Assembly (NCBI GenBank): GCA_902778935.1
Contig: CACYZT010000009.1
Coordinates: forward strand, 1-59,334
Source: an uncultured Bacteroidales bacterium
GTDB lineage: Bacteria; Bacteroidota; Bacteroidia; Bacteroidales; Paludibacteraceae
Reading direction: 5' to 3'
DNA length: 59,334 nt
The notes under the pieces were generated by a model. It saw nothing but the letters and a program-made list of their open reading frames with translations, had not been told where the DNA came from and ran no database searches. Below, piece after piece: positions 1 to 59,334 of the stretch (positions are counted from its first letter, which is position 1; every line of letters starts with the position of its first letter). Both the position numbers and the translations under genes were made by a program.

Positions 1-1168
1 GCGTTCGGCGAAAGACTATGTATTCCAGGAGAATAACTCCTCGCTCTGGCTGCCTGTCGATACGGCGAACCGTACCGCTACCGATGGTTACCTGATGGAC
101 TTCGGCACCGCGATGGATACCGTAGATACCGTACTGCGATTCAATGCCTTCGCGCCGGAAATGAATAAATATGTCTATACGGAGCTTGGCGAGGACGACC
201 ATATCGTCTATCTGACCAAGTATGACAATCGTAAGCCGGGTACCGGATCGGACCTCAACTTCACGCGCCAGGAAGATATGGGATGGAATATGAAGGGTCT
301 GCCCTGGCTTGTGTCCGACTATCGCACCGATACGACGGTGTATGACGGCTATGCGTACCTCCGCCAGATGCATATCCCGCACGTGCTCTATCTGATGAAT
401 GGTGCAGGTGTGTATGAGCAACTGGATGGCGATAAGATTTATTCGTTCCTGACTCAAACGGCGACTACGCAGGCTCGCGAGGCACTCCATTTCTACCTCC
501 CGTACTATGTGCGTAACAAGAAACCCGCGCGTACGCTGCTCGCTATTGCGCGCAGACCTGATAGCTGGTTGGCGAAAGGCAAGGATGATATCCTTACCCT
601 CATGCCGGATGTCAACGCCGACAAGACCGTCAACTATACCTACGGACGCGATGCCGTCAAATGGATGTCGTCCACCAATTCGGCGTCGCTGCTCGGTGCC
701 GCTCCGACCGAGGTGGATATTCCGTTAGGAATATACGTTCCAGCCAACAGCCAACAGCCAACAGCCAACAGCCGATTCACCTTCTCCCTGCCGGAGAGAG
801 AGGCTTTCGACGGATACGAATACGTATGGCTCATCGATTACCAGCTCAACCGCTATGTCAATCTCCTCTTCGAGGACTACGACGTGGACCTCGAGCCGGG
901 CGAGTACAACCATCGTTTCGCCGTCCGTATCGGCGGATACCCGAAGACCGACCTGAACGGCAAACGCGACTACGTCGTCTTTGCGTTCGACGGCACGCTC
1001 TATGTGCGCGGACTCGTCGAGGGCGACCGTATCAGCCTCTATTCGCCGTCCGGACAACTCGTCACCCATGCCACTGCTACCACCGCCGAGTGGTCTATGC
1101 CGCTCTACTATCAGTCCGGCTATGTGGTGAAGGTCAACGACAAAGCATATAAGGTGGTGAATAAATAA
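1..1168 (+). CDS. C-terminal part of a large secreted protein (5' end outside the window)
   Basis: The frame is open from the first bases of the window, so the ATG at 95 is internal and the gene begins upstream. The visible part has no enzyme motif that I recognise. It ends with a stretch rich in beta-strand residues (SLYSPSGQLV, then GYVVKVNDKAYKVVNK) of the kind that closes Bacteroidota proteins exported by the type IX secretion system, so the product is probably secreted or surface-bound. At about 741-777 an AACAGCC-type tandem repeat is read in frame as a short Gln/Pro/Asn-rich linker (NSQQPTANS). The stop is followed at once by three mini-hairpin repeats and a hairpin that can terminate transcription from both sides. 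Function unknown. Confidence 0.7.
   Translation, partial: RSAKDYVFQENNSSLWLPVDTANRTATDGYLMDFGTAMDTVDTVLRFNAFAPEMNKYVYTELGEDDHIVYLTKYDNRKPGTGSDLNFTRQEDMGWNMKGLPWLVSDYRTDTTVYDGYAYLRQMHIPHVLYLMNGAGVYEQLDGDKIYSFLTQTATTQAREALHFYLPYYVRNKKPARTLLAIARRPDSWLAKGKDDILTLMPDVNADKTVNYTYGRDAVKWMSSTNSASLLGAAPTEVDIPLGIYVPANSQQPTANSRFTFSLPEREAFDGYEYVWLIDYQLNRYVNLLFEDYDVDLEPGEYNHRFAVRIGGYPKTDLNGKRDYVVFAFDGTLYVRGLVEGDRISLYSPSGQLVTHATATTAEWSMPLYYQSGYVVKVNDKAYKVVNK
741..777 (+). repeat. AACAGCC tandem repeat inside a reading frame
   Basis: About four imperfect copies of a 7-8 bp unit (CCAACAG/CCAACAGC) lie within the secreted-protein gene and keep its frame open. The same kind of simple repeat is usually intergenic in Bacteroidales. 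Confidence 0.8.
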
Positions 1169-1227
1169 GACCGCTTCGCTGACAGAACACAGACCGCTAA
1201 CGCTGACAGACCGCTGCGCTGACAGAC
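1169..1227 (-). repeat. Mini-hairpin repeat cluster (3 units)
   Basis: Three units of the form GACCGCTTCGCTGACAG, reading on the minus strand as CTGTCAGC-GNA-GCGGTC. The units differ mainly in the loop base (TTC, TAA, TGC on the plus strand). They begin one base after the stop codon of the upstream gene. Confidence 0.85.
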
Positions 1228-1237
1228 GATAGATAAA

Positions 1238-1268
1238 AAAACATCCGACCTCAATGGCCGGATGTTTA
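1238..1268. terminator. Bidirectional intrinsic terminator between the secreted-protein gene and efp
   Basis: Inverted repeat ACATCCG / CGGATGT around a 10-11 nt loop, with an A-run on the left and a T-rich stretch on the right. It therefore works best as the terminator of efp on the minus strand, and could also stop the gene coming from the left. Confidence 0.75.
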
Positions 1269-1340
1269 TCGTACAGTGACGTCCATAATGCGAACGAGAT
1301 GCGAACGAGAATGACTCGAAACGCAACCGAATCCTACAAT

Positions 1341-1904
1341 TTAACGAACGCGCTCGCAGTAACTACCGTCACGGGTGTCGATACGGATGATCTCACCCTC
1401 GTTGATGAACAGCGGTACGCGAACCTCTGCGCCGGTCTCCACCGTAGCAGGCTTGAGCGTGTTGGTAGCGGTATCGCCCTTCAGACCCGGCTCCGTATAG
1501 GTCACAGCGAGCTCAACCTTTGTCGGCAGCTCGGCGAACAGAACGGTGTCGCTCGATGCATCGGATACAACATCTACTACCATACCTTCCTTCAGGAAAT
1601 CTACACCCGTGATCAGGTCATGAGCGATAGGTACCTGCTCGAAGGTCTCGTTATTCATGAAGATGTAGTCCTCGCCCTCTTTGTAAAGGAACTGGTACGG
1701 ACGGCGCTCAACGCGAACATCCTCCAGCTTCTCACCGATGTTGAAGCGGCGCTCCAGCACACGGCCGTCCACTACATCCTTAAATTTCACGCGCATAATC
1801 GTGTTGCCCTTACCCGGCTTCACGTGCAAAAACTCGATTACGAAATACAAACGGCCGTCCATGCGGATACATACGCCGTTTTTAATGTCTTGACTGTTAA
1901 TCAT
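1341..1904 (-). CDS. efp: Elongation factor P
   Basis: 187 residues, the usual EF-P length. EF-P binds between the P and E sites of stalled ribosomes and stimulates peptide bond formation at polyproline stretches. The N-terminal KOW-like domain carries the loop VKPGKGNT with Lys32 at the position that is modified in many bacteria; two OB domains follow. It is transcribed divergently from marC through a pair of interlocked promoters, and a strong hairpin lies behind the stop. Family assignment is secure; whether Lys32 is modified in this organism cannot be told from the window. Confidence 0.97.
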
Positions 1905-1959
1905 AAAATCATTACTATTGGTTCAATTACTATTTACCTGTTTTTCATAAAAATCGCTG

Positions 1960-1990
1960 CAAAATTACAAAATTTCTTGCACATATGCAA
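1960..1990 (-). promoter_or_regulatory. Promoter of efp
   Basis: Minus strand: TTG at 1990-1988, 20 bp spacer, TAATTTTG at 1967-1960. It overlaps the divergent marC promoter; the two -33 regions share the near-palindrome TTGCACATATGCAA. Confidence 0.85.
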
Positions 1991-2007
1991 ATTTTTTTGT
2001 AATTTTG
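1977..2007 (+). promoter_or_regulatory. Promoter of marC
   Basis: TTG at 1977-1979, 20 bp spacer, TAATTTTG at 2000-2007. The first ATG lies only 10 bp further on, so the transcript leader must be a few bases long. Confidence 0.85.
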
Positions 2008-2017
2008 CACTCCGAAA

Positions 2018-2641
2018 ATGTCAATTACTATGGAAGCTATACTGAATTTCTTTGGTTCTATCGATATTTGGGAGATTCTCTCGTCCTATATCTTCATGAT
2101 TGCAATCATCGATCCGTTCGGCAATATACCCGTTACGATATCGATGGAGAACAAGGGTATCCGTATCAGCGCGTGGCGCGTGTGCCTCGCCAGTTTTGTG
2201 ATTCTTATCTCGTTCCTTTTCGCGGGCGAATGGATACTCAAGCTCTTCGGCGTGCAGATTGAGTATTTCGCTATCGCCGGCGGATTTGTGATATTCCTCA
2301 TGGCGCTGGAGATGATCCTCGATATCACGATTTTCCAGAATGACAAGCTCGAGGGCGAGGTGGGTTCCGGCAGTTCAATAGTGCCGCTCGCCTTCCCGAT
2401 GTACGCGGGTCCGGGGGCGTTCACCGCCCTGCTCGCCATCACGGCGGAGTACTCCGTAGCCAGCCTCTGCGTCTCGCTCATCCTCTGTATCGTCACGCTC
2501 TATCTCGTGCTCATCGGTACCAACCGTCTCACGCGATACCTGCGTCCCACGTCGCTATATATCATCCGTAAGTTCTTCGGCATCATCGTCCTCGCCATCG
2601 CCTGCAAGCTCATGTTCGGCAATCTGGCCGCGATATTTTAG
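2018..2641 (+). CDS. MarC family integral membrane protein
   Basis: 207 residues with six likely membrane segments, the size and layout of the MarC/UPF0056 family of inner-membrane proteins, whose substrate is not established. The IDPFGNIP motif near residue 30 is the family signature, and a second half-repeat around GPGAFT supports the call. The start at 2018 (MSITMEA) sits almost on the expected transcription start; an ATG at 2030 is a possible alternative that would leave a slightly longer leader. The gene is followed by a cluster of mini-hairpin repeats rather than by a clear terminator. Confidence 0.9.
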   Translation: MSITMEAILNFFGSIDIWEILSSYIFMIAIIDPFGNIPVTISMENKGIRISAWRVCLASFVILISFLFAGEWILKLFGVQIEYFAIAGGFVIFLMALEMILDITIFQNDKLEGEVGSGSSIVPLAFPMYAGPGAFTALLAITAEYSVASLCVSLILCIVTLYLVLIGTNRLTRYLRPTSLYIIRKFFGIIVLAIACKLMFGNLAAIF

Positions 2642-2722
2642 AAGACCGCTACGCTGACAGAGCACAGACCGGCTTCGCCTGAAAGACCGTCCTGCGGACT
2701 GACAGACTGAATTACAGACTGA
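2642..2722 (-). repeat. Mini-hairpin repeat cluster
   Basis: Four units in plus-strand orientation GACCG-arm-TGACAG with arms CTACGC, GGCTTCGCC and GTCCTGCGGAC. The arms change on both sides together (GGC/GCC, GTCC/GGAC) while the frame CTGTCAG...CGGTC stays, so the palindrome, not its sequence, is kept. Confidence 0.85.
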
Positions 2723-2743
2723 CTGATATACCAATAGATAAAG

Positions 2744-3121
2744 ATGCATAATTTTAAGAATTTGCAAATATGGAAGGATGCCATGGATTTGGCACAAGAG
2801 GTCTATGAGATAGCGGAGCATCTCCCTAAGAATGAGACCTATGGACTGGTATCGCAAATGACGCGTGCCGCCGTTTCCGTGCCATCCAATATCGCCGAGG
2901 GTTCAGGTAGAACGAACAAAGATTTTGCGCATTTCTTGTCTATAGCCTTGGGCTCTTTGTTTGAATTGAATACCCAAATCATGTTAGCAGAGCGGATAGG
3001 GTATATTGATAACAGCCAGTCCGAAAATCTGCAAACAAAAGCCAACAAACTTCAGATGATGATTAGCGGTTTTAAGAGTCGCATGGAGCAGGATATCGAC
3101 CATCCGGTCATAGAGTTATAA
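2744..3121 (+). CDS. Four-helix-bundle protein (23S rRNA intervening-sequence protein family)
   Basis: 125 residues. The pattern 'NLQIWKDAMDLA...YGLVSQMTRAAVSVPSNIAEGSGR' is diagnostic of the four-helix-bundle family first seen in open reading frames of 23S rRNA intervening sequences and found as free-standing genes across Bacteroidota. Members form small helical oligomers; no activity is established. The gene stands alone between two mini-hairpin repeat clusters, with no visible promoter of the standard type, and could be a passenger of local repeat traffic. Start chosen at the conserved MHNFKNLQIW. Confidence 0.9.
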   Translation: MHNFKNLQIWKDAMDLAQEVYEIAEHLPKNETYGLVSQMTRAAVSVPSNIAEGSGRTNKDFAHFLSIALGSLFELNTQIMLAERIGYIDNSQSENLQTKANKLQMMISGFKSRMEQDIDHPVIEL

Positions 3122-3130
3122 AAGTAAATA

Positions 3131-3188
3131 GGTCCGTCAGCGAAGCGGTCTGTCAGTGCAACGGTCTGTTAGCGTAGCGGTCTGTCCG
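3131..3188 (+). repeat. Mini-hairpin repeat cluster (3 units)
   Basis: Units GTCAGCGAAGCGGTC, GTCAGTGCAACGGTC and GTTAGCGTAGCGGTC. The first contains GCGAAGC, the well-known exceptionally stable DNA mini-hairpin sequence. Confidence 0.85.
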
Positions 3189-3216
3189 TGAAAGAAGTGA
3201 ACAATCTATAAATATT

Positions 3217-3666
3217 ATGAAGAGTTTTTCAGAAATGACCATCGCGATGGCAAGCGACCACGCGGGGTTTGCATTAAAACAACAAGTACAGCTGTTCCTC
3301 GAGGATAACGGTGCTAAAGTGAAAGACTTCGGCTGCTACTCTGCCGAGAGTTGCGACTATCCCGATTTCGCCCATCCGCTCGCTGAGGCGGTAGAGAAAG
3401 GCGAATATGAGTTCGGCATTATCATCTGTTCCACCGGAAACGGTATCTCCATGACTGCCAACAAGCACCAGGGTATCCGTGCCGCGCTCTGCTGGGAAAC
3501 CAAACTCGCGGAACTCGCGCGCCAGCATAATAATGCTAATGTGCTCGCGCTGCCGGCGAACTTCATCACCGTACCCAAAGCACTGGATATCGTCCGTACC
3601 TTCTTCCAGACCGATTTCGAAGGCGGACGTCATGAGCGCCGCGTCAACAAGATACCGGTTAAGTAA
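3217..3666 (+). CDS. rpiB: Ribose-5-phosphate isomerase B
   Basis: 149 residues. RpiB interconverts ribose 5-phosphate and ribulose 5-phosphate in the non-oxidative pentose phosphate pathway. The phosphate-binding SDHAGF motif lies at residues 13-18, and the catalytic cysteine and anion-hole loop CSTGNGISMTANK at 71-83. The annotated ATG gives about six residues more than is usual; the ATG at codon 7 would also fit. Its stop codon directly abuts the start of the MBL hydrolase gene at 3667, so the two are probably co-transcribed and may be translationally coupled. Confidence 0.95.
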   Translation: MKSFSEMTIAMASDHAGFALKQQVQLFLEDNGAKVKDFGCYSAESCDYPDFAHPLAEAVEKGEYEFGIIICSTGNGISMTANKHQGIRAALCWETKLAELARQHNNANVLALPANFITVPKALDIVRTFFQTDFEGGRHERRVNKIPVK

Positions 3667-4338
3667 ATGACAGTCAAGTCGTTCACGTTCGGTCCGTTTC
3701 AAACGAACACGTATGTGGTCTCTGATCTGCCAAGGGCTAACGGCGAAGAGCCGATAGTCCTTTTGGTAGACCCTGCTTGTTATACCGAATACGAACGCCA
3801 AACCTTGGCAAACTATATAGATAAGCTAACAGCCGAAGGCGGTCTGTCCATCGTGGCAACGCATGGACATCTCGACCACCTCTGGGGCGCCAAATGGGCC
3901 ACCGAGCGATGGCAGACACCCGTGCTCATGCACGAAGCCGATATACCCATGGCGCGCGCCATGCAGGACCAGTACACCCTCTTCGGCATCCCCGGGAAGC
4001 CCGAACCCTTCCCCATCAATAGTCTTACAGCCGAAGGCGGTCTTACAGCGGAGCGGTCTTGCAGCATAGCGGTCCTACAGCGCAGCGGTCTTTCGATTAT
4101 ATCGACCCCCGGCCACACCCACGGCTCCGTGTGCCTCTATTGGCCGGACGAGAAAGTGCTGCTCTCCGGCGATACGCTCTTCTGCATGGGGTACGGACGA
4201 ACCGACTTACCCGGCGGCAGTTATGCCGATCTGATAGAGTCCATCCGGACCCTCTTTGACCTGCCGTCAGACGTCATTGTCTATCCCGGACACGGAGAAA
4301 GTACCACTATCGGCGCAGAAAAACACCGATATTGGTAA
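3667..4338 (+). CDS. MBL-fold metallohydrolase (glyoxalase II-like) carrying repeat-derived insertions
   Basis: 223 residues. The metallo-beta-lactamase signature THGHLDH is at residues 65-71, further ligands in TPGHTHG (148-154), the SGDTLF aspartate at 169 and a final PGHG histidine, so the binuclear metal site is complete. Substrate unknown; the closest theme is hydroxyacylglutathione hydrolase-like YcbL proteins. Residues 119-144 (around LTAEGGLTAERSC) and a shorter piece at 54-61 are translated mini-hairpin repeats. The larger insertion sits just before the second metal motif, so it probably forms a surface loop. Everything outside the repeats looks intact, so the enzyme is probably active. 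Confidence 0.88.
   Translation: MTVKSFTFGPFQTNTYVVSDLPRANGEEPIVLLVDPACYTEYERQTLANYIDKLTAEGGLSIVATHGHLDHLWGAKWATERWQTPVLMHEADIPMARAMQDQYTLFGIPGKPEPFPINSLTAEGGLTAERSCSIAVLQRSGLSIISTPGHTHGSVCLYWPDEKVLLSGDTLFCMGYGRTDLPGGSYADLIESIRTLFDLPSDVIVYPGHGESTTIGAEKHRYW
4020..4092 (+). repeat. Mini-hairpin repeat cluster inside the MBL hydrolase gene
   Basis: Four units of the GGTCTTACAG variety with arms CCGAAGG, CGGAGCG, CATAGCG and CGCAGCG, read in frame without stops. A partial unit also occurs at about 3828-3852 in the same gene. Confidence 0.88.
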
Positions 4339-4354
4339 AAAAATGCAGAAAAAT

Positions 4355-4385
4355 TTGTGTATTTCAAATATTTGTTGTACCTTTG
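4355..4385 (+). promoter_or_regulatory. Promoter of rpsO
   Basis: TTG at 4355-4357, 20 bp spacer, TACCTTTG at 4378-4385. The resulting leader before rpsO is about 130 nt. Confidence 0.85.
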
Positions 4386-4411
4386 CACGCTTTTTCGATG
4401 GAAGAAGTGTA

Positions 4412-4456
4412 AATGTGGCGAAGTTCGAATACAGGTATTGTGCTTTTGCCACCATT
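4412..4456 (+). promoter_or_regulatory. Possible stem in the rpsO leader
   Basis: The leader can fold AAT-GTGGC-g-AAG (4412-4423) against CTT-tt-GCCAC-c-ATT (4444-4456), about 11 pairs with small bulges. S15 controls its own synthesis through leader structure in several bacteria; whether this stem does so here is inference. The rest of the leader (about 4484-4522) is AATCGTC simple repeat. Confidence 0.35.
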
Positions 4457-4483
4457 GTTTAACCCGACGAGACACGGTTTGGA

Positions 4484-4522
4484 ATCCAATCGTCCAGTCG
4501 TCAATCGTCCAATCGTAAATTA
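4484..4522 (+). repeat. AATCGTC/AATCGTA simple repeat
   Basis: Several copies of a 7-8 bp unit (CCAATCGT, CAGTCGT, CAATCGT) directly before rpsO. Confidence 0.8.
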
Positions 4523-4524
4523 AA

Positions 4525-4794
4525 ATGTATTTAACATCAGAAAAGAAAGCGGAATTGTTCGCCAAGTACGGCAAGGACGCTAAGAACACCGGTTCTGCAG
4601 AGAGCCAAATCGCTCTGTTCACCTTCCGTATCAACCATCTGACCGAGCACCTGAAGGAAAACCGCAAGGACTTCGGTACAGAGCGCGCGCTGACCGCACT
4701 CGTAGGTAAGCGTCGTCGTATGTTGGATTACCTCAAGGCAAAAGACATCGAGCGTTACCGCGCTATCATCAAAGAACTCAGTATTCGTAAGTAA
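4525..4794 (+). CDS. rpsO: 30S ribosomal protein S15
   Basis: 89 residues, the normal length. S15 is a primary binding protein of the central domain of 16S rRNA. The sequence shows the helical core with TGSAESQIALFTFRI, LTEHLKENRKD and GKRRRMLDYL, all hallmarks of S15. It has its own promoter and long leader and is followed by a mini-hairpin repeat and an intrinsic terminator, so it is a single-gene unit. Confidence 0.98.
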   Translation: MYLTSEKKAELFAKYGKDAKNTGSAESQIALFTFRINHLTEHLKENRKDFGTERALTALVGKRRRMLDYLKAKDIERYRAIIKELSIRK

Positions 4795-4815
4795 GACCGG
4801 CCTGCGGCCTGACAG
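4795..4815 (-). repeat. Single mini-hairpin repeat
   Basis: GACCGGCCTGCGGCCTGACAG: the arm GGCC-TGC-GGCC is a perfect palindrome with a GCA loop on the minus strand. Confidence 0.85.
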
Positions 4816-4822
4816 AATTCAG

Positions 4823-4852
4823 AAAAATCGTCCACACGGACGATTTTTTTTG
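4823..4852 (+). terminator. Intrinsic terminator of rpsO
   Basis: Stem AAAATCGTCC / GGACGATTTT with loop ACAC and a run of T. The T-run also supplies the -33 TTG of the hflX promoter. Confidence 0.9.
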
Positions 4853-4880
4853 TATATATCAAAAAAAAGTAGTAACTTTG
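4850..4880 (+). promoter_or_regulatory. Promoter of hflX
   Basis: TTG at 4850-4852, 20 bp spacer, TAACTTTG at 4873-4880. The GTG start codon is at 4885, so the transcript is expected to be leaderless. Confidence 0.85.
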
Positions 4881-4884
4881 CAGC

Positions 4885-6264
4885 GTGATTGAGATAAAAC
4901 CGTACATAGAGCATGCGGTGCTGGTGGGTTTGATTACGCCTAACCAGCCGGAGGAGCGCACGAAGGAGTATCTGGATGAGCTTGCTTTTCTGGCAGATAC
5001 GCATGGTATCGTGCCCGTCAAGCGTTTCACCCAGCGCCTCGACCAGCCCAATACGGCGACGTATGTCGGAGAGGGCAAACTGGCGGAAATAGACATTTAT
5101 ATACAAACCTCTCCCCAAGAGAGTTCTACGACCGTCCACAGGACGCTCGATCGAGCGGAGCTCTTCACCCCGCAAGGGAGGGAGACGGTTATCGATGTAG
5201 TCATCTTTGATGACGAACTCTCGCCGCGGCAGATACGTAATCTCGAGAAAGCGCTTAATCACAAAGGTAAGCCGGATGTCCGCGTAATCGACAGGACGAT
5301 GCTTATCCTGGAGATTTTCCTCCAGCGCGCACAGACGAGTTACGCCAAGACGCAGGTCGAGATGGCGCATTTGCAGTATATACTGCCTCGCTTGACGCGA
5401 ATGTGGAGCCACCTCGACCGTCAGCGCGGTGGTGGAGGCACCAACCGTGGTATGGGTGAGACCCAGATAGAGGCGGATAAGCGCGTTATCGGTCAGCGTA
5501 TAGCCCTGCTACGCGAGCAACTCAAGGTTATCGACAAGCAGATGGCTACTCAGCGTCAGCACCGAGGTAAGATGGTGCGCGTAGCCCTCGTCGGATATAC
5601 CAATGTGGGCAAATCGACGCTGATGAACCTGCTCTCCAAATCCGAGGTGTTCGCGGAGAACAAACTCTTCGCCACCCTCGATACCACCGTGCGCAAAGTG
5701 ACTATCGAGAACCTGCCGTTCCTGCTATCCGATACCGTCGGCTTCATTCGCAAACTGCCGCACCACCTCGTTGAGTCCTTCAAATCGACCCTCGATGAAG
5801 TGCGTGAAGCGGACCTCCTCGTTCATGTGGTGGATATATCCCATCCTAATTTCGAGGAGCAGTACGAGGTGGTGGAGCAGACGATAAACGATATAACCTC
5901 TCCCAAACCCTCTCCACAAGAGAGGGGGAACAAGAATCAGCAAAATCCTTGGGAACGTGTCTCCTCCCTTGAGGGGAGGTCGGGAGGGGTTTCCATCCCC
6001 CGTATAGTGGTCTTTAACAAAATAGATAATTTTACTTACACCCCGAAGGAAGAAGACGACCTCACGCCCGTTCAGCGGGAGAACCTCTCGCTCGATGATT
6101 TGCGCAAAAGCTGGATGGCGCGGCTCGGAGACGACTGTATCTTCATCTCGGCGAAAAACAAAGACAATATCGACGCGCTGCGTGCGCTTTTATACGACCG
6201 TATCAAAGCCATCCACGTGCAGCGCTATCCCTATAATGACTTCCTATTCCAGCACTACGAGTAA
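4885..6264 (+). CDS. hflX: GTPase HflX, with two repeat-derived insertions
   Basis: 459 residues. HflX is a ribosome-associated GTPase that splits stalled 70S ribosomes. The N-terminal domain (FDDELSPRQIRN at about 109-119), the glycine-rich linker RGGGGTNRGMGETQIE, the G1 loop GYTNVGKST (237-245), SDTVGF (G3) and NKID (G4) are all present. The GTG start matches the family N-terminus. Residues about 75-101 and 338-371 are absent from typical relatives and are encoded by CCTCTCCC/GAGAGGG-type repeats; the second lies between G3 and G4, probably a loop. Both keep the frame and no key residue is lost, so the protein is likely functional. Confidence 0.95.
   Translation: MIEIKPYIEHAVLVGLITPNQPEERTKEYLDELAFLADTHGIVPVKRFTQRLDQPNTATYVGEGKLAEIDIYIQTSPQESSTTVHRTLDRAELFTPQGRETVIDVVIFDDELSPRQIRNLEKALNHKGKPDVRVIDRTMLILEIFLQRAQTSYAKTQVEMAHLQYILPRLTRMWSHLDRQRGGGGTNRGMGETQIEADKRVIGQRIALLREQLKVIDKQMATQRQHRGKMVRVALVGYTNVGKSTLMNLLSKSEVFAENKLFATLDTTVRKVTIENLPFLLSDTVGFIRKLPHHLVESFKSTLDEVREADLLVHVVDISHPNFEEQYEVVEQTINDITSPKPSPQERGNKNQQNPWERVSSLEGRSGGVSIPRIVVFNKIDNFTYTPKEEDDLTPVQRENLSLDDLRKSWMARLGDDCIFISAKNKDNIDALRALLYDRIKAIHVQRYPYNDFLFQHYE
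5100..5187 (+). repeat. CCTCTCCC-type repeat inside hflX (first copy)
   Basis: CCTCTCCCCAAGAGAG on the left and CTCTTCACCCCGCAAGGGAG on the right flank a short spacer. It encodes residues of HflX that relatives lack. Confidence 0.65.
5898..5995 (+). repeat. CCTCTCCC-type repeat inside hflX (second copy)
   Basis: A left arm containing ACCCTCTCCACAAGAGAGGG and a right arm containing CTCCCTTGAGGGGAGG are purine/pyrimidine palindromes around an unrelated spacer. The unit is read in frame within the G domain of HflX. Confidence 0.8.
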
Positions 6265-6329
6265 ATCGTAAATTGTAAATTACTAAATTGTAAATAAATC
6301 GTACATCGTACATCGTAAATCGTAAATAC
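6265..6329 (+). repeat. AATCGTA/AATTGTA simple repeat
   Basis: The gap between hflX and hpt consists of imperfect copies of AAATCGTA, AAATTGTA and ACATCGT. No promoter motif is visible in it, so hpt may be read from the hflX promoter. Confidence 0.85.
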
Positions 6330-6333
6330 ACTT

Positions 6334-6885
6334 ATGCGTAGCATCAACGAACAAGGTTATCTTTTTGAAGAATGGCTGACTCCCGAGCAGATAGCGAAGG
6401 ATATCAAGCAAGTGGCTAACCGGATTAGCGCCGACTACAGGGACAAGGAACCGCTCTTTGTCATTGTGCTCAATGGCGCGTTTGTCTTCGCTGCCGACCT
6501 CATCCGCGGTCTGGACAAGGATATGCGTTGCGAGCAGACCTTCATTCGTGTCAGCTCCTATTTCGGCATGTCCTCCACCGGACAACTCCAGTTCATCGTT
6601 CCCCTTCAGCAGGTGGTCGAAAACCGCGATGTGATTATCGTGGAGGATATCGTGGACTCCGGTCTCACGATTCACCAGCTCAAGGCATACATGCGTGCGC
6701 AAGGCGCTGCCTCCGTCCGCGTGGCTACGATGCTCTTCAAGCCCAACAAACTGGAGTACGACGATGCCAAACCCGATTATATCGCCCGTGAGGTGACCGA
6801 TGAGTTCGTCATTGGCTGCGGACTGGACTTCGATGGTTTCCGTCGAAACCTCGATGCGATTTACAAAGTCAAAGAGTCAAAATAA
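6334..6885 (+). CDS. hpt: Hypoxanthine phosphoribosyltransferase
   Basis: 183 residues. The enzyme salvages hypoxanthine and guanine with PRPP to IMP and GMP in the cytoplasm. The PRPP-binding loop VIIVEDIVDSGLT lies at residues 100-112, the N-terminal LNGAFVFAADL loop at 46-56, and a C-terminal GCGLDF segment closes the active site as in the Hpt family. Length and motifs are normal. It follows hflX across a simple-repeat spacer and precedes the phosphohexomutase gene by 49 bp, all on one strand. Substrate preference (hypoxanthine versus guanine) cannot be read from the sequence. Confidence 0.93.
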   Translation: MRSINEQGYLFEEWLTPEQIAKDIKQVANRISADYRDKEPLFVIVLNGAFVFAADLIRGLDKDMRCEQTFIRVSSYFGMSSTGQLQFIVPLQQVVENRDVIIVEDIVDSGLTIHQLKAYMRAQGAASVRVATMLFKPNKLEYDDAKPDYIAREVTDEFVIGCGLDFDGFRRNLDAIYKVKESK

Positions 6886-6933
6886 CGAAATATCGAAATT
6901 ACGAATAATATTAACAATTTAACTTTTATCACC

Positions 6934-8715
6934 ATGAACGAAGAATTGAAAAAAGTAATGGAAATCGCAGAGGTATGGACCCGCGAACCTTTTGACGCGG
7001 ATACCCGCGCGCAAGTGAAGGCCCTGATGGACGCCGAGGACAAGACGGAGCTCATCGATGCATTCTATCGTACCCTCGAGTTCGGTACCGGCGGTCTGCG
7101 CGGTATCATGGGTGTCGGCACGAACCGTATGAACAAATACATCGTGGCGCAAGCTACCCAGGGATACGCCAACTATATGCTCAAGGTGCAGCGCGAGGGC
7201 GGTTTTGAGAATATACAGAACGGACGCGTAGCGGTGGTGGTAGGTCATGACTGCCGAAACAACGGACGTCTCTTTGCCGAGACCGTGGCGAATGTGTTCT
7301 CCGCTAACGGTATCAAGGTCTATCTGTTTGAGTCGCTCCGTCCGACGCCGGAAGTGAGCTTCGCTATCCGTCATCTCAAATGTCAGGGTGGTGTGAACGT
7401 CACCGCGAGCCACAACCCGAAGGAGTATAACGGCTACAAAGCGTACTGGGAGGATGGCAGCCAGGTGCTCCAACCGCACGACCAGGGTATCATCGATGAG
7501 GTGAACAAAGTGCGTATGGAGGATGTGAAATGGGAAGCCAACAAAGACCTCATCGAGATCATAGGCGGCGAGATGGACTATGACTACATGATGGCTGTCA
7601 AGTCCGTTATGATCGACCAAGAGACTATCCTTCGCCAGAAAGACCTCAATATCGTCTATACGCCTATGCACGGTGCCGGACGTCAGATTGTGCCGATGTG
7701 CTTGCGCTCATGGGGCTTCCAGAATATCCACGTCGTGCCCGAGCAGATGGTTATCGACGGCAATTTCCCGACCGTCGTTTCTCCGAACCCCGAGAACGCT
7801 GAGGCTATGACCCTTGGTATGAAACTCGGTACCAAACTGGGTGCTGACCTCGTTATCGCGTCCGACCCAGATGCAGACCGTATCGCTATCGTTTGCCGCA
7901 ATGACAAGGGCGAGTGGGTCATCATCAATGGTAACCAGACCAACATCATGTACCACTACTACATCATCAATAATATGAAGCGCCTGGGTAAGTTGCGTCC
8001 CGATATGTATATCGTCAAGACTATCGTCACCTCCGAGCTCATCCGTAAAATTGCTGATGATCAGGGTGTTACGCTGACCGATGAGTACACCGGCTTCAAG
8101 TGGATTGCCAACCGTATCCGTATGTGGGAAGGCAAACGCAAATATATCGGTGGTGGCGAAGAGAGTTTCGGCTTCCTGCCGTACGATGCTGTGCGCGATA
8201 AATGTTCGCCGTCGGCTATCTGCCTCATCTGCGAGATTGCTGCGTACGCCAAGGATAACGGCATGACCCTCTATGACTATCTGCTTAAGATTTACGAGGA
8301 CTACGGCTTCCAGCGCGAGACGACTATCAATGTTGTTCGTCCGGGTAAGTCAGGCGCCGAAGAGATCCAGGCGATGATGAAGAACTACCGTGAGAACCCG
8401 CCGAAGGAGATCGCCGGAGAGAAAGTATGCCTCATCAAAGACTACAAGACCCTCAAGCAATGTGCCCTCAAGGATGGCAAATGGGAAGAGTCCGATTTCG
8501 ATATGCCGCTCCATGCAACCTCTAATGTACTGCAGTACTTCACCGAAGGCGGTCTCAAAGTATCCGTTCGTCCGTCCGGTACGGAACCGAAAATCAAGTT
8601 CTATTTCGAGATTCCTGTGAAGAGCGGCAAGCCGTTCACCGGCGCTGACTATGAGCGCTGCACCGCTGAAGCGGAGGCACGCGTGCCGGCTATCAAAGCT
8701 TCGCTCGGATTGTAA
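6934..8715 (+). CDS. Alpha-D-phosphohexomutase (phosphoglucomutase/phosphomannomutase)
   Basis: 593 residues, the long PgcA-type branch. It moves phosphate between C1 and C6 of hexoses, linking glucose 6-phosphate to glucose 1-phosphate. The phosphoserine loop TASHNP is at 157-162 (Ser159), the Mg-binding DPDADR near 312, the sugar-binding GGEESFGF loop near 408 and the C-terminal phosphate loop RPSGTEPK near 548. All four active-site motifs are complete. The product feeds the glycogen genes found further along the window. The next gene starts 3 bp after the stop. Confidence 0.93.
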   Translation: MNEELKKVMEIAEVWTREPFDADTRAQVKALMDAEDKTELIDAFYRTLEFGTGGLRGIMGVGTNRMNKYIVAQATQGYANYMLKVQREGGFENIQNGRVAVVVGHDCRNNGRLFAETVANVFSANGIKVYLFESLRPTPEVSFAIRHLKCQGGVNVTASHNPKEYNGYKAYWEDGSQVLQPHDQGIIDEVNKVRMEDVKWEANKDLIEIIGGEMDYDYMMAVKSVMIDQETILRQKDLNIVYTPMHGAGRQIVPMCLRSWGFQNIHVVPEQMVIDGNFPTVVSPNPENAEAMTLGMKLGTKLGADLVIASDPDADRIAIVCRNDKGEWVIINGNQTNIMYHYYIINNMKRLGKLRPDMYIVKTIVTSELIRKIADDQGVTLTDEYTGFKWIANRIRMWEGKRKYIGGGEESFGFLPYDAVRDKCSPSAICLICEIAAYAKDNGMTLYDYLLKIYEDYGFQRETTINVVRPGKSGAEEIQAMMKNYRENPPKEIAGEKVCLIKDYKTLKQCALKDGKWEESDFDMPLHATSNVLQYFTEGGLKVSVRPSGTEPKIKFYFEIPVKSGKPFTGADYERCTAEAEARVPAIKASLGL

Positions 8716-8718
8716 CCA

Positions 8719-10020
8719 ATGATAAACAGAAGTCAAATATCCATCGCCCTCTTGTGTCTGTCGCTGTTCGCCTGCATTCAGGCCACGGCGATGGATATTG
8801 ACTACCGTTTGTCGCTGCGCGCGGGTATGAACATGCCCGATGGCAAGGTGGATGCCACCGTAGGCAAGAAAGGCCAATGGATAGGACCCTTTGCCGGTGC
8901 TGATTTTGCCGTTAGTTTTGCCCCTGACTGGCAGAGCCTGCGCGACCTCAATAACGCACGCATAGGTGTGGCGCTCGGATACTGGAAACTCGATTGTATG
9001 TCCACCGGCGCCAATGACCTGCTCGGTCACGCCATCGCGCCCTATACCTTTCTGGAGATTCCTTTCTACAAAGGTCCCCATTTCGAGATAGGCGTCCGGC
9101 CCGGTCTCGGATGCTCGTTTATCACCAAGACGTACTACAACACCGCTACGCCTGAGCAGCAGGGCAATGTGCTACGGGAGGATAATATCAACCAGGCAGT
9201 GGGTTCGGTCTTCAATATCTACCTGCCTGAAGCGATGTATTTCAACTTTCCTATTCGCGACGGATGGGTGATAGGTCTGGCGGCGGGGTGGTATCACATG
9301 AGTAACGGTAGTATCCGTCAGCCTAACTCCGGCTATAACCTCTTCTGCGGCGAACTGAACGTGACCTATCGGCCGCCTGTTAGCGAAGAAGACAAAGCGC
9401 ATGGCGAACAAACACCAACCAAGGAGTACGGACTGGAGAAACTGCGCGCTGCGAAATGCGAGATTGAGATGGCTTTCTCCGGCGGCGCACGCCATGTGTA
9501 CTATCGCGATAAGCAGACCTTCTTCTGCGCTACCATGCAGGCCGCGGCGTACTGGCGTGCACATCGTATCTTCCGTCTGGGCGGAGGCGTGGATGTGTTC
9601 TACGACGGCTCGTATGTCGATCATCCTACGCATTTTAAGAAGACCTATCTCGCCGGTGCCACCCAGGCTGACTGCTGGCGCGTAGGCCTGAGTATTCAGC
9701 CGGACTTCGTCTTCGGCCGTTTCTCCGCCGGATTCGGCATTGGATTTTATCTGCACGACCCCGTTAAGAACCGTGAGGTCTCGGATAAGGATACCGAGGC
9801 GTACAATGCGCTGTGGGAAGAAGGTATCATGCCCAACAAGGGTATTTTCTATCCCTACGAGATTATCAATAAGGGTCGCGCGGGAGACCCCGACGGATGG
9901 TTATACACCACCATCAACCTGCGTTACCGCTTACCCTACCATCTGATGGTGCATGCGACGATGAAAGCGCATGTAACCAATGTGGAGTATGTAGCCGCCG
10001 GTATAGGCGTCTATTTGTAA
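8719..10020 (+). CDS. Outer-membrane acyloxyacyl hydrolase-like protein (PagL family)
   Basis: 433 residues with an N-terminal signal peptide (cleavage near residue 24) and beta-barrel-like alternation to the C-terminus, which ends on a long beta-strand (GIGVYL). The motif WYHMSNGSIRQPNSG at 191-205 matches the His-x-Ser-Asn catalytic site of PagL lipid A 3-O-deacylase (His193, Ser195). PagL itself is about half as long; here a second barrel-like region follows residue 230, as in longer Bacteroidota members. Lipid A or phospholipid deacylation is an inference from the motif. It starts 3 bp behind the phosphohexomutase, but the two share no obvious pathway. Confidence 0.7.
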   Translation: MINRSQISIALLCLSLFACIQATAMDIDYRLSLRAGMNMPDGKVDATVGKKGQWIGPFAGADFAVSFAPDWQSLRDLNNARIGVALGYWKLDCMSTGANDLLGHAIAPYTFLEIPFYKGPHFEIGVRPGLGCSFITKTYYNTATPEQQGNVLREDNINQAVGSVFNIYLPEAMYFNFPIRDGWVIGLAAGWYHMSNGSIRQPNSGYNLFCGELNVTYRPPVSEEDKAHGEQTPTKEYGLEKLRAAKCEIEMAFSGGARHVYYRDKQTFFCATMQAAAYWRAHRIFRLGGGVDVFYDGSYVDHPTHFKKTYLAGATQADCWRVGLSIQPDFVFGRFSAGFGIGFYLHDPVKNREVSDKDTEAYNALWEEGIMPNKGIFYPYEIINKGRAGDPDGWLYTTINLRYRLPYHLMVHATMKAHVTNVEYVAAGIGVYL

Positions 10021-10031
10021 ATTTGAAAACT

Positions 10032-11063
10032 ATGAACAAGGTACTTTTGATATCAACGGGTGGTACCATCACCATGGTGCGCGATAAAGCGTCCGGTGCA
10101 CTCGTGCCGGCGGATATGGACACCTTCAAGGCCTATATGCCGGAGTTGTTTGAGGGTCCCGTACAGGTGGATATACAGGCTTTCTCGCCCCTTCTGGACT
10201 CTTCGGATGTCAACCCTGACTGCTGGGTACGCATGGCGCAGATGGTCTATGACAACTATGCGAACTATGACGGCTTTGTCGTTCTGCACGGTACGGACAC
10301 GATGTCCTATTCGGCGTCCGCACTGTCGTTCATGTTGGAGCACCTCGCAAAACCTGTGGTGTTCACCGGCAGCCAGCTGCCCGTGGGTGTGCTGCGCAGC
10401 GATGCCAAGGAGAACCTGTTGACGGCTATTGAGATTGCTGCTGCGAAGGATGAAGAGGGTAATGCCATTGTACCCGAAGTGACGATATACTTCGAGGACC
10501 GCCTCTTCCGCGCCAACCGTACGACCAAGCGCAATGCGGAGCATTTCTCGGCATTCAATAGTTATAACTATCCGGCGCTGGCGAAGGCGGGTGTGCATAT
10601 TACCTATCAGCCCCATCTGGTTCACTATAGCGACCCGCTTCAACCGCTCCGCCTGCATACGAAATTTGATTGCAATGTGGCGGTGCTCAAACTATTCCCG
10701 GGTATTCAGCAGCCCGTCGTGCGTGCGCTTCTTCGTACGCGCGGACTGAAAGGAGTGGTGCTGGAGACCTTCGGTGCCGGTAATGCACCTACCGACAAAT
10801 GGCTCTACCGCGAACTCAAAGCCGCTGTGGACCGCGGTATCATCATCGTCAACAAGACGCAGTGTAACACCGGTTCGGTGGAGATGGGTCTCTATGCCGT
10901 GTCGCTCAATCTGATGAAAGCCGGCGTGCTCTCGGGCTACGACATCACTACCGAAGCCCTGCTGACGAAGATGATGCTCCTTTTTGGCGAGAACCCCGAT
11001 GACACCCGTCTGGTGAGCGAGTTGCTCGGCAAGAACTTATGCGGAGAGGTGACGATTGATTAG
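10032..11063 (+). CDS. ansA: Type I L-asparaginase
   Basis: 343 residues from the ATG at 10032. The frame stays open upstream to 9897, but that stretch overlaps the preceding gene, and the conserved N-terminus MNKVLLISTGGTIT starts here. The enzyme hydrolyses asparagine to aspartate and ammonia. The first catalytic threonine is in STGGTI (Thr12), the second motif is HGTDTM near residue 87, and no signal peptide is present, as expected for the cytoplasmic type I enzyme. A mini-hairpin repeat unit follows directly on the stop codon. Confidence 0.93.
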   Translation: MNKVLLISTGGTITMVRDKASGALVPADMDTFKAYMPELFEGPVQVDIQAFSPLLDSSDVNPDCWVRMAQMVYDNYANYDGFVVLHGTDTMSYSASALSFMLEHLAKPVVFTGSQLPVGVLRSDAKENLLTAIEIAAAKDEEGNAIVPEVTIYFEDRLFRANRTTKRNAEHFSAFNSYNYPALAKAGVHITYQPHLVHYSDPLQPLRLHTKFDCNVAVLKLFPGIQQPVVRALLRTRGLKGVVLETFGAGNAPTDKWLYRELKAAVDRGIIIVNKTQCNTGSVEMGLYAVSLNLMKAGVLSGYDITTEALLTKMMLLFGENPDDTRLVSELLGKNLCGEVTID

Positions 11064-11112
11064 ACTGCTTCGCTGACAGACAATGGACAATAGACAATAG
11101 ACAATAGACTAA
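11064..11112. repeat. Mini-hairpin unit followed by an ACAATAG tandem repeat
   Basis: One unit ACTGCTTCGCTGACAGA, then four copies of an 8 bp unit (ACAATGG, ACAATAG x3). Confidence 0.8.
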
Positions 11113-11125
11113 ATACCATATTATT

Positions 11126-12583
11126 ATGAAAAATCTTGAACCCAAAGGTTTGTGGAGCAGTTTCTACAGCCTTACTCAAATTCCGCGTCCCAGCGGAAAA
11201 CGCAAAGAGATAGCTGAGTTCCTCGTGAACTACGGCAAGTCGCTCGGTCTGGAGACCCTTCAGGACGAGATAGGCAATGTGCTTATTCGTAAGCCTGCCA
11301 GCCTTGGTATGGAGAACCATCCGGGTGTTATTCTGCAGGGCCACATGGATATGGTGCCGCAGAAGAACAGCGACAAAGTGTTTGATTTTGAGAAAGACCC
11401 CATCGAGGCCTATATCGAGGATAACGGCGAGTGGGTAACCGCTAACGGCACCACGCTCGGCGCGGACAACGGTATCGGCGTAGCGACAGCGATGGCTATA
11501 TTGGCGGACAAGAACGTCGTTCATCCGCCGCTGGAGGCACTCTTCACTATCGATGAGGAGACCGGTATGTACGGAGCCAATGACCTCAAGGGCGGTTGGC
11601 TGCAAGGCAAATACCTGCTCAATCTTGACTCGGAGACCGAAGGTGAGCTCTATGTAGGCTGCGCCGGCGGTATAGACGCTGAGGCTACGTTTGCTTACGA
11701 ACCGGTAGCCACCGAAGAAGGCGATATCGCGCTGCGCGTAGAGGTCAAGGGCTGCAAGGGCGGTCACTCGGGTTGCGACATCCATCTCCAGCGTGCGAAC
11801 GCTATCAAGTTGCTTTTCCGTTTCCTCAAGGATGCTGTGGCTAACTATGAGGCGCGTCTGGCGTATGTGGAGGGCGGTAACATGCGTAATTCTATCCCGC
11901 GTGAGGCGTCAGCCGTTATCACTATTCCCGAAGAGAGTTATCAGGACGTACAGGACCTCGTGGACCGCTATGAGGACCTCTGGCTGCGTGAGTACGACGG
12001 TGTAGAAACCGACCTGACGTTCAAGGGAACGGAAGTGGAGTGCCCGAAGACCGAGATGCCGGAGGACGTGCAGGATTTCCTCATTCACGCCGTCACGCTC
12101 TGCCCGCATGGCGTCTATCGTATGATTCCTCAGATGCCGGATATCGTGGAGACCAGTAACAACCTTGCTATAATAAGCCAAGAGCAAGTAGCTAACGGCC
12201 AATGTGTGAAGGTGATATGCCTCGCGCGCTCGAATGTGGAGAGCCGCAAGGAGGAACTGGCTTCGGTTATTCAGTCCGCGTTCTCCCTCGCCGGTGCTGA
12301 CGTGCAGTTCAGCGGTGCTTATCCGGGATGGCAGCCGAACTTCAAGAGCAACTTGCTCAAGGTGATGAAGGAGACCTATGAGAAAGAGTTTGGCACTTCG
12401 CCCCGTATCGTCACTATCCATGCGGGACTGGAGTGCGGTATCATCGGCTCGAACTATCCGAATATGGAGATGATTTCCTTCGGTCCGACTATCGAGCACC
12501 CGCACAGCCCCGACGAGCGCGTGAATATCGCCACGGTGCAGAAATTCTACCGCTATGTGCTCGCCGCGCTCAAAGCGCTTTAA
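11126..12583 (+). CDS. pepD: Aminoacyl-histidine dipeptidase (PepD, M20 family)
   Basis: 485 residues, the normal length of this dinuclear zinc dipeptidase, which cleaves Xaa-His and other dipeptides in the cytoplasm. The metal-binding sequences GHMDMVPQ (about 73-80), GADNGIGVA (about 112-120) and DEETGMYGA (catalytic glutamate, about 148-156) are present, with a C-terminal HAGLECG and EHPHSPDE. The segment SQEQVANG around residue 354 looks slightly longer than in relatives and may be another simple-repeat insertion, but this is uncertain. It stands alone between a repeat-rich spacer and a convergent S41 protease gene. Confidence 0.93.
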   Translation: MKNLEPKGLWSSFYSLTQIPRPSGKRKEIAEFLVNYGKSLGLETLQDEIGNVLIRKPASLGMENHPGVILQGHMDMVPQKNSDKVFDFEKDPIEAYIEDNGEWVTANGTTLGADNGIGVATAMAILADKNVVHPPLEALFTIDEETGMYGANDLKGGWLQGKYLLNLDSETEGELYVGCAGGIDAEATFAYEPVATEEGDIALRVEVKGCKGGHSGCDIHLQRANAIKLLFRFLKDAVANYEARLAYVEGGNMRNSIPREASAVITIPEESYQDVQDLVDRYEDLWLREYDGVETDLTFKGTEVECPKTEMPEDVQDFLIHAVTLCPHGVYRMIPQMPDIVETSNNLAIISQEQVANGQCVKVICLARSNVESRKEELASVIQSAFSLAGADVQFSGAYPGWQPNFKSNLLKVMKETYEKEFGTSPRIVTIHAGLECGIIGSNYPNMEMISFGPTIEHPHSPDERVNIATVQKFYRYVLAALKAL

Positions 12584-12589
12584 GCACCC

Positions 12590-12636
12590 ATTAAAAATTA
12601 AAAATAGAGGTTCTCATTCGCTGAGAACCTCTATTG
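12590..12636 (-). terminator. Intrinsic terminator of the S41 protease gene
   Basis: Perfect 14-bp stem AATAGAGGTTCTCA / TGAGAACCTCTATT followed on the minus strand by TTTAATTTTT. The 5' half of the stem is formed by the last codons of the protease gene, so coding sequence and terminator overlap. Confidence 0.9.
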
Positions 12637-14227
12637 CTTTCTTGGTGATTTCGTCGTCGCGCTCGAAGAGCGGGAAGAAACCTTCATCGCCGAGGATGTT
12701 TCGCACGATATAGGCATTGAGCAGTCGCGTCATCAAGGGGCGCGATTTCTGTATCTGTGCCTCATCGGGTTCGATACCTTTCTCCTTGGCGAAGGCGACG
12801 AACTCACGCAGTACGTTCTGGCTCAGCAGGTATTTCTCCAGGCTCTGCCAGTCCTTGTATTTGTTGAGTTGCTTGCGGTGCTCGTCCGTATATTTGTACG
12901 CGAACTGATAGGTGTACGCCATGTTCACGCAGCGGTTGTACCAGGGTGTATTGAGCGTGGTGTCGCGTCCGACGAATACATCGGGCATGATACCACCACA
13001 GCCGTACATCTTACGGCCGGACTTGGTGTAATAGACCGTGGAGTCTTTGAGATGGATAGAGTCGGCGGAAAAGAGTTCGCCGTGCTCCCATCGGTCGAGC
13101 AGGTCTTTCTCATAGTCCTCCTGGTCGCCCAAGGTATAGGGTTTCTGGATGCACCGTCCGGAAGGCGTGTAGTAGCGGGCAACGGTCAGCCGAACGGCAC
13201 TGCCGTCCTCGAAGGGCATCTGTTGCTGCACGAGACCTTTGCCGAAGGAGCGCCGACCGATGATGGTGGCGCGGTCGTTATCCTGCATGGCGCCGGCGAA
13301 GATCTCGGAGGCAGAGGCGGAGAAATTATCAATGAGCACGACTAACGGCACGTCCTTGAATCGTCCGCCTCCGTTGGCAGTCGCCTCATAGCGCGGGTAA
13401 GCGCGTCCTTCAGAATAGACGATGAGGTCGCCGCGTTGCAGGAACTCATTGGCCATGCGTATAGCCTGGTCCATATAACCGCCGCTGTTCTCGCGCAGGT
13501 CGATGATGAAGCGTGTGGCACCTTTGGTGTATAGGTCGGCCAAGGCGGAGAGGAACTCTTTGTACGTCGTCTCGCTGAACTTGTTGACGCGGATGAAGCC
13601 GAGTTTGGCGTTGGCGGTCTCTATGACGAACTTCGCGTCCACGGAGTTGACGGGTATGTCGCCGCGTGTGACGGTATAGTAGAGCAGTCCGTCCGCACCG
13701 GCGCGCTGGATACCGAGTTTGACCTGCGTACCTTTCTCGCCGCGCAGCGTGCGCATGACTTTCTCATTGTTGATTTTCTTACCTACGAAGGTGGAGTCAT
13801 CCACGGTGATCAGTTTGTCCCCCGCCAGGACTCCGACGCCTTCACTCGGACCGCCGGCAATGACCGCCACGATGCGGACGGTGTCCTGCTGGATGGTAAA
13901 TTGCACACCGATACCGGAGAATGAACCGGCTAACTCGGAATTGACCAACTCAAGGTCTTTCTTGGGTATATAAGCGCTATGCGGGTCGAGTTTCTGCACT
14001 AGTTCGCCCATCACCTCATCGGTGATGCTGTCGATATCGAGGCTGTCCACATACGCGTTCTGCATGAGGTAGAGCAGTCGGTCCACTTTCGTCTGCTCGA
14101 TATGCCAACTGCCGTTCTGATACACGATGCGTTGCGCATTCGCTTTCTGGCAAACGAACACGCCGATGGCGACCCCTAACGCCACGCCCACGATGGTCAA
14201 TAGGATAGGTACGAGATACTTTTTCAT
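12614..14227 (-). CDS. S41 family carboxy-terminal processing protease (CtpA/Prc-like)
   Basis: 537 residues: an N-terminal membrane anchor or signal (residues 1-30), a PDZ domain around 85-175 with the GIGVQF motif, and the S41 core with FSASASEIFAGAMQDND carrying the serine nucleophile and RRSFGKGLVQ carrying the lysine of the Ser/Lys dyad. The catalytic part therefore faces the periplasm. Such enzymes trim or degrade envelope proteins by their C-terminus. The long C-terminal helical region after residue 400 is normal for the Bacteroidota branch. It is the last gene before a strong terminator on this strand. Confidence 0.93.
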   Translation of the reverse strand: MKKYLVPILLTIVGVALGVAIGVFVCQKANAQRIVYQNGSWHIEQTKVDRLLYLMQNAYVDSLDIDSITDEVMGELVQKLDPHSAYIPKKDLELVNSELAGSFSGIGVQFTIQQDTVRIVAVIAGGPSEGVGVLAGDKLITVDDSTFVGKKINNEKVMRTLRGEKGTQVKLGIQRAGADGLLYYTVTRGDIPVNSVDAKFVIETANAKLGFIRVNKFSETTYKEFLSALADLYTKGATRFIIDLRENSGGYMDQAIRMANEFLQRGDLIVYSEGRAYPRYEATANGGGRFKDVPLVVLIDNFSASASEIFAGAMQDNDRATIIGRRSFGKGLVQQQMPFEDGSAVRLTVARYYTPSGRCIQKPYTLGDQEDYEKDLLDRWEHGELFSADSIHLKDSTVYYTKSGRKMYGCGGIMPDVFVGRDTTLNTPWYNRCVNMAYTYQFAYKYTDEHRKQLNKYKDWQSLEKYLLSQNVLREFVAFAKEKGIEPDEAQIQKSRPLMTRLLNAYIVRNILGDEGFFPLFERDDEITKKAIEVLSE

Positions 14228-14251
14228 TATTCTATGTTATTTTACAAGGTT

Positions 14252-17200
14252 TCAATTGTCAATAGGGCATACACTCGCGCCAAGAACGGTATATGTCTTG
14301 CCGTCGCGGAGAATATAGAGTTTGCCGTTGTGGATAATTTTTACTGCCGCGGGATATTTCTCGTCCTGTATGGACTCTGTATCCTGAGTAGAAATGCGTT
14401 CCACCGTGATGTCATCCATGTTCGCCTGACATAGTATGTCTCCGCCGGAGAAGCGGAATGCGATATGGTGTACGTCAGCCGGAGCGTCGCAGAACGTGAC
14501 GGTGGAAAGCGTGTATTGCGTATGCTTGGGTATCACGGCTACCAGCACAAACGAGGACGAGTCCGACGGATCGGGCAAGTACCCTGCTTCCAGAGTGGAA
14601 GCTCTGTCAGCATCCGTGCTGTTTACCCGCGAATAAAAGGAGAGTTTCAAACTGTCCACGCTCGTTTCGAACTCCGGCAGTGCCACGATACTCCATGATG
14701 CGGTGTCGGCATACAGATCCAGCACGCCGCCACCCGAATGCGTGATCGACCCGTCGTTAAATGAGCCGATGTTCCAGTAGGCCATACCCGTACGACGGTC
14801 GCCCCACTGCTGCCAGCAGAAGGGAATGTCGCCAGCCATGAGCGGGAACTTGTTCTCGTCGAAATTCTCCGCAAAAGGAATGGCAAACGGCGCACAGTCT
14901 GTGACAAAAGATACGTACGATTTGAGCATATCGGATGTCCGCTCGCCGCACGCAGTAGATATATGACAATCCAGAGAATAGTATTTTGCGTATGGCAGAC
15001 CCTCTATTACGCACAAGGTATCCGGATATTCCTCCGCGTAGAAGAGCGTGTCTTTTCCTTGCGAAATAACCACATTAAAATGCGTGTTATCTTCAAACTC
15101 CGGCTGCCAGTGGACCCGCACGGAATGGCTGGTAACGGAGTCTGCCAAAACCCTCAAAGGCGGATGGCAGTTATTGATATCCTCTATCGTGATATCGTCT
15201 ATCGCTATGCCGGAATAATTAATTTGGTTTTTAGGCATATTCGGGTTGTAGTATTTGAATGCCAGACGCGCACCTGCCGGTACTCTCTCCAGACGATAGT
15301 TCTTCAGACCGTACCATTGTGATGCGGGCGTCATAGTGGTGAGCGCTACAAAAGCCGAATCCACCAAACTATCCTTCGGGAAATAACCAAGCGTCAAATC
15401 CCCGCGACGATATGTATCGGTTAGTTTATAGAAGAACGAAATCTGCTGCGTGCTCAAATCAATGTTCATCTCCGGCATAATGGCATAGGAGGGATAGTAT
15501 GCCGATAACTCAAAGAGCAGGCTTTGTTTGCTGTTATGAACATAAGATGGAGCCGATGTCACATAGATCCGCTGCGAGTAATACCGGCTGTTGGCGTTTA
15601 TCACATTCCAGCAGTTAGGTGTCGTGACAGATTCCGCTTTATACGGATATGCCACATAATGCTCGAAACTCTCATTGTACAGCGATTCAATGGGATTACA
15701 CTCCGTCTTGATAAAGAAACTCTCTGTGTATGGCTCAGCGCTGTTTCCCGACGTGCAGATAGTAGCCACAGAGACATTCAGCTTGTACTCGCTGGAGAAA
15801 TCCAATCCGCTTATCTGAACAGAAGGCATATAAACCGTATCGGACAACATAACCGAATTGTCATATTCATTAGTAACCGTCACCTCATAGCCGTATGGAT
15901 TAGGCCGCTTGGGTGCCCATGAGAATGTAGCATCGTTAGGACCTACCGAGTCCAACTTAATATCCTCTATGGCGAGACATGTAGGACAATAGTCCACCGT
16001 CACATCATCTATCATACCCGTTGGTACTAACCATGAAGAGCCGGATGTAAATCTGTCGTAGAGAATAGCAATATATTTATAGCCCGCCGGCACTTGGTCT
16101 AAATATACCAGATGCTCGGTGAAGTCCGTGCTTTGCGGGAGCGTGTCTATAGGGAAGAAGGTCGTTGAGTCGTTCGGATTACTTATTGCGCCTATGATGA
16201 ACGAGCCGTGAGTCGGATCGACCAACGAGTTACGGGTCCAGAGGCTTATTTGTAACTTGTTGACGTCCTCCGAGAACTCCGGCAGGATGGTATATATACC
16301 ATAATTATTGCCGCTGATATACAGTGTATTTTCGCACGAATGGCAATAGGAGTAGTTGGAATAGACGTACGGATAAATACTATATGCTGTCGGACGCAAA
16401 ATCTTTCTCCAGCAGGAGGGCATTTGTCTGGTGTCGGCGCTGGTATTCTCGAAATTCTCAATGAAAGGCAGCGTCACGATCGGTGAACCGCAATCTGTTT
16501 GAGTCTCAAACGAGAACGTGGCTTGACTTAAACGGCTCAAATCGCCGTCGCCGCAATTAGCGCGCACATACGCGGTTATAGTATAAGGTGTCCTGTGCGT
16601 CAGACCGCTAACCGTGCAGCGGTTGTCGGTTACCGTATTATGAAACAACGTGTCTCCGTTGATGCCCAATACCAGCACATCCCATGCCTGTTCGTCCATT
16701 CCGGGCGTCCAGGACAACTCCGCCGTAGTTGCATATACCGTGTCCAAACGAATATTCTTCACAGGAAAACAAGTCGGTAATGAATCGATTTGTACACTAT
16801 CTATATAGCAGTAACTATTACCATAACCGAAGGGGCTGTATCCGTTGTATTGGAACATGATATAATGATCCGTTGATGGCGCATTATATAGAAAATATTC
16901 TGCACGGCGGTATTTCTCCTGAGATGCAGGCAAAGTATCCAACGCCGTAAAAGTGGAGGTATCCGACGGATCCGTAATAGTGCCTATTACGCATGGACCA
17001 TACGCCCCCCATGAGGAACCATATTGTGTATGTTCCTGCTCATAGAAAGAGACCATCACTTCATTGGCGGGGAGTGCCAATCTCGGTGTGATGGCGTACG
17101 CGATACCGTTTGTGCCGTTCAAAGACAAGTATTTCGCAGAAGCATTGCCTGCGATGCTTGTGGTACTGGAGAATGTCCAGCACGCCGGTTGTACACCGGC

Positions 17201-17326
17201 TGTCTCATTCTCGAAATCATTTACGTATGGGACTGAGATACCATTACACTCATCCGCATAAGCGACACTTGCCGATAACAGCATAACAGCCCAGATAGCG
17301 AATACGGGCAAACAGAACTTCTTCAT
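14252..17326 (-). CDS. Large secreted protein with four choice-of-anchor-J-type modules and fibronectin III-like domains; T9SS-like C-terminus
   Basis: 1,024 residues. A signal peptide ends at about residue 25 (ASVAYA). Four modules open with a common pattern (PYVNDFEN, PFIENFEN, LYNESFEH, PFAENFDE) followed about 20 residues later by a Cys-Trp pair, the layout of MAM-like 'choice-of-anchor J' (cleaved adhesin) domains. Three of them are followed by a fibronectin III-like segment (e.g. AELSWTPG, VRVHWQPE). The last 40 residues (KIIHNGKLYILRDGKTYTVLG) form the sorting tail seen in Bacteroidota T9SS cargo. Cell-surface adhesion or carbohydrate binding is likely; no catalytic motif is visible. 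Confidence 0.85.
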   Translation of the reverse strand: MKKFCLPVFAIWAVMLLSASVAYADECNGISVPYVNDFENETAGVQPACWTFSSTTSIAGNASAKYLSLNGTNGIAYAITPRLALPANEVMVSFYEQEHTQYGSSWGAYGPCVIGTITDPSDTSTFTALDTLPASQEKYRRAEYFLYNAPSTDHYIMFQYNGYSPFGYGNSYCYIDSVQIDSLPTCFPVKNIRLDTVYATTAELSWTPGMDEQAWDVLVLGINGDTLFHNTVTDNRCTVSGLTHRTPYTITAYVRANCGDGDLSRLSQATFSFETQTDCGSPIVTLPFIENFENTSADTRQMPSCWRKILRPTAYSIYPYVYSNYSYCHSCENTLYISGNNYGIYTILPEFSEDVNKLQISLWTRNSLVDPTHGSFIIGAISNPNDSTTFFPIDTLPQSTDFTEHLVYLDQVPAGYKYIAILYDRFTSGSSWLVPTGMIDDVTVDYCPTCLAIEDIKLDSVGPNDATFSWAPKRPNPYGYEVTVTNEYDNSVMLSDTVYMPSVQISGLDFSSEYKLNVSVATICTSGNSAEPYTESFFIKTECNPIESLYNESFEHYVAYPYKAESVTTPNCWNVINANSRYYSQRIYVTSAPSYVHNSKQSLLFELSAYYPSYAIMPEMNIDLSTQQISFFYKLTDTYRRGDLTLGYFPKDSLVDSAFVALTTMTPASQWYGLKNYRLERVPAGARLAFKYYNPNMPKNQINYSGIAIDDITIEDINNCHPPLRVLADSVTSHSVRVHWQPEFEDNTHFNVVISQGKDTLFYAEEYPDTLCVIEGLPYAKYYSLDCHISTACGERTSDMLKSYVSFVTDCAPFAIPFAENFDENKFPLMAGDIPFCWQQWGDRRTGMAYWNIGSFNDGSITHSGGGVLDLYADTASWSIVALPEFETSVDSLKLSFYSRVNSTDADRASTLEAGYLPDPSDSSSFVLVAVIPKHTQYTLSTVTFCDAPADVHHIAFRFSGGDILCQANMDDITVERISTQDTESIQDEKYPAAVKIIHNGKLYILRDGKTYTVLGASVCPIDN

Positions 17327-17342
17327 CCTTCTTCCTTTCAGT

Positions 17343-17759
17343 TTAGTCCTTTAAAAACTCTACCTCCACGCCGGCGCGCTTGAGGAGCTCGACGCCGTCC
17401 ATGATACGGTACTCCTCGCCATAGACCACGCGCTTGATGCCGGACTGGATGATGAGTTTGGAGCACTCCAGACAGGGCGAAGCCGTCACATAGAGCGTGG
17501 CGCCGTCCGAGCTGTTGTTGGAGCGCGCCACCTTGGTCAGTGCGTTTGCCTCGGCGTGCAGCACATAGGGCTTGGAGACGTTGTTCTCATCCTCGCAGAT
17601 GTTCTCAAATCCCGAAGGTGTGCCGTTATAGCCGTCGGAGATAATCATCTGGTTCTTTACCAGCAGTGCGCCTACTTTGCGTCGCACGCAATAACTATTC
17701 TCTGCCCATGTGCGCGCCATGCGCATATAGAGGTAGTCTCGTTTTTGCTGCTTATCCAT
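17343..17759 (-). CDS. Deoxycytidylate (dCMP) deaminase
   Basis: 138 residues. The enzyme converts dCMP to dUMP for thymidylate synthesis. The zinc site is complete: HAEANAL with His68 and Glu70, and PCLEC with Cys96 and Cys99. The N-terminal RTWAENSYCVRRKVGALLVK segment is typical of the dCMP/ComEB branch. It lies between genes for envelope proteins and has no visible functional link with them. No own promoter of the standard type is visible, so it may be transcribed from the S41 lipoprotein gene upstream. Confidence 0.93.
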   Translation of the reverse strand: MDKQQKRDYLYMRMARTWAENSYCVRRKVGALLVKNQMIISDGYNGTPSGFENICEDENNVSKPYVLHAEANALTKVARSNNSSDGATLYVTASPCLECSKLIIQSGIKRVVYGEEYRIMDGVELLKRAGVEVEFLKD

Positions 17760-17774
17760 CTTTTCTGTTGTTTA

Positions 17775-19376
17775 TCAATTACCGGTTTTGATATATTGCA
17801 GCGCTCTCTCAAGCTGTGTATCCTGACCGTTTAATAAATACTTGGCGGTATCCAAGGTAACTTCGATGTCCGGGGTAACACCTACACCTTCCAGGATCTT
17901 ATTCTCTTCACCGAACAAAGAGATATTTCTCGGACAATAGGCATATACCGGCGTGACGTTCTCCACACCGAAACAACCGCTGTAGTCGAGGCTGTAGTAA
18001 GCAGGGTCATTAACTAGAGCGCTCAATCCGCCCCAGGTACGTGTACCAATCAGTGTGCCGTTCTTGCCTGGCATATTTTTCACACCCCAAGAGGTAACCT
18101 CTGCCATGGAGACGGAGTTCACGTTCGCCAGAACGACCACCGGCTGTTTGTCAATCACAGCATGTTCGGAAGGGAAAGTAGTGACCCTGAATGGCATATT
18201 GGGACCGTAGTCCAGTCTGCCCATGCCGTTTTTCGTACGCATCGTGTGCGAAGTAAATCCGCCGGACGGGAGAAGAGCACCTAATACATACTGGTAGTCA
18301 GATGCATTTCCGCCACCGTTATTACGTAAATCGATAAGCACACCGCCAAGCTCATTGTTCTTGCTCAGTACCTGAATGGTGTCGAACCAGTGATGCCATA
18401 TACGGTTGATCGCCCATTGGTAAGAGGCATAGACAGAGGAACTGTCTTCCTGTAGAACGGTTGTGTTGAGATGTTTGCCCAACGCAAAACTGCTGAACCG
18501 CAGGTAAGCTATGTTACCCGGGAAAAGGGCATAGCAGATGGATCGCAGTTCATTAGGATTGGCCATCTGATTATCCACCGGCTGAATATTGATATCCATC
18601 ATTTTACAGGGTATTCCATATACCTCGCAGAAGAAATTATAATCCGTTATGAGCGTAGGTACATCGCTGCCTTTATTAATGCGGTCGATAAAATCATTGG
18701 CTTTTTCCTGCATGCTCTCAATCACAGTCCGGAGCGAGTCTGCCGCCGCGGAGGTACCTTGGGCAGGCAGGGTGGCGATGAACGCCGGAATCTTACTCAA
18801 CACCAACTTGCTCATCCTGAAAATATGTTCTCTGGGAGCCATGGAGATATTTGTCTCGTCAAAATCGAGCATTCGCCATTCGCCTGCGTTGATATAGTAA
18901 TGCAGGTCCGTGGAGTTCTTCCTGTTCCACATCAACTCTTCTCCGCGTTCACGCAAGTTGCGTACTGTGGCAGGCGAGAAAGAGAGGTTCTTTCCTGTTT
19001 GAATATTCTTGATTTGGACGTATAGGTGACCGTCATGCAGACGGTTCAGCACTTCGCTGTAGAGCGAGTCCAACTCCTTGTCGTCCACTCTCGTTTGGCG
19101 GGTGGTGTCGTCCAGTGCCTCGAATTTAGGCAGGTACTCTTTATGTACCTGATCCCAATCCACGCCTAACTCTTCCTCGTAATCCCAGATGCCGTAGTTG
19201 CAGTTCATAGCGGTCCATAACAACTCGAACTGGGCGGCATAACTCTCTCCGGCGGGCGCAAAAGCCTGGGCATCGTTGTAACCATAGGACAAAATATCCT
19301 CTCCTTCCGGACGGCATCCGGCGAGACTCACTGCGCAAATGGTAGCGAGGGCAACATATATCTTTATTCTTTTCAT
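17775..19376 (-). CDS. S41 family peptidase, predicted lipoprotein
   Basis: 533 residues with a lipoprotein signal: hydrophobic segment then SLAGC with Cys21. The S41 core is recognisable by GVLIDLRNNGGGNASDYQY and by VVLANVNSVSMAEV, whose serine is in the position of the nucleophile; GTLIGTRTWGG follows. A lysine equivalent to the Prc/CtpA dyad is less clear than in the gene at 12614, as in the tricorn-like/Bacteroidota branch. Probably a periplasmic or surface-exposed peptidase. It sits downstream of an outer-membrane barrel gene on the same strand with a 17-bp gap. Confidence 0.85.
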   Translation of the reverse strand: MKRIKIYVALATICAVSLAGCRPEGEDILSYGYNDAQAFAPAGESYAAQFELLWTAMNCNYGIWDYEEELGVDWDQVHKEYLPKFEALDDTTRQTRVDDKELDSLYSEVLNRLHDGHLYVQIKNIQTGKNLSFSPATVRNLRERGEELMWNRKNSTDLHYYINAGEWRMLDFDETNISMAPREHIFRMSKLVLSKIPAFIATLPAQGTSAAADSLRTVIESMQEKANDFIDRINKGSDVPTLITDYNFFCEVYGIPCKMMDINIQPVDNQMANPNELRSICYALFPGNIAYLRFSSFALGKHLNTTVLQEDSSSVYASYQWAINRIWHHWFDTIQVLSKNNELGGVLIDLRNNGGGNASDYQYVLGALLPSGGFTSHTMRTKNGMGRLDYGPNMPFRVTTFPSEHAVIDKQPVVVLANVNSVSMAEVTSWGVKNMPGKNGTLIGTRTWGGLSALVNDPAYYSLDYSGCFGVENVTPVYAYCPRNISLFGEENKILEGVGVTPDIEVTLDTAKYLLNGQDTQLERALQYIKTGN

Positions 19377-19393
19377 CCTTTCACCCTTTCGTC

Positions 19394-20056
19394 TTAAAAT
19401 ATATAACTGAATCCGGCTTGCAGACCGATCGTCGTATTATACCGGTAGTCCTTAATGTCCATATACTGCTTGACGGTACTGATGAAGCTGTAGTAGCACC
19501 GTGCCTCTACGTGCATCGCCCAGTGTTCCGCCAGTTTCCATTCGAGGCCTAAACCGCCTGCCAGACCGAAGTCGGCACGCTGGTCCTTGGTCTTGTTGAA
19601 CTCATAGGCCTGATCGACTTTCTCTATATTGTCTGCCAAGTAGTTCCATATCTGCCCCTTCATCCGGCTGCCTGCCCAATAGCCTGCATATACACCTACA
19701 TTCACAAAACCGTGTACTTTCTCGCTGCCGAACATGAACTTAGCCATCACAGGCAGTTGTACATAGGTATTGTAATAATTGTAATGCGTACCCTTGTACA
19801 TGCCTGAGCGGGCGAACCTATAGTTCTTGGACGACCCCTCAACCTCTGCGCGGAGGGCCACCCAAGGCTTGAATTGGTACTGGGTGAAGATAGCGGCGCT
19901 CCATCCCCACGCGCCTTCATAATGATAGTCGTTCTGGTACTGGGTATTGATGGAGTACCAGTTATAGTCGCCGCCGGCGGAAGCACCGAGACTCCACTGT
20001 GCTTGCGCCCCGCAAGCCATGACGGCGAGGAAAATAGTCAATATGATCTTTTTCAT
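19394..20056 (-). CDS. Outer-membrane beta-barrel protein (porin-like, PorT-type fold)
   Basis: 220 residues: signal peptide MKKIILTIFLAVMACGAQA, then alternating aromatic beta-strands ending in a typical outer-membrane insertion strand (GLQAGFSYIF). This is the common small 8-10-stranded barrel of Bacteroidota. No specific ligand can be given. The ATG overlaps the neighbourhood of mpl (start 1 bp from the mpl stop), so mpl and this gene are probably one transcript together with the S41 lipoprotein. Confidence 0.8.
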   Translation of the reverse strand: MKKIILTIFLAVMACGAQAQWSLGASAGGDYNWYSINTQYQNDYHYEGAWGWSAAIFTQYQFKPWVALRAEVEGSSKNYRFARSGMYKGTHYNYYNTYVQLPVMAKFMFGSEKVHGFVNVGVYAGYWAGSRMKGQIWNYLADNIEKVDQAYEFNKTKDQRADFGLAGGLGLEWKLAEHWAMHVEARCYYSFISTVKQYMDIKDYRYNTTIGLQAGFSYIF

Positions 20057-20057
20057 C

Positions 20058-21404
20058 TTATTGGTTGATTAGTTGTTGCGCAAACTCATTGATATTCACG
20101 CCGTCAAACGTGCCGGAAGACATAAGTAGCAGCGCGGTGTTAGTATAGCTTAAACCCTTCAGACGCTCCTGTAACGCCGCGCTCTCCGTGAATACCTCTA
20201 CATTTTTCGTGCCAAACGCGTCACGGACCTCTTCTTTTGTGATCGGAGTGAGACGTTTGTGCTCGATAACTTTGGGGTTGAAATAGACGTATGCGATGTC
20301 CGCTTCCGCCATACAATCTTTGTATTGCGGCAGGAAATCCGCCATGAGCGAGGAGAAAGTATGCAGTTCCATGCAAGCGATGAGTTTCTTCTCGGGGTAT
20401 CGCTCGCGAACCGCATTGACGGTTGCTTTGAGCTTGCTGGGCGAGTGCGCGAAGTCCTTATACGCCACACTTGTCTGTGTTTCGCAAATCTTCTCCAGTC
20501 GGTTGGAAGCGCCGGTGAAGGTGCTTATCTCGCGGTAGAAATCATCCGGAGCCACGCCGATACAATGGCATGCGAGCATGGCAGCCTGCATATTCTGCAT
20601 GTTATGCCGTCCGAAGACCTGCATAGGCACCGTGCCGGTGTATTCCTTGTAAGGAATAACGCTTAATTTACGATTTGACGATTTACGATTTACGATTTCT
20701 TCGTCTGCTAAGAGGCATAGGTTCTCGTCGCCTTCGTAGTAGATGAAACTGCCGTTTGGTTCGATGGAATGAACGAACTGACGGAAGGTATCCACATATT
20801 GCGGGAAGGTAGGGAAGACATTGATATGGTCCCATGCGATACCCGTGAGGATAGCTACGTGCGGGTGGTACCAAAGGAACTTGGAGCGCAGGTCGAGTGG
20901 GGAAGTGAGGTACTCATCACCCTCGAACACGGCATATTTCGCCGTATCGCTGAGACGAACCATGCGCTCGAAGCCTTCAATCTGTGCGCCCACCATATAG
21001 TCGGCTTCGATACCGAGACGGTTGAGCACATAGAGAATCATCGAGGTCGTAGTGGTCTTGCCGTGACTGCCGCCTACGACAATACGAATCTTGTCCTTCG
21101 TCTGCTCATACAGGTATTCGGGGAAGGAGTAAATCTTGATTCCTAACTCGCGGGCACGCACCAGTTCGGGGTTGTCCTCGCGAGCATGCATGCCGAGGAT
21201 GATAGCGTCAATGTCCTTGGTTATCTTCTCTGGATGCCAACCGATTTCTTTGGGCAGCAAACCTGCATCGCGAAGATGCGACAAGGCTGGCTCGAAGATT
21301 TCGTCATCCGAGCCGGTTACCTCGTAGCCCGCTTTGGAAGCAACGGCGAGTGCCAGATTATGCATCGCCGCGCCACCAATAGCTATGAAATGAATCTTAG
21401 TCAT
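20058..21404 (-). CDS. mpl: UDP-N-acetylmuramate:tripeptide ligase Mpl (Mur ligase family), with a repeat-derived insertion
   Basis: 448 residues. Mpl recycles cell-wall tripeptide by ligating it to UDP-MurNAc. The N-terminal FIAIGGAAMHNLA loop, the P-loop GGSHGKTTTTSM (111-122), the EGDEY metal-binding segment and WDHINVFP are as in Mpl; the short family length and the GMHAREDNPE motif separate it from MurC. Residues 236-250 (around VNRKSSNRKLSV) are encoded by TTACGATTTGACGATT-type simple repeat (20664-20702) and appear extra relative to the family. They fall between the central and C-terminal domains, likely a loop. The start lies next to a dense copy of the same repeat at 21407-21440. Confidence 0.9.
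   Translation of the reverse strand: MTKIHFIAIGGAAMHNLALAVASKAGYEVTGSDDEIFEPALSHLRDAGLLPKEIGWHPEKITKDIDAIILGMHAREDNPELVRARELGIKIYSFPEYLYEQTKDKIRIVVGGSHGKTTTTSMILYVLNRLGIEADYMVGAQIEGFERMVRLSDTAKYAVFEGDEYLTSPLDLRSKFLWYHPHVAILTGIAWDHINVFPTFPQYVDTFRQFVHSIEPNGSFIYYEGDENLCLLADEEIVNRKSSNRKLSVIPYKEYTGTVPMQVFGRHNMQNMQAAMLACHCIGVAPDDFYREISTFTGASNRLEKICETQTSVAYKDFAHSPSKLKATVNAVRERYPEKKLIACMELHTFSSLMADFLPQYKDCMAEADIAYVYFNPKVIEHKRLTPITKEEVRDAFGTKNVEVFTESAALQERLKGLSYTNTALLLMSSGTFDGVNINEFAQQLINQ
20664..20702 (-). repeat. ACGATTT simple repeat inside mpl
   Basis: Four copies of a 7-9 bp unit (TTACGATTT, GACGATTT) in frame within the Mur ligase gene; identical units fill the spacer upstream of its start. Confidence 0.85.
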
Positions 21405-21406
21405 GT

Positions 21407-21537
21407 ACGATTTGACGATTTACGATTTGACGATTTATTGACGATTTTATGTAATTTACGATTTAAAGTTCAATCGACCAATTTTATTCAATTAAACAAT
21501 CAATCGTACCTCGTCAATCGTCCAATCGTCAATTAGT
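21407..21537. repeat. ACGATTTG / AATCGTC simple repeat array between mpl and tig
   Basis: The first part (21407-21445) is a run of TACGATTTG and GACGATTT; the last part (21490-21537) is AATCGTC units in the other orientation. Between them is unremarkable AT-rich DNA. The end of the array overlaps the tig stop region. Confidence 0.85.
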
Positions 21538-22861
21538 TAAACAGTTTGCCGAACTCTTCGTGTGAGATTTTCTTCTGCTCGATTTTCGCAACGCCCTTGA
21601 GCGCCTCGTAAATCTTGTTCTCCGCCACGCGCTCTACGATGCCGCGGAGTTGGTTCTCCTGCTTGAGCATCTCGTTGGCGTAGTTGGTCAGATACTGGTC
21701 ATCGATGTGCATCAATCCGTATTGTATGAACTGCATGCGAGCTACCTCTTTGGCATATGCCTCCACGTCCTCTTTCTGCACATCCACCTTGTACTCCTTC
21801 ATGAGTTGGTCTTTAGCGAGATGCCATTTGAGTTCCTCGAGCATCTTGTCGAAGTCTTTCTCCAGTTCCTCCGCCGTCATCTTCTCGTTCGTGGCGAGAA
21901 CCCAGCGTTTGAGGAAATCAACCGGGAACTCCAGTTTCTCCATCTTTTTCATGATGGCTTCTTTGGCGTCCAGACCGAACTTGTATTTGCTGTCCTCCGC
22001 CATGTTGGCTTCAATCTCCGCCTTGACGCGTGCGCGGAAAGCAGCTTCGTCTTTCGGAGCGTCTGCGCCATATACTTTAGCGAACAACTCCGCATCGATA
22101 GCAGCGGTCGTGTGGCGGGTGATTTCCTGAATCTCGAAGGTGAAATCGCTCTTCAGGTCCTTGGCCTGCTCTTTGTTGATACCGAGCAGCGAGCTTACTT
22201 CTACTTCGCTGTCAAAAGCCTTGGTCGGGTTGAAAGTAACCACATCGCCTTTCTTGGCTCCGATGAACTTCTTCTGCTGCGTTTTCTGCTTCATATAAGC
22301 CGGATTGAGAACCGCGTTCTCTTTGACGATATCTCCGTCCACCTGCTTAGCCAGACCTTTGACGATGTCGCCTTCTGCTACTTCGTCAGCCTGCGTGTAC
22401 TCGCCGAAACGCTCTGCGTAACTCTTGACTTGGTTGTTGACCATCTCGTCGGTTACGTCGATGATGTACTCGGTCAGTTTGTTCTTGCCGGTCAGTTTGG
22501 CATCGAACTCAGGAGCCACGGCGATGTCGAAGAGGAAGGTGAAGGTATCCTCGTTATCGAGGTCAATCTTCGGGGAGTTCTCGCTCGGGAGCGGCTCGCC
22601 GAGGATTTGCAGATTGTGGTCCTCGATGTGTTTCTGCAGTCCTTCGCCTACTTGTTTGTTGAGCACGTCAGCAAGGATGCCTTTACCGTACATTTTCTTC
22701 ACCAGACCGGCAGGTACCATGCCCGGACGGAAACCCGGCATTTGTGCCTTCTGGCGCACTTGTTTGAGTTGCTTTGCAACTTCGTCCTGATAGTCAGCCG
22801 GCTCAATAGTGAGAGTCACAACTGCCGTCAGGTCTTTCAATTCACTTTGTTCAATTTTCAT
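21533..22861 (-). CDS. tig: Trigger factor
   Basis: 442 residues. Trigger factor is the ribosome-bound chaperone that meets nascent chains. The N-terminal ribosome-binding domain has the conserved GFRPGMVPAGLVKKMYG (46-62; the usual signature is GFRxGKVP, here GM for GK). The central part and C-terminal helical arms follow, with a FKBP-like domain that is divergent, as is usual in Bacteroidota. Upstream are a 3x11-bp repeat and no clear TAnnTTTG box, so the promoter is not assigned. Confidence 0.92.
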   Translation of the reverse strand: MKIEQSELKDLTAVVTLTIEPADYQDEVAKQLKQVRQKAQMPGFRPGMVPAGLVKKMYGKGILADVLNKQVGEGLQKHIEDHNLQILGEPLPSENSPKIDLDNEDTFTFLFDIAVAPEFDAKLTGKNKLTEYIIDVTDEMVNNQVKSYAERFGEYTQADEVAEGDIVKGLAKQVDGDIVKENAVLNPAYMKQKTQQKKFIGAKKGDVVTFNPTKAFDSEVEVSSLLGINKEQAKDLKSDFTFEIQEITRHTTAAIDAELFAKVYGADAPKDEAAFRARVKAEIEANMAEDSKYKFGLDAKEAIMKKMEKLEFPVDFLKRWVLATNEKMTAEELEKDFDKMLEELKWHLAKDQLMKEYKVDVQKEDVEAYAKEVARMQFIQYGLMHIDDQYLTNYANEMLKQENQLRGIVERVAENKIYEALKGVAKIEQKKISHEEFGKLFN

Positions 22862-22930
22862 TGCTATATAATTTTTAATTTTGAATTCTTGATTGTATAT
22901 TTTGAAAAATGTCCTATTTTTCCATCGGTT

Positions 22931-22976
22931 TAATCTCGGAGTAATCTCGGAGTAATCTCGGAGGCAACTCGGTCTA
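22931..22976. repeat. Three direct 11-bp repeats plus GCAACTCG
   Basis: TAATCTCGGAG occurs three times in a row (22931-22941, 22942-22952, 22953-22963) and is followed by GCAACTCGGTC. It lies in the tig-typA spacer. A diverged copy with the same layout is at 59140-59182. Confidence 0.85.
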
Positions 22977-23006
22977 AACCCGCATGTAGGAATGTTCTAT
23001 TTCTAC

Positions 23007-24818
23007 TCATGCGCGACCGGCACGTTTGCGCTCCAACTCGTCAAGGATGATTTTGCGGATACGCATCGCGTGCGGTGTGACCTCTACGTACTCGTCCTCT
23101 TTGATATATTCCAGCGCTTCCTCGAGACTCATGCGTACGGGCGGCGGTAACACAGCCTTGTCATCCGCACTCTTCGAGCGCATATTGGTCAGTTTCTTGC
23201 TCTTGGTCACGTTGATGACGATATCGCCTTCCTTCGCGTTTTCGCCTACCACCTGTCCGGCGTACACCTCTTCCTGCGGATCGATGAAGAACTTACCGCG
23301 GTCCTGCAGTTTGTCCAGCGCGTAAGCGTAGGCCGTGCCGGCTTCCATTGCGATGAGCGAACCGTTGTTGCGCTTCACGATCTCGCCTTTCCACGGTTGG
23401 TACTCCAGGAAGCGGTGCGCCATGATGGCTTCGCCGGCACTCACGTTCATCACGTAGGTACGCATGCCCATGATACCGCGGCTCGGGATGGTGAACTCAA
23501 GATGAACACGGTCGTTCACCATTTCCATCTTCGTCATCTCGCCTTTGTGCGTGCTCACGAACTCAATGATTTTGCCTGAGCACTCTTCCGGTGTGTTGAC
23601 CGTCAGGCTCTCTACCGGTTCGCACTTCACGCCGTCTATCTCTTTGATGATAACCTGCGGTTGACCGACCTGCAGTTCATAGCCCTCGCGGCGCATGGTC
23701 TCAATCAGCACGCTCAAATGCAGCACACCGCGGCCATAGACACGCCAACTGCTCTCCTCCGCGCCTTTCTCTACGCGCAGAGCGAGGTTCTTCTCCAACT
23801 CTTTGTTCAGACGGTCTTGGATATGACGGCTGGTAACGAACTTACCGTCTTGTCCGAAGAACGGACTGTCGTTGATGCAGAAGGTCATACTCATCGTCGG
23901 CTCGTCGATGGCAATCGGCTTGAGTGCTTCAGGATTCTCCGCATCGCAGATAGTGTCGCCTATCTCGAATCCGTCAATACCGATCATCGCGCATATATCG
24001 CCGTTCTTGACAACATCGGTCTTCACGTGTCCCATGCCCGAGAACGTGTGCAACTCTTTGATTTTCGTCTTCACCATCGTGCCGTCTTTCTTCGCCAGCG
24101 TCACGGCTTGACCGTCTTTGAACTCACCGCGATGAACACGACCGATGGCAATACGGCCGACGTAGCTGTTGTAGTCGAGTGAGGTGACGAGCATCTGCGG
24201 CGTACCCGGATTCTCTTCCGGCGCAGGGATATACTCGATGATAGCGTCCATCAGATCGGTCAAATCCGTCGTCGGTTTGCGCCAGTCGGTACTCATCCAT
24301 CCCTGTTTGGCGGAGCCGTACAAGGTCTGGAAGTCCAACTGGTCGTCCGTCGCGTTGAGGTTGCACATCAGGTCAAACACCTCTTCCTGTACCTCATCCG
24401 GACGGCAGTTGAGTTTATCCACTTTGTTGATAACCACAATCGGCTTCAAGCCCAACTCCAATGCTTTCTGGAGCACGAAACGGGTTTGCGGCATCGCGCC
24501 TTCGAAGGCGTCAACCAGCAGCAACACGCCGTCCGCCATATTCAGCACGCGCTCCACCTCACCGCCGAAGTCTGCGTGCCCCGGAGTGTCAATGATGTTG
24601 ATTTTCGTGCCCTTGTAATCGATGGCTACGTTTTTGGCAAGAATAGTAATTCCGCGTTCGCGCTCCAGGTCGTTGTTGTCCAAAATCAACTCCTTCGGCT
24701 GCTCGCTGAATTCCGATTGTTGTTTTACCACGTTTGCCGTGTAAAGCATCTTGTCCACAAGCGTTGTTTTGCCGTGGTCAACGTGCGCAATAATTGCTAT
24801 ATTTCTGATATTTTGCAT
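23007..24818 (-). CDS. typA: Translational GTPase TypA/BipA
   Basis: 603 residues, normal length. BipA is an EF-G-like GTPase acting on the ribosome, important in ribosome assembly and stress. G1 is [10 protein letters not shown] (about 11-20), the switch I region ERERGITI, G3 [13 protein letters not shown]4 NKVDK; domains II, III, V and the BipA-specific C-terminal domain ([14 protein letters not shown]) follow. A standard promoter sits 45-75 bp upstream. No anomalies. Confidence 0.97.
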
Positions 24819-24862
24819 ACTTTAATGATATATGGCCACACTCTGCCAACATAAATTCGCCA

Positions 24863-24893
24863 CAAAATTACTGCTTTTTTTTGACATACGCAA
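24863..24893 (-). promoter_or_regulatory. Promoter of typA
   Basis: Minus strand TTG at 24893-24891, 20 bp spacer, TAATTTTG at 24870-24863. Confidence 0.85.
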
Positions 24894-25176
24894 GCGCGCG
24901 CGGATATTTTTTTATTTTGCTAACTGTATTTTTGTAAACCACAAGTAGCAAAACGTAAGCAAAGATAGCTACTTTTTGATATTTTGTAAACTCGATGCGG
25001 CAGATTATAGAATTTTATCGCTTTTTTGTCAAAATATTTGGTGTACTCACAAAAAGGCAGTAATTTTGCACCGTTTTTCGATGACGCCTGCTCTCAAGGT
25101 ACGCTTAAATGCGGGATGCCCACGCAATGGCGCGAACGGAAAACGGTATTGGTCTTTAAAAAGAAAGGAGATAACT
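24894..25176. other. Intergenic region between typA and the small secreted protein gene
   Basis: AT-rich divergent spacer. It holds the two promoters and a leader of about 100 nt for the gene at 25177 (from about 25075), with a good ribosome-binding site AAGAAAGGAG at 25161-25170. The frame from the gene is open back to 24976, but that part precedes the promoter and is not expected to be translated. Confidence 0.7.
25038..25068 (+). promoter_or_regulatory. Promoter of the small secreted protein gene
   Basis: TTG at 25038-25040, 20 bp spacer, TAATTTTG at 25061-25068. Confidence 0.85.
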
Positions 25177-25470
25177 ATGAAAAAGTATATGCTGAAAGTT
25201 AGTTATCTGATGACAATCTGCTGCCTGATGGCAGGATTCACACTCGCGGATGCCGCAAGAAGTAACGATGATTTTACTGTTCGCTTCCGCGAAAACACAT
25301 TGGTGGTCACTTCCACCCAAATGGAGGAAGCTCGAATCTATACGATGCAAGGAAAATTGCTGCAAAAAGAACGTGGTAAATTTGCTGAGTTTGAGTTAGA
25401 TCGTGGTACCTACCGTTTGTACGCCAAAGTAAACGGCGAGACTGTCACACGCAGAATTGAACTTCGTTAA
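25177..25470 (+). CDS. Small secreted protein resembling a free-standing T9SS sorting-type domain
   Basis: 97 residues from the ATG at 25177, which has a rare clear Shine-Dalgarno (AAAGGAG, 7 bp upstream). The N-terminus is a signal peptide ending near residue 26 (LADAA). The mature part of about 70 residues has the outline of a T9SS C-terminal domain: ENTLVVTS, then ARIYTMQGKLLQ, then LDRGTYRLYAKVNGETVTRRIEL. Normally such a domain is the tail of a long protein; here it is the whole protein. It has its own promoter, leader and terminator, so it is well expressed as a monocistron. Function unknown. Confidence 0.75.
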   Translation: MKKYMLKVSYLMTICCLMAGFTLADAARSNDDFTVRFRENTLVVTSTQMEEARIYTMQGKLLQKERGKFAEFELDRGTYRLYAKVNGETVTRRIELR

Positions 25471-25497
25471 AAAAAAGGTTAAAAAAAATGATTGGTT

Positions 25498-25523
25498 GAG
25501 CACGCGCAAGGCGTGCTTTTTTA
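25498..25523 (+). terminator. Intrinsic terminator of the small secreted protein gene
   Basis: GCACGC-GCAAG-GCGTGC followed by six T. It overlaps the last codons of the convergent permease gene by three bases. Confidence 0.9.
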
Positions 25524-26594
25524 TTTGCTTGCGCGGATATACAGCGGTATCGACAACGCAAGGAAGACGAAGTTCGGCAACCATGCAGCCATGAATGGAG
25601 ACATGATGTTATTCACAGAGAATGTGGTACTTACCGTCGAGAATAGGATATATCCGGCGGTTAGGATAACGCCTAAACCGAGGTTCTTTCCCATTCCTCC
25701 GCGTACGCGACGACTGGACATCGTGACACCTAAAAGTGTCATGATAAAGGCGCCTAACGGACTTGCCCAACGTTTGTGGTATTCTACTTCAAATGCCTTC
25801 ACATTTCCACTCCCGCGTTCGCGCTGGCGTTGCATATAGTGTCTCAACTCAGGCGTCGTCATCTGCTGTGCCTGCTGAGCCGTAATGAATAGTTCGTCCG
25901 GGGTAATAGGTAGTTCGATGTCTTTGCGACTACCGCGTTCGAGCGTCTCGCGCATATCGTCAAACGTGCGCTGTACGTAGTTGTCCAAGTGCCAGCAATA
26001 CAGCGAATCGTAATAGATACGGTCGGCGGTGGTACGCATAACGAGCGTCTTGCCTTCGAATTTTTCCATCGAACAGCGGTATCCGATATTGGAGCGCCGT
26101 TGGAACGACTCGATATAGAGAATACTGCCCGGTTCTACCTCAAACTGCATATTACGTGCGTTTTCGGATGTGAAGTGCTCGATGTATTTGTCTGTGAAAT
26201 GAAGCATTCTCTCCGAACTGCGTGGTATAACCCATCCGCCTAATAGCACACCTAAGACGAAAAGCAAGGCTGCTGATAGCGCGTAGGGTAACATCAGACG
26301 ATGGTAACTCATTCCCGCTGCCTGCATGGCGATGATCTCCGAATTACCCGCTAATTTGCTCGTAAAATAGATGACGGAGATGAAGATGAACAGCGAACTG
26401 AACATATTCATGTAATACGGAATAAACGGCATATAGTAGTCCAGAATGATTTCTTTGAGCGGTACTTGGTTCTCAAAGAAATCGTCCATTTTCTCCGTCA
26501 GGTCAAATACGATGGCAATAGAAAGAATGAGCACAATCGAGAAAAAGAATGTGCCCAAAAATTTCTTGATGATATAGAGGTCTAATCGCTTCAA
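25521..26594 (-). CDS. LptF/LptG family permease (YjgP/YjgQ)
   Basis: 357 residues with three N-terminal and three C-terminal membrane segments around a periplasmic beta-jellyroll, the architecture of the LptF/LptG subunits that, with the LptB ATPase, extract lipopolysaccharide from the inner membrane. MKRLDLYIIKKFLGTFFFSI at the start and the SPLGAFIMTLLGV segment near 285 are typical. Which of the two paralogues it is cannot be fixed; the LptG type seems likelier. The gene is 8 bp behind tgt and probably in one transcript with it and panD. Confidence 0.88.
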   Translation of the reverse strand: MKRLDLYIIKKFLGTFFFSIVLILSIAIVFDLTEKMDDFFENQVPLKEIILDYYMPFIPYYMNMFSSLFIFISVIYFTSKLAGNSEIIAMQAAGMSYHRLMLPYALSAALLFVLGVLLGGWVIPRSSERMLHFTDKYIEHFTSENARNMQFEVEPGSILYIESFQRRSNIGYRCSMEKFEGKTLVMRTTADRIYYDSLYCWHLDNYVQRTFDDMRETLERGSRKDIELPITPDELFITAQQAQQMTTPELRHYMQRQRERGSGNVKAFEVEYHKRWASPLGAFIMTLLGVTMSSRRVRGGMGKNLGLGVILTAGYILFSTVSTTFSVNNIMSPFMAAWLPNFVFLALSIPLYIRASK

Positions 26595-26602
26595 TTTGTA
26601 TT

Positions 26603-27736
<1,134 letters not shown>

Positions 27737-27744
27737 GTAACGGT

Positions 27745-28095
27745 TTAACTATTTAACGTGTTTCCCGGGGCAGGAAACACAATAGCAGGTTTGAATGTTT
27801 TTGCCTCCTCCGGCGTCATAAGCGCATATGCCATGATGATAATTGTATCGCCTACATGGATTAAGTGCGCCGCTGCACCGTTCATACAGATACATCCGCT
27901 ACCGCGTTTGCCGGTGATGACATAGGTCTCCAGCCGTGCGCCGTTGGTGTTGTCCACTACCTGCACTCGCTCGCCCGGATAGATATTGGCGGCTTCCATC
28001 AGCGCTTCGTCAATGGTGATGGAACCGATATACTCAAGGTTGGCTTCGGTCACCTGAACACGATGAATCTTCGATTTTAGGATGTTCAAAAGCAT
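27745..28095 (-). CDS. panD: Aspartate 1-decarboxylase
   Basis: 116 residues. PanD makes beta-alanine for pantothenate. The pro-enzyme cleaves itself between Gly24 and Ser25 in EYIGSITID to form the pyruvoyl group; the site is intact, as are the [11 protein letters not shown] and NGAAAHL segments. It is the first gene of a probable panD-tgt-lptF/G transcript, with a standard promoter directly upstream. Confidence 0.97.
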
Positions 28096-28114
28096 ATCAT
28101 TCTGAATTAGGCTA

Positions 28115-28145
28115 CAAAATTACTACAAAAAATCCAAATATACAA
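28115..28145 (-). promoter_or_regulatory. Promoter of panD
   Basis: Minus strand TTG at 28145-28143, 20 bp spacer, TAATTTTG at 28122-28115. Only about 20 bp separate the box from the start codon. Confidence 0.85.
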
Positions 28146-28169
28146 ATATCTGCTTGCTTTTTTGTGTTT

Positions 28170-31100
28170 TTATTCTATTCTTACGCCTCTTGCGTCATAT
28201 ATATTCCCGTCTCTCACGATGTATAATACTCCGTCAATTAGCAGTTTGCGAGCTCCGATAGTCTTTGCCTCTTCACTCGTACTCTCCTCTATATTCGTAG
28301 GCGTTTGGTCAACGGCGGAAATCTCCAGCGTAAAGCGATTGTCGTACGTCCCGGCGGAAAGGTTAACATTGTAATCTATCGCGCTGAGGTTAGTCCGTGT
28401 GCCCGTTTCGTTATCTATCAGCGTCACACCAATTCCATTTGTCCCATCCGGAATAGCGAACGTATAATTCCCATCCTCCGCAATCTGCACACCTACAGCC
28501 ACTTGCGTGGTCTGAGATGTATTGAGTGGTAACGTATTTCCGGCCACAGGAATATAGTTGGAAATGATAGTATAGATATTTGCTTTATTTGCATTGAACT
28601 CCTTGCACAAATCTTTTCCAAACTCAAAGCCTTCGGTAATATTTTCTTCATCTGTTAAATGTATGTAGGTATGATCAAGGCTCTCATCCCCTTTCCCCAA
28701 ATTGATGTTAAATTCGACTGAATGTAAATTCGCTATGCTATAGTGACGCGCTACAATGGAAGACGGATGCGCTGATACCGTATTCCATGTAATGGATGTT
28801 CCATTGTATTGAACCATATATGCGCGCATTGCATCAAAGACCATATTTGCAGTGCTATGTACGGAATATTGGTTTGTCGTCGGGTTCCACTCATATACGT
28901 ATAATAGATCATTTGTAATCGATGTGGAAGGCATCGTTGTACCGCTTGCATGCTCGGCGTTGGCATAACTCGGAGCACCAATGATATGCCAATAACTATC
29001 GGCAATTTTACGGTTCAAATTGATGTCAGCTCCATCATTTCCTGTTTTGTCAATAGTACACTCGTATCCATCTTGATTCATAGTCACAGTTTTGGAATCA
29101 ACTTTGGTAATATCTCCTATCGTTCCACTTGACGGGAAGTAAAGATAAATTGTATTAACATCATGATCCCAAACGCTTGCTGAAGTCCCTAATTCGTCTA
29201 AATCCAATGCTAATACATAGCCTTTGTTTGCTTCCAATGTATAGGTATTACGCATTTCGGGTGTGACAAATTTCCAGAAACTGGGACTATCGGACCAGTA
29301 ACCTTTTTGTGCGCGTTCTTGACCATCATAGTATTCAATAATCCAATGCTGTCCATACGTACCAAAACCGAAAACATCACTTAACTGAACATCAAACGGA
29401 AACGAAATCCAATATATATTTCGACTATACCGCGAACGGCTGACATCGTTCAGATAACTTTTTTGGAATTCCATAACGCCGTAAACGGTGTTTACTCCGC
29501 TTAATGTGGCCCCATTGGAGAATGTAATGGATTGTCCTGCACTTTGATGTGTACGTATTAAGACAATATCCGCATTTATGTTTATATTTCCTGATATCGT
29601 ATTAGAAGGAATCCATGAAGTCATCATTCGGTCTGTCTTAAAGTCATAGGTAATACGCATGTGCTGTTTAGCGCCCGTTCCTCCAACCAATAAAACGGCA
29701 TCGTCTGCTGTCCATTGTGACCCATCATTTCCATTTCCTGCAATACCCTTAAGATATTGCGTTTCAGCAGAAGAACCATAACGATGCATCTTAGCCGTTA
29801 GTTTGACATATGAATTCACATTAGCCCAAGCATCTACTTGATATACCCAGTTTCCTAAATCAGAAAACTTAATCGCTGCACTACCGCTACCGGCACCAGA
29901 TGATGCATAAACATCGCTTCCGTTGCTACGGAGAACCATATAATCATTGTCAGAAGGACCAATCGTGTAAGCCCGCCAAAGTTTATTGGTTACTTGATTA
30001 TAAGTGAAACGGACATTAGCCATTACATTTAGATTTTCATTGCCCCATGTATCTCTTAGATCTCCGGAAGAGGCACCTCCGAACACAGTATCGCAAATAG
30101 CCTCACTATAGTCTGTAGCCACTGTAAAACGAATATTAACTGCACTCTCATCGCCATGCAAGTCTTTAACATAATAGTGACTGAACTGTTTTGCTGAAGG
30201 TAAAGCGCTTGACATAGAGTACTCACTATAGGTCATCGCATGTGCATCCTTGGAGGCCATGTAGTTCCATTTATCGCTGTTAACGCAGTCTGTGCGGACA
30301 TAGAACCTGCCTGTGTATTTCTCTATCTTTGTGATAGTGGGATTTTCTCCATTCTCGTCTTGCTCAAAAGTGAAGTTATAAACTCCTGGACCTCCTTCGC
30401 TTAAAATCGTAGCAAAATTCACTCCTTCTTTATAGGTTGGAACAGAGCAAGAATTGAGAGACTTCCATGTTACAGACGAGGCATTCACTCCTGTACAGGG
30501 TTGTAGTTTTAGTGAGCCTGATTGTCCTGCCGCAACAAACATATTAACAATATCCACTCCGTTCGCTCGCTTCTTTATTGCATCGCCTGGATGAGGATGT
30601 TCGCCTCCTGTATAAACTAATCGGAAATCCCCAAGTCCAACAGGATAAGTAACTGTTACAGTCATGTGTTGCACTAAACCACTGCTTGTCGCTGCACCGG
30701 TGTAAACTTCTGTACTGGTAGCTAATCCATAATTGAGGGTAAGAGTATATTCGCCGGGATTATTAGATTGAAGATATACATTGTAACCCATTTCATTATG
30801 GTTGTCCAAATAAGGAGAAGTTACATTAGAAGGGGTCAATGTTGTTTTTGTCTCAATACCATATCCGGTATCTCCTTTATAGATTTTCCACTGGTATTCA
30901 TGATTTGCTTGGTCTAAATAAAGAGTTGTAGAAAAACTTAATTCTCCCAACTTGGCAGATGTCAACCTGTGACTGGTTGCATCCCAACTATCAACGTCGC
31001 TCCGTAATGTATATCCCCAGTCTTGTAACAACGGGGCTACATCATGCGAATAGTATTTAGCGTAATTTTGATTCCACAATGCACCATTTCCCACCGGTAC

Positions 31101-33314
31101 TACCATAGGTTTGTTAGCGTCAAAAGCATTGACGTAAACTACGTGGCATGGATCCGTATTTGCTGTAGGACCGGCAAAGAAATTATAATTATTCATAGCC
31201 TCTTTAGTAAAGGCAACAGCTCTCATTGAGCTGGGTATATTACCTTCATAGTAATAGACATCGTCCGAGCCAGCCAAAAGAGTCATTTCATGCGGACCGG
31301 AAATGAAATTTTGATTATTGGTCGCAGAACCTGTACCTTCGCTATTCCCGGTACTGGTAGTCCAATAAGAAGTCGAGTTATAAAAATAGATATATACTTT
31401 GTCCCAATTTAATGTGTTTTTGAAGAAAAGTGGACCTTGACTATAATTTGCGGTCAAAGTACTTGCTGAGGATGCGTAAATATGGATTGGGTTGTCTGCC
31501 ACCGTTCCGCTGGCTAATGACACATTTGCACCGAGTGTCCATCCGGTAAACGTAAATCCGTCAATAGTAGGAGCAGTAACGGTAGCCGCTGTTTGACTGG
31601 AGGTAGCTTGTGTTATGCTTGATGGACGTAATTCCACCTCTCCGCACTTATAGAGTACTGTCACAGCATTGGATGTCTCTACGGTAAATTTGGTTTCGTG
31701 ACTAGTATATGAAGATACAAGTCCTGTCTCTTCGTCTCCACAATTATGCCCATTTCCTGCAAACAAACGAACTTCAACGGAATATTGTCCAGGAGTAGCA
31801 GGGCTCTCGAATTTAACGGAGTAACCGTCTTTTTGAACAAAAGTTGGTTGTACCTCTAAGGCAGTTCCAGTTCCAGTAGTTAATTTATAGCAAATGGTGT
31901 GTGTGCCTTCGGGATTATAATCAAAACTTGGAGTTACAATCACGGAATCCAAGGGCAATACATTTGTCGGAGAGAAAGACAAAGATATAGTTGGTGCGAC
32001 GTAGTATGCATAAAGAGTAGGAGTGGTGACGTCAGTATTAGAATCTATGAACCAAGCGTTTTGTGTCGGTGTTCCATCTTCGTTGTAATATTTTGAACCT
32101 CCTCCGTCCGCTGCGCTATAGTATCCCATAAAATGATATCCATTTCTAACTGGAGGTGTAACATTCGGGTATGCGCTCCCCGTCGTAACTGTACTGCCGA
32201 TGCTGGAAGAGCCAGTACCTGCTCCATTATTCAAGTTGACAGTAGTGTAACTCTTTGGGTCAAATGTAGCAGTTACTGTCACATCGCTTCTTACTGTATA
32301 ATTAGTATTAAGCGCATATGGATTATTATTAATGGTCAATGAATTTGCTCGATATGTATAACCACGTGCAGCAGTTGTATTGACTTGAATAATACATGTT
32401 TGTGCGACAGGGATTGTGCCGGAGTTAAAATCTAAATCCTCTCCATCCTCATCAGTGTAATAAACGGTTATTGTTCCTCCGGTCTGCCCGGAAATAGTTA
32501 CGTCGCGGGTGTGCCCACCAATTGTTTCATAGTAATAGTAGTTACAACCGTCGCCTCCTATGTACGAACGATTTCCTTGATAAAGCTTTGATATAATAGT
32601 ATAATCTCCTGTTACATTTGTACTAATATGCGGAATTTGTTTCGTCACGGCACTACCATCTGAACCTAAGTTGTATATAGTATTAAGATTAGTCCAGCCA
32701 TAGTTGTTGGATATGGTGTACAAATGGAATGGGTATCCGCAAGGCAATGAAACCTTGTACAAAGATGCCGTACCTGATACTTTCGTTAATTGGATGGCTT
32801 CATTTCCGCCTTTGTTCCCCCCATCATCTATATTGAATCCCGAGCGGAGATATATACTGTTTGTGTTATATTCAAAATCGGTGTTGTCAAAATAAATTGT
32901 GGCTCCTTCGCTAGGCACTACATAAGCATAGGTTGTAAAAATGTATGCTCCGTCAGAACCATTCTTTTTGATAACAACTGCGTTACCGTTTATATCCCCG
33001 TATATGGCTCCAGTACAACTAGATTCGTTATTTGTTTCATATAACATCCAGCCGGAAAGATCGTTTCTACCATTATTGCCTGTGTCCCAATAGTACATCT
33101 TTGAGGAACCAAACCTTGAGAAACCATAGTAATAATTGGTACCTCCATTCCACATTTTTATATACACTCCATTCCAGTCTCCGTAATTCAGAAAATGAAC
33201 CCGTTTGTTATTACTAATTGTATATCCCCACATTTGACCAATGCCAAATGAGAAGAGCACGCAAATTACTGCGAAAAATCTGTGCAAAGATATATTTCTT
33301 TTCATGGTTCTCAT
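28170..33314 (-). CDS. Very large secreted protein with InlB-like repeats and T9SS-like C-terminus
   Basis: 1,714 residues. A signal peptide is at the N-terminus (cleavage near GQMWG; the ATG at codon 4 is equally possible). Residues about 285-440 contain two-strand repeat segments (GGTITVYYTDEDGE, then a YTVRSDVTVTATFD ending; another as GYHFMGYYSAADGG) of the InlB B-repeat/'bacterial repeat' kind. Many Ser/Thr/Asn/Tyr-rich beta regions follow, with no enzyme motif. The tail (GARKLLIDGVLYIVRDGNIYDARG) is the Bacteroidota T9SS sorting end. Base composition is more AT-rich than in neighbouring housekeeping genes. It overlaps the small membrane-protein gene upstream by four bases (ATGA). Probably a surface adhesin-like protein. 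Confidence 0.85.
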   Translation of the reverse strand: MRTMKRNISLHRFFAVICVLFSFGIGQMWGYTISNNKRVHFLNYGDWNGVYIKMWNGGTNYYYGFSRFGSSKMYYWDTGNNGRNDLSGWMLYETNNESSCTGAIYGDINGNAVVIKKNGSDGAYIFTTYAYVVPSEGATIYFDNTDFEYNTNSIYLRSGFNIDDGGNKGGNEAIQLTKVSGTASLYKVSLPCGYPFHLYTISNNYGWTNLNTIYNLGSDGSAVTKQIPHISTNVTGDYTIISKLYQGNRSYIGGDGCNYYYYETIGGHTRDVTISGQTGGTITVYYTDEDGEDLDFNSGTIPVAQTCIIQVNTTAARGYTYRANSLTINNNPYALNTNYTVRSDVTVTATFDPKSYTTVNLNNGAGTGSSSIGSTVTTGSAYPNVTPPVRNGYHFMGYYSAADGGGSKYYNEDGTPTQNAWFIDSNTDVTTPTLYAYYVAPTISLSFSPTNVLPLDSVIVTPSFDYNPEGTHTICYKLTTGTGTALEVQPTFVQKDGYSVKFESPATPGQYSVEVRLFAGNGHNCGDEETGLVSSYTSHETKFTVETSNAVTVLYKCGEVELRPSSITQATSSQTAATVTAPTIDGFTFTGWTLGANVSLASGTVADNPIHIYASSASTLTANYSQGPLFFKNTLNWDKVYIYFYNSTSYWTTSTGNSEGTGSATNNQNFISGPHEMTLLAGSDDVYYYEGNIPSSMRAVAFTKEAMNNYNFFAGPTANTDPCHVVYVNAFDANKPMVVPVGNGALWNQNYAKYYSHDVAPLLQDWGYTLRSDVDSWDATSHRLTSAKLGELSFSTTLYLDQANHEYQWKIYKGDTGYGIETKTTLTPSNVTSPYLDNHNEMGYNVYLQSNNPGEYTLTLNYGLATSTEVYTGAATSSGLVQHMTVTVTYPVGLGDFRLVYTGGEHPHPGDAIKKRANGVDIVNMFVAAGQSGSLKLQPCTGVNASSVTWKSLNSCSVPTYKEGVNFATILSEGGPGVYNFTFEQDENGENPTITKIEKYTGRFYVRTDCVNSDKWNYMASKDAHAMTYSEYSMSSALPSAKQFSHYYVKDLHGDESAVNIRFTVATDYSEAICDTVFGGASSGDLRDTWGNENLNVMANVRFTYNQVTNKLWRAYTIGPSDNDYMVLRSNGSDVYASSGAGSGSAAIKFSDLGNWVYQVDAWANVNSYVKLTAKMHRYGSSAETQYLKGIAGNGNDGSQWTADDAVLLVGGTGAKQHMRITYDFKTDRMMTSWIPSNTISGNININADIVLIRTHQSAGQSITFSNGATLSGVNTVYGVMEFQKSYLNDVSRSRYSRNIYWISFPFDVQLSDVFGFGTYGQHWIIEYYDGQERAQKGYWSDSPSFWKFVTPEMRNTYTLEANKGYVLALDLDELGTSASVWDHDVNTIYLYFPSSGTIGDITKVDSKTVTMNQDGYECTIDKTGNDGADINLNRKIADSYWHIIGAPSYANAEHASGTTMPSTSITNDLLYVYEWNPTTNQYSVHSTANMVFDAMRAYMVQYNGTSITWNTVSAHPSSIVARHYSIANLHSVEFNINLGKGDESLDHTYIHLTDEENITEGFEFGKDLCKEFNANKANIYTIISNYIPVAGNTLPLNTSQTTQVAVGVQIAEDGNYTFAIPDGTNGIGVTLIDNETGTRTNLSAIDYNVNLSAGTYDNRFTLEISAVDQTPTNIEESTSEEAKTIGARKLLIDGVLYIVRDGNIYDARGVRIE

Positions 33315-33709
33315 AATTCTCGAGTTTCAGTTTTCAGTTTGTTATGTTGTCGCCATGCGGTCACCCCAGCAAAAAGGACGGCAAATACTACCATTATCCA
33401 CGGCTCGCCAATAGGCGACTCGCTACTCTGATTACCTGGGTCGGTAGGGTGGTCAAAGCCTTTTTTATTTATTCCGTGTATGTCTTGAGATGCATAACTT
33501 GCCCCAACTTTGCTCAGGTCCGAAGGTATCGCATCGTCGAACGGGGTATAGATGATGCCCTCATACGTTACGCCCGTCGTCATGATTTGCTGGCTCTGAA
33601 AACTCTGCGTGGTCGGCCATTCGCTCTCATACACGGGCATAGCGTAGGCATGTGTGATACCTATTAGCAATAGCAAATATGTTAGTGCGCGTTTCGCCAT
33701 ACTACACAA
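33311..33709 (-). CDS. Small secreted/membrane protein coupled to the giant secreted protein
   Basis: 132 residues; MAKRAL at codon 4 may be the true start. A signal peptide (to about residue 23) precedes an 80-residue exported part of low complexity, then a Pro-Ile-Gly-x-Pro-Trp motif and a single membrane segment (IMVVFAVLFAGVTAW) with a basic tail RQHNKLK. This signal-plus-PxG-plus-anchor layout resembles short Bacteroidales proteins encoded beside T9SS cargo and, by layout only, sorted-anchor proteins. Its stop overlaps the start of the 1,714-residue protein gene, which implies translational coupling and a joint role. Function unknown. Confidence 0.7.
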   Translation of the reverse strand: MCSMAKRALTYLLLLIGITHAYAMPVYESEWPTTQSFQSQQIMTTGVTYEGIIYTPFDDAIPSDLSKVGASYASQDIHGINKKGFDHPTDPGNQSSESPIGEPWIMVVFAVLFAGVTAWRQHNKLKTETREL

Positions 33710-33717
33710 AAAGCTTA

Positions 33718-33748
33718 CAAAATTACTTTAAATTATCAACATATACAA
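33718..33748 (-). promoter_or_regulatory. Promoter of the two-gene secreted-protein operon
   Basis: Minus strand TTG at 33748-33746 (CAA on plus), 20 bp spacer, TAATTTTG at 33725-33718. Only 8 bp separate the box from the first possible start at 33709, so this operon too would have almost no leader; the later ATG at 33700 leaves a few bases more. Confidence 0.8.
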
Positions 33749-33800
33749 ATTTTCCATAATAAAAGTACATTTTTTCTTTGTTTTTCAAACAAAGTATATA

Positions 33801-33832
33801 AAAAAAAAGGGACTTTCTTGCGAAAATCCCTC
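33801..33832 (-). terminator. Intrinsic terminator of glgP
   Basis: On the minus strand AGGGATTTTC-GCAA-GAAAGTCCCT with one A/C mismatch, followed by eight T. Confidence 0.85.
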
Positions 33833-33853
33833 AAATCTGCGAACGCCGGAATA

Positions 33854-36415
33854 TTAAATCCAGCGAACGTAACAGAAGTCCATTCGATGCGGGAGAAGGT
33901 CGTTCTGCGGATACATACGCAGACCGAATTTCATACCGCCGGCATAGTCCAACTGATATACATTCTCGAAGAACAAATGACTGCCTTCCGCTTTCTTCAG
34001 CTGCAGCGGCTCTACTTCGTAGAGTTTGTCGTTGTTGTGCGTTGAGGTACGAATAGCTACGAGTTCAACGCCGATACCCTTGTCGTTCAGACCTTTCGTA
34101 TCGAGTTCGACAGCCACTTTGAACTTGTCACCTACATTCAGGTTCGTCATGTCGTCCATACCGGTTACCTTAACCACTTCGATCTCGTCCCAGTGAGCCA
34201 CCATGTTCTCTTTCCAGGCAGCGATTTCTTTGGCTACTTTGTAGTTGTCGTCCATGAGCAGTTTGTGACGTTTTGCCAGTTTGTAGTAGAACTTGTCGAA
34301 GTAGTCGTCCATCATTCGCTTCATCGTGAAGCGCGGCGTGATCTTGGTTACCGAGTTCTTGATATACTGGATCCAGTCGGGGCTGTAACCCTTACTGTTC
34401 TTTGCGTAGTACAGCGGGATAATCTCGTTCTCCAGCATCTGATAGATGGTTGCGGCATCCAATTGGTCTTGGTGAGCTTGGTTCTCGTAGGTACGGTGCT
34501 CGGTCAGAGCCCAGCCTGCGCCTTCTACGTAACCTTCGTACCACCATCCGTCTTTCACGGAGAAGTTGAGCACGCCGTTCATCTGCGCTTTCTCACCCGA
34601 TGTACCCGATGCCTCGAGAGGACGGGTTGGGGTGTTCAGCCAGATATCGACACCCGAAATCAAACGTTTTGCCAGACGCATGTCGTAGTTCTCCAAGAAG
34701 ATGATTTTTCCGAGGAATTGCGGCATACGGCTAATCTCGATGATACGTTTGATGAGGCCTTGACCGCCGCCGTCTGCAGGGTGTGCCTTACCGGTGAAAA
34801 GGAACTGAACAGGGTAGTTCGGGTTGTTCACCAGTTTGTCGAGACGCTCCAGGTCCGTGAACAGCAGGTGCGCACGTTTGTATGTCGCGAAACGGCGACC
34901 GAAACCGATGATGAGGTTGTTCGGGTTCATCTCGTTCAGAGCGCGAACGATGCGAGCAGGATCGCCCTGGCTCTTCATCCAGTCCTCGCGGAATTTCTCT
35001 TTGATGAAGTCCATCATCTTGCGTTTCAGACCCATACGCGTTGCCCAAATCTCGCTGTCGGGGATGTCTGCGTATGCTTTCCACATGTCGAGGTTGGACT
35101 GGTCGTTCATCCAGCCTTTCGGCAGATATTTGTTGTACACTTCTTTCCAGTCGGACGCTGCCCATGTCGGCATGTGTACGCCGTTGGTGACGTAGTCAAC
35201 ATGCAGTTCTTCAGGGAAATAGCCCGGCCAAATGGGTGCGAACATTTTCTTGCTCACTTCGCCGTGAAGCCAGCTCACGCCGTTTGCTTCTTGGCAGGTG
35301 TTGAGAGCAAATACCGACATCGAGAATTTCTCGTTGCTGTCGTCCGGGTTCGTGCGGCCCATACCAATCAGGTCGTGCCATTCGATGCCCAGTTTCGTAG
35401 CGTAATCGCTCATGTATTTGTAGAACAAGCCTTCTTCGAAGTAGTCGTGACCTGCCGGTACCGGAGTATGGCAGGTGTACAATCCGCTCGAGCGGACAAC
35501 CTCTTTCGCTTGGTTGAACGTCAGACCATCTTCTTGAACCAAATCAACCAGACGTTGCAGACCCATCAGAGCCGCGTGGCCCTCGTTGCAATGATAAACA
35601 TCTTTCTTGATTCCGAGCTTCTTGAGAGCGAGCATACCACCGATACCCAGCATGATTTCTTGCTTGATACGGTTCTCCCAATCGCCGCCGTACAGCTGGT
35701 GGGTAATCTGACGATCCCATTCGCTATTCAGCTCATTATCAGTGTCTAATAGATACAGATTCATGCGACCTACGGCTACGCGCCAGAGGTATGCATGAAC
35801 AACGCGGTCGGGATACGGTACGTCAACAATCATGTTGCTTCCGTCTTTCTCTTTCACCTGAGTAATAGGCAGGTTCGCAAAGTTCTGAGCCTCATAATTG
35901 GCGATTTGCTGACCTTCCGGACTCAGCGTCTGGGTGAAATAACCATAGCGATACAGGAAACCGATGGCCGTCATGTCGATGTTGCAGTCGGAAGCCTCTT
36001 TGATGTAGTCGCCTGCGAGAATACCCAGACCACCCGAATAAATCTTCAGCACGTGCGTCAATCCGTATTCCATTGAGAAATAGGCGATTGATGGCTTTTT
36101 CTTGTCTTGCGGAGCATCCATGTATGCGCGGAACTCGTCATATACCGAGTTCAGATGGCGCATGAATTGGCCGTCTTTACTCAGCTCTACCATTCGGTCG
36201 TAACTCAGAATGTTCAGCAGCACAACCGGGTTCGAGTTCGCACGATGCCATAAGTCGGTGTCGATGTAGCGGAACAAATCCTTTGCGCCGCCGTTCCAGC
36301 TCCACCATAAATTGTACGCTAATTCTTGCAATTTGCTCAACTCTGCAGGAAGAGTAGCATGTACGTTGCACTCCTTCCAAGCAGGTTGGTTTACATTACT
36401 TACTTTTACTTTCAT
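33854..36415 (-). CDS. glgP: Alpha-glucan (glycogen/maltodextrin) phosphorylase, GT35
   Basis: 853 residues of the alpha-glucan family phosphorylase type. It releases glucose 1-phosphate from alpha-1,4-glucans. The N-terminal DUF3417-like segment ([20 protein letters not shown]) and the PLP-lysine region [11 protein letters not shown], with MEYGLT and GGLGILAGD near the substrate site, mark this branch rather than the classical E. coli GlgP. With the phosphohexomutase at 6934 and the glycogen cluster at 44791-49409 it completes a route from glycogen to glucose 6-phosphate. Own promoter and terminator; divergent from the RNase gene. Confidence 0.95.
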
Positions 36416-36461
36416 TTAGGTAAATATATTATTTTATCGTATTATTTTCAAAAAAAGCGTG

Positions 36462-36492
36462 CAAATTTACTGCTTTTTTTTGAAATATGCAA
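36462..36492 (-). promoter_or_regulatory. Promoter of glgP
   Basis: Minus strand TTG at 36492-36490, 20 bp spacer, TAAATTTG at 36469-36462. It overlaps the divergent RNase promoter. Confidence 0.85.
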
Positions 36493-36509
36493 GATTTTTT
36501 GTAAATTTG
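36480..36509 (+). promoter_or_regulatory. Promoter of the RNase R-type gene
   Basis: TTG at 36480-36482, 19 bp spacer, TAAATTTG at 36502-36509. Start codon 17 bp beyond. Confidence 0.82.
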
Positions 36510-36526
36510 CACCCGATTTATAGAAA

Positions 36527-37933
36527 ATGTGTACTTTAATTGGCAAAAAAATGATAGATGAGAAAGAGATAATTCGCAGGCGCGACATGAGAGATGTGTT
36601 CACTTTTACCATCGATCCCGCCGACGCTAAGGACTTTGATGACGCCATTTCGTTCGAATATCTAACAGCGAGCGAAAGCGAGCGGTCTAACAGCGAAGCG
36701 GTCTGTCAGCAAAGCGGTCTGTCAGCGACAGCGCTCTACCAAATCGGAGTCCACATCGCAGACGTCTCTTTCTATGTCCGCCCGAATACGAAAATCGATG
36801 ACGAAGCCTACCAGCGCGGAACATCCGTCTATCTCGTGGACCGTGTCATTCCTATGCTCCCCGAAGAGCTTTGTAACGACAAATGTTCGCTCAAACCCGG
36901 AGAAGACAAACTCTGCATGTCCGTCATCTTTACCATGGATGCCGAGGCGAATGTACTCAAGCATAAAATATGCCGAACCGTCATCCGCTCCGATGTCCGG
37001 TTGGATTATGATGAGGCTCAGGGTATACTGACGTCAGGGTTGACCGTCGCTTCACCGTCGGTTGACCGTCGTTTGACCGTCGGTGAGGATAGGTTGCGCG
37101 AAGCGCTTTGCTTGCTGAATGAGATGGCGTTGAAATTGCGCGCCGCGCGTCTTGCTGCAGGTGCGCTCGCTATCGAGCAGGAAGAGATACGTTTCCGTCT
37201 GGACAAGAACCATCATCCCGTCGAGATATATTTTGAGCAACCCAACGAAGCCCATCATCTGATTGAGGAGTTTATGCTCCTTGCCAACAGAACGGTCGCT
37301 AAATCAGTCGGTTCAGGACGGCCGTTCGTCTATCGTGTACATGACTTGCCCGACTACGACAAACTCGAGGAAATAAAGAAATTCAAACGGCAGTACAAGA
37401 TGGCGCGCCGAAAAGACAATTCTGCGCTCCAGCGGGCTATCGACATGCTCACCATCCGCGCACAGGCGAAAGCCGTCTATTCGACCTATAATATTGGGCA
37501 CTACGGACTCGCTTTCACTCATTACACCCATTTCACGTCACCCATCCGCCGATACCCCGATTTGATGGTACATCGTCTGGTCGAGAAATATATTCTTACC
37601 GGCAAGAAAGAGTCGATGACGCGAGAAGAACTCGAGCTTATATGTGAGCATTGTTCCGAGTGCGAGCAGGAAGCGGCGCAAGCGGAGCGCGAGTCCGTCA
37701 AACTCTTCCAAACTATGTGGATGGAGGACAAAATCGGACAAATACTGCCCGGACATATTACCGGAATAACCGATTTCGGCATCTTCGTGCAACTCGATGA
37801 CAGTCATTGCGAAGGGCTTGTTCATATGATGACCATCGAGCATCCCGAGAACTACGTCTTAGGCGATGCTGTCATGGTTCAAGTAGTCAGAGTGGATGTT
37901 AACCGGGCGCAGATTGATTTTGAATTTTCGTAG
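36527..37933 (+). CDS. RNase II/R family exoribonuclease lacking the N-terminal RNA-binding domains
   Basis: 468 residues against about 700 for RNase R. The protein starts directly at the RNB domain: the four metal aspartates of DPADAKDFDDA are at 30, 36, 38 and 39, followed by GVHIADVSFYV, TSVYLVDRVIPMLPE and the FTHYTHFTSPIRRYPD motif. A C-terminal S1 domain is at about 400-468. The two cold-shock domains that normally precede are missing, and a good promoter 20 bp upstream shows this is the natural start, not an assembly cut. Two repeat-derived insertions occur: residues 46-70 (mini-hairpin units) and 168-187 (GGTTGACCGTC repeat). Likely an active 3'-5' exonuclease with altered substrate handling. 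Confidence 0.88.
   Translation: MCTLIGKKMIDEKEIIRRRDMRDVFTFTIDPADAKDFDDAISFEYLTASESERSNSEAVCQQSGLSATALYQIGVHIADVSFYVRPNTKIDDEAYQRGTSVYLVDRVIPMLPEELCNDKCSLKPGEDKLCMSVIFTMDAEANVLKHKICRTVIRSDVRLDYDEAQGILTSGLTVASPSVDRRLTVGEDRLREALCLLNEMALKLRAARLAAGALAIEQEEIRFRLDKNHHPVEIYFEQPNEAHHLIEEFMLLANRTVAKSVGSGRPFVYRVHDLPDYDKLEEIKKFKRQYKMARRKDNSALQRAIDMLTIRAQAKAVYSTYNIGHYGLAFTHYTHFTSPIRRYPDLMVHRLVEKYILTGKKESMTREELELICEHCSECEQEAAQAERESVKLFQTMWMEDKIGQILPGHITGITDFGIFVQLDDSHCEGLVHMMTIEHPENYVLGDAVMVQVVRVDVNRAQIDFEFS
36661..36735 (+). repeat. Mini-hairpin repeat cluster inside the RNase gene
   Basis: Units of the TCTAACAGCGAAGCGG and TCTGTCAGCAAAGCGG type; four in a row read in frame between DDAISFEY and the conserved IGVHIADV. 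Confidence 0.88.
37026..37088 (+). repeat. GGTTGACCGTC repeat inside the RNase gene
   Basis: Four imperfect copies of GGTTGACCGTCG / CTTCACCGTCG in frame. The same words reappear at the right edge of the window (59315-59334) and there too in intergenic DNA. Confidence 0.8.
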
Positions 37934-37960
37934 AAAATGTATGCCCGTGTGGCTAAGAAC

Positions 37961-37991
37961 TTGCATAATTGAAAAAAAAGTAGTAACTTTG
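37961..37991 (+). promoter_or_regulatory. Promoter of the outer-membrane protein gene at 38031
   Basis: TTG at 37961-37963, 20 bp spacer, TAACTTTG at 37984-37991. Confidence 0.85.
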
Positions 37992-38030
37992 CACCCGAAA
38001 ATTGAAAATAATCGTTCCAAAGGATAAGAA

Positions 38031-38774
38031 ATGAGAAAAGTAGTATTGTTGATAGTACTTTGTGCCGCTGTTCTCTGCGCGCACGCGGAAACATTAATAT
38101 TGCGTACAGGCGCACGCGTGCAGGGAACGATTGTCTTCCAGAACGAAGAAGTGGTTATCATTCGCGATTACAACGGACAACGGTTCCAATACCCGCGTGT
38201 GGACGTTGCTCAAATTCTCTCTGATGCTACGGCTGACGAGGAAGCGAACGCCGAACATGTTTCGCTCGAAGAGACGGAGCAAAACACGTCCAAGAAAGCT
38301 TCCATTTTGTTGGAGTTGTCTTGCGCACCGGCTATTATGGTACCGTTTTCCACGGGAGGAAACGCAGGAGTAGATTTCCTCGCCGGTACACATCATATAA
38401 AAGATAAGCATATCTTCATTGGAGCAGGTATCGGTTATCACGGCTATTTCATGGATGGTTATACTTATAACTTCCTGCCGATAGAGGCGAAGATCTCTGC
38501 GCCGTTCATCGAGGCCAAGCATGCTCCTCTTTTCGGTTTCGCTATCGGATATGGTATTGCGCTCAGTAAGGACTACATAGGAGGTATATATACCGATTTG
38601 GATTTCGGTTACAGATATCAGATTAACCCTAAATCGGCTTTAGCCGTCTTGGTTTTTGCTTCTTTCCAACAGGCGCGCCTGAATGTCAATGAGACGATAG
38701 ATGGCAGCACTTATACCAATAGGACGGGACGCAATTTCGTGACACCCGGCATCAAATTTGCATTGTATTTCTGA
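38031..38774 (+). CDS. Outer-membrane protein with N-terminal SH3/Lsm-like segment
   Basis: 247 residues. A signal peptide (residues 1-19, CAHA) is followed by a short beta segment with the pattern 'TLILRTGARVQGTIVFQNEEVVIIRDYNGQRFQYP', typical of small barrels that precede outer-membrane domains in Bacteroidota, an acidic linker (about 60-85), and a beta-barrel part ending in FALYF. No assigned function. The stop overlaps the start of a 59-residue RHH-like gene (ATGA), so the two are translated together. Confidence 0.75.
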   Translation: MRKVVLLIVLCAAVLCAHAETLILRTGARVQGTIVFQNEEVVIIRDYNGQRFQYPRVDVAQILSDATADEEANAEHVSLEETEQNTSKKASILLELSCAPAIMVPFSTGGNAGVDFLAGTHHIKDKHIFIGAGIGYHGYFMDGYTYNFLPIEAKISAPFIEAKHAPLFGFAIGYGIALSKDYIGGIYTDLDFGYRYQINPKSALAVLVFASFQQARLNVNETIDGSTYTNRTGRNFVTPGIKFALYF

Positions 38775-38953
38775 TGGCTAAGCAACCGCGCGAATATAGA
38801 ATCTCCATCTTGCTCAACGAAAAAGAGCAAAAAATGCTGGATAAGTTCTGTGAGAAATACGGAGTCTCTAATCGTAGCCGTCTTATTCGCGAAACGCTCA
38901 TGCGGGCAATCCTCAAACAGATGGAAAACGACCAACCCACCTTATTTGATTAA
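38774..38953 (+). CDS. Small ribbon-helix-helix-like protein
   Basis: 59 residues, encoded directly after the barrel gene with an ATGA overlap. The sequence has one basic beta-strand (EYRISILLNEKE) then two helices separated by a turn (MLDKFCEKYGVSNRSRLIRETLMRAIL), which is the ribbon-helix-helix fold of MetJ/Arc-type DNA-binding proteins. The Arg/Lys-rich strand and SNRSRLIRETL turn fit well. It may regulate its own operon; pairing with an outer-membrane protein is unusual. It is followed by an AATCGTC repeat and the terminator of the convergent sigma gene. Confidence 0.7.
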   Translation: MAKQPREYRISILLNEKEQKMLDKFCEKYGVSNRSRLIRETLMRAILKQMENDQPTLFD

Positions 38954-38985
38954 ATCGTCAATCGTCAATCGTCAAATCGTCAATA
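38952..38985 (+). repeat. AATCGTC tandem repeat
   Basis: Four copies of AATCGTC(A) directly after the RHH-like gene. Confidence 0.85.
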
Positions 38986-39012
38986 AAAACGCCTCCTTTT
39001 CGGGAGGCGTTG
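38985..39012 (-). terminator. Intrinsic terminator of the primary sigma factor gene
   Basis: AACGCCTCC / GGAGGCGTT with a short TTTTCG loop; T-run on the minus strand. Confidence 0.88.
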
Positions 39013-39019
39013 CCATTTC

Positions 39020-39880
39020 TTAACCAAGGTAAGTCATTAGGATGTGACTGCGTTGACCGGAATTCAACTTGCGGATAGCTTTCTCTTTAATCTGACGCAC
39101 ACGCTCGCGGGTGAGATGCAACTCGTCGCCGATCTCCTCCAGCGTCTTTTCGGGTGTGCCGATTCCGAAGAACTTACGTAAGATGTCTGCTTCACGAGGC
39201 GTCAGCGTAGCTAACGCACGGCTGATCTCGGTGGAGAGAGACTCGTTTATTAGGCCACGGTCCGCATTTGGCGAATCTTCGTTGACCATTACGTCGATCA
39301 GACTGTTGTCCTCTCCTTCTACAAACGGCGCATCCACGCTCACGTGACGACCGGACATCTTCAGCGTATCCGCAATCTTATCTACCGGCATGTCGAGCTC
39401 TTCTGCCAACTCTTCTGCACTCGGCTTACGTTCGTGTTCTTGTTCAAAACGCTGGTAAGCTTTGTTGATCTTGTTGAGTGAACCTACTTGGTTCAACGGC
39501 AGACGTACAATACGGCTCTGCTCCGCTAATGCTTGAAGTATCGATTGACGAATCCACCATACGGCATAGGAAATGAACTTAAAGCCACGAGTCTCATCAA
39601 ATTTTTCTGCGGCCTTTATCAATCCAAGGTTGCCTTCGTTAATCAAATCCGGCAAACTCAATCCTTGATTTTGATACTGCTTGGCCACGGATACTACAAA
39701 GCGTAGATTACTGCGGACTAGTTCTTCCAGTGCGGCGCGATCTCCATTACGGATTCGACCCGCCAATTCTACTTCACGATCAACGGAAATCAACTCCTCA
39801 CGACCAATCTCTTGCAGATACTTGTCGAGACTTGCTGACTCACGATTGGTGATAGATTTTGTAATTTTTAATTGACGCAT
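39020..39880 (-). CDS. rpoD: Primary sigma factor, Bacteroidota short RpoD type
   Basis: 286 residues. This is the short vegetative sigma of Bacteroidota, without region 1.1 and most of the non-conserved insertion. Region 1.2 ([14 protein letters not shown]), region 2 with [37 protein letters not shown] and WWIRQSI, region 3 and region 4 helix-turn-helix ([23 protein letters not shown]) are all present. It recognises the TTG-N20-TAnnTTTG promoters found throughout the window. The tRNA-Arg gene lies 54 bp upstream on the same strand with no promoter in between, so both may share a transcript. Confidence 0.96.
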
Positions 39881-39917
39881 GTATAATAAGTAATATACGA
39901 TGTTTCTTTTTACCCTT

Positions 39918-39933
39918 CTTCGCCTAAGCGAAG
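39918..39933 (-). promoter_or_regulatory. Hairpin between tRNA-Arg and rpoD
   Basis: Perfect 6-bp stem CTTCGC-CTAA-GCGAAG directly at the tRNA 3' end, without a T-run. It may guide processing rather than stop transcription. Confidence 0.5.
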
Positions 39934-40007
39934 TGATCCGGTCGGGATTCGAACCCGAGACCCACAGCTTAGAAGGCTGTTGCTCTATCCAGCTGAGCTA
40001 CCGGACC
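39934..40007 (-). tRNA. tRNA-Arg (anticodon UCU)
   Basis: A 74-nt cloverleaf starting GGTCCGG (position 40007) and pairing with CCGGATC. The anticodon stem-loop is CAGCC-TTCTAA-GCTG with UCU at 39973-39971, reading AGA. The T-arm is TCGGG-TTCGAAT-CCCGA. CCA is not encoded. A promoter of standard type lies at 40121-40151, leaving a leader of about 105 nt that has a strong GC-rich hairpin (CCTCCCG / CGGGAGG). Confidence 0.96.
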
Positions 40008-40120
40008 CGGAGCGTCCTCCCGTTGAAGCGGGAGGAGCGGCCTCCGCCGGAAGGGGCATAAACACTATTCGTGCACCTATTCGCACACAAAAAGCATGCC
40101 CATTACGGCAAATTAGGGCG

Positions 40121-40151
40121 CAAAATTACTGCTTTTTTTTGAATTACGCAA
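40121..40151 (-). promoter_or_regulatory. Promoter of tRNA-Arg (and probably rpoD)
   Basis: Minus strand TTG at 40151-40149, 20 bp spacer, TAATTTTG at 40128-40121. Confidence 0.85.
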
Positions 40152-40178
40152 GAAAAAATGTATTTTTATGCGTTTTTT

Positions 40179-40493
40179 TTACAAAATACTGTCAAAAAGC
40201 TGCGCTAAGTCCTGTTTGCGGCAGGCACCTACGTGACGATTGACTAACTCGCCGTTTTGGAAGAACAGCATCGTCGGGATATTCATGATTCCGTACTCCT
40301 CGCATGTGTCCGGATTGTCATCCACATTCAGTTTGCCTACCGTCACACGGCCTTCATATTCGTTGGACAACTCTTCCAAAATAGGTAGCATCATCTTGCA
40401 TGGACCACACCAACTGGCCCAAAAATCAACAACTACCGGCTTGCCTGAGGCGATAACATCTTTGATGTTCGCGTCTGTAATTTCTACTGTCAT
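40179..40493 (-). CDS. trxA: Thioredoxin
   Basis: 104 residues, normal for thioredoxin, the general disulfide reductant of the cytoplasm. The active site WCGPCK has Cys29 and Cys32; VVDFWASW before it and the cis-proline region NIPTMLFF after it are intact. It starts 2 bp behind clpC, so the two form an operon linking protein reduction and protein quality control. Confidence 0.97.
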   Translation of the reverse strand: MTVEITDANIKDVIASGKPVVVDFWASWCGPCKMMLPILEELSNEYEGRVTVGKLNVDDNPDTCEEYGIMNIPTMLFFQNGELVNRHVGACRKQDLAQLFDSIL

Positions 40494-40495
40494 AT

Positions 40496-42766
40496 TTATA
40501 ATTGTTTAATGGTTATTTTTTTCTGATTTGGCCTGCGAAGCAGGATATCTGTTATCGGGTCTTCCAGATATGTCTGAACGGCGCGTTTTACAGGACGGGC
40601 TCCGTTCTTGCTGTCGAAACTCTTTTCTACAAGTTGCTCCATCGCGTCGGTTGATATACTCAACTGATGACCTTGAGTCCGTAAGCGTTCTTGCAGCAGA
40701 CTCATCTCGATACGTACTATCTGCGCTATCGTCGCGCGGTTGAGAGGTTCGAACACCACCACATTGTCAATACGATTAACGAACTCCGGCGGGAACTGTT
40801 TGTTGAGAGCCTTCAGCAGAGTTTGGTTGGTCTTCGCCTGGCTCAATTCTTCCGCTCCGAAACCGATACCCGCTCCGAACTCTTGTAACTGACGTGTGCC
40901 TACGTTGCTCGTCAGCACAATAATCGTGTTCTTGAAATCTACGCTGTGACCCTGACGGTCCGTCAAACGGCCTTCGTCCAGCACTTGAAGAAGAATATTG
41001 AAAATATCCGGATGAGCTTTCTCAATCTCGTCAAACAGGATGATAGAGTAGGGCTTTCTTCGCACAGCCTCGGTCAGTTTTCCTCCGTCTTCGTGGGCTA
41101 CGTATCCCGGAGGCGCACCTACAAGCAGACTCACCGTGTGCTTCTCCATATATTCGGACATGTCGAAGCGAATCAACGCTTCTTTGCTGCCGAACATCTC
41201 CTCCGCCAAACATTGAGCCAGATAAGTCTTGCCGACACCCGTCTGACCAAGGAAGAAGAATGTGCCAATAGGTCGTTTCGGATCGCGCAAACCTAAACGG
41301 CTTCTTTGAATGGCGCGAACAACCGTCTCAACGGCCTTGTCCTGACCGATAATCTTGCGTTTCAGTATTTCGCCCATCGTGCGCAAACGCTCATTCTCTG
41401 CTGTCGCTACTCGCTGAACAGGAACACCGCTCATCATGCTCACAACGCCGGCTACATCATCTGTCGTAATCACATACGGAGCTTCGCCTTCTCCGCCGAA
41501 CGCTTTCTGACGGGCATGGCTCCGTGCGCCTACTTCATCCATCACGTCGATAGCCTTGTCCGGGAAAGCACGCTCGGTAATATATCGTTCGCTCAAATCA
41601 ACGCACGCTTTCAGCACTTCGTCCGTGTAGATGACGTGGTGATACTCGGCGTAGTGTCCGCTCAGTTTGTGCAGAATACCGATGGTCTCTTCGTTCGTCG
41701 TCGGACGGACAGTCACTTTTTGGAATCGACGCTCCAATGCACCGTCTTTCTCAATCGATTTGGCGTACTCGGCTGTCGTCGTCGCGCCGATACACTGAAC
41801 CTCGCCACGGGCTAAAGCCGGTTTTAATATATTCGCCGCATCCAGCGAACCGGACGCATTGCCGGCTCCGATTAAGGTGTGAATCTCGTCGATGAAAAGA
41901 ATAATCTCCGGATGGTCACGCAGTTCCGTAATCACGTTTTTCATTCGTTCTTCGAACTGACCGCGGTACGTCGTTCCGGCTACCATCGAGGCGATATCAA
42001 GTGTCACAATCCGTTTGCCCTTCAGCGCACTCGTCTCGTCGTGCATGATACGGAGTGCCAAACCTTCTACGATGGCTGACTTTCCGACACCCGGTTCTCC
42101 AATTAGAATGGGATTGTTCTTTTTGCGCCGACTCAAAATCTGAACCACGCGCTCTATCTCCACTTCGCGACCCACTACCGGATCTAACTCACCCGATTCG
42201 GCCTGTTTGGTCAAATCACGACCGTATTTGTCCAGTGCTTTTGTTGCTCCCTGATTGCGGGAACCGCGCTGAGGCTGCCATTCGCCTTCGTTCAAATCGC
42301 CCATCTGCTCTGCTCCGTCTTGTGGCAGCTCAGGAGAATAGTGCGGCTGACCGTATAAATCAACCAACTGTTGATAACTCAGACCCCATTCGTTTTCCAG
42401 ATAAGCAGCCGCATGATTGATCTGCTCACGCATGATGGCTAATAGCAGGTGAACCGTATTGGTCACCTCTGCTTGATACTCGCGACCGATACCTTCGGCT
42501 ATGCGGAGAACACGGTCGGTCTGTGCGCTGCGGGTTATCTTATCTTCAATAAGACCCAAAGCCTTTGCGCGGATAGCGTTGTCCAGTTGTTTCTTCGCTT
42601 CCGCAGGGTCGAATTTCGCCTGAAGAAGCAACTCGTACGCCGAACCCTCACCCAAACGGATGATGGCTAACAGCAGGTGTTCCGGCTCTACGCGGGGACA
42701 TTGCAGACGTTGAGCCTCTTCCTGAGCGTACGTCAAAATGCTATTAAAATTCTGTGTTATGATCAT
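40496..42766 (-). CDS. clpC: ClpC-type AAA+ unfoldase lacking the middle (M) domain
   Basis: 756 residues against about 840 in relatives. ClpC unfolds proteins for ClpP. The N-terminal Clp-N repeats (1-145), first AAA module with Walker A GEPGVGKS (223-230) and Walker B FIDEIHT (291-297), and second AAA module (GQTGVGKT, SIILFDEIEKAHPD, the RLTDRQG region) are complete. In ClpC a UVR-motif coiled coil of about 70 residues follows the ARxHAR motif; here only about 15 residues (GGEGEAPYVITT) join HARQ (420) to DDVAGVVSMMSGVPV. No IGF/ClpP loop is called with confidence (a GIGFGAEE stretch is a candidate near 655). Loss of the M domain should alter adaptor control and hexamer stability. Confidence 0.9.
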   Translation of the reverse strand: MIITQNFNSILTYAQEEAQRLQCPRVEPEHLLLAIIRLGEGSAYELLLQAKFDPAEAKKQLDNAIRAKALGLIEDKITRSAQTDRVLRIAEGIGREYQAEVTNTVHLLLAIMREQINHAAAYLENEWGLSYQQLVDLYGQPHYSPELPQDGAEQMGDLNEGEWQPQRGSRNQGATKALDKYGRDLTKQAESGELDPVVGREVEIERVVQILSRRKKNNPILIGEPGVGKSAIVEGLALRIMHDETSALKGKRIVTLDIASMVAGTTYRGQFEERMKNVITELRDHPEIILFIDEIHTLIGAGNASGSLDAANILKPALARGEVQCIGATTTAEYAKSIEKDGALERRFQKVTVRPTTNEETIGILHKLSGHYAEYHHVIYTDEVLKACVDLSERYITERAFPDKAIDVMDEVGARSHARQKAFGGEGEAPYVITTDDVAGVVSMMSGVPVQRVATAENERLRTMGEILKRKIIGQDKAVETVVRAIQRSRLGLRDPKRPIGTFFFLGQTGVGKTYLAQCLAEEMFGSKEALIRFDMSEYMEKHTVSLLVGAPPGYVAHEDGGKLTEAVRRKPYSIILFDEIEKAHPDIFNILLQVLDEGRLTDRQGHSVDFKNTIIVLTSNVGTRQLQEFGAGIGFGAEELSQAKTNQTLLKALNKQFPPEFVNRIDNVVVFEPLNRATIAQIVRIEMSLLQERLRTQGHQLSISTDAMEQLVEKSFDSKNGARPVKRAVQTYLEDPITDILLRRPNQKKITIKQL

Positions 42767-42782
42767 TCTTATTCCTTAGTTT

Positions 42783-42834
42783 TCAATCTTCAAATCCTCA
42801 AATCTTCAAATCTTCAAATCGTCCAATCGTCAAT
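42783..42834. repeat. Simple repeat of AATCTTC / AATCGTC units
   Basis: The clpC upstream region consists of CAAATCCTC, CAAATCTTC and CAATCGTC units and carries no visible TAnnTTTG promoter. Confidence 0.8.
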
Positions 42835-44773
42835 TATAAAAGTGCCATGCCACACCCGCGCGGAACACATCGCGGTTCGTCGGATAATTCGGCATGCTCA
42901 AGTAGTCAATATTATTCTTCATAAATAAATGGTTCAGGTGTTGGTAATGGGCGAAGAAACGCAGATGAATCGAGCGGACATAGAAATTCGCATAGACGTT
43001 CATCCACGGATAATTACCCACATACGTGTTGCTTTGTGTAGCGAACATACCTGTCGCCGGACATAGTACCGGCGCATGGTAACGCGTGAAAAGGCGCACA
43101 TCGACACCTATCTGGGCATCAAGCGCTTTGAACCATGTGCCGTGATAGTACAATCGGCTCTGTACAATCACTAACGGCACCGACATCACGCTGTCTCTCG
43201 TGCTGTGTTGCACTACGGCTCTGTTTTCCCAATTAATCCACGGAGTGGTCAAATCCAGACCAACATCGCCTGTGATAATCTGTACGCTTCCCTGGTACTG
43301 ACGCGGTTTCCAGTCGGCCGAAGCGATATAAATCGGATTAGTAATATTCTCAAAACTGAAATCGATACGCGGCTTAACCCATTTGTAATCATAGCCCACA
43401 GTCGCGCCGCCAAGCACGCGGAACGTGAAATTGAAATCGTTGTCCCACATCACATGGTTCGATTTGTAGTGTTGCAGGTAGTAACTCGGTTTCTCACTCT
43501 TCACGTAGGCGCGCGCACCGATATAAAGCGGAGACTTGCCTGCGTTGAACTTCGTCTCCAGACGACCGTTCACGTCAAACTCGCCTATCTTGTAACCCAC
43601 CACGCATACTTGGCCCTCTACGTGGTAATGTACATTCGCGCCGCTGTGTTTGTGTATCGCGCCGCCTACGAATGTGTTGTTGGTCCATTTGTAGTCATAG
43701 ATGCTGTCGTACGGCACGCTGTCACGCATAAACCGCTGACATTCGTTCATCGCAAAGGCGGTGATACCGAACTTCAACTTCGTGTTATAGGCTTCGCAGA
43801 ATGTGACGGCTAACGTGTTTCGTATCGTCAGCACGTCGGTCGTGTCGTGTGTCCTGCTTGAGTCGTAATAGGTCGTGTCGTAGAAGCCCTGATTAGCCGT
43901 CTTCTCGATGTAACGGCGGTTCGAGTTATTGGTCTCGAAGATATGGCTGAAGGTCATCAGCGGAATATACTCCACTTTGATGGTGTCGCGTTTCACGCGG
44001 TGACCGTCTTCTATCACTTCTATCGAGTCGTGATACTCGCGGTCTTTGGCTATCGCATATTGGTTGTGCAGATATCCGCTCAGATAGCGGTAACCGGTCA
44101 TCGCATTCAACCGTACAGGGATATCTTCGGCGTTCAGACTGCTCTTCAAATCATTCACATCTTTCAATCCGCCGTTGTCGAACGAACTGAGCTGACTCCA
44201 GCCAAAAGCGGCATGCATGCTGTAGTGAGCACCGGTGTAACTGCCCCATACACTGCCTCGGTATAGCTTGCCGGCGGTGTTCTGATAGTGACCTGCCGAA
44301 TTCAGATAATCCATCTCCACGCCTAAGTTCAATCGCCGTCCGATATTGCCCGTGAAGACGAAATCGATATCGTTCTCCTCATGCCCGCTCACAAAGCCTT
44401 TCTTGTATGCTACGGTCGAGTAGGGAGTCGTCACGTTGAAAAATCGTTGCTCTTGAGGCGTCACTACATATGGAGCCAGACTCCATGCGAACGGATCGTC
44501 GATTGTCTTTTGCCGGTGATTGATGACGCGGCTCTGAATAGGAGATACGAGCACGTTGCCGTTCATCGTACTGCTCAGCGAGTACAACTGCTGTACATCC
44601 ACATCGTGGTAGTTCAGCATGACCGTGTCTCGGAATGCTATCGTATCGGCCACAGCCGTATAACCGGGCATCGTCCATGTCTTCATTTCTGTCCGGATAC
44701 GCGGCTGTTTGGCAGCGGCCGAAAGGGTCGCTGCCAACAGCACTAATACTATTCCGATACGGAGAATTTTCAA
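42830..44773 (-). CDS. Putative porin of the Bacteroidota Porin_10 family
   Basis: 647 residues with an N-terminal signal (cleavage near ATLSAAAK) and an acidic or mixed first part followed by many aromatic beta-strands ending in AGVAWHFYN. The tract TPYSTVAYKKGFVSGHEENDIDF with IGRRLNLGVEMDYLNSAGHYQN is characteristic of this family of large beta-barrels. Substrate unknown. It lies on the minus strand downstream of the GH57 gene with an intervening AATTGTC repeat, so it may share the glycogen-cluster transcript. Confidence 0.8.
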   Translation of the reverse strand: MKILRIGIVLVLLAATLSAAAKQPRIRTEMKTWTMPGYTAVADTIAFRDTVMLNYHDVDVQQLYSLSSTMNGNVLVSPIQSRVINHRQKTIDDPFAWSLAPYVVTPQEQRFFNVTTPYSTVAYKKGFVSGHEENDIDFVFTGNIGRRLNLGVEMDYLNSAGHYQNTAGKLYRGSVWGSYTGAHYSMHAAFGWSQLSSFDNGGLKDVNDLKSSLNAEDIPVRLNAMTGYRYLSGYLHNQYAIAKDREYHDSIEVIEDGHRVKRDTIKVEYIPLMTFSHIFETNNSNRRYIEKTANQGFYDTTYYDSSRTHDTTDVLTIRNTLAVTFCEAYNTKLKFGITAFAMNECQRFMRDSVPYDSIYDYKWTNNTFVGGAIHKHSGANVHYHVEGQVCVVGYKIGEFDVNGRLETKFNAGKSPLYIGARAYVKSEKPSYYLQHYKSNHVMWDNDFNFTFRVLGGATVGYDYKWVKPRIDFSFENITNPIYIASADWKPRQYQGSVQIITGDVGLDLTTPWINWENRAVVQHSTRDSVMSVPLVIVQSRLYYHGTWFKALDAQIGVDVRLFTRYHAPVLCPATGMFATQSNTYVGNYPWMNVYANFYVRSIHLRFFAHYQHLNHLFMKNNIDYLSMPNYPTNRDVFRAGVAWHFYN

Positions 44774-44794
44774 TTGTCAATTGTCAATTTTCAA
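44766..44794. repeat. AATTGTC simple repeat between GH57 and the Porin_10 gene
   Basis: TTTTCAATTGTCAATTGTC with partial copies around it, overlapping both gene ends. Confidence 0.8.
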
Positions 44795-46065
44795 TTCTTC
44801 TTCTTAAGCTTGGCCTGCAATGCTTGAATCTCCTCTTCCTGGTTACGGATGGTCTTCAGCAATTCGTTCAACTCTTCGTTCTCGATGGTCGTCGGATATT
44901 GCTCTTCCACGCTCTGCAGGAAGTCGGACAGCACATTCATGTAGTTGATGAATGCGTCGTAAGCCGATTCGTACTGCGTCTCGCCTTGGTCGATATGATT
45001 CATGTAGTGCAGATAGTTCACGTCTTGCAGACGAAGCCAGTTCGTCTTCAGCGCTTTGTCTTGGCACAGGTGAACACGCTCGGCCACAGCGAACAACTTG
45101 TTGATAGCCTCTTGCTGCAAGTCGTTGCCGGCGTAGATACTCAGGTCCTTGGCCTCGCCGCTCCATGTCAGCGGATACGGACTCGACAGCACATCGTTGG
45201 CAGTAAGTTTCTTTGCTGCCTCGGCCGGCGTCATGAAGCCCATCTCGCGCTCCAACGCATAGTACGGCAGAGCTTTCAGGAAGTCGAAGATACCGCTGCC
45301 TGCGTTCTGACGAACACCGAAGGTCTCAGCACCTACCCAGATATTGATGATCTCATCGCCTTCCGGCAGAGACTGAAGCATGTTCGCGTATTTCTCTGCG
45401 TCAATCGGGAAATTAGGCCAACCCGGATCCGAGAAATGGAAACTCAACTCGTCGCTCAGATTTGTGTTGCGGAGCAGCACTTTCATCTTCGGCGCACCCG
45501 CAGACTGATACAGGTGGTTCGGGCTCTTCCAGCTGATGACGTGCTTAGCGCCTTCGGTCAGAATAACCTTGTAACCCATCTTGTTCAACTGATATGCGGT
45601 CTCGTCCGTGTACAGCAGTTCGGTGTTCCAAACGGTCTGTGCTTTCATACCGAATATCGACTCCAGCAACTCGCCTTGTTTCTTGAATTGCTCTTTCATC
45701 TCGCTCTCGTTGTACTCCGATGCCAGCGAATAGCTGTACGGCGTGGCGAGGAACTCAACGGCTTTCGTAGCGGCCAACTCCTTCAGAACGTCAATCATCT
45801 CAGGGTTGAACTGCTCGAACATCTCAATCATCGTTCCGCTTACGCTCAGCGCGCAGTGGAACTTGCCTTTACTCAACTTAATCATGTCGAGCAGCGTGTT
45901 GCACAACGGCAGATACGAGGTCTGAACAAGCCAGTTGATGTGTTCTTCTGTAGCCATGTCATCGTAGTAGTAATGGTCATGGCCGATTTCAAAGAAACGA
46001 TAGCGCTTCAGACGATACGGGGAATGCATCTGGAAGCAAAAACATATATTTTTCATAATACTCAT
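44791..46065 (-). CDS. Glycoside hydrolase family 57 alpha-amylase/glucanotransferase-like protein
   Basis: 424 residues of the short Bacteroidota GH57 type, usually encoded in the glycogen cluster. The first catalytic region VWNTELLYT has Glu149 at the nucleophile position, and CFQMHSPYRLKRYRFF and GIFDFLKALPYYA are conserved. In the second catalytic region, where relatives read MDYETFG with the acid/base Asp, this protein has WVGAETFG (Gly at about 245). The Asp-to-Gly change may make it inactive or altered; this rests on my memory of the family. A coiled coil (LKTIRNQEEEIQALQAKLKKK) ends the protein. Position behind GT4 and the debranching enzyme supports a glycogen role. Confidence 0.88.
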   Translation of the reverse strand: MSIMKNICFCFQMHSPYRLKRYRFFEIGHDHYYYDDMATEEHINWLVQTSYLPLCNTLLDMIKLSKGKFHCALSVSGTMIEMFEQFNPEMIDVLKELAATKAVEFLATPYSYSLASEYNESEMKEQFKKQGELLESIFGMKAQTVWNTELLYTDETAYQLNKMGYKVILTEGAKHVISWKSPNHLYQSAGAPKMKVLLRNTNLSDELSFHFSDPGWPNFPIDAEKYANMLQSLPEGDEIINIWVGAETFGVRQNAGSGIFDFLKALPYYALEREMGFMTPAEAAKKLTANDVLSSPYPLTWSGEAKDLSIYAGNDLQQEAINKLFAVAERVHLCQDKALKTNWLRLQDVNYLHYMNHIDQGETQYESAYDAFINYMNVLSDFLQSVEEQYPTTIENEELNELLKTIRNQEEEIQALQAKLKKKN

Positions 46066-46095
46066 TTTTAATTCTTAATAATTTTTTTTCTTTTC

Positions 46096-46159
46096 TCTGT
46101 CAGCCGTAGGCGGTCTGTCAGTGTAACGGTCTGTATTCTGTCAGCCGTAGGCGGTCTAT
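46096..46159 (+). repeat. Mini-hairpin repeat cluster
   Basis: CTGTCAGCCGTAGGCGGTC twice, and CTGTCAGTGTAACGGTC once. The arm GCC-GTA-GGC is palindromic. It overlaps the 3' end of the GT4 gene by a few bases. Confidence 0.85.
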
Positions 46160-47418
46160 AGTGTGTGATTGATCACTCCGTCATAAATCCGTCTTACTTT
46201 CAGTCCCGCGTCGGACCACTTGATATTGTTCACTTCCGCCATACCCAGCTCATGCAGACTCTTGTACATAGCCGGGTACTTGACGATAGCGTAGATGGCG
46301 TCAGCCATCGCATCGATATCCCAGTAATCGGTCTTAATGGCGTGCTGCAAAATCTCTGCGCAACCCGACTGATGACTGATGATGGACGGACAACCTACCT
46401 GCATAGCCTCCAGCGGACTGATACCGAATGGCTCACTCACGGATGGCATGATATAGACGTCGCTCATCGCTAACATCTCTTGTACCTGCTTGCCGCGCAT
46501 GAAGCCCGGGAAGTGGAATTTGTCCGCGATGCCGCGTTTGGCTACCAGGTCTATCATCTCGGCCATCTTGTCGCCCGAACCGGCCATCACAAAGCGAACG
46601 CCGTCCGTCTTGCTCAGCACACGCGCTGCAGCCTCCACGAAGTATTCCGGTCCTTTCTGCATCGTGATACGACCGAGGAAAGTAACCAGCTTGTCCTTAC
46701 GCTCCGGTTTCTTGAACTCTTCCGGATGAGCCAGCGGCTCCACAGCGTTGTGCACCGTGCTCACCTTTCGCGGGTCGATACCGTATTTCTCGATTACCGT
46801 GTTGCGCGTCAGGTTACTTACGCATATGATATGGTCTGCCTCTTCCATGCCGCGTTTCTCGATGGAGAACACCGTCGGGTTCACGTTGCCGCGACTGCGG
46901 TCGAAGTCCGTTGCATGAACGTGGATGACTAACGGCTTACCGCTGATATGTTTCGCAAACACACCCGCAGGATAAGTCAACCAGTCGTGGCTGTGGATGA
47001 TATCGAAACTCAGACTGTGAGCCAGCACACTCGCTACCGCTTCATAGTTGCCGATTTCCTCAATCAGGTTGTCCGGATAGCGACCGGAGAAATCAATACA
47101 TCCGAGGTCGTTCGTACCGATACGGCGGAAGTCATAATTGATGCCGTCGCGGTAGTGATAGTACTCTTCCGGACTCATCTTGCCTTCCATCCGCGATTTC
47201 ACGTAGTCGTAACTGACGTCTTTCCAGACTACAGGAATACTGTTGGCTCCGATGATACGCAAAAAACTCTGGTCCTCGTCGCCCCATGGTTTCGGGATGA
47301 CGAACGTGATCTCCATGTCTTTCTGCTCACTCATGCCGCGAGTCAATCCGTAACTCGCTGTGCCCAAACCGCCTAAGATATGGGGAGGAAACTCCCAACC
47401 GAACATTAACGCTTTCAT
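46156..47418 (-). CDS. GT4 glycosyltransferase of the glycogen cluster (GlgA-like)
   Basis: 420 residues with the Rossmann fold of GT4: N-terminal MFGWEFPPHILGGLGTASYGLTRGM (substrate loop), DIIHSHDWLTYPAG, then FLGRITMQKGPEYFVEAA and the SEPFGISPLEAMQVGCP motif near 330. In Bacteroidota a GT4 of this type sits between the debranching enzyme and a GH57 protein and is thought to make or extend glycogen chains. Its stop is close to the following gene's start, and its own ATG overlaps the debranching-enzyme stop by four bases. Donor sugar (UDP- or ADP-glucose) cannot be read from the window. Confidence 0.9.
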   Translation of the reverse strand: MKALMFGWEFPPHILGGLGTASYGLTRGMSEQKDMEITFVIPKPWGDEDQSFLRIIGANSIPVVWKDVSYDYVKSRMEGKMSPEEYYHYRDGINYDFRRIGTNDLGCIDFSGRYPDNLIEEIGNYEAVASVLAHSLSFDIIHSHDWLTYPAGVFAKHISGKPLVIHVHATDFDRSRGNVNPTVFSIEKRGMEEADHIICVSNLTRNTVIEKYGIDPRKVSTVHNAVEPLAHPEEFKKPERKDKLVTFLGRITMQKGPEYFVEAAARVLSKTDGVRFVMAGSGDKMAEMIDLVAKRGIADKFHFPGFMRGKQVQEMLAMSDVYIMPSVSEPFGISPLEAMQVGCPSIISHQSGCAEILQHAIKTDYWDIDAMADAIYAIVKYPAMYKSLHELGMAEVNNIKWSDAGLKVRRIYDGVINHTL

Positions 47419-49409
47419 GATTGTGCCTCCTTTTCTTGAGCCTCAGCAGCAGCCTTCGCCTCCGCTTCCTCTCGTTGATATTTCTTAAGTGTATCCAACA
47501 AGCTGATCACAGCTGCTACACTCGATGCGCTACTCATGCCGCCGCGGCCTTTGTATGGAGGGTTGGCATCGTAGAACTCGTTCAGCGTACCGATGGTCAA
47601 CTCGTTCATCTCGGCCTCGAAGCCAACCAGCACACGCTCCATGAAACTTGCGCCGCTGTACTTATATACGTTCATATAAGCGCGCGAATAAGCTGTGATA
47701 GTGGACGGCCAAACGATACCGTTGTACAGAGCACGCTCGCGGTTGATGGCCGAGATGTCGTAGTACGGATGGTACAAACCGCTCTTCGGACTCAGACTGC
47801 GCAAGCCTTTCGGCGTCAGCAGTTCCTTCGTGCATATATCGACAACCGCTTTCTGCTGTTTCCGGTCAAGCGGACTGTACGGCAATCCTGCCGCCCAAAT
47901 CATGTTCGGACGAACCTCGCGGTTCTGATAGTTGTCGATCACGTAGTCGTTCAGATAGATACCGTTCCAGAACGTCTTTACGAACGCGTCTTTCGTGATC
48001 TCTGCTTGATATTCCATCAGGTCGGCACTCGTGTCTTTGCCCATCTCGCGAAGCATCTCCGCTGTGAACCGCATAGCGTTGTACCAAAGGGCGTTGATCT
48101 CAACCAGATAACCCGTACGGGGCACAATCGGCCAACCGTTCTCCATCGCATTCATCCAGCTCGCAGGACGATGAGTGCCATCGACCCAAAGCAAACCGTT
48201 CTGATGCAACTTCGCACGAGGATGGTTCTGTTTGCGATACCAACTGATGATGTCCAGACAGAGCTGACCATACAAATCGGCTGCCTCGCGTACCGTATAT
48301 TTGTGTGCGAATTTCTGACAAGCGCGAACGAACCAAAGCAGCACATCCGGCTCATCCATACCCGTCATCTTGTTCTCGTTGCCGCGGCCGTTCATGAAAT
48401 TCAAAATCTCTCCGATAGCCGTCTCGTCCACAATCGCCTTCCAGTATTCCGGACGGTCGATGTCCAGCGTGCAGCTCGCTACGGAGAAGAACGTCGTGCG
48501 GGCATCTGCCTTGAACCACGGGAAACCGGCTAACAGATAGCACTTGTCCCCTTCGCGTTTGTAGAACTGACTCGCGCTGTTCTTCAGAGTTGTGAACATG
48601 TCCAGACGTTTGTTGCGACGCTCCAGCTCTTTCTTCCAAACGGTCTTCAACTGACTCGTCTGACATTCTGTCACACCGCCGGCGAAGATAACACTCTCGC
48701 CTTTCTTCATCGGCAACTCGAAATAACCCGGTACTAACAAATCTTCTTTATACGCATAGCCGCGGTCGCGCTCTTTGCGATAAACGATATCTTTGTACCA
48801 TTGCGGGTCGTGGTGGTATTCCACTGCCTTGCTGAACTGCATGTACAGGTTCGGGAATCCCGGGTACATCCGGTTGAAACGGCCGTTCTCGCACTCGTCC
48901 ATGTTCGAGTTCGCTAACGGGTTCTCGTGCGTCAACTCGTTCACGCTGCGGAAAGCAAGGAATGGACGGAAACGAAGAATCGTCGGACTACCGGATTCAA
49001 GCAACGTGTAACGAATCAGCACACGCGGCTCGAAACTTACCAGTAAACGCTCTTTCTGCAATACCATCGCGCCTACGCGATACGTCGTGCGCGAAATCAA
49101 CTCGCAGTCAAACTCACGGATGTACTTGTGTCCGTTCGGACTGAAATGGTTCTCGCTGTATTCGTGCAGACCTAAGTTGAACTCAGCACCGTGTTGGATG
49201 ACCGTCTCGTCCAGAGAACTGAGCAACACGTAGTTGTCGTCCCCTAAGGTCGGAATAGGCATCACCAACTGGCCGTGGTACTTACGCGTGTTGCAATCAA
49301 CGATGGTCGTCGAGTTGTACACACCTGCACGGTTCGTTCGAATCATCTCTTTCTGAAGCGACCGCTCCAGATTAACAAGTACTGTCTTGTCAAAATTAAG
49401 ATAACTCAT
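47415..49409 (-). CDS. Glycogen debranching enzyme (amylo-alpha-1,6-glucosidase, GH133)
   Basis: 664 residues. It removes the alpha-1,6 branch stubs of glycogen. The N-terminal immunoglobulin-like part (RAGVYNSTTIVDCNTRKYHG) is followed by an (alpha/alpha)6 catalytic domain with LWVDGTHRPASWMNAMENGWP, VRPNMIWAAGLPYSPLD and SLSPKSGLYHPYY. It overlaps the GT4 gene by ATGA, so the two are translationally coupled. No promoter is evident directly upstream; a cloverleaf element of the opposite orientation occupies the spacer. Confidence 0.92.
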   Translation of the reverse strand: MSYLNFDKTVLVNLERSLQKEMIRTNRAGVYNSTTIVDCNTRKYHGQLVMPIPTLGDDNYVLLSSLDETVIQHGAEFNLGLHEYSENHFSPNGHKYIREFDCELISRTTYRVGAMVLQKERLLVSFEPRVLIRYTLLESGSPTILRFRPFLAFRSVNELTHENPLANSNMDECENGRFNRMYPGFPNLYMQFSKAVEYHHDPQWYKDIVYRKERDRGYAYKEDLLVPGYFELPMKKGESVIFAGGVTECQTSQLKTVWKKELERRNKRLDMFTTLKNSASQFYKREGDKCYLLAGFPWFKADARTTFFSVASCTLDIDRPEYWKAIVDETAIGEILNFMNGRGNENKMTGMDEPDVLLWFVRACQKFAHKYTVREAADLYGQLCLDIISWYRKQNHPRAKLHQNGLLWVDGTHRPASWMNAMENGWPIVPRTGYLVEINALWYNAMRFTAEMLREMGKDTSADLMEYQAEITKDAFVKTFWNGIYLNDYVIDNYQNREVRPNMIWAAGLPYSPLDRKQQKAVVDICTKELLTPKGLRSLSPKSGLYHPYYDISAINRERALYNGIVWPSTITAYSRAYMNVYKYSGASFMERVLVGFEAEMNELTIGTLNEFYDANPPYKGRGGMSSASSVAAVISLLDTLKKYQREEAEAKAAAEAQEKEAQS

Positions 49410-49560
49410 GATTGTGATTTAATATTAAGTAATGTATTGTTGTTATAATTATTTTTTCTAATTAATCTCACTACTATCCACTAAAAAATATCGTATTGAT
49501 TCTATAAATTACAGATATTAAATATTGATATTTTAAGTAAACGGATTTGATTTGAAAATG

Positions 49561-49719
49561 TTTTTTATGTTTATTGCTTTTGCAGGCTTTTACTCGTAGA
49601 GTGTGGGATTTAGTGGTAAAAACTATCCGAAAGCTTGCTTGCGAGGAGTTTTTAGCAGTAAAGCCCATGAGCGCTTTGCGCTAAAGCCTGCAAAAGGGTT
49701 TATCTATGTTTTTTTTTCT
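49561..49719 (+). repeat. Cloverleaf element, copy 1
   Basis: Ends: TTTATGTTTATTGC on the left, GGGTTTATCTATGTTTTTT on the right. Predicted stems: P1 of 15 perfect pairs (49577-49591 with 49682-49696), P2 ACTC-GTA-GAGT (49592-49602), P3 of 21 positions with purine mismatches (49604-49624 with 49647-49667) tipped by AAGCTTGCTT, P4 AGCGC-TTT-GCGCT (49670-49682). The element points opposite to both neighbouring genes. Confidence 0.85.
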
Positions 49720-49742
49720 AAATAATCTATCGTTCTATCGTT

Positions 49743-49830
49743 CTGTCGCTCTATCGGTAAATCGGTCTATCAGTCCGAAGGACGGTCTGTCAGCGCAAGC
49801 GGTCTGTATTCTGTCAGCGCAGCGGTCTTA
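49743..49830 (+). repeat. Mini-hairpin repeat cluster after the cloverleaf element
   Basis: Units with arms TCC-GAA-GGA, GCGCAAGC and GC-GCA-GC between CTGTCAG and CGGTC. With copy 1 of the cloverleaf and AT-rich DNA it makes up the whole 419-bp gap between 49409 and 49828; nothing else is visible there. Confidence 0.85.
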
Positions 49831-51072
49831 CAACTCGCTCACAAACTGCTTTATCCGCTGCTCCTCAGCGCGTTTGCAAATCAGTAGCGCACCTTGTTCC
49901 TCCGCAATAATCATATCGTCCACACCTTGCACAATCGCTATTTTGCCCGGCTCCAGCACGACGATATTGCCTTCCGCCTCATGGAAATAAGCCTTGCTGT
50001 GCAGACTCACATTCCGGTTCTCGTCTTTCTCACTCAACTCATACAGACTGCCCCAGGTGCCCAAGTCGCTCCAACCGAAACTTGACGGCAACACGTACAC
50101 ATTTTCCGCTTTCTCCATGATTCCGTAGTCGATGGAGATGTTCGGACATTTCGGGAAAATCTCTTCGATGAACTTCTCCTCGCGCTCTGTGCCCATCAGC
50201 AACTCGCCCTCACGGAAACGGTCTGCCACTTCCGGCAGCAAATAACGGAATGCCTCGCTTATCGTCTTCAGGTTCCAGATGAAAATACCCGAATTCCACA
50301 GGAAATCGCCGCTCTCCAGGAACACTTTCGCCATCTCCAAATTCGGCTTCTCCGTAAACGTCTTCACCGGATAAATCCCATCAAGTAATTCAGTCTGTGC
50401 TCTGTCAGCGTCAGCGGTCTGTATTCTGTCAGCGCAGCGGTCTTTTATAAACTGAATGTAACCGTACCCCGTCTCCGGACGAGTCGGCTTCATTCCCAGC
50501 GTCGCTATCGCATCGTGCTGACTCACGAACGCAAAAGCCTTGCTAATCGTCTCGCGGAATTTCTCTTCCTCCAGTATCAAATGGTCACTCGCCGCCACCA
50601 CGATATTCGCTTGCATCTCCGGCTTGCTCCAGTCGATATCTTGATAGTTCGGCAAACTACTGTTGCCGCCTTTTATCTTACCTTCCTTCGTGAAGCCCTC
50701 AAACTGCTTGCTCTCGTCTTTCGTCAAACCATAGGCTTTTTGCAGACACAACGCCCTTATATGCGCAGTCGCGTACGCGATACAAGGAGCCGTATTACGA
50801 CGCGCAGGCTCACATAAAATCTGACCTTCCGCCAAATCCGGTATCTGCTCCAATATCATCTGCTTATACGCCACATTCGTCACAATGAACACGTTCTCTA
50901 TCGGCACTAACGGACGAAAACGGTCCACCGTCATCTGAAGCAAACTTCTACCCGTGCCGAAAAAGTCCAGAAACTGCTTCGGCTTACTCTCGCGGCTGAA
51001 CGGCCAGAAACGACTTCCTACGCCGCCCGCCATAATCACGCAATAGTTATTTTGATTCTTATCTACCATCAT
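49828..51072 (-). CDS. manC: Mannose-1-phosphate guanylyltransferase, with a repeat-derived insertion
   Basis: 414 residues. The enzyme makes GDP-mannose for glycans. The nucleotidyltransferase signature GGVGSRFWPFSRESKPKQFL is at 16-35, the ASDHLI metal motif at 161-166, and ETGYGYIQF, VKTFTEKP and FLWNSGIFIWN follow. The C-terminal mannose isomerase half of the bifunctional enzyme is absent, as in the Bacteroidota single-domain type. Residues 210-229 (around ADRIQTADADRAQTELL) are translated mini-hairpin repeats between GYIQFIKD and DGIYPVKTF, where relatives have a few residues. The gene has a standard promoter over 150 bp upstream. Confidence 0.92.
   Translation of the reverse strand: MMVDKNQNNYCVIMAGGVGSRFWPFSRESKPKQFLDFFGTGRSLLQMTVDRFRPLVPIENVFIVTNVAYKQMILEQIPDLAEGQILCEPARRNTAPCIAYATAHIRALCLQKAYGLTKDESKQFEGFTKEGKIKGGNSSLPNYQDIDWSKPEMQANIVVAASDHLILEEEKFRETISKAFAFVSQHDAIATLGMKPTRPETGYGYIQFIKDRCADRIQTADADRAQTELLDGIYPVKTFTEKPNLEMAKVFLESGDFLWNSGIFIWNLKTISEAFRYLLPEVADRFREGELLMGTEREEKFIEEIFPKCPNISIDYGIMEKAENVYVLPSSFGWSDLGTWGSLYELSEKDENRNVSLHSKAYFHEAEGNIVVLEPGKIAIVQGVDDMIIAEEQGALLICKRAEEQRIKQFVSEL
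50385..50443 (+). repeat. Mini-hairpin repeats inside manC
   Basis: Units CTGTCAGCGTCAGCGGTC and CTGTCAGCGCAGCGGTC, separated by TGTATT, in the orientation antisense to the gene; reading frame kept. Confidence 0.88.
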
Positions 51073-51094
51073 TGTTTTGTATAGTTTTTCTTAG

Positions 51095-51163
51095 TATTAG
51101 ATCAAATCCTCAAATCTTCAAATCTTCAAATCCTCTAACCCCCTAATCCTCTAATCTTGCCGC
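51095..51163. repeat. Simple repeat of AAATCTTC / TAATCCTC units
   Basis: Tandem 8-9 bp units upstream of manC, followed at 51168-51214 by mini-hairpin repeats. Confidence 0.8.
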
Positions 51164-51167
51164 TATA

Positions 51168-51214
51168 TCAGTCTGTCAGCGAAGCGGTCTGTGTTCTGTT
51201 AGCGCAGCGGTCTT
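51168..51214 (+). repeat. Mini-hairpin repeat cluster
   Basis: CAGTCTGTCAGCGAAGCGGTC and CTGTTAGCGCAGCGGTC in the manC leader. Confidence 0.85.
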
Positions 51215-51227
51215 CCTAAAAATTGTG

Positions 51228-51258
51228 CAAAGATACAAAAACTTTTTCATATATGCAA
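51228..51258 (-). promoter_or_regulatory. Promoter of manC
   Basis: Minus strand TTG at 51258-51256, 20 bp spacer, TATCTTTG at 51235-51228. The leader of about 150 nt consists of the repeats above. Confidence 0.85.
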
Positions 51259-51302
51259 GCGCGCACGTACATTTTTATAAAAAATGTGCCTTTTTTGACT
51301 AA

Positions 51303-51345
51303 AATAGTAAAAAATCGTAAATCGTAAATCGTTAAATCGTAAATT
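51303..51345 (+). repeat. AATCGTA simple repeat at the gldD promoter
   Basis: Four copies of AAATCGTA/TTAAATCGT occupy the position where the -33 element of gldD would lie. Confidence 0.8.
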
Positions 51346-51350
51346 TTTTG

Positions 51351-51358
51351 TACCTTTG
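51351..51358 (+). promoter_or_regulatory. -7 box of gldD
   Basis: TACCTTTG; no TTG is found at the usual 20 bp upstream because simple repeat fills that site. Confidence 0.7.
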
Positions 51359-51387
51359 TATCGTATTTTGGCTCATTGTGTGCAAAA

Positions 51388-52032
51388 ATGAACAAAGAGA
51401 ATAGGGAAAATAGTTATTTATGTTTATCGCCGACGAACAACTGCAACCGCTTTAGTGGTGTGTTTGCGGTTTATCTTTGTTTATTTTTTATATTTTTTAC
51501 AGCTTGCACGAAAAACACTACACCCAAGCCTTACGGCTATTATCGTATCACCCCGCCCGACACAGCGTATATCCCTTTCGATAATTACCAATCACCAATT
51601 ACCAATTACCCGTACTCTTTCGCCCTTTCCACCAACGCTGTCGTTCAACCCCGAACGGACGAACCCTATTGGATTAACCTCTACTATCCCGCGTTGAATG
51701 CAACCATCCATTGTTCCTACAAACCCGTGCAAAACAACCTGCGCGAATTGACCAACGATGCACTCGAATTTGTCTATCGGAATGCCTCTTTTGCGAGCGC
51801 TATTCCTGAAAGCGAATATAGCCATCCCGAAGCACACGTGTACGGCGTTCTCTTTGATTTAGAGGGAAATACAGCTTCGTCCTGCCAGTTCTTCGTAACC
51901 GACTCCACGCGTCATTTCTTCCGCGCATCGGTCTATTGTAACTGCCCGCCGAACGCCGATTCGCTCGCTCCCGTGTACAACTATCTCCGCACAGACATCA
52001 TCCGCATGGTCGAATCTTTTGAATGGAAATAA
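51388..52032 (+). CDS. gldD: Gliding motility/T9SS lipoprotein GldD
   Basis: 214 residues from the ATG at 51388 (a TTG at 51376 would add four). GldD is a lipoprotein needed for gliding and for type IX secretion. The mature part matches the family: KPYGYYRITPPDTAYIPFD, LNATIHCSYKP, VYGVLFDLEGNTASSCQFF, DSLAPVYNYLRTDIIRMVESFEWK. The lipobox FFTAC puts the acylated Cys at residue 40, so the leader is unusually long. Codons about 10-34 coincide with a miniature cloverleaf element whose right end encodes the hydrophobic core (VYLCLFFIFF). A short ACCAATT repeat in codons 66-75 encodes YQSPITNY. Confidence 0.9.
   Translation: MNKENRENSYLCLSPTNNCNRFSGVFAVYLCLFFIFFTACTKNTTPKPYGYYRITPPDTAYIPFDNYQSPITNYPYSFALSTNAVVQPRTDEPYWINLYYPALNATIHCSYKPVQNNLRELTNDALEFVYRNASFASAIPESEYSHPEAHVYGVLFDLEGNTASSCQFFVTDSTRHFFRASVYCNCPPNADSLAPVYNYLRTDIIRMVESFEWK
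51415..51492 (+). repeat. Miniature cloverleaf element in the gldD signal-peptide region
   Basis: Left end TTTATGTTTATCGCCGAC and right end GGTTTATCTTTGTTTATTT match copy 2 (52061). The interior is reduced to an outer stem (CCG..AACA with TGTT..CGG) and one hairpin ACCGC-TTTA-GTGGT (51446-51459). It is read in frame by gldD. Confidence 0.75.
51585..51612 (+). repeat. ACCAATT simple repeat inside gldD
   Basis: TTACCAATCACCAATTACC with a further copy, in frame in the conserved N-terminal part of the mature protein. Confidence 0.7.
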
Positions 52033-52060
52033 CAAACAATGAATCATATAGATAAAATTT

Positions 52061-52218
52061 TATTTATGTTTATTGCCGACAGTGGTTGTTATCTCGTAGA
52101 GATGTAGGTTAGGATGATTGAGCGGCTTGGAAGCTTGCTTACGAAGACGCACAAGCAGCCTAAGCTACACAGCCCGAAGGGCAACAACCAATGGAGGGGT
52201 TTATCTTTGTTTATTTAC
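52061..52218 (+). repeat. Cloverleaf element, copy 2
   Basis: Ends TTTATGTTTATTGCC and GGGGTTTATCTTTGTTTATTT. P1 TGGTTGTT/AACAACCA (52083-52090 with 52183-52190), P2 ATCTC-GTA-GAGAT (52091-52103), P3 of 21 positions with four purine mismatches (52104-52124 with 52148-52168) tipped by AAGCTTGCTT, P4 GCCC-GAA-GGGC (52172-52182). Almost every stem base differs from copy 1, yet pairing is kept. The right end carries TATCTTTG (52202-52209), a possible -7 box 20 bp before tadA. Confidence 0.87.
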
Positions 52219-52228
52219 AATTTTTATT

Positions 52229-52666
52229 ATGACAGAGGATGAAAAATATATGAGCCTGGCGCTCGAGGAAGCGCGAAAAGCGCTTGCCGCTGACGAAATA
52301 CCCATCGGCTGTGTCATCGTCTGTCAGGGACAAATCATCGGACGCGGACATAACCTCACCCAGACGCTCCAGGACGTCACAGCGCACGCAGAGATGCAAG
52401 CCATCACAGCCGCAGAACAGACGCTCGGAGGCAAATATCTGCCGGACGCCACGCTCTATGTCACGGTCGAACCATGCCCTATGTGCGCAGGAGCCATCGG
52501 ATGGGCGCAAATCAGTCGAATCGTCTATGGCGCACCCGATCCCAAACGTGGCTACACCCTCTTCGCACCCCGCGTCCTACATCCCAAAACAACCGTCACT
52601 TCCGGCATCCTCGCCGAAGAATGTAAATCGCTAATACAGAACTTTTTTCAAAATAAAAGAATATGA
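52229..52666 (+). CDS. tadA: tRNA-specific adenosine deaminase
   Basis: 145 residues from the ATG at 52229. The frame is open further upstream, through the cloverleaf element, but the family N-terminus MTEDEKYMSLALEEA starts here. TadA converts adenosine-34 of tRNA-Arg(ACG) to inosine. The zinc site is complete: HAEMQAI with His and catalytic Glu at about 53-55, and PCPMC with the two Cys at about 83-86. The next gene overlaps by four bases (ATGA). Confidence 0.95.
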   Translation: MTEDEKYMSLALEEARKALAADEIPIGCVIVCQGQIIGRGHNLTQTLQDVTAHAEMQAITAAEQTLGGKYLPDATLYVTVEPCPMCAGAIGWAQISRIVYGAPDPKRGYTLFAPRVLHPKTTVTSGILAEECKSLIQNFFQNKRI

Positions 52667-54534
52667 AAATACCACACGTCCCATCAGCAGCTTTCCGCCT
52701 CGGCGCATTCGCCACGCTGGCAGCAGTCATCGTGCTTATCTTCCCGCGCTACAACAATGCCTTCCGTTTCCACTATGAAATAGGCAAACCCTGGGGCTAC
52801 TCAACGCTCACGGCGGATTTTGACTTCCCTATCTACAAAACCGACGAACAGATGGACCGCGACCAGAAACAACTCCTTTCTACCTTCGCGCCTATCTTCA
52901 AATATATCCCTCGCGTCCAGCGCGAAGTACGAGTCATCTCGCTCGCACACATGGAGTGGCTCCAAGCCGAAGGATACTCGCGTATCACTATCGGAAAAGA
53001 CAAATATCCTGTGTCCGACATCTTCACGCCCAAAACAGCCTTTACGCGTTACGGCTATGATTGTGCCATCAATCTAACCCTCGATACCGCCAAAACGGAG
53101 GACCTCCGCGATAAGCTCCTTCAGTCCATTTCGCCTACGCAGGGACTCGTGCAAAAGGGCGAAAAAATCATCGATAAAGGCGAAGTCGTAACCGAGCGTA
53201 CCTATCAGATTCTCAACTCTTTACGCAGGGCGTACGAAGATGAATCAATCGGACATAAACAGCGCACGCTCTCTATCTTTGGAGAGGCGATGTTGGTAGT
53301 CCTTTTCCTATGCCTGCTGGTCATTTATCTCTATGTCTTCCGCCTCAATTATCTCCAATCGACATCCACGGTTCTCTTCTATTGCCTCCAGATCTTCATC
53401 GTCATAGCCCTGGCGTGTCTGGCGTTGCGGTTCAATCTCTCTGTCTATCTCATCCCCTTCGCGTGGGTACCTATATTAACGCGCGTGTTCCTCGACTCGC
53501 GTACCGCCCTCTTCCTGCATATCACCACTATCCTTATCGCCTCAATTGTGGTTCCGGCGCCGGTGGAGTTCTTCTTCATCCAGATAGTGGTCGGAATGGT
53601 GGCTGTCTCGTCTCTCTCGGATATGACGCGCCGCGCACAACTCGTCCAGACGGCCGCTTGGATTCTCCTCTCGCAAGTAGTCTCTTATACCGCTATCACG
53701 TTTGCCCAAACGGGCGCTATCACGGCAATCGATCCTTGGATGTATTTCTATTTCTTCATCTGCGCACTCCTTACCGTCGGTTGTTACGGACTGATTTATA
53801 CTTTTGAGAAGATGTTCCATTTCGTCTCCTCTATCACGCTGGTTGAACTGACGGATGTCAACTCCGAACTCCTTCTCCAGTTGGCGGAAAAAGCACCCGG
53901 CACCTTCCAGCACTCCATGCAGGTCTCGAATCTGGCTGCTGAGGCGGCAAAAGCTATCGGAGCGAACGCCCTTCTTGTCCGTACGGGCGCACTCTATCAT
54001 GATATAGGTAAGATGGTGGACCCGCTCTATTTTGTGGAGAATCAAACAGGGGTGGAGAATCCGCTCCTTAAGATGGACCCGCGCGATGCGGCGCAAGTAA
54101 TCATCTCCCATGTCTCCGAAGGAGAGAAACTCGCACGCAAGCATCATCTGCCCGAAGCCATCATCAATTTCATTACTACCCACCATGGCACGTCGCTCGT
54201 GCGCTATTTCTACAATACTTATTGTAACGAGCACCCGAATGAGAAAGTGGATGAGTCGCTCTTCCGCTATCCCGGTCCCAGACCGACCACAGTCGAAGGA
54301 GCCGTTCTTATGATGGCGGACGCCATCGAAGCACGTTCGCGGAGCCTCACGGATTTCTCGGAAGCATCAATCGCACAAGCGGTTAATCAGATGATTGAGA
54401 GCCAGATAGCCGATGGCCAGTTCGCGGAAACGAAACTCAGCTTCAAGGATGTCGAAGACATCCGCCGTGTCTTCACCTCCCGCCTCACCGCCATGAACCA
54501 TCATCGCATCTCATACCCAACCCTGAACAAGTAA
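52663..54534 (+). CDS. HD-domain phosphohydrolase of the PgpH/YqfF type
   Basis: 623 residues. An N-terminal membrane segment is followed by an extracytoplasmic 7TMR-HDED domain (about 30-205), a seven-helix membrane bundle (about 210-395) and a cytoplasmic HD domain with ELLLQLAEKAPGTFQHSMQVSNLA, the HD pair in YHDIGKM and HVSEGEKLA. PgpH of this layout hydrolyses cyclic di-AMP; that is the best guess for function, though Bacteroidota nucleotide substrates for this branch are less tested. Its ATG overlaps tadA. The stop is followed by a mini-hairpin unit and cloverleaf copy 3. Confidence 0.9.
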   Translation: MKIPHVPSAAFRLGAFATLAAVIVLIFPRYNNAFRFHYEIGKPWGYSTLTADFDFPIYKTDEQMDRDQKQLLSTFAPIFKYIPRVQREVRVISLAHMEWLQAEGYSRITIGKDKYPVSDIFTPKTAFTRYGYDCAINLTLDTAKTEDLRDKLLQSISPTQGLVQKGEKIIDKGEVVTERTYQILNSLRRAYEDESIGHKQRTLSIFGEAMLVVLFLCLLVIYLYVFRLNYLQSTSTVLFYCLQIFIVIALACLALRFNLSVYLIPFAWVPILTRVFLDSRTALFLHITTILIASIVVPAPVEFFFIQIVVGMVAVSSLSDMTRRAQLVQTAAWILLSQVVSYTAITFAQTGAITAIDPWMYFYFFICALLTVGCYGLIYTFEKMFHFVSSITLVELTDVNSELLLQLAEKAPGTFQHSMQVSNLAAEAAKAIGANALLVRTGALYHDIGKMVDPLYFVENQTGVENPLLKMDPRDAAQVIISHVSEGEKLARKHHLPEAIINFITTHHGTSLVRYFYNTYCNEHPNEKVDESLFRYPGPRPTTVEGAVLMMADAIEARSRSLTDFSEASIAQAVNQMIESQIADGQFAETKLSFKDVEDIRRVFTSRLTAMNHHRISYPTLNK

Positions 54535-54542
54535 TGAAAGAA

Positions 54543-54563
54543 GGTCTTTCAGCGGAGCGGTCT
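54543..54563 (+). repeat. Single mini-hairpin repeat
   Basis: GGTCTTTCAGCGGAGCGGTC (loop GGA), 8 bp before cloverleaf copy 3. Confidence 0.8.
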
Positions 54564-54570
54564 AATAATG

Positions 54571-54730
54571 TTTTTTATGTTTATTGCTTTTGAAGGCTTT
54601 TTCTCGTTAGAGTGCGGAGTTTGCTGCTATAAACTATCTGGGAGTTTACTCACAAGGAGTTTTTAGCAGCAAAGTACGCATAAAGCATAGCTCAAAAGCC
54701 TTTAAAAGGGTTTATCTATGTTTATTTTCT
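54571..54730 (+). repeat. Cloverleaf element, copy 3
   Basis: Ends TTTTTTATGTTTATTGC and GGGTTTATCTATGTTTATTTTC. P1 of 15 positions, one mismatch (54587-54601 with 54694-54708), P2 CTC-GTTA-GAG (about 54603-54612), P3 of 23 positions (54613-54635 with 54658-54680) tipped by GAG-TTTA-CTC, P4 AGC-ATA-GCT (about 54685-54692). The dus start codon lies 4 bp after the right end. Confidence 0.87.
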
Positions 54731-54733
54731 TTA

Positions 54734-55894
54734 ATGAATAAATTATATTTAGCACCGATGGAAGATGTGACGGATCCGGCGTTTAGAGCATTGTGCAAGC
54801 GCTACGGAGCCGACCGCGTCTATACCGAGTTCGTCAACGCTGACGCACTCGTCCGCGACATCGCCTCCACCACACGCAAACTGACCATCCATGACGCCGA
54901 ACGACCGGTAGCCATTCAGATCTACGGACGCGAACCCGAATCGATGGCGGAGGCCGCGCGTATCGTCGAAACGGCGAAACCCGACTTTATTGACATCAAT
55001 TTCGGCTGTCCCGTCAAAAAAGTAGCCGGTAAAGGAGCCGGAGCAGGACTTCTGAAAGATGTCCCCAAAATGCTATCCATAGCCAGAGCCGTTGTGAACG
55101 CCGTTCATACTCCTGTCACCTGCAAAACCCGCCTCGGCTGGGACGAAAACGACCTCCTTCCAAGAGTTAATCCCCTTGACCTACCAAAATCCTACAGCGT
55201 TAGCGGTCTTACAGCAGAGCGGTCTTACAGTGATAACGGTCTTACAGGCGAAGCCGGTCATAAATCGACTTTTATTGTCGATTTATCTCTTGCCTTGCAA
55301 GACTGCGGCATCCAGGAACTCGCCATCCACGGCCGAACGCGTTCGCAGATGTACCGAGGCGAAGCCGACTGGACCCTCATCGGAGAAGTCAAAAACTCCC
55401 CGCGCATACACATACCTATTATAGGTAACGGGGACGTGTGTACGCCTGAGCGCGCGAAGGAATGTTTCGATCGTTACGGCGTGGACGCAATCATGATAGG
55501 CCGTGCTACCTTCGGTGCCCCATGGCTCTTCGCCGAAATGAAAGAATATCTCAACACCCCGCATGGCTATCTTACAGGCGAAGCCGGTCTGTCTCCTGTC
55601 ACCCCGCATGGCTATCTTACAGGCGAAGCCGGTCTTACAGCGGTGGTACCACCACCGCGGTCAATGGAAGAAAAGGTAAATGTTCTTAAGGAACATGTGC
55701 TTTCTTCCATTACCTGGTGTTCCGACGAACGCAAAGGCATCGTCCATTCCCGCCGTCATTTCGCAGCCTCGCCGGTCTTCAAAGGCCTGCCGGACTTCCG
55801 CCAAACCCGCATCGCACTCCTCCGTGCCGAAACCAAAGACGAAGTCTTTTCAATCATGGACTCCATCGTTGCCCGCTGGGGAAATGTCCAATAA
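54734..55894 (+). CDS. dus: tRNA-dihydrouridine synthase, with two repeat-derived insertions
   Basis: 386 residues against about 320-330 usual. Dus reduces uridines in the D-loop of tRNA with FMN and NADPH. The FMN-binding N-terminus LAPMEDVTD, the catalytic cysteine in NFGCPVKK (Cys92), TCKTRLGWDEN, HGRTRSQMY and GNGDV are intact. Residues about 140-182 (LTAERSYSDNGLTGEAG) and 275-308 are translated mini-hairpin repeats. The second includes a perfect-layout 15-residue tandem copy (TPHGYLTGEAGLSPV then TPHGYLTGEAGLTAV; 55556-55600 and 55601-55645). Both fall in segments where relatives have variable loops, so activity may be kept. Confidence 0.92.
   Translation: MNKLYLAPMEDVTDPAFRALCKRYGADRVYTEFVNADALVRDIASTTRKLTIHDAERPVAIQIYGREPESMAEAARIVETAKPDFIDINFGCPVKKVAGKGAGAGLLKDVPKMLSIARAVVNAVHTPVTCKTRLGWDENDLLPRVNPLDLPKSYSVSGLTAERSYSDNGLTGEAGHKSTFIVDLSLALQDCGIQELAIHGRTRSQMYRGEADWTLIGEVKNSPRIHIPIIGNGDVCTPERAKECFDRYGVDAIMIGRATFGAPWLFAEMKEYLNTPHGYLTGEAGLSPVTPHGYLTGEAGLTAVVPPPRSMEEKVNVLKEHVLSSITWCSDERKGIVHSRRHFAASPVFKGLPDFRQTRIALLRAETKDEVFSIMDSIVARWGNVQ
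55190..55262 (+). repeat. Mini-hairpin repeat cluster inside dus (first)
   Basis: GGTCTTACAG units with arms CGTTAGCG, CAGAGCG, TGATAACG and GCGAAGCC in frame. Confidence 0.88.
55556..55645 (+). repeat. 45-bp tandem duplication built on a mini-hairpin unit, inside dus
   Basis: Two 45-bp copies differing at a few positions, each holding TTACAGGCGAAGCCGGTCT (palindrome GGC-GAA-GCC). The copy number change is a multiple of three. Confidence 0.9.
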
Positions 55895-55920
55895 CCCGTG
55901 TCCAATAACGAAAAAAATTT

Positions 55921-56080
55921 TATTTATGTTTATTGCTTTGAGTGCTTTATACTCGCAGAGTTGCGGAGTTAGGGGATAAAAGCCGTCTGGGAGTTTACTC
56001 ACAAGTGGGTTTTAGCTCCGAAGTACGCAAGAAGCATCGCTTCTAAAGCACTCAAAGGGTTTATCTATGTTTATTTTCTT
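55921..56080 (+). repeat. Cloverleaf element, copy 4
   Basis: Ends TATTTATGTTTATTGC and GGGTTTATCTATGTTTATTTTC. P1 of 14 perfect pairs (55936-55949 with 56044-56057), P2 ACTC-GCA-GAGT (55951-55961), P3 of 23 positions with six purine mismatches (55962-55984 with 56007-56029) tipped by GAG-TTTA-CTC, P4 AGAAGC-ATC-GCTTCT (56030-56044). The next start codon is 11 bp after the right end. Confidence 0.87.
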
Positions 56081-56091
56081 TTAAATAAATT

Positions 56092-57165
56092 ATGAAGCGT
56101 TTTTTTGATTCCAATGCCCTCTGGCTCTCGATGGTCATCGGCGCTCTCGGCTACCGTTACCTCTTGCCCTTGGCTCCCATTCTCCCGTGGCTGATTTTCT
56201 TCATGTTGTTCTTCACGTTCTGCAAGGTGAATCCGCTGGACCTTCGTCTGCATAAATGGCATTGGGTAGTACTCGCCGCACAACTCTTCTTGGGTCTCGC
56301 ATCCTACCTCTTAACGCTCTCTCTCTCGCATAATCCTGTCCTCGCGCAGGGTCTCCTTATGTGTTTTATCATGCCCACAGCCACAGCGGCTCCTATCATC
56401 GCTGGCAAAATGGGTGGTTCGATACAAAACCTCACGACCTTTACCCTTCTCTCTAATTTCGCAACAGCCCTCATCGTACCGGCTACTTTCCCGCTCATCA
56501 ACCCTGCATCCGACATGACCTTCTGGCCTGCTTTCTTGCTCATTCTCAGCCGAGTAGCTCCTTTGCTTCTGGGACCTTTCTTCTCTGCATGGCTCCTAAG
56601 AATCATCTACAACGCTTATTACCGCAAAAAATATCTGTCAGTGAACGACAGTGAACGGTCTGTCAGCGTAAGCGGTCTGTCAGCGAAGCGGTCTGTCAGC
56701 CCAGAGGGCGGTCCAAAGGAATTTGAACTATCCCCTGGACTTGCTCAAATTCCTTTCTACCTTTGGGTCGCTTCCATCATCGTCCTTTCCGCCGTCGTCA
56801 CCAAAACTGTGATAGCAAATTTTCATTCTTCATTATTCATTATTCTTTGTCTCTTCGTATCTTCCTTCTTCGCTTGTCTTTTGCAGTTTGGACTCGGTAA
56901 ACTCATTGGCTATTATCTGCCGGCTCCCAGCAAAGGAAAGGACTACCAGGATGTCCTCATCAACCCTGCTGCAGCTCCTACTACCATGGCTGGTGTCAGT
57001 TCTATTACAGCAGGACAGGCTTTCGGACAAAAGAACACCTCTCTTGGCGTTTGGATGGCGAATGCTTTCCTCGATCCCATGTCTTCTCTTGGCGCCGCAG
57101 CCTATATCATCTGGCAGAACATCTTCAATTCCGTCCAACTCGCCCTCGCCGCCCATAAAAAATAA
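56092..57165 (+). CDS. Bile acid:sodium symporter (BASS)-type transporter, with a repeat-derived loop
   Basis: 357 residues with about ten membrane segments in the BASS/AEC-like arrangement. The conserved CFIMPTATAAPIIAGKMGGS (91-110) is the crossover region of this superfamily, and a second half-repeat follows near INPAAAPTTMAGVSSITAGQAFG. Substrate unknown; bile acids or small organic anions are possible. Residues 181-208 (around SERSVSVSGLSAKRSVS) are translated mini-hairpin repeats lying between two membrane segments. A later stretch (NFHSSLFII, about 56815-56850) is coded by TTCATTATTC-type simple repeat within a membrane helix. Confidence 0.85.
   Translation: MKRFFDSNALWLSMVIGALGYRYLLPLAPILPWLIFFMLFFTFCKVNPLDLRLHKWHWVVLAAQLFLGLASYLLTLSLSHNPVLAQGLLMCFIMPTATAAPIIAGKMGGSIQNLTTFTLLSNFATALIVPATFPLINPASDMTFWPAFLLILSRVAPLLLGPFFSAWLLRIIYNAYYRKKYLSVNDSERSVSVSGLSAKRSVSPEGGPKEFELSPGLAQIPFYLWVASIIVLSAVVTKTVIANFHSSLFIILCLFVSSFFACLLQFGLGKLIGYYLPAPSKGKDYQDVLINPAAAPTTMAGVSSITAGQAFGQKNTSLGVWMANAFLDPMSSLGAAAYIIWQNIFNSVQLALAAHKK
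56636..56712 (+). repeat. Mini-hairpin repeat cluster inside the BASS-type gene
   Basis: Four units of the CTGTCAGCG(n)AGCGGTC kind, including CTGTCAGCGAAGCGGTC and CTGTCAGCCCAGAGGGCGGTC, in frame. Confidence 0.88.
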
Positions 57166-57285
57166 CCGCAACCACGATCTTTGATACCGAGCCACTCCCC
57201 GTCGGTCTATCGATTTGTCGCTATATCGCTATATCGGTCTATCGTCTTGTCGTTATATCATTCTGCCTGTATATCAGTCTGTCTG

Positions 57286-57431
57286 CCTGTAAATCAGTCT
57301 GACAGCGCAGCGGTCTGTCAACGCAGTGGTCTGTCAGTCCGTAGGACGGTCTGTCAGCGCAGCGGTCGTTTTTTTTTGTAAAAAAAACAAAAATATTTGC
57401 ACATATCAAAATTATTTCGTAACTTTGCAAC
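57286..57431 (+). repeat. Promoter module, copy A (146-bp direct repeat)
   Basis: From CCTGTAAATC to TTGCAAC: four mini-hairpin units, a T/A-rich stretch and a complete promoter. It is nearly identical to 58341-58485; the differences are mainly in the poly-T/poly-A tract and single bases. Confidence 0.92.
57397..57427 (+). promoter_or_regulatory. Promoter of the Bro-N gene
   Basis: TTG at 57397-57399, 20 bp spacer, TAACTTTG at 57420-57427, within the duplicated module. Confidence 0.87.
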
Positions 57432-57446
57432 ATAATTCATAAGACT

Positions 57447-58301
57447 ATGGCTCAAGAAGAAACTATCAAATTATTTGAAGGCAAACAGGTCCGCTATGTT
57501 TGGGATAACGAGCAAGAAAAGTATTTTTTTTCCATCGTTGATATCATTCAAGTATTAACCGATTCGGATAGTCCTCGCAAATATTGGAGTGTCCTAAAAA
57601 CAAGGCTCAAACAGGAAGGAAGCGAGTTGGCTACAAATTGTAGTCAACTGAAATTGCAGGCTTCTGACGGAAAGAAGTACCTTACCGATGTGGCTGATAC
57701 AGAGCAAGTTCTCCGGTTGATACAATCCGTTCCGAGCAAGAAAGCCGAGCCGTTCAAGTTATGGCTTGCGCATCTGGGGCAAGAGCGAATGAATCAACTT
57801 CAAGATCCCGAACTAAGTATCGAGCAAGCCATTAAGGACTACCGTCGTTTGGGCTATTCTGAGGAATGGATTAATCAACGTATTAAGACTATCGAGATTC
57901 GCAAAGCGCTGACTGACGAATGGAAACGAGGTGGAATGGAAGAGGACAAGGACTATGCTATCCTGACGGATATTATCTCGAGGACTTGGAGCGGAATGAC
58001 TACGCGCGAGTATAAGGAACATAAAGGACTGCGCAAAGAAAGTCTGCGGGACAACATGACGAATGTTGAACTGATGCTTAATGGCTTGGCTGAAGCAGCG
58101 GCAACGGAGTTAAGTAAACGTGAGAATCCAAAAGGCTTTGCACAGAATGCCCAAGTGGCGCAACGCGGAGGAAACGTCGCTCATGTGGCGCGAGAACAAT
58201 TGGAGCAAGAATTAGGCGAGACGATAATATCATCTAAACGAGCAATTAATTTTACCGCTCCACCCGAAGAGTTACCTTTTAACTCTGAGCCGGAAAAGTA
58301 A
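57447..58301 (+). CDS. Bro-N domain protein, DinD-like
   Basis: 284 residues. The N-terminal half (VRYVWDNEQEKYFFSIVDIIQVLTD, to about 110) is the Bro-N domain of phage antirepressors and baculovirus BRO proteins. The C-terminal half contains GLRKESLRDNMTNVELMLNGLAEAAATEL and GFAQNAQVAQRGGNVA, the pattern of DNA-damage-inducible protein D, which in E. coli counters RecA filaments. Function here (stress response, antirepressor-like DNA binding) is inference. The gene is framed by the two copies of the promoter module, so it could have been inserted or duplicated as a unit; no transposase is visible. Confidence 0.85.
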   Translation: MAQEETIKLFEGKQVRYVWDNEQEKYFFSIVDIIQVLTDSDSPRKYWSVLKTRLKQEGSELATNCSQLKLQASDGKKYLTDVADTEQVLRLIQSVPSKKAEPFKLWLAHLGQERMNQLQDPELSIEQAIKDYRRLGYSEEWINQRIKTIEIRKALTDEWKRGGMEEDKDYAILTDIISRTWSGMTTREYKEHKGLRKESLRDNMTNVELMLNGLAEAAATELSKRENPKGFAQNAQVAQRGGNVAHVAREQLEQELGETIISSKRAINFTAPPEELPFNSEPEK

Positions 58302-58340
58302 TTCTATCTTAAACATAATCGAGTCATTCTCGGTCTATTA

Positions 58341-58485
58341 CCTGTAAATCGTTCTGTCAGCGCAGCGGTCTGTCAACGCAGTGGTCTGTCAGTCCGTAGG
58401 ACGGTCTGTCAGCGCAGCGGTCGTTTTTTTATAAAAAAAAACAAAAATATTTGCACATATCAAAATTATTTAGTAACTTTGCAAC
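58341..58485 (+). repeat. Promoter module, copy B (145-bp direct repeat)
   Basis: Second copy of the module at 57286, 1,055 bp downstream in the same orientation; drives the VapD-type pair. Confidence 0.92.
58451..58481 (+). promoter_or_regulatory. Promoter of the VapD-type pair
   Basis: TTG at 58451-58453, 20 bp spacer, TAACTTTG at 58474-58481. Confidence 0.87.
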
Positions 58486-58527
58486 CGATTTCAAAAATGT
58501 AGATAAAACCATCTAATTCTTGATAAT

Positions 58528-58704
58528 ATGAACCAAGGAGATTACGTACTGATTTCGCCTGACTTAACTCAGTTGAAAGAGTGGGTGAGAGGGCAAATTA
58601 TCGATGTGGAAGACAACCCGTTTAATGGGAAAGTTATTTCTGCGCGCACTTCTGACGGAAATATCTTTTTCGGAGTGATTAATCTCTTTAGACCGGCTGC
58701 ATAA
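58528..58704 (+). CDS. Small protein upstream of VapD, candidate antitoxin
   Basis: 58 residues (MNQGDYVLISPDLTQLKEW to the end NLFRPAA). It has an SH3-like beta outline: DYVLISPD, GQIIDVED, NGKVISARTSDGNIFFGVI. No database family is recognised. The stop TAA overlaps the ATG of the VapD gene (TAATG), so the two are translationally coupled. In Haemophilus and others a small protein (VapX) precedes VapD and acts as antitoxin; position and size suggest the same here, but sequence similarity to VapX cannot be claimed. Confidence 0.7.
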   Translation: MNQGDYVLISPDLTQLKEWVRGQIIDVEDNPFNGKVISARTSDGNIFFGVINLFRPAA

Positions 58705-58982
58705 TGTTCGCAATTACTTTCGATATGGATATTGCTGCCTTGGAACATAATTATGGCGTTCCCTATAATCCTGCGTATTATGAAATACGTAAAGTGATGA
58801 AGCGGAACGGTTTTTTTTGGTTGCAAGGTAGTGTTTATATGACGAATAGTAGCGACTTTTCGTCTATGCTGTCTGCTATGAACTCGCTGAAGGCTATTCC
58901 GTGGTTCGCGCAGTCTGTACGGGATATCCGTGCTTTCCGCGTGGAAAACTGGTCAGACTTCACCAAGTTTATGAAGGACTAA
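58704..58982 (+). CDS. VapD-type endoribonuclease (Cas2-like fold)
   Basis: 92 residues. The pattern MFAITFDMDIAALEHNYG, YYEIRKVMKRNGFFWLQGSVYM, and WFAQSVRDIRAFRVENWSDF is that of virulence-associated protein D, a small RNase with a ferredoxin-like fold related to Cas2. Asp7 and Asp9 are at the place of the proposed catalytic acid. It is the second gene of a two-gene operon with its own promoter module. No Cas1 or CRISPR array is in the window, so Cas2 itself is unlikely. Probable toxin of a toxin-antitoxin pair or an RNase with a stress role. Confidence 0.88.
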   Translation: MFAITFDMDIAALEHNYGVPYNPAYYEIRKVMKRNGFFWLQGSVYMTNSSDFSSMLSAMNSLKAIPWFAQSVRDIRAFRVENWSDFTKFMKD

Positions 58983-59097
58983 CCTTCGGTTTTTGATAAA
59001 CGCCCGCTTTATCTGCCCTCCTCCTAACCGAAAAATACAACATTAAATAACAAACGATCTTTAGACACTATTTTGGACCTGTCCGCAAACCTTTTGT

Positions 59098-59117
59098 AGG
59101 GTTTATCTATGTTTTTG
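59098..59117 (+). repeat. Lone right end of the cloverleaf element
   Basis: AGGGTTTATCTATGTTTTT without a recognisable left end or stem partners within 100 bp upstream. Confidence 0.65.
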
Positions 59118-59139
59118 TGCTTTTAACATCAAAAGCGTA

Positions 59140-59182
59140 CAAAGTAAGGGTAAACTAAGGGTAAAGTAAGAGGCAACCCGAG
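59140..59182. repeat. Three 11-bp repeats plus GCAACCCG
   Basis: CAAAGTAAGGG, TAAACTAAGGG and TAAAGTAAGAG in a row, followed by GCAACCCGAG. Layout equals that at 22931-22976 although the words differ. Confidence 0.75.
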
Positions 59183-59207
59183 TCAATCACGTATCCCACA
59201 TTACCCT

Positions 59208-59226
59208 ATATATACGTAGTATATAT
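59208..59226. repeat. AT palindrome with GTA loop
   Basis: ATATATAC-GTA-GTATATAT: an 8-bp perfect stem around a GNA-type triloop. Confidence 0.75.
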
Positions 59227-59257
59227 CCCGTGAAGTTGAAATGTAAGCACATCTATC

Positions 59258-59334
59258 CTACAGTGATACGGTCTTACAGCACAGTGGTCCTACAGCATCG
59301 AATCCCGACAGCCGACCGACGGTCAACCGACAGT
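59258..59334 (+). repeat. Mini-hairpin repeat cluster and GGTTGACCGTC words at the window edge
   Basis: CCTACAGTGATACGGTC, TTACAGCACAGTGGTC and CTACAGCATCG, then GACCGACGGTCAACCGACAG. The cluster continues outside the window. Confidence 0.75.

Follow-up and report, generated by a model that had tools for sequence, protein, structure and literature searches.

Cloverleaf-folding intergenic repeats of Paludibacteraceae-type Bacteroidales, conserved through compensatory change and probably mobile

The repeats and their common fold

The 59,334-nt window analysed here (the whole stretch of DNA introduced above) contains several elements of about 150 nt that have T-rich ends, vary widely in sequence and had nevertheless been predicted to adopt the same four-helix cloverleaf, which raises the question of what is conserved in them, on which kind of molecule, and by what process they have spread. 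Using cmsearch (R1 and R2 below), we located four full copies, all on the + strand, at 49564..49713 (copy 1, 150 nt; R1 E 2.3e-28, R2 151 bits), 52063..52214 (copy 2, 152 nt; R1 E 7e-23, R2 133 bits), 54574..54725 (copy 3, 152 nt; R1 E 2e-29) and 55923..56074 (copy 4, 152 nt; R1 E 1.8e-26, R2 137 bits). The four copies of the original prediction are therefore real and were placed to within 3 bases, but two remnants on the same strand had been overlooked: a short one of 68 nt at 51417..51484 (R2 E 2.9e-4), with the interior deleted and both ends retained, which overlaps gldD at the beginning of its reading frame, and an isolated right end at 59100..59116, lying in a weak model match at 59070-59116 (R2 E 0.23). 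The ends are as originally described, the right-end pattern having 15 matches in the genome against none for its reversed control and, when up to three mismatches are allowed, the window has 8 matches where shuffles have 0.17. That the copies have only these ends and tiny islands in common holds for copy 2 alone, whose interior is the most divergent in the window and differs throughout; much of P3 is common to copies 1, 3 and 4. Copy 1 is antisense to both neighbours and has the start of a glycogen debranching gene on one side and, on the other, the 3' end of a gene for a ManC-like nucleotidyl transferase (Pfam). Copy 2 lies between gldD and a deaminase gene (cytidine/deoxycytidylate type by Pfam), copy 3 between a 7TM-HD gene and dus, and copy 4 between dus and the next gene; housekeeping genes are among these neighbours.

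In copy 4, the cloverleaf consists of the outer stem P1 (5' side 55936..55949, 3' side 56044..56057), a P2 hairpin with a GCA triloop (55951..55961), the long imperfect stem P3 with an apical TTTA hairpin (55962..56029) and a P4 hairpin (56031..56043), all on the + strand. A fold shared by all copies had been read by eye, and the common structure stands; as an RNA energy minimum, however, P1-P4 is obtained in copies 2 and 4 only, that of copies 1 and 3 pairing the P2 region with the P4 region instead, while DNA parameters give the cloverleaf in all four copies. Tandem G-A mismatches occur within P1 of copy 2.

Across 130 sense copies (alignment A4), compensatory changes on both sides are found at 45 of 45 pairs, paired cells amount to 91.8% versus 61.4% after shuffling, and the covariation score is 0.773, compared with 0.225 for shuffled sequences and no more than 0.117 when partners are slid. 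A4, having been fitted to the covariance model, leans towards the structure; double changes were already present at 25 of 34 pairs in the first 8-copy MAFFT alignment. These pair counts with shuffles, used in place of R-scape, bear out the claim that the fold is conserved through compensatory change and is under selection. The view that no described family is represented is likewise upheld by Rfam, which at gathering thresholds returned only a single tRNA in the window and, with E up to 0.1 across nine loci, a single miRNA match below its threshold.

Distribution and mobility

The source genome carries about 20 copies, which are intergenic. Of the 36 other genomes examined in the genus (Paludibacteraceae-type MAGs), 24 have copies; four copy-rich genomes (G000, G001, G005 and G028) have 19 to 25 R1 matches each. 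None occurred in the 24 other families first sampled, and a wider search found relatives in four genomes of three further families; the hosts are gut and rumen bacteria. Phage, plasmid and viral sources gave no match by blastn with copy 4 or by two exact end patterns.

Comparison with relatives supports the mobility of the family, which the original prediction had not raised. At the site of copy 3, 27 of 30 7TM loci are without the element, and one further locus has N in the spacer. Two related MAG loci differ by insertions at the end of a PGM gene and in the smpB-PGM interval, a third differing site between them aligning poorly. In G005, 1,077 bp comprising a cloverleaf, a TPR gene and a second cloverleaf separate a sigma54 regulator from recF, a junction that is closed (-13 to +184 bp) in 23 of 29 other loci; the TPR gene is present in 4 of 61 genomes, and its three close homologues (83% or more) adjoin cloverleaves at two different sites. 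Most copies are single. Among the pairs less than 150 bp apart, 12 of 14 are head-to-head, with the left ends facing (p = 3e-6 versus one in four, a value that, like any p-value from these related copies, is too small). The gaps within head-to-head pairs run from 14 bp to 1.2 kb, and some such pairs enclose accessory genes. The DNA gained at insertions is longer than the 152-nt core and has non-uniform edges, some copies lie within a larger unit bearing other terminal repeats, and a possible 4-bp duplication (TGAT) was read by eye in one case. The flank repeats of G028 yielded no clean empty site, and the cargo search at one locus (L137) and at tandem arrays met ordinary-looking neighbours, except for the GxxExxY gene of locus L259. 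At one site held in common, the cloverleaves are 84% identical while the right flank is 96% and the left flank 87% identical, and conversion between copies may therefore have been as important as jumping in shaping them.

Single-stranded DNA or RNA

On the element strand of the 130 copies, G-T appositions outnumber A-C by 301 to 51 and G-A outnumber T-C by 213 to 35 (G-T 150 versus A-C 22 in 59 representatives), which identifies the folding strand as the one on which the cloverleaf had originally been drawn. P1, P2 and P4 are all formed in 104 of 130 copies with DNA parameters and in 85 with RNA parameters (48 and 31 of the 59 representatives, respectively), and the mean DNA folding energy is -30.3 for the element strand versus -21.5 for its opposite. 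The loops are largely of DNA type: C(GNA)G accounts for 36 of 59 triloops in P2 and 48 of 97 in P4, C(GNNA)G for 41 of 57 tetraloops in P2, just 18 of those being GNRA, and the apex of P3 is YTTR in 90 of 126. GNA and GNNA loops have been described as hyperstable DNA mini-hairpins (PMC4686876). The element-strand flanks have a mean GC skew of -0.055, negative in 98 of 130 copies, and the bias, which points to a preference of the copies for one replication strand, is also seen where the two neighbouring genes are oppositely oriented (-0.048, n=20; -0.057, n=17). It is weak, and is not significant among copies that are in sense orientation to both neighbours (-0.021, n=35, p 0.08). Taken together, the strand asymmetry, the loop types, the folds under DNA parameters and the replication-strand bias favour a fold that acts as single-stranded DNA rather than RNA, a choice that the original prediction had left open.

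If the fold instead worked as a transcribed structured RNA through which the DNA moves, either as a mobile RNA or as one that binds or guides a mobility protein, the strong covariation and the one-strand G-T pairs would fit as well; tandem G-A mismatches, as in P1, are a known RNA motif, and one P2 loop, CCTTCGG, is readable as a UUCG tetraloop. Against this, no 4-nt loop counted in P2 or P4 is UUCG, the loops are largely of DNA type with GNNA not confined to GNRA, the cloverleaf is rarer under RNA than under DNA parameters, and G-T pairs are scarce in P1 (38 of 1800 cells) and P4 (6 of 503 cells). Sigma70-like promoters are not in excess, in a scan that does not cover Bacteroidales promoters, Rfam is without a match, and orientation is random with respect to genes and non-random with respect to replication, all of which makes the RNA reading improbable. 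The same random orientation (44 copies antisense and 38 sense to both neighbours, n=131) weighs against host regulatory or terminator elements retained for the expression of a neighbour, to which the placement of copies 2-4, in sense orientation and stopping 8 to 17 bases upstream of a start codon, would otherwise point, and on its account a leader-RNA or riboswitch role was rejected. None of the three terminator-like sites in 49400-56300 falls on a copy, which argues against intrinsic terminators, and the same sites exist without the element in relatives; we consider a regulatory origin of this kind highly improbable.

Candidate enzymes and alternative routes of movement

We found no copy that is autonomous and has a proven transposase, and two protein families come into consideration. 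In one clade of GxxExxY nuclease genes, 10 of 12 members adjoin cloverleaves; the source genome, with its approximately 20 copies, gave no GxxExxY match. It does encode one RAYT-like HUH protein, with no cloverleaf within the fetched flanks of the gene, and 27 of 29 proteins of this family have both PDHxH-type and YxxxNP-type motifs. The IS200/IS605 group as represented by Y1_Tnp (PF01797) was rejected, there being no match at E 0.001 in the four copy-rich genomes, a result softened by diverged RAYT-like proteins that match weakly (E 0.003-0.08) in G000, G001 and G005. Genes of the 23S rRNA IVP four-helix family were discarded as partners after 30 loci showed no cloverleaf with R1 at E up to 1.

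The RAYT-like proteins invite the suggestion that the elements are their REP-like substrates and the cloverleaf an unusually large REP. The hairpins on which HUH enzymes work are of single-stranded DNA (PMC6006769), the inverted pairs and their spacers are reminiscent of REPINs (PMC3116915), and Bacteroidetes subclass 2.6 is reported with atypical structures, not described in that text, that are copied elsewhere in the genome (PMC6006769). At L252, about 80 bp separate a cloverleaf from the beginning of a RAYT-like gene, but this locus was fetched through its cloverleaf; when loci were fetched through the gene family, the cloverleaf was absent from 29 Y1_Tnp loci and none was convincing at 8 further RAYT-like loci (0 of 37). 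Several RAYT-like genes are flanked by their own palindromes of about 20 nt, read by eye, and G028, with 22 matches to the element, has no Y1_Tnp match even at E 10. We regard the REP-like alternative as unlikely. Far less probable is an origin as simple MITEs of a DDE insertion sequence that move via short terminal inverted repeats, the cloverleaf being a passenger. Matching repeats do occur on both sides of units at L141, L161 and L169, and a one-sided repeat at 49467-49487 of the window and at other loci; this one repeat type examined is confined, however, to a minority of copies and to 17 scanned sources, several of them duplicates of one site, and is lacking from three of the four window copies, and a passenger sequence would not be expected to retain 45 pairs.

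The explanation that we prefer, and hold to be reasonably probable, is that the elements belong to a mobile DNA family of Paludibacteraceae-type Bacteroidales, as its ends or as leftovers of solo or miniature form, and are moved in trans via the fold on single-stranded DNA. The fold would be read by a protein at the replication fork or behind it, on the TTTATG..GTTTAT strand. A trans-acting enzyme would cleave and rejoin the DNA close to the T-rich outer ends, the candidates being the GxxExxY PD-(D/E)XK nuclease clade beside the elements and the RAYT-like HUH proteins of the genus. A head-to-head pair would move as one unit, and a single element would be a miniature form, a decayed pair or just one of the two ends. 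Selection would act on the fold since only folding copies could be moved. A bolder and rather doubtful extension is that this is a new class of transposable element, whose 150-nt ends form single-stranded-DNA four-way junctions with hyperstable DNA loops, are recognised by shape and not by sequence and, when facing, carry any gene between them, the GxxExxY PD-(D/E)XK nuclease, for which we found no known role, being the junction-processing enzyme of fuller copies. If the preferred explanation is right, the family offers a clear example from nature of selection on a mobile element for the shape of its single-stranded DNA, with its sequence widely free, and would explain why genomes of this rumen and gut lineage each carry some 20 repeats between genes. 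It also gives a lead on GxxExxY proteins, a name seldom met in the papers searched; the cloverleaf-gene-cloverleaf arrangement is a concrete unit whose movement can be assayed.

Relation to known systems

The nearest known kinds are REPINs and bcr1. Like the cloverleaves, REP/REPIN sequences with their RAYT (TnpA-REP) proteins are dispersed intergenic repeats with a selected secondary structure and inverted, spaced pairs (PMC3116915). A REP, however, is a short hairpin whose foot reads GT[AG]G, whereas here the unit is a 150-nt cloverleaf with T-rich ends. In REPINs the inverted doublet is the main mobile unit; here close pairs are mostly head-to-head and one paired unit is an insertion, but copies are mainly single and some pairs hold genes. 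A cloverleaf beside a RAYT-like gene was seen at L252 only. TnpA-REP subclass 2.6 comes from the same phylum and likewise has structures that lie near a Y1 gene and recur elsewhere in the genome (PMC6006769). Its HUH motif is NHxH where the motif here is mostly PDHxH, and a Y1-like gene beside a cloverleaf was seen here in a single instance. The bcr1 repeat of the Bacillus cereus group, of a different phylum and likened by description and not by sequence, has a high copy number, mobile features and TTTAT motifs (PMC6542083). IS200/IS605 elements also use single-stranded DNA hairpins as transposon ends and are tied to a replication strand, but these hairpins are about 20-25 nt long and are accompanied by guide tetranucleotides (PMC6006769). 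No typical IS200 transposase is tied to the cloverleaves here. Integron attC sites are folded single-stranded DNA of free sequence and fixed structure, and by description the elements are alike in this respect, although their neighbours in the window include housekeeping genes.

Element architecture and selection on the fold

The genome under study is a 2.18-Mb draft in 41 contigs, 90% complete, with the window as its contig C9. Four full elements occur in the window, all on the + strand (copies 1–4, at 49564–49713, 52063–52214, 54574–54725 and 55923–56074), each spanning 150–152 nt from TTTATG to GTTTAT. The four-copy family of the original prediction is confirmed, with common ends and a common order of parts: the left end TTTATGTTTATTGC, the 5' side of the outer helix P1 (14 pairs), P2, P3, P4, the 3' side of P1 and the right end G(G)GTTTATCTWTGTTTWT. 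P3 is a long helix interrupted by internal loops and topped by a short apical hairpin. A lone right end is found at 59100. In the stretch 51376–51500, a deleted remnant (51417–51484) lies inside the start of the gldD frame, where it would encode part of the N-terminal region of GldD. A covariance model built from eight copies (R1) matched the genome 28 times at E ≤ 1, with 20 full-length sense copies at E < 2e-7 and one more at 2e-4. Of the other matches, two are antisense and echo palindromes, three are short and two are weak. Subfamilies can differ between the two members of one pair (for example, G000:C2:369345-369750).

RNAalifold, applied to a MAFFT alignment of the eight copies, gave 34 pairs, 25 of them with double changes. 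The analysis was extended to 130 sense copies from this genome and 21 others; an earlier set of 136 rows had contained five antisense rows, and a stricter E-value also removed a few weak rows. In the resulting 45-pair structure, 91.8% of 5730 cells are paired, compared with 61.4% after shuffling, double changes affect 45 of 45 pairs (41.3 when shuffled), and the covariation score is 0.773, against 0.225 for shuffled alignments and at most 0.117 with slid partners. Although the alignment is biased towards the model and relatedness links the copies, the effect is far larger than in the controls, and the claim that the fold is under selection stands.

The strand and the molecule that fold

Mispairs on the element strand (the strand reading TTTATG..GTTTAT) are strongly asymmetric across the 130 copies, with 301 G-T against 51 A-C and 213 G-A against 35 T-C; in 59 representatives sharing less than 70% identity, G-T outnumbers A-C by 150 to 22. 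This asymmetry argues that one strand folds, rather than both in a symmetric cruciform. With DNA parameters the mean fold energy is -30.3 for the element strand and -21.5 for its complement, which also forms P1, P2 and P4 together in 88 of 130 copies.

At the tip of P3, a Watson-Crick pair closes a loop of two bases in 125 of 126 copies (55/56 representatives), and the tip reads YTTR in 90 (36/56); TTTA and CTTG loops are favoured in DNA. C(GNA)G accounts for 36 of 59 triloops in P2 (representatives 14/23) and 48 of 97 in P4 (20/37), and C(GNNA)G for 41 of 57 P2 tetraloops (17/25); in 23 of these 41 the third loop base is a pyrimidine, so that they are not GNRA. Loops of the GNA and GNNA types are described as extraordinarily stable DNA mini-hairpins (PMC4686876). 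No UUCG occurs among the 4-nt loops counted for P2 and P4; one 5-nt P2 loop (CCTTCGG) is readable as of that type. All three of P1, P2 and P4 are present in the minimum-energy fold of 104 of 130 copies when DNA parameters are used, and of 85 when RNA parameters are used (48 versus 31 of the 59 representatives). The proposal that the four window copies share one cloverleaf holds for all four as minimum-energy DNA folds; copies 1 and 3 do not give it as the minimum with RNA parameters.

In the orientation of the element, the flanking sequences are rich in C: their GC skew averages -0.055 and is negative for 98 of 130 copies. The skew is -0.090 for elements antisense to both neighbours (n=42), -0.021 for those sense to both (n=35, not significant) and -0.048 (n=20) and -0.057 (n=17) for the two mixed orientations. 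Gene orientation, taken from simple ORF calls, is balanced relative to the element: among 131 copies, 44 are antisense to both neighbours (in three of them a reading frame runs across the element), 38 are sense to both, 37 are mixed and 12 have one neighbour side missing. We read this as a replication-strand bias; the leading strand is usually G-rich, and assignment of the element bias to a template strand rests on that. On the basis of loops, modelled energies, mispairs and skew, we favour single-stranded DNA over RNA as the likely folding molecule.

Distribution and probable mobility

R1 matched 25 of 61 genomes, namely this one and 24 of 36 from the same genus, and none of 24 from other families. 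A survey of 393 genomes of the order with a later covariance model (R2), of low sensitivity because only seven candidates were scored per genome, matched seven: this genome, two of the genus, G271 from another family and three from two further families. At the same seven candidates per genome, R2 matched none of three genomes that belong to the same family but to other genera. G271 has at least seven R2 matches, with different ends (loci L279, L285, L287, L289 and L291); the neighbour in L291 is an Amidase_2 gene. The three genomes from the two further Bacteroidales families have a related fold of four helices immediately next to a tRNA gene (L280, L282, L283). Type-A ends occur in 27 stretches of named records, titled Paludibacteraceae or Bacteroidales, most of them deriving from RUG assemblies or from samples of ruminant gut. 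Two exact end patterns gave no match in viral contigs, and blastn with copy 4 gave none in plasmids or phages.

Presence and absence of the element at orthologous positions is well supported at several sites by sequence comparison. At the 7TM-dus site, where 30 loci of 58 matches were searched with R2, a cloverleaf is present only in this genome and G002; 27 of the 30 have none by R2, and the spacer of G035 reads N. The MAG loci L271 (RUG11067) and L259 (RGIG4295) share aligned blocks of at least 300 bp at 90–99% identity (97% in long coding blocks), between which L259 has 264 bp including a cloverleaf and L271 has 16 bp. The smpB-PGM interval of L259 carries a GxxExxY gene and a weakly matching cloverleaf (E 4e-4), both absent from L271; a third site differs in the opposite direction, in a poor alignment. 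Both loci carry a cloverleaf at one common site (L271:4675-4826, L259:4002-4153). Identity is 84% between these two elements, 96% in the right flank and 87% in the left; P2 and P4 differ in each of their arms, and the outer ends are identical. The L259 element resembles another cloverleaf from its own genome more closely (88%), and copies may have been converted or exchanged.

Insertion of a head-to-head unit, with left ends facing, is well supported at one site by comparison of loci. In G005 the order, by Pfam, is a sigma54-type regulator, cloverleaf, TPR gene, cloverleaf and recF. recF is present in 56 genomes; of 29 further recF loci examined, 23 have a regulator-recF gap of -13 to +184 bp. 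One of these 23 (G034) has a weak solo cloverleaf in the gap (E 3e-5), and the remaining six loci are contig ends or different arrangements. TGAT at both edges of the unit could be a 4-bp duplication. Four of 61 genomes have the TPR gene. Three of its copies are close to one another in sequence, and each has cloverleaves next to it: at recF in G005, and by a GxxExxY gene in G029 and G007, the G007 site adjoining a methylmalonyl-CoA mutase gene and the G029 recF site being empty. The fourth (35% identical) has no cloverleaf beside it. Another cargo gene, coding for 145 aa in G028, is equally frequent (4 of 61 genomes), and one of its four loci has a cloverleaf. Among the 130 copies plus 21 further matches on loci with more than one copy, pairs less than 150 bp apart are head-to-head in 12 cases, tandem in two (both in one G028 array) and tail-to-tail in none; the respective counts are 2, 4 and 1 at 150–600 bp and 3, 18 and 2 at 600 bp or more, the tandem excess at distance being predicted by strand bias.

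Candidate partners and relation to described elements

The largest recurrent ORF family in element loci is GxxExxY (PF13366, TIGR04256), on the left side at eight loci. This count is biased, four of the loci having been obtained via the family; at least three lie in a common neighbourhood with a mutase-like gene. The start codon lies 13–14 nt from the element in L132, L167, L182 and L213, 32 in L210 and 76 in L215; the called frame overlaps the element in L209, and in L181 the 3' end of the gene is the near one. Loci obtained via the family have a cloverleaf at E < 1e-7 in 7 of 30. In a tree of 32 proteins, which leaves out L216 with its weak cloverleaf, a single clade of 12 (support 99/96) contains all 10 proteins encoded next to cloverleaves and the 20 proteins outside it include none, near-copies inflating the clade count. 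Residues invariant in 26 aligned proteins are the E and Y of ExxY, the D, and the E and K of ExK. No GxxExxY gene was found in this genome, G005 and others with many copies.

RAYT-like HUH proteins, the other candidate, gave 29 matches in the genus (170–463 aa, both motifs in 27), one of them in this genome. Loci with such proteins include L331:658-1656, L330, L332, L115-L130 and L252:2095-3033. Most are 310–460 aa with a long C-terminal part and fall below current family cut-offs; the five tested match NF047646 at E 9e-11 to 2e-4, which does not reach its cut-off. Palindromes of their own, ~20 nt long, such as GCCGAATGCCATTCGGC, flank several of the genes. No convincing cloverleaf was found at 37 loci obtained via RAYT-like/Y1 genes; at L252, obtained via its cloverleaves, one lies ~80 bp from the RAYT-like gene start.

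These intergenic elements form a new family, strongly structured and apparently mobile. Searches of openly available literature turned up no matching element. The 'atypical structures' reported for TnpA-REP subclass 2.6 (PMC6006769) could prove to be the same thing.

Further repeats and genes

A second repeat, TCTGTCAGCGNAGCGGTC, occurs with up to three mismatches at 27 places between 1169 and 58422 (0.11 expected), for example at 50425–50442, 55207–55224 and 56676–56709, often in 16-bp-spaced runs. It appears several times within the reading frames 49828–51072, 54734–55894 and 56092–57165, which stay open, and 16-bp-spaced copies lie on either side of a 23S rRNA IVP-type four-helix gene (2744–3121), one of five in the genome. 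A ~280-bp unit with terminal inverted repeats like ATCACTACTGTCCACTAAAAA encloses some cloverleaves (L141, L161, L169), and a similar terminal repeat is present at 49467–49487. The frame at 57447–58301 encodes a protein with a BRO-N domain; such proteins are often found in phages and mobile DNA.
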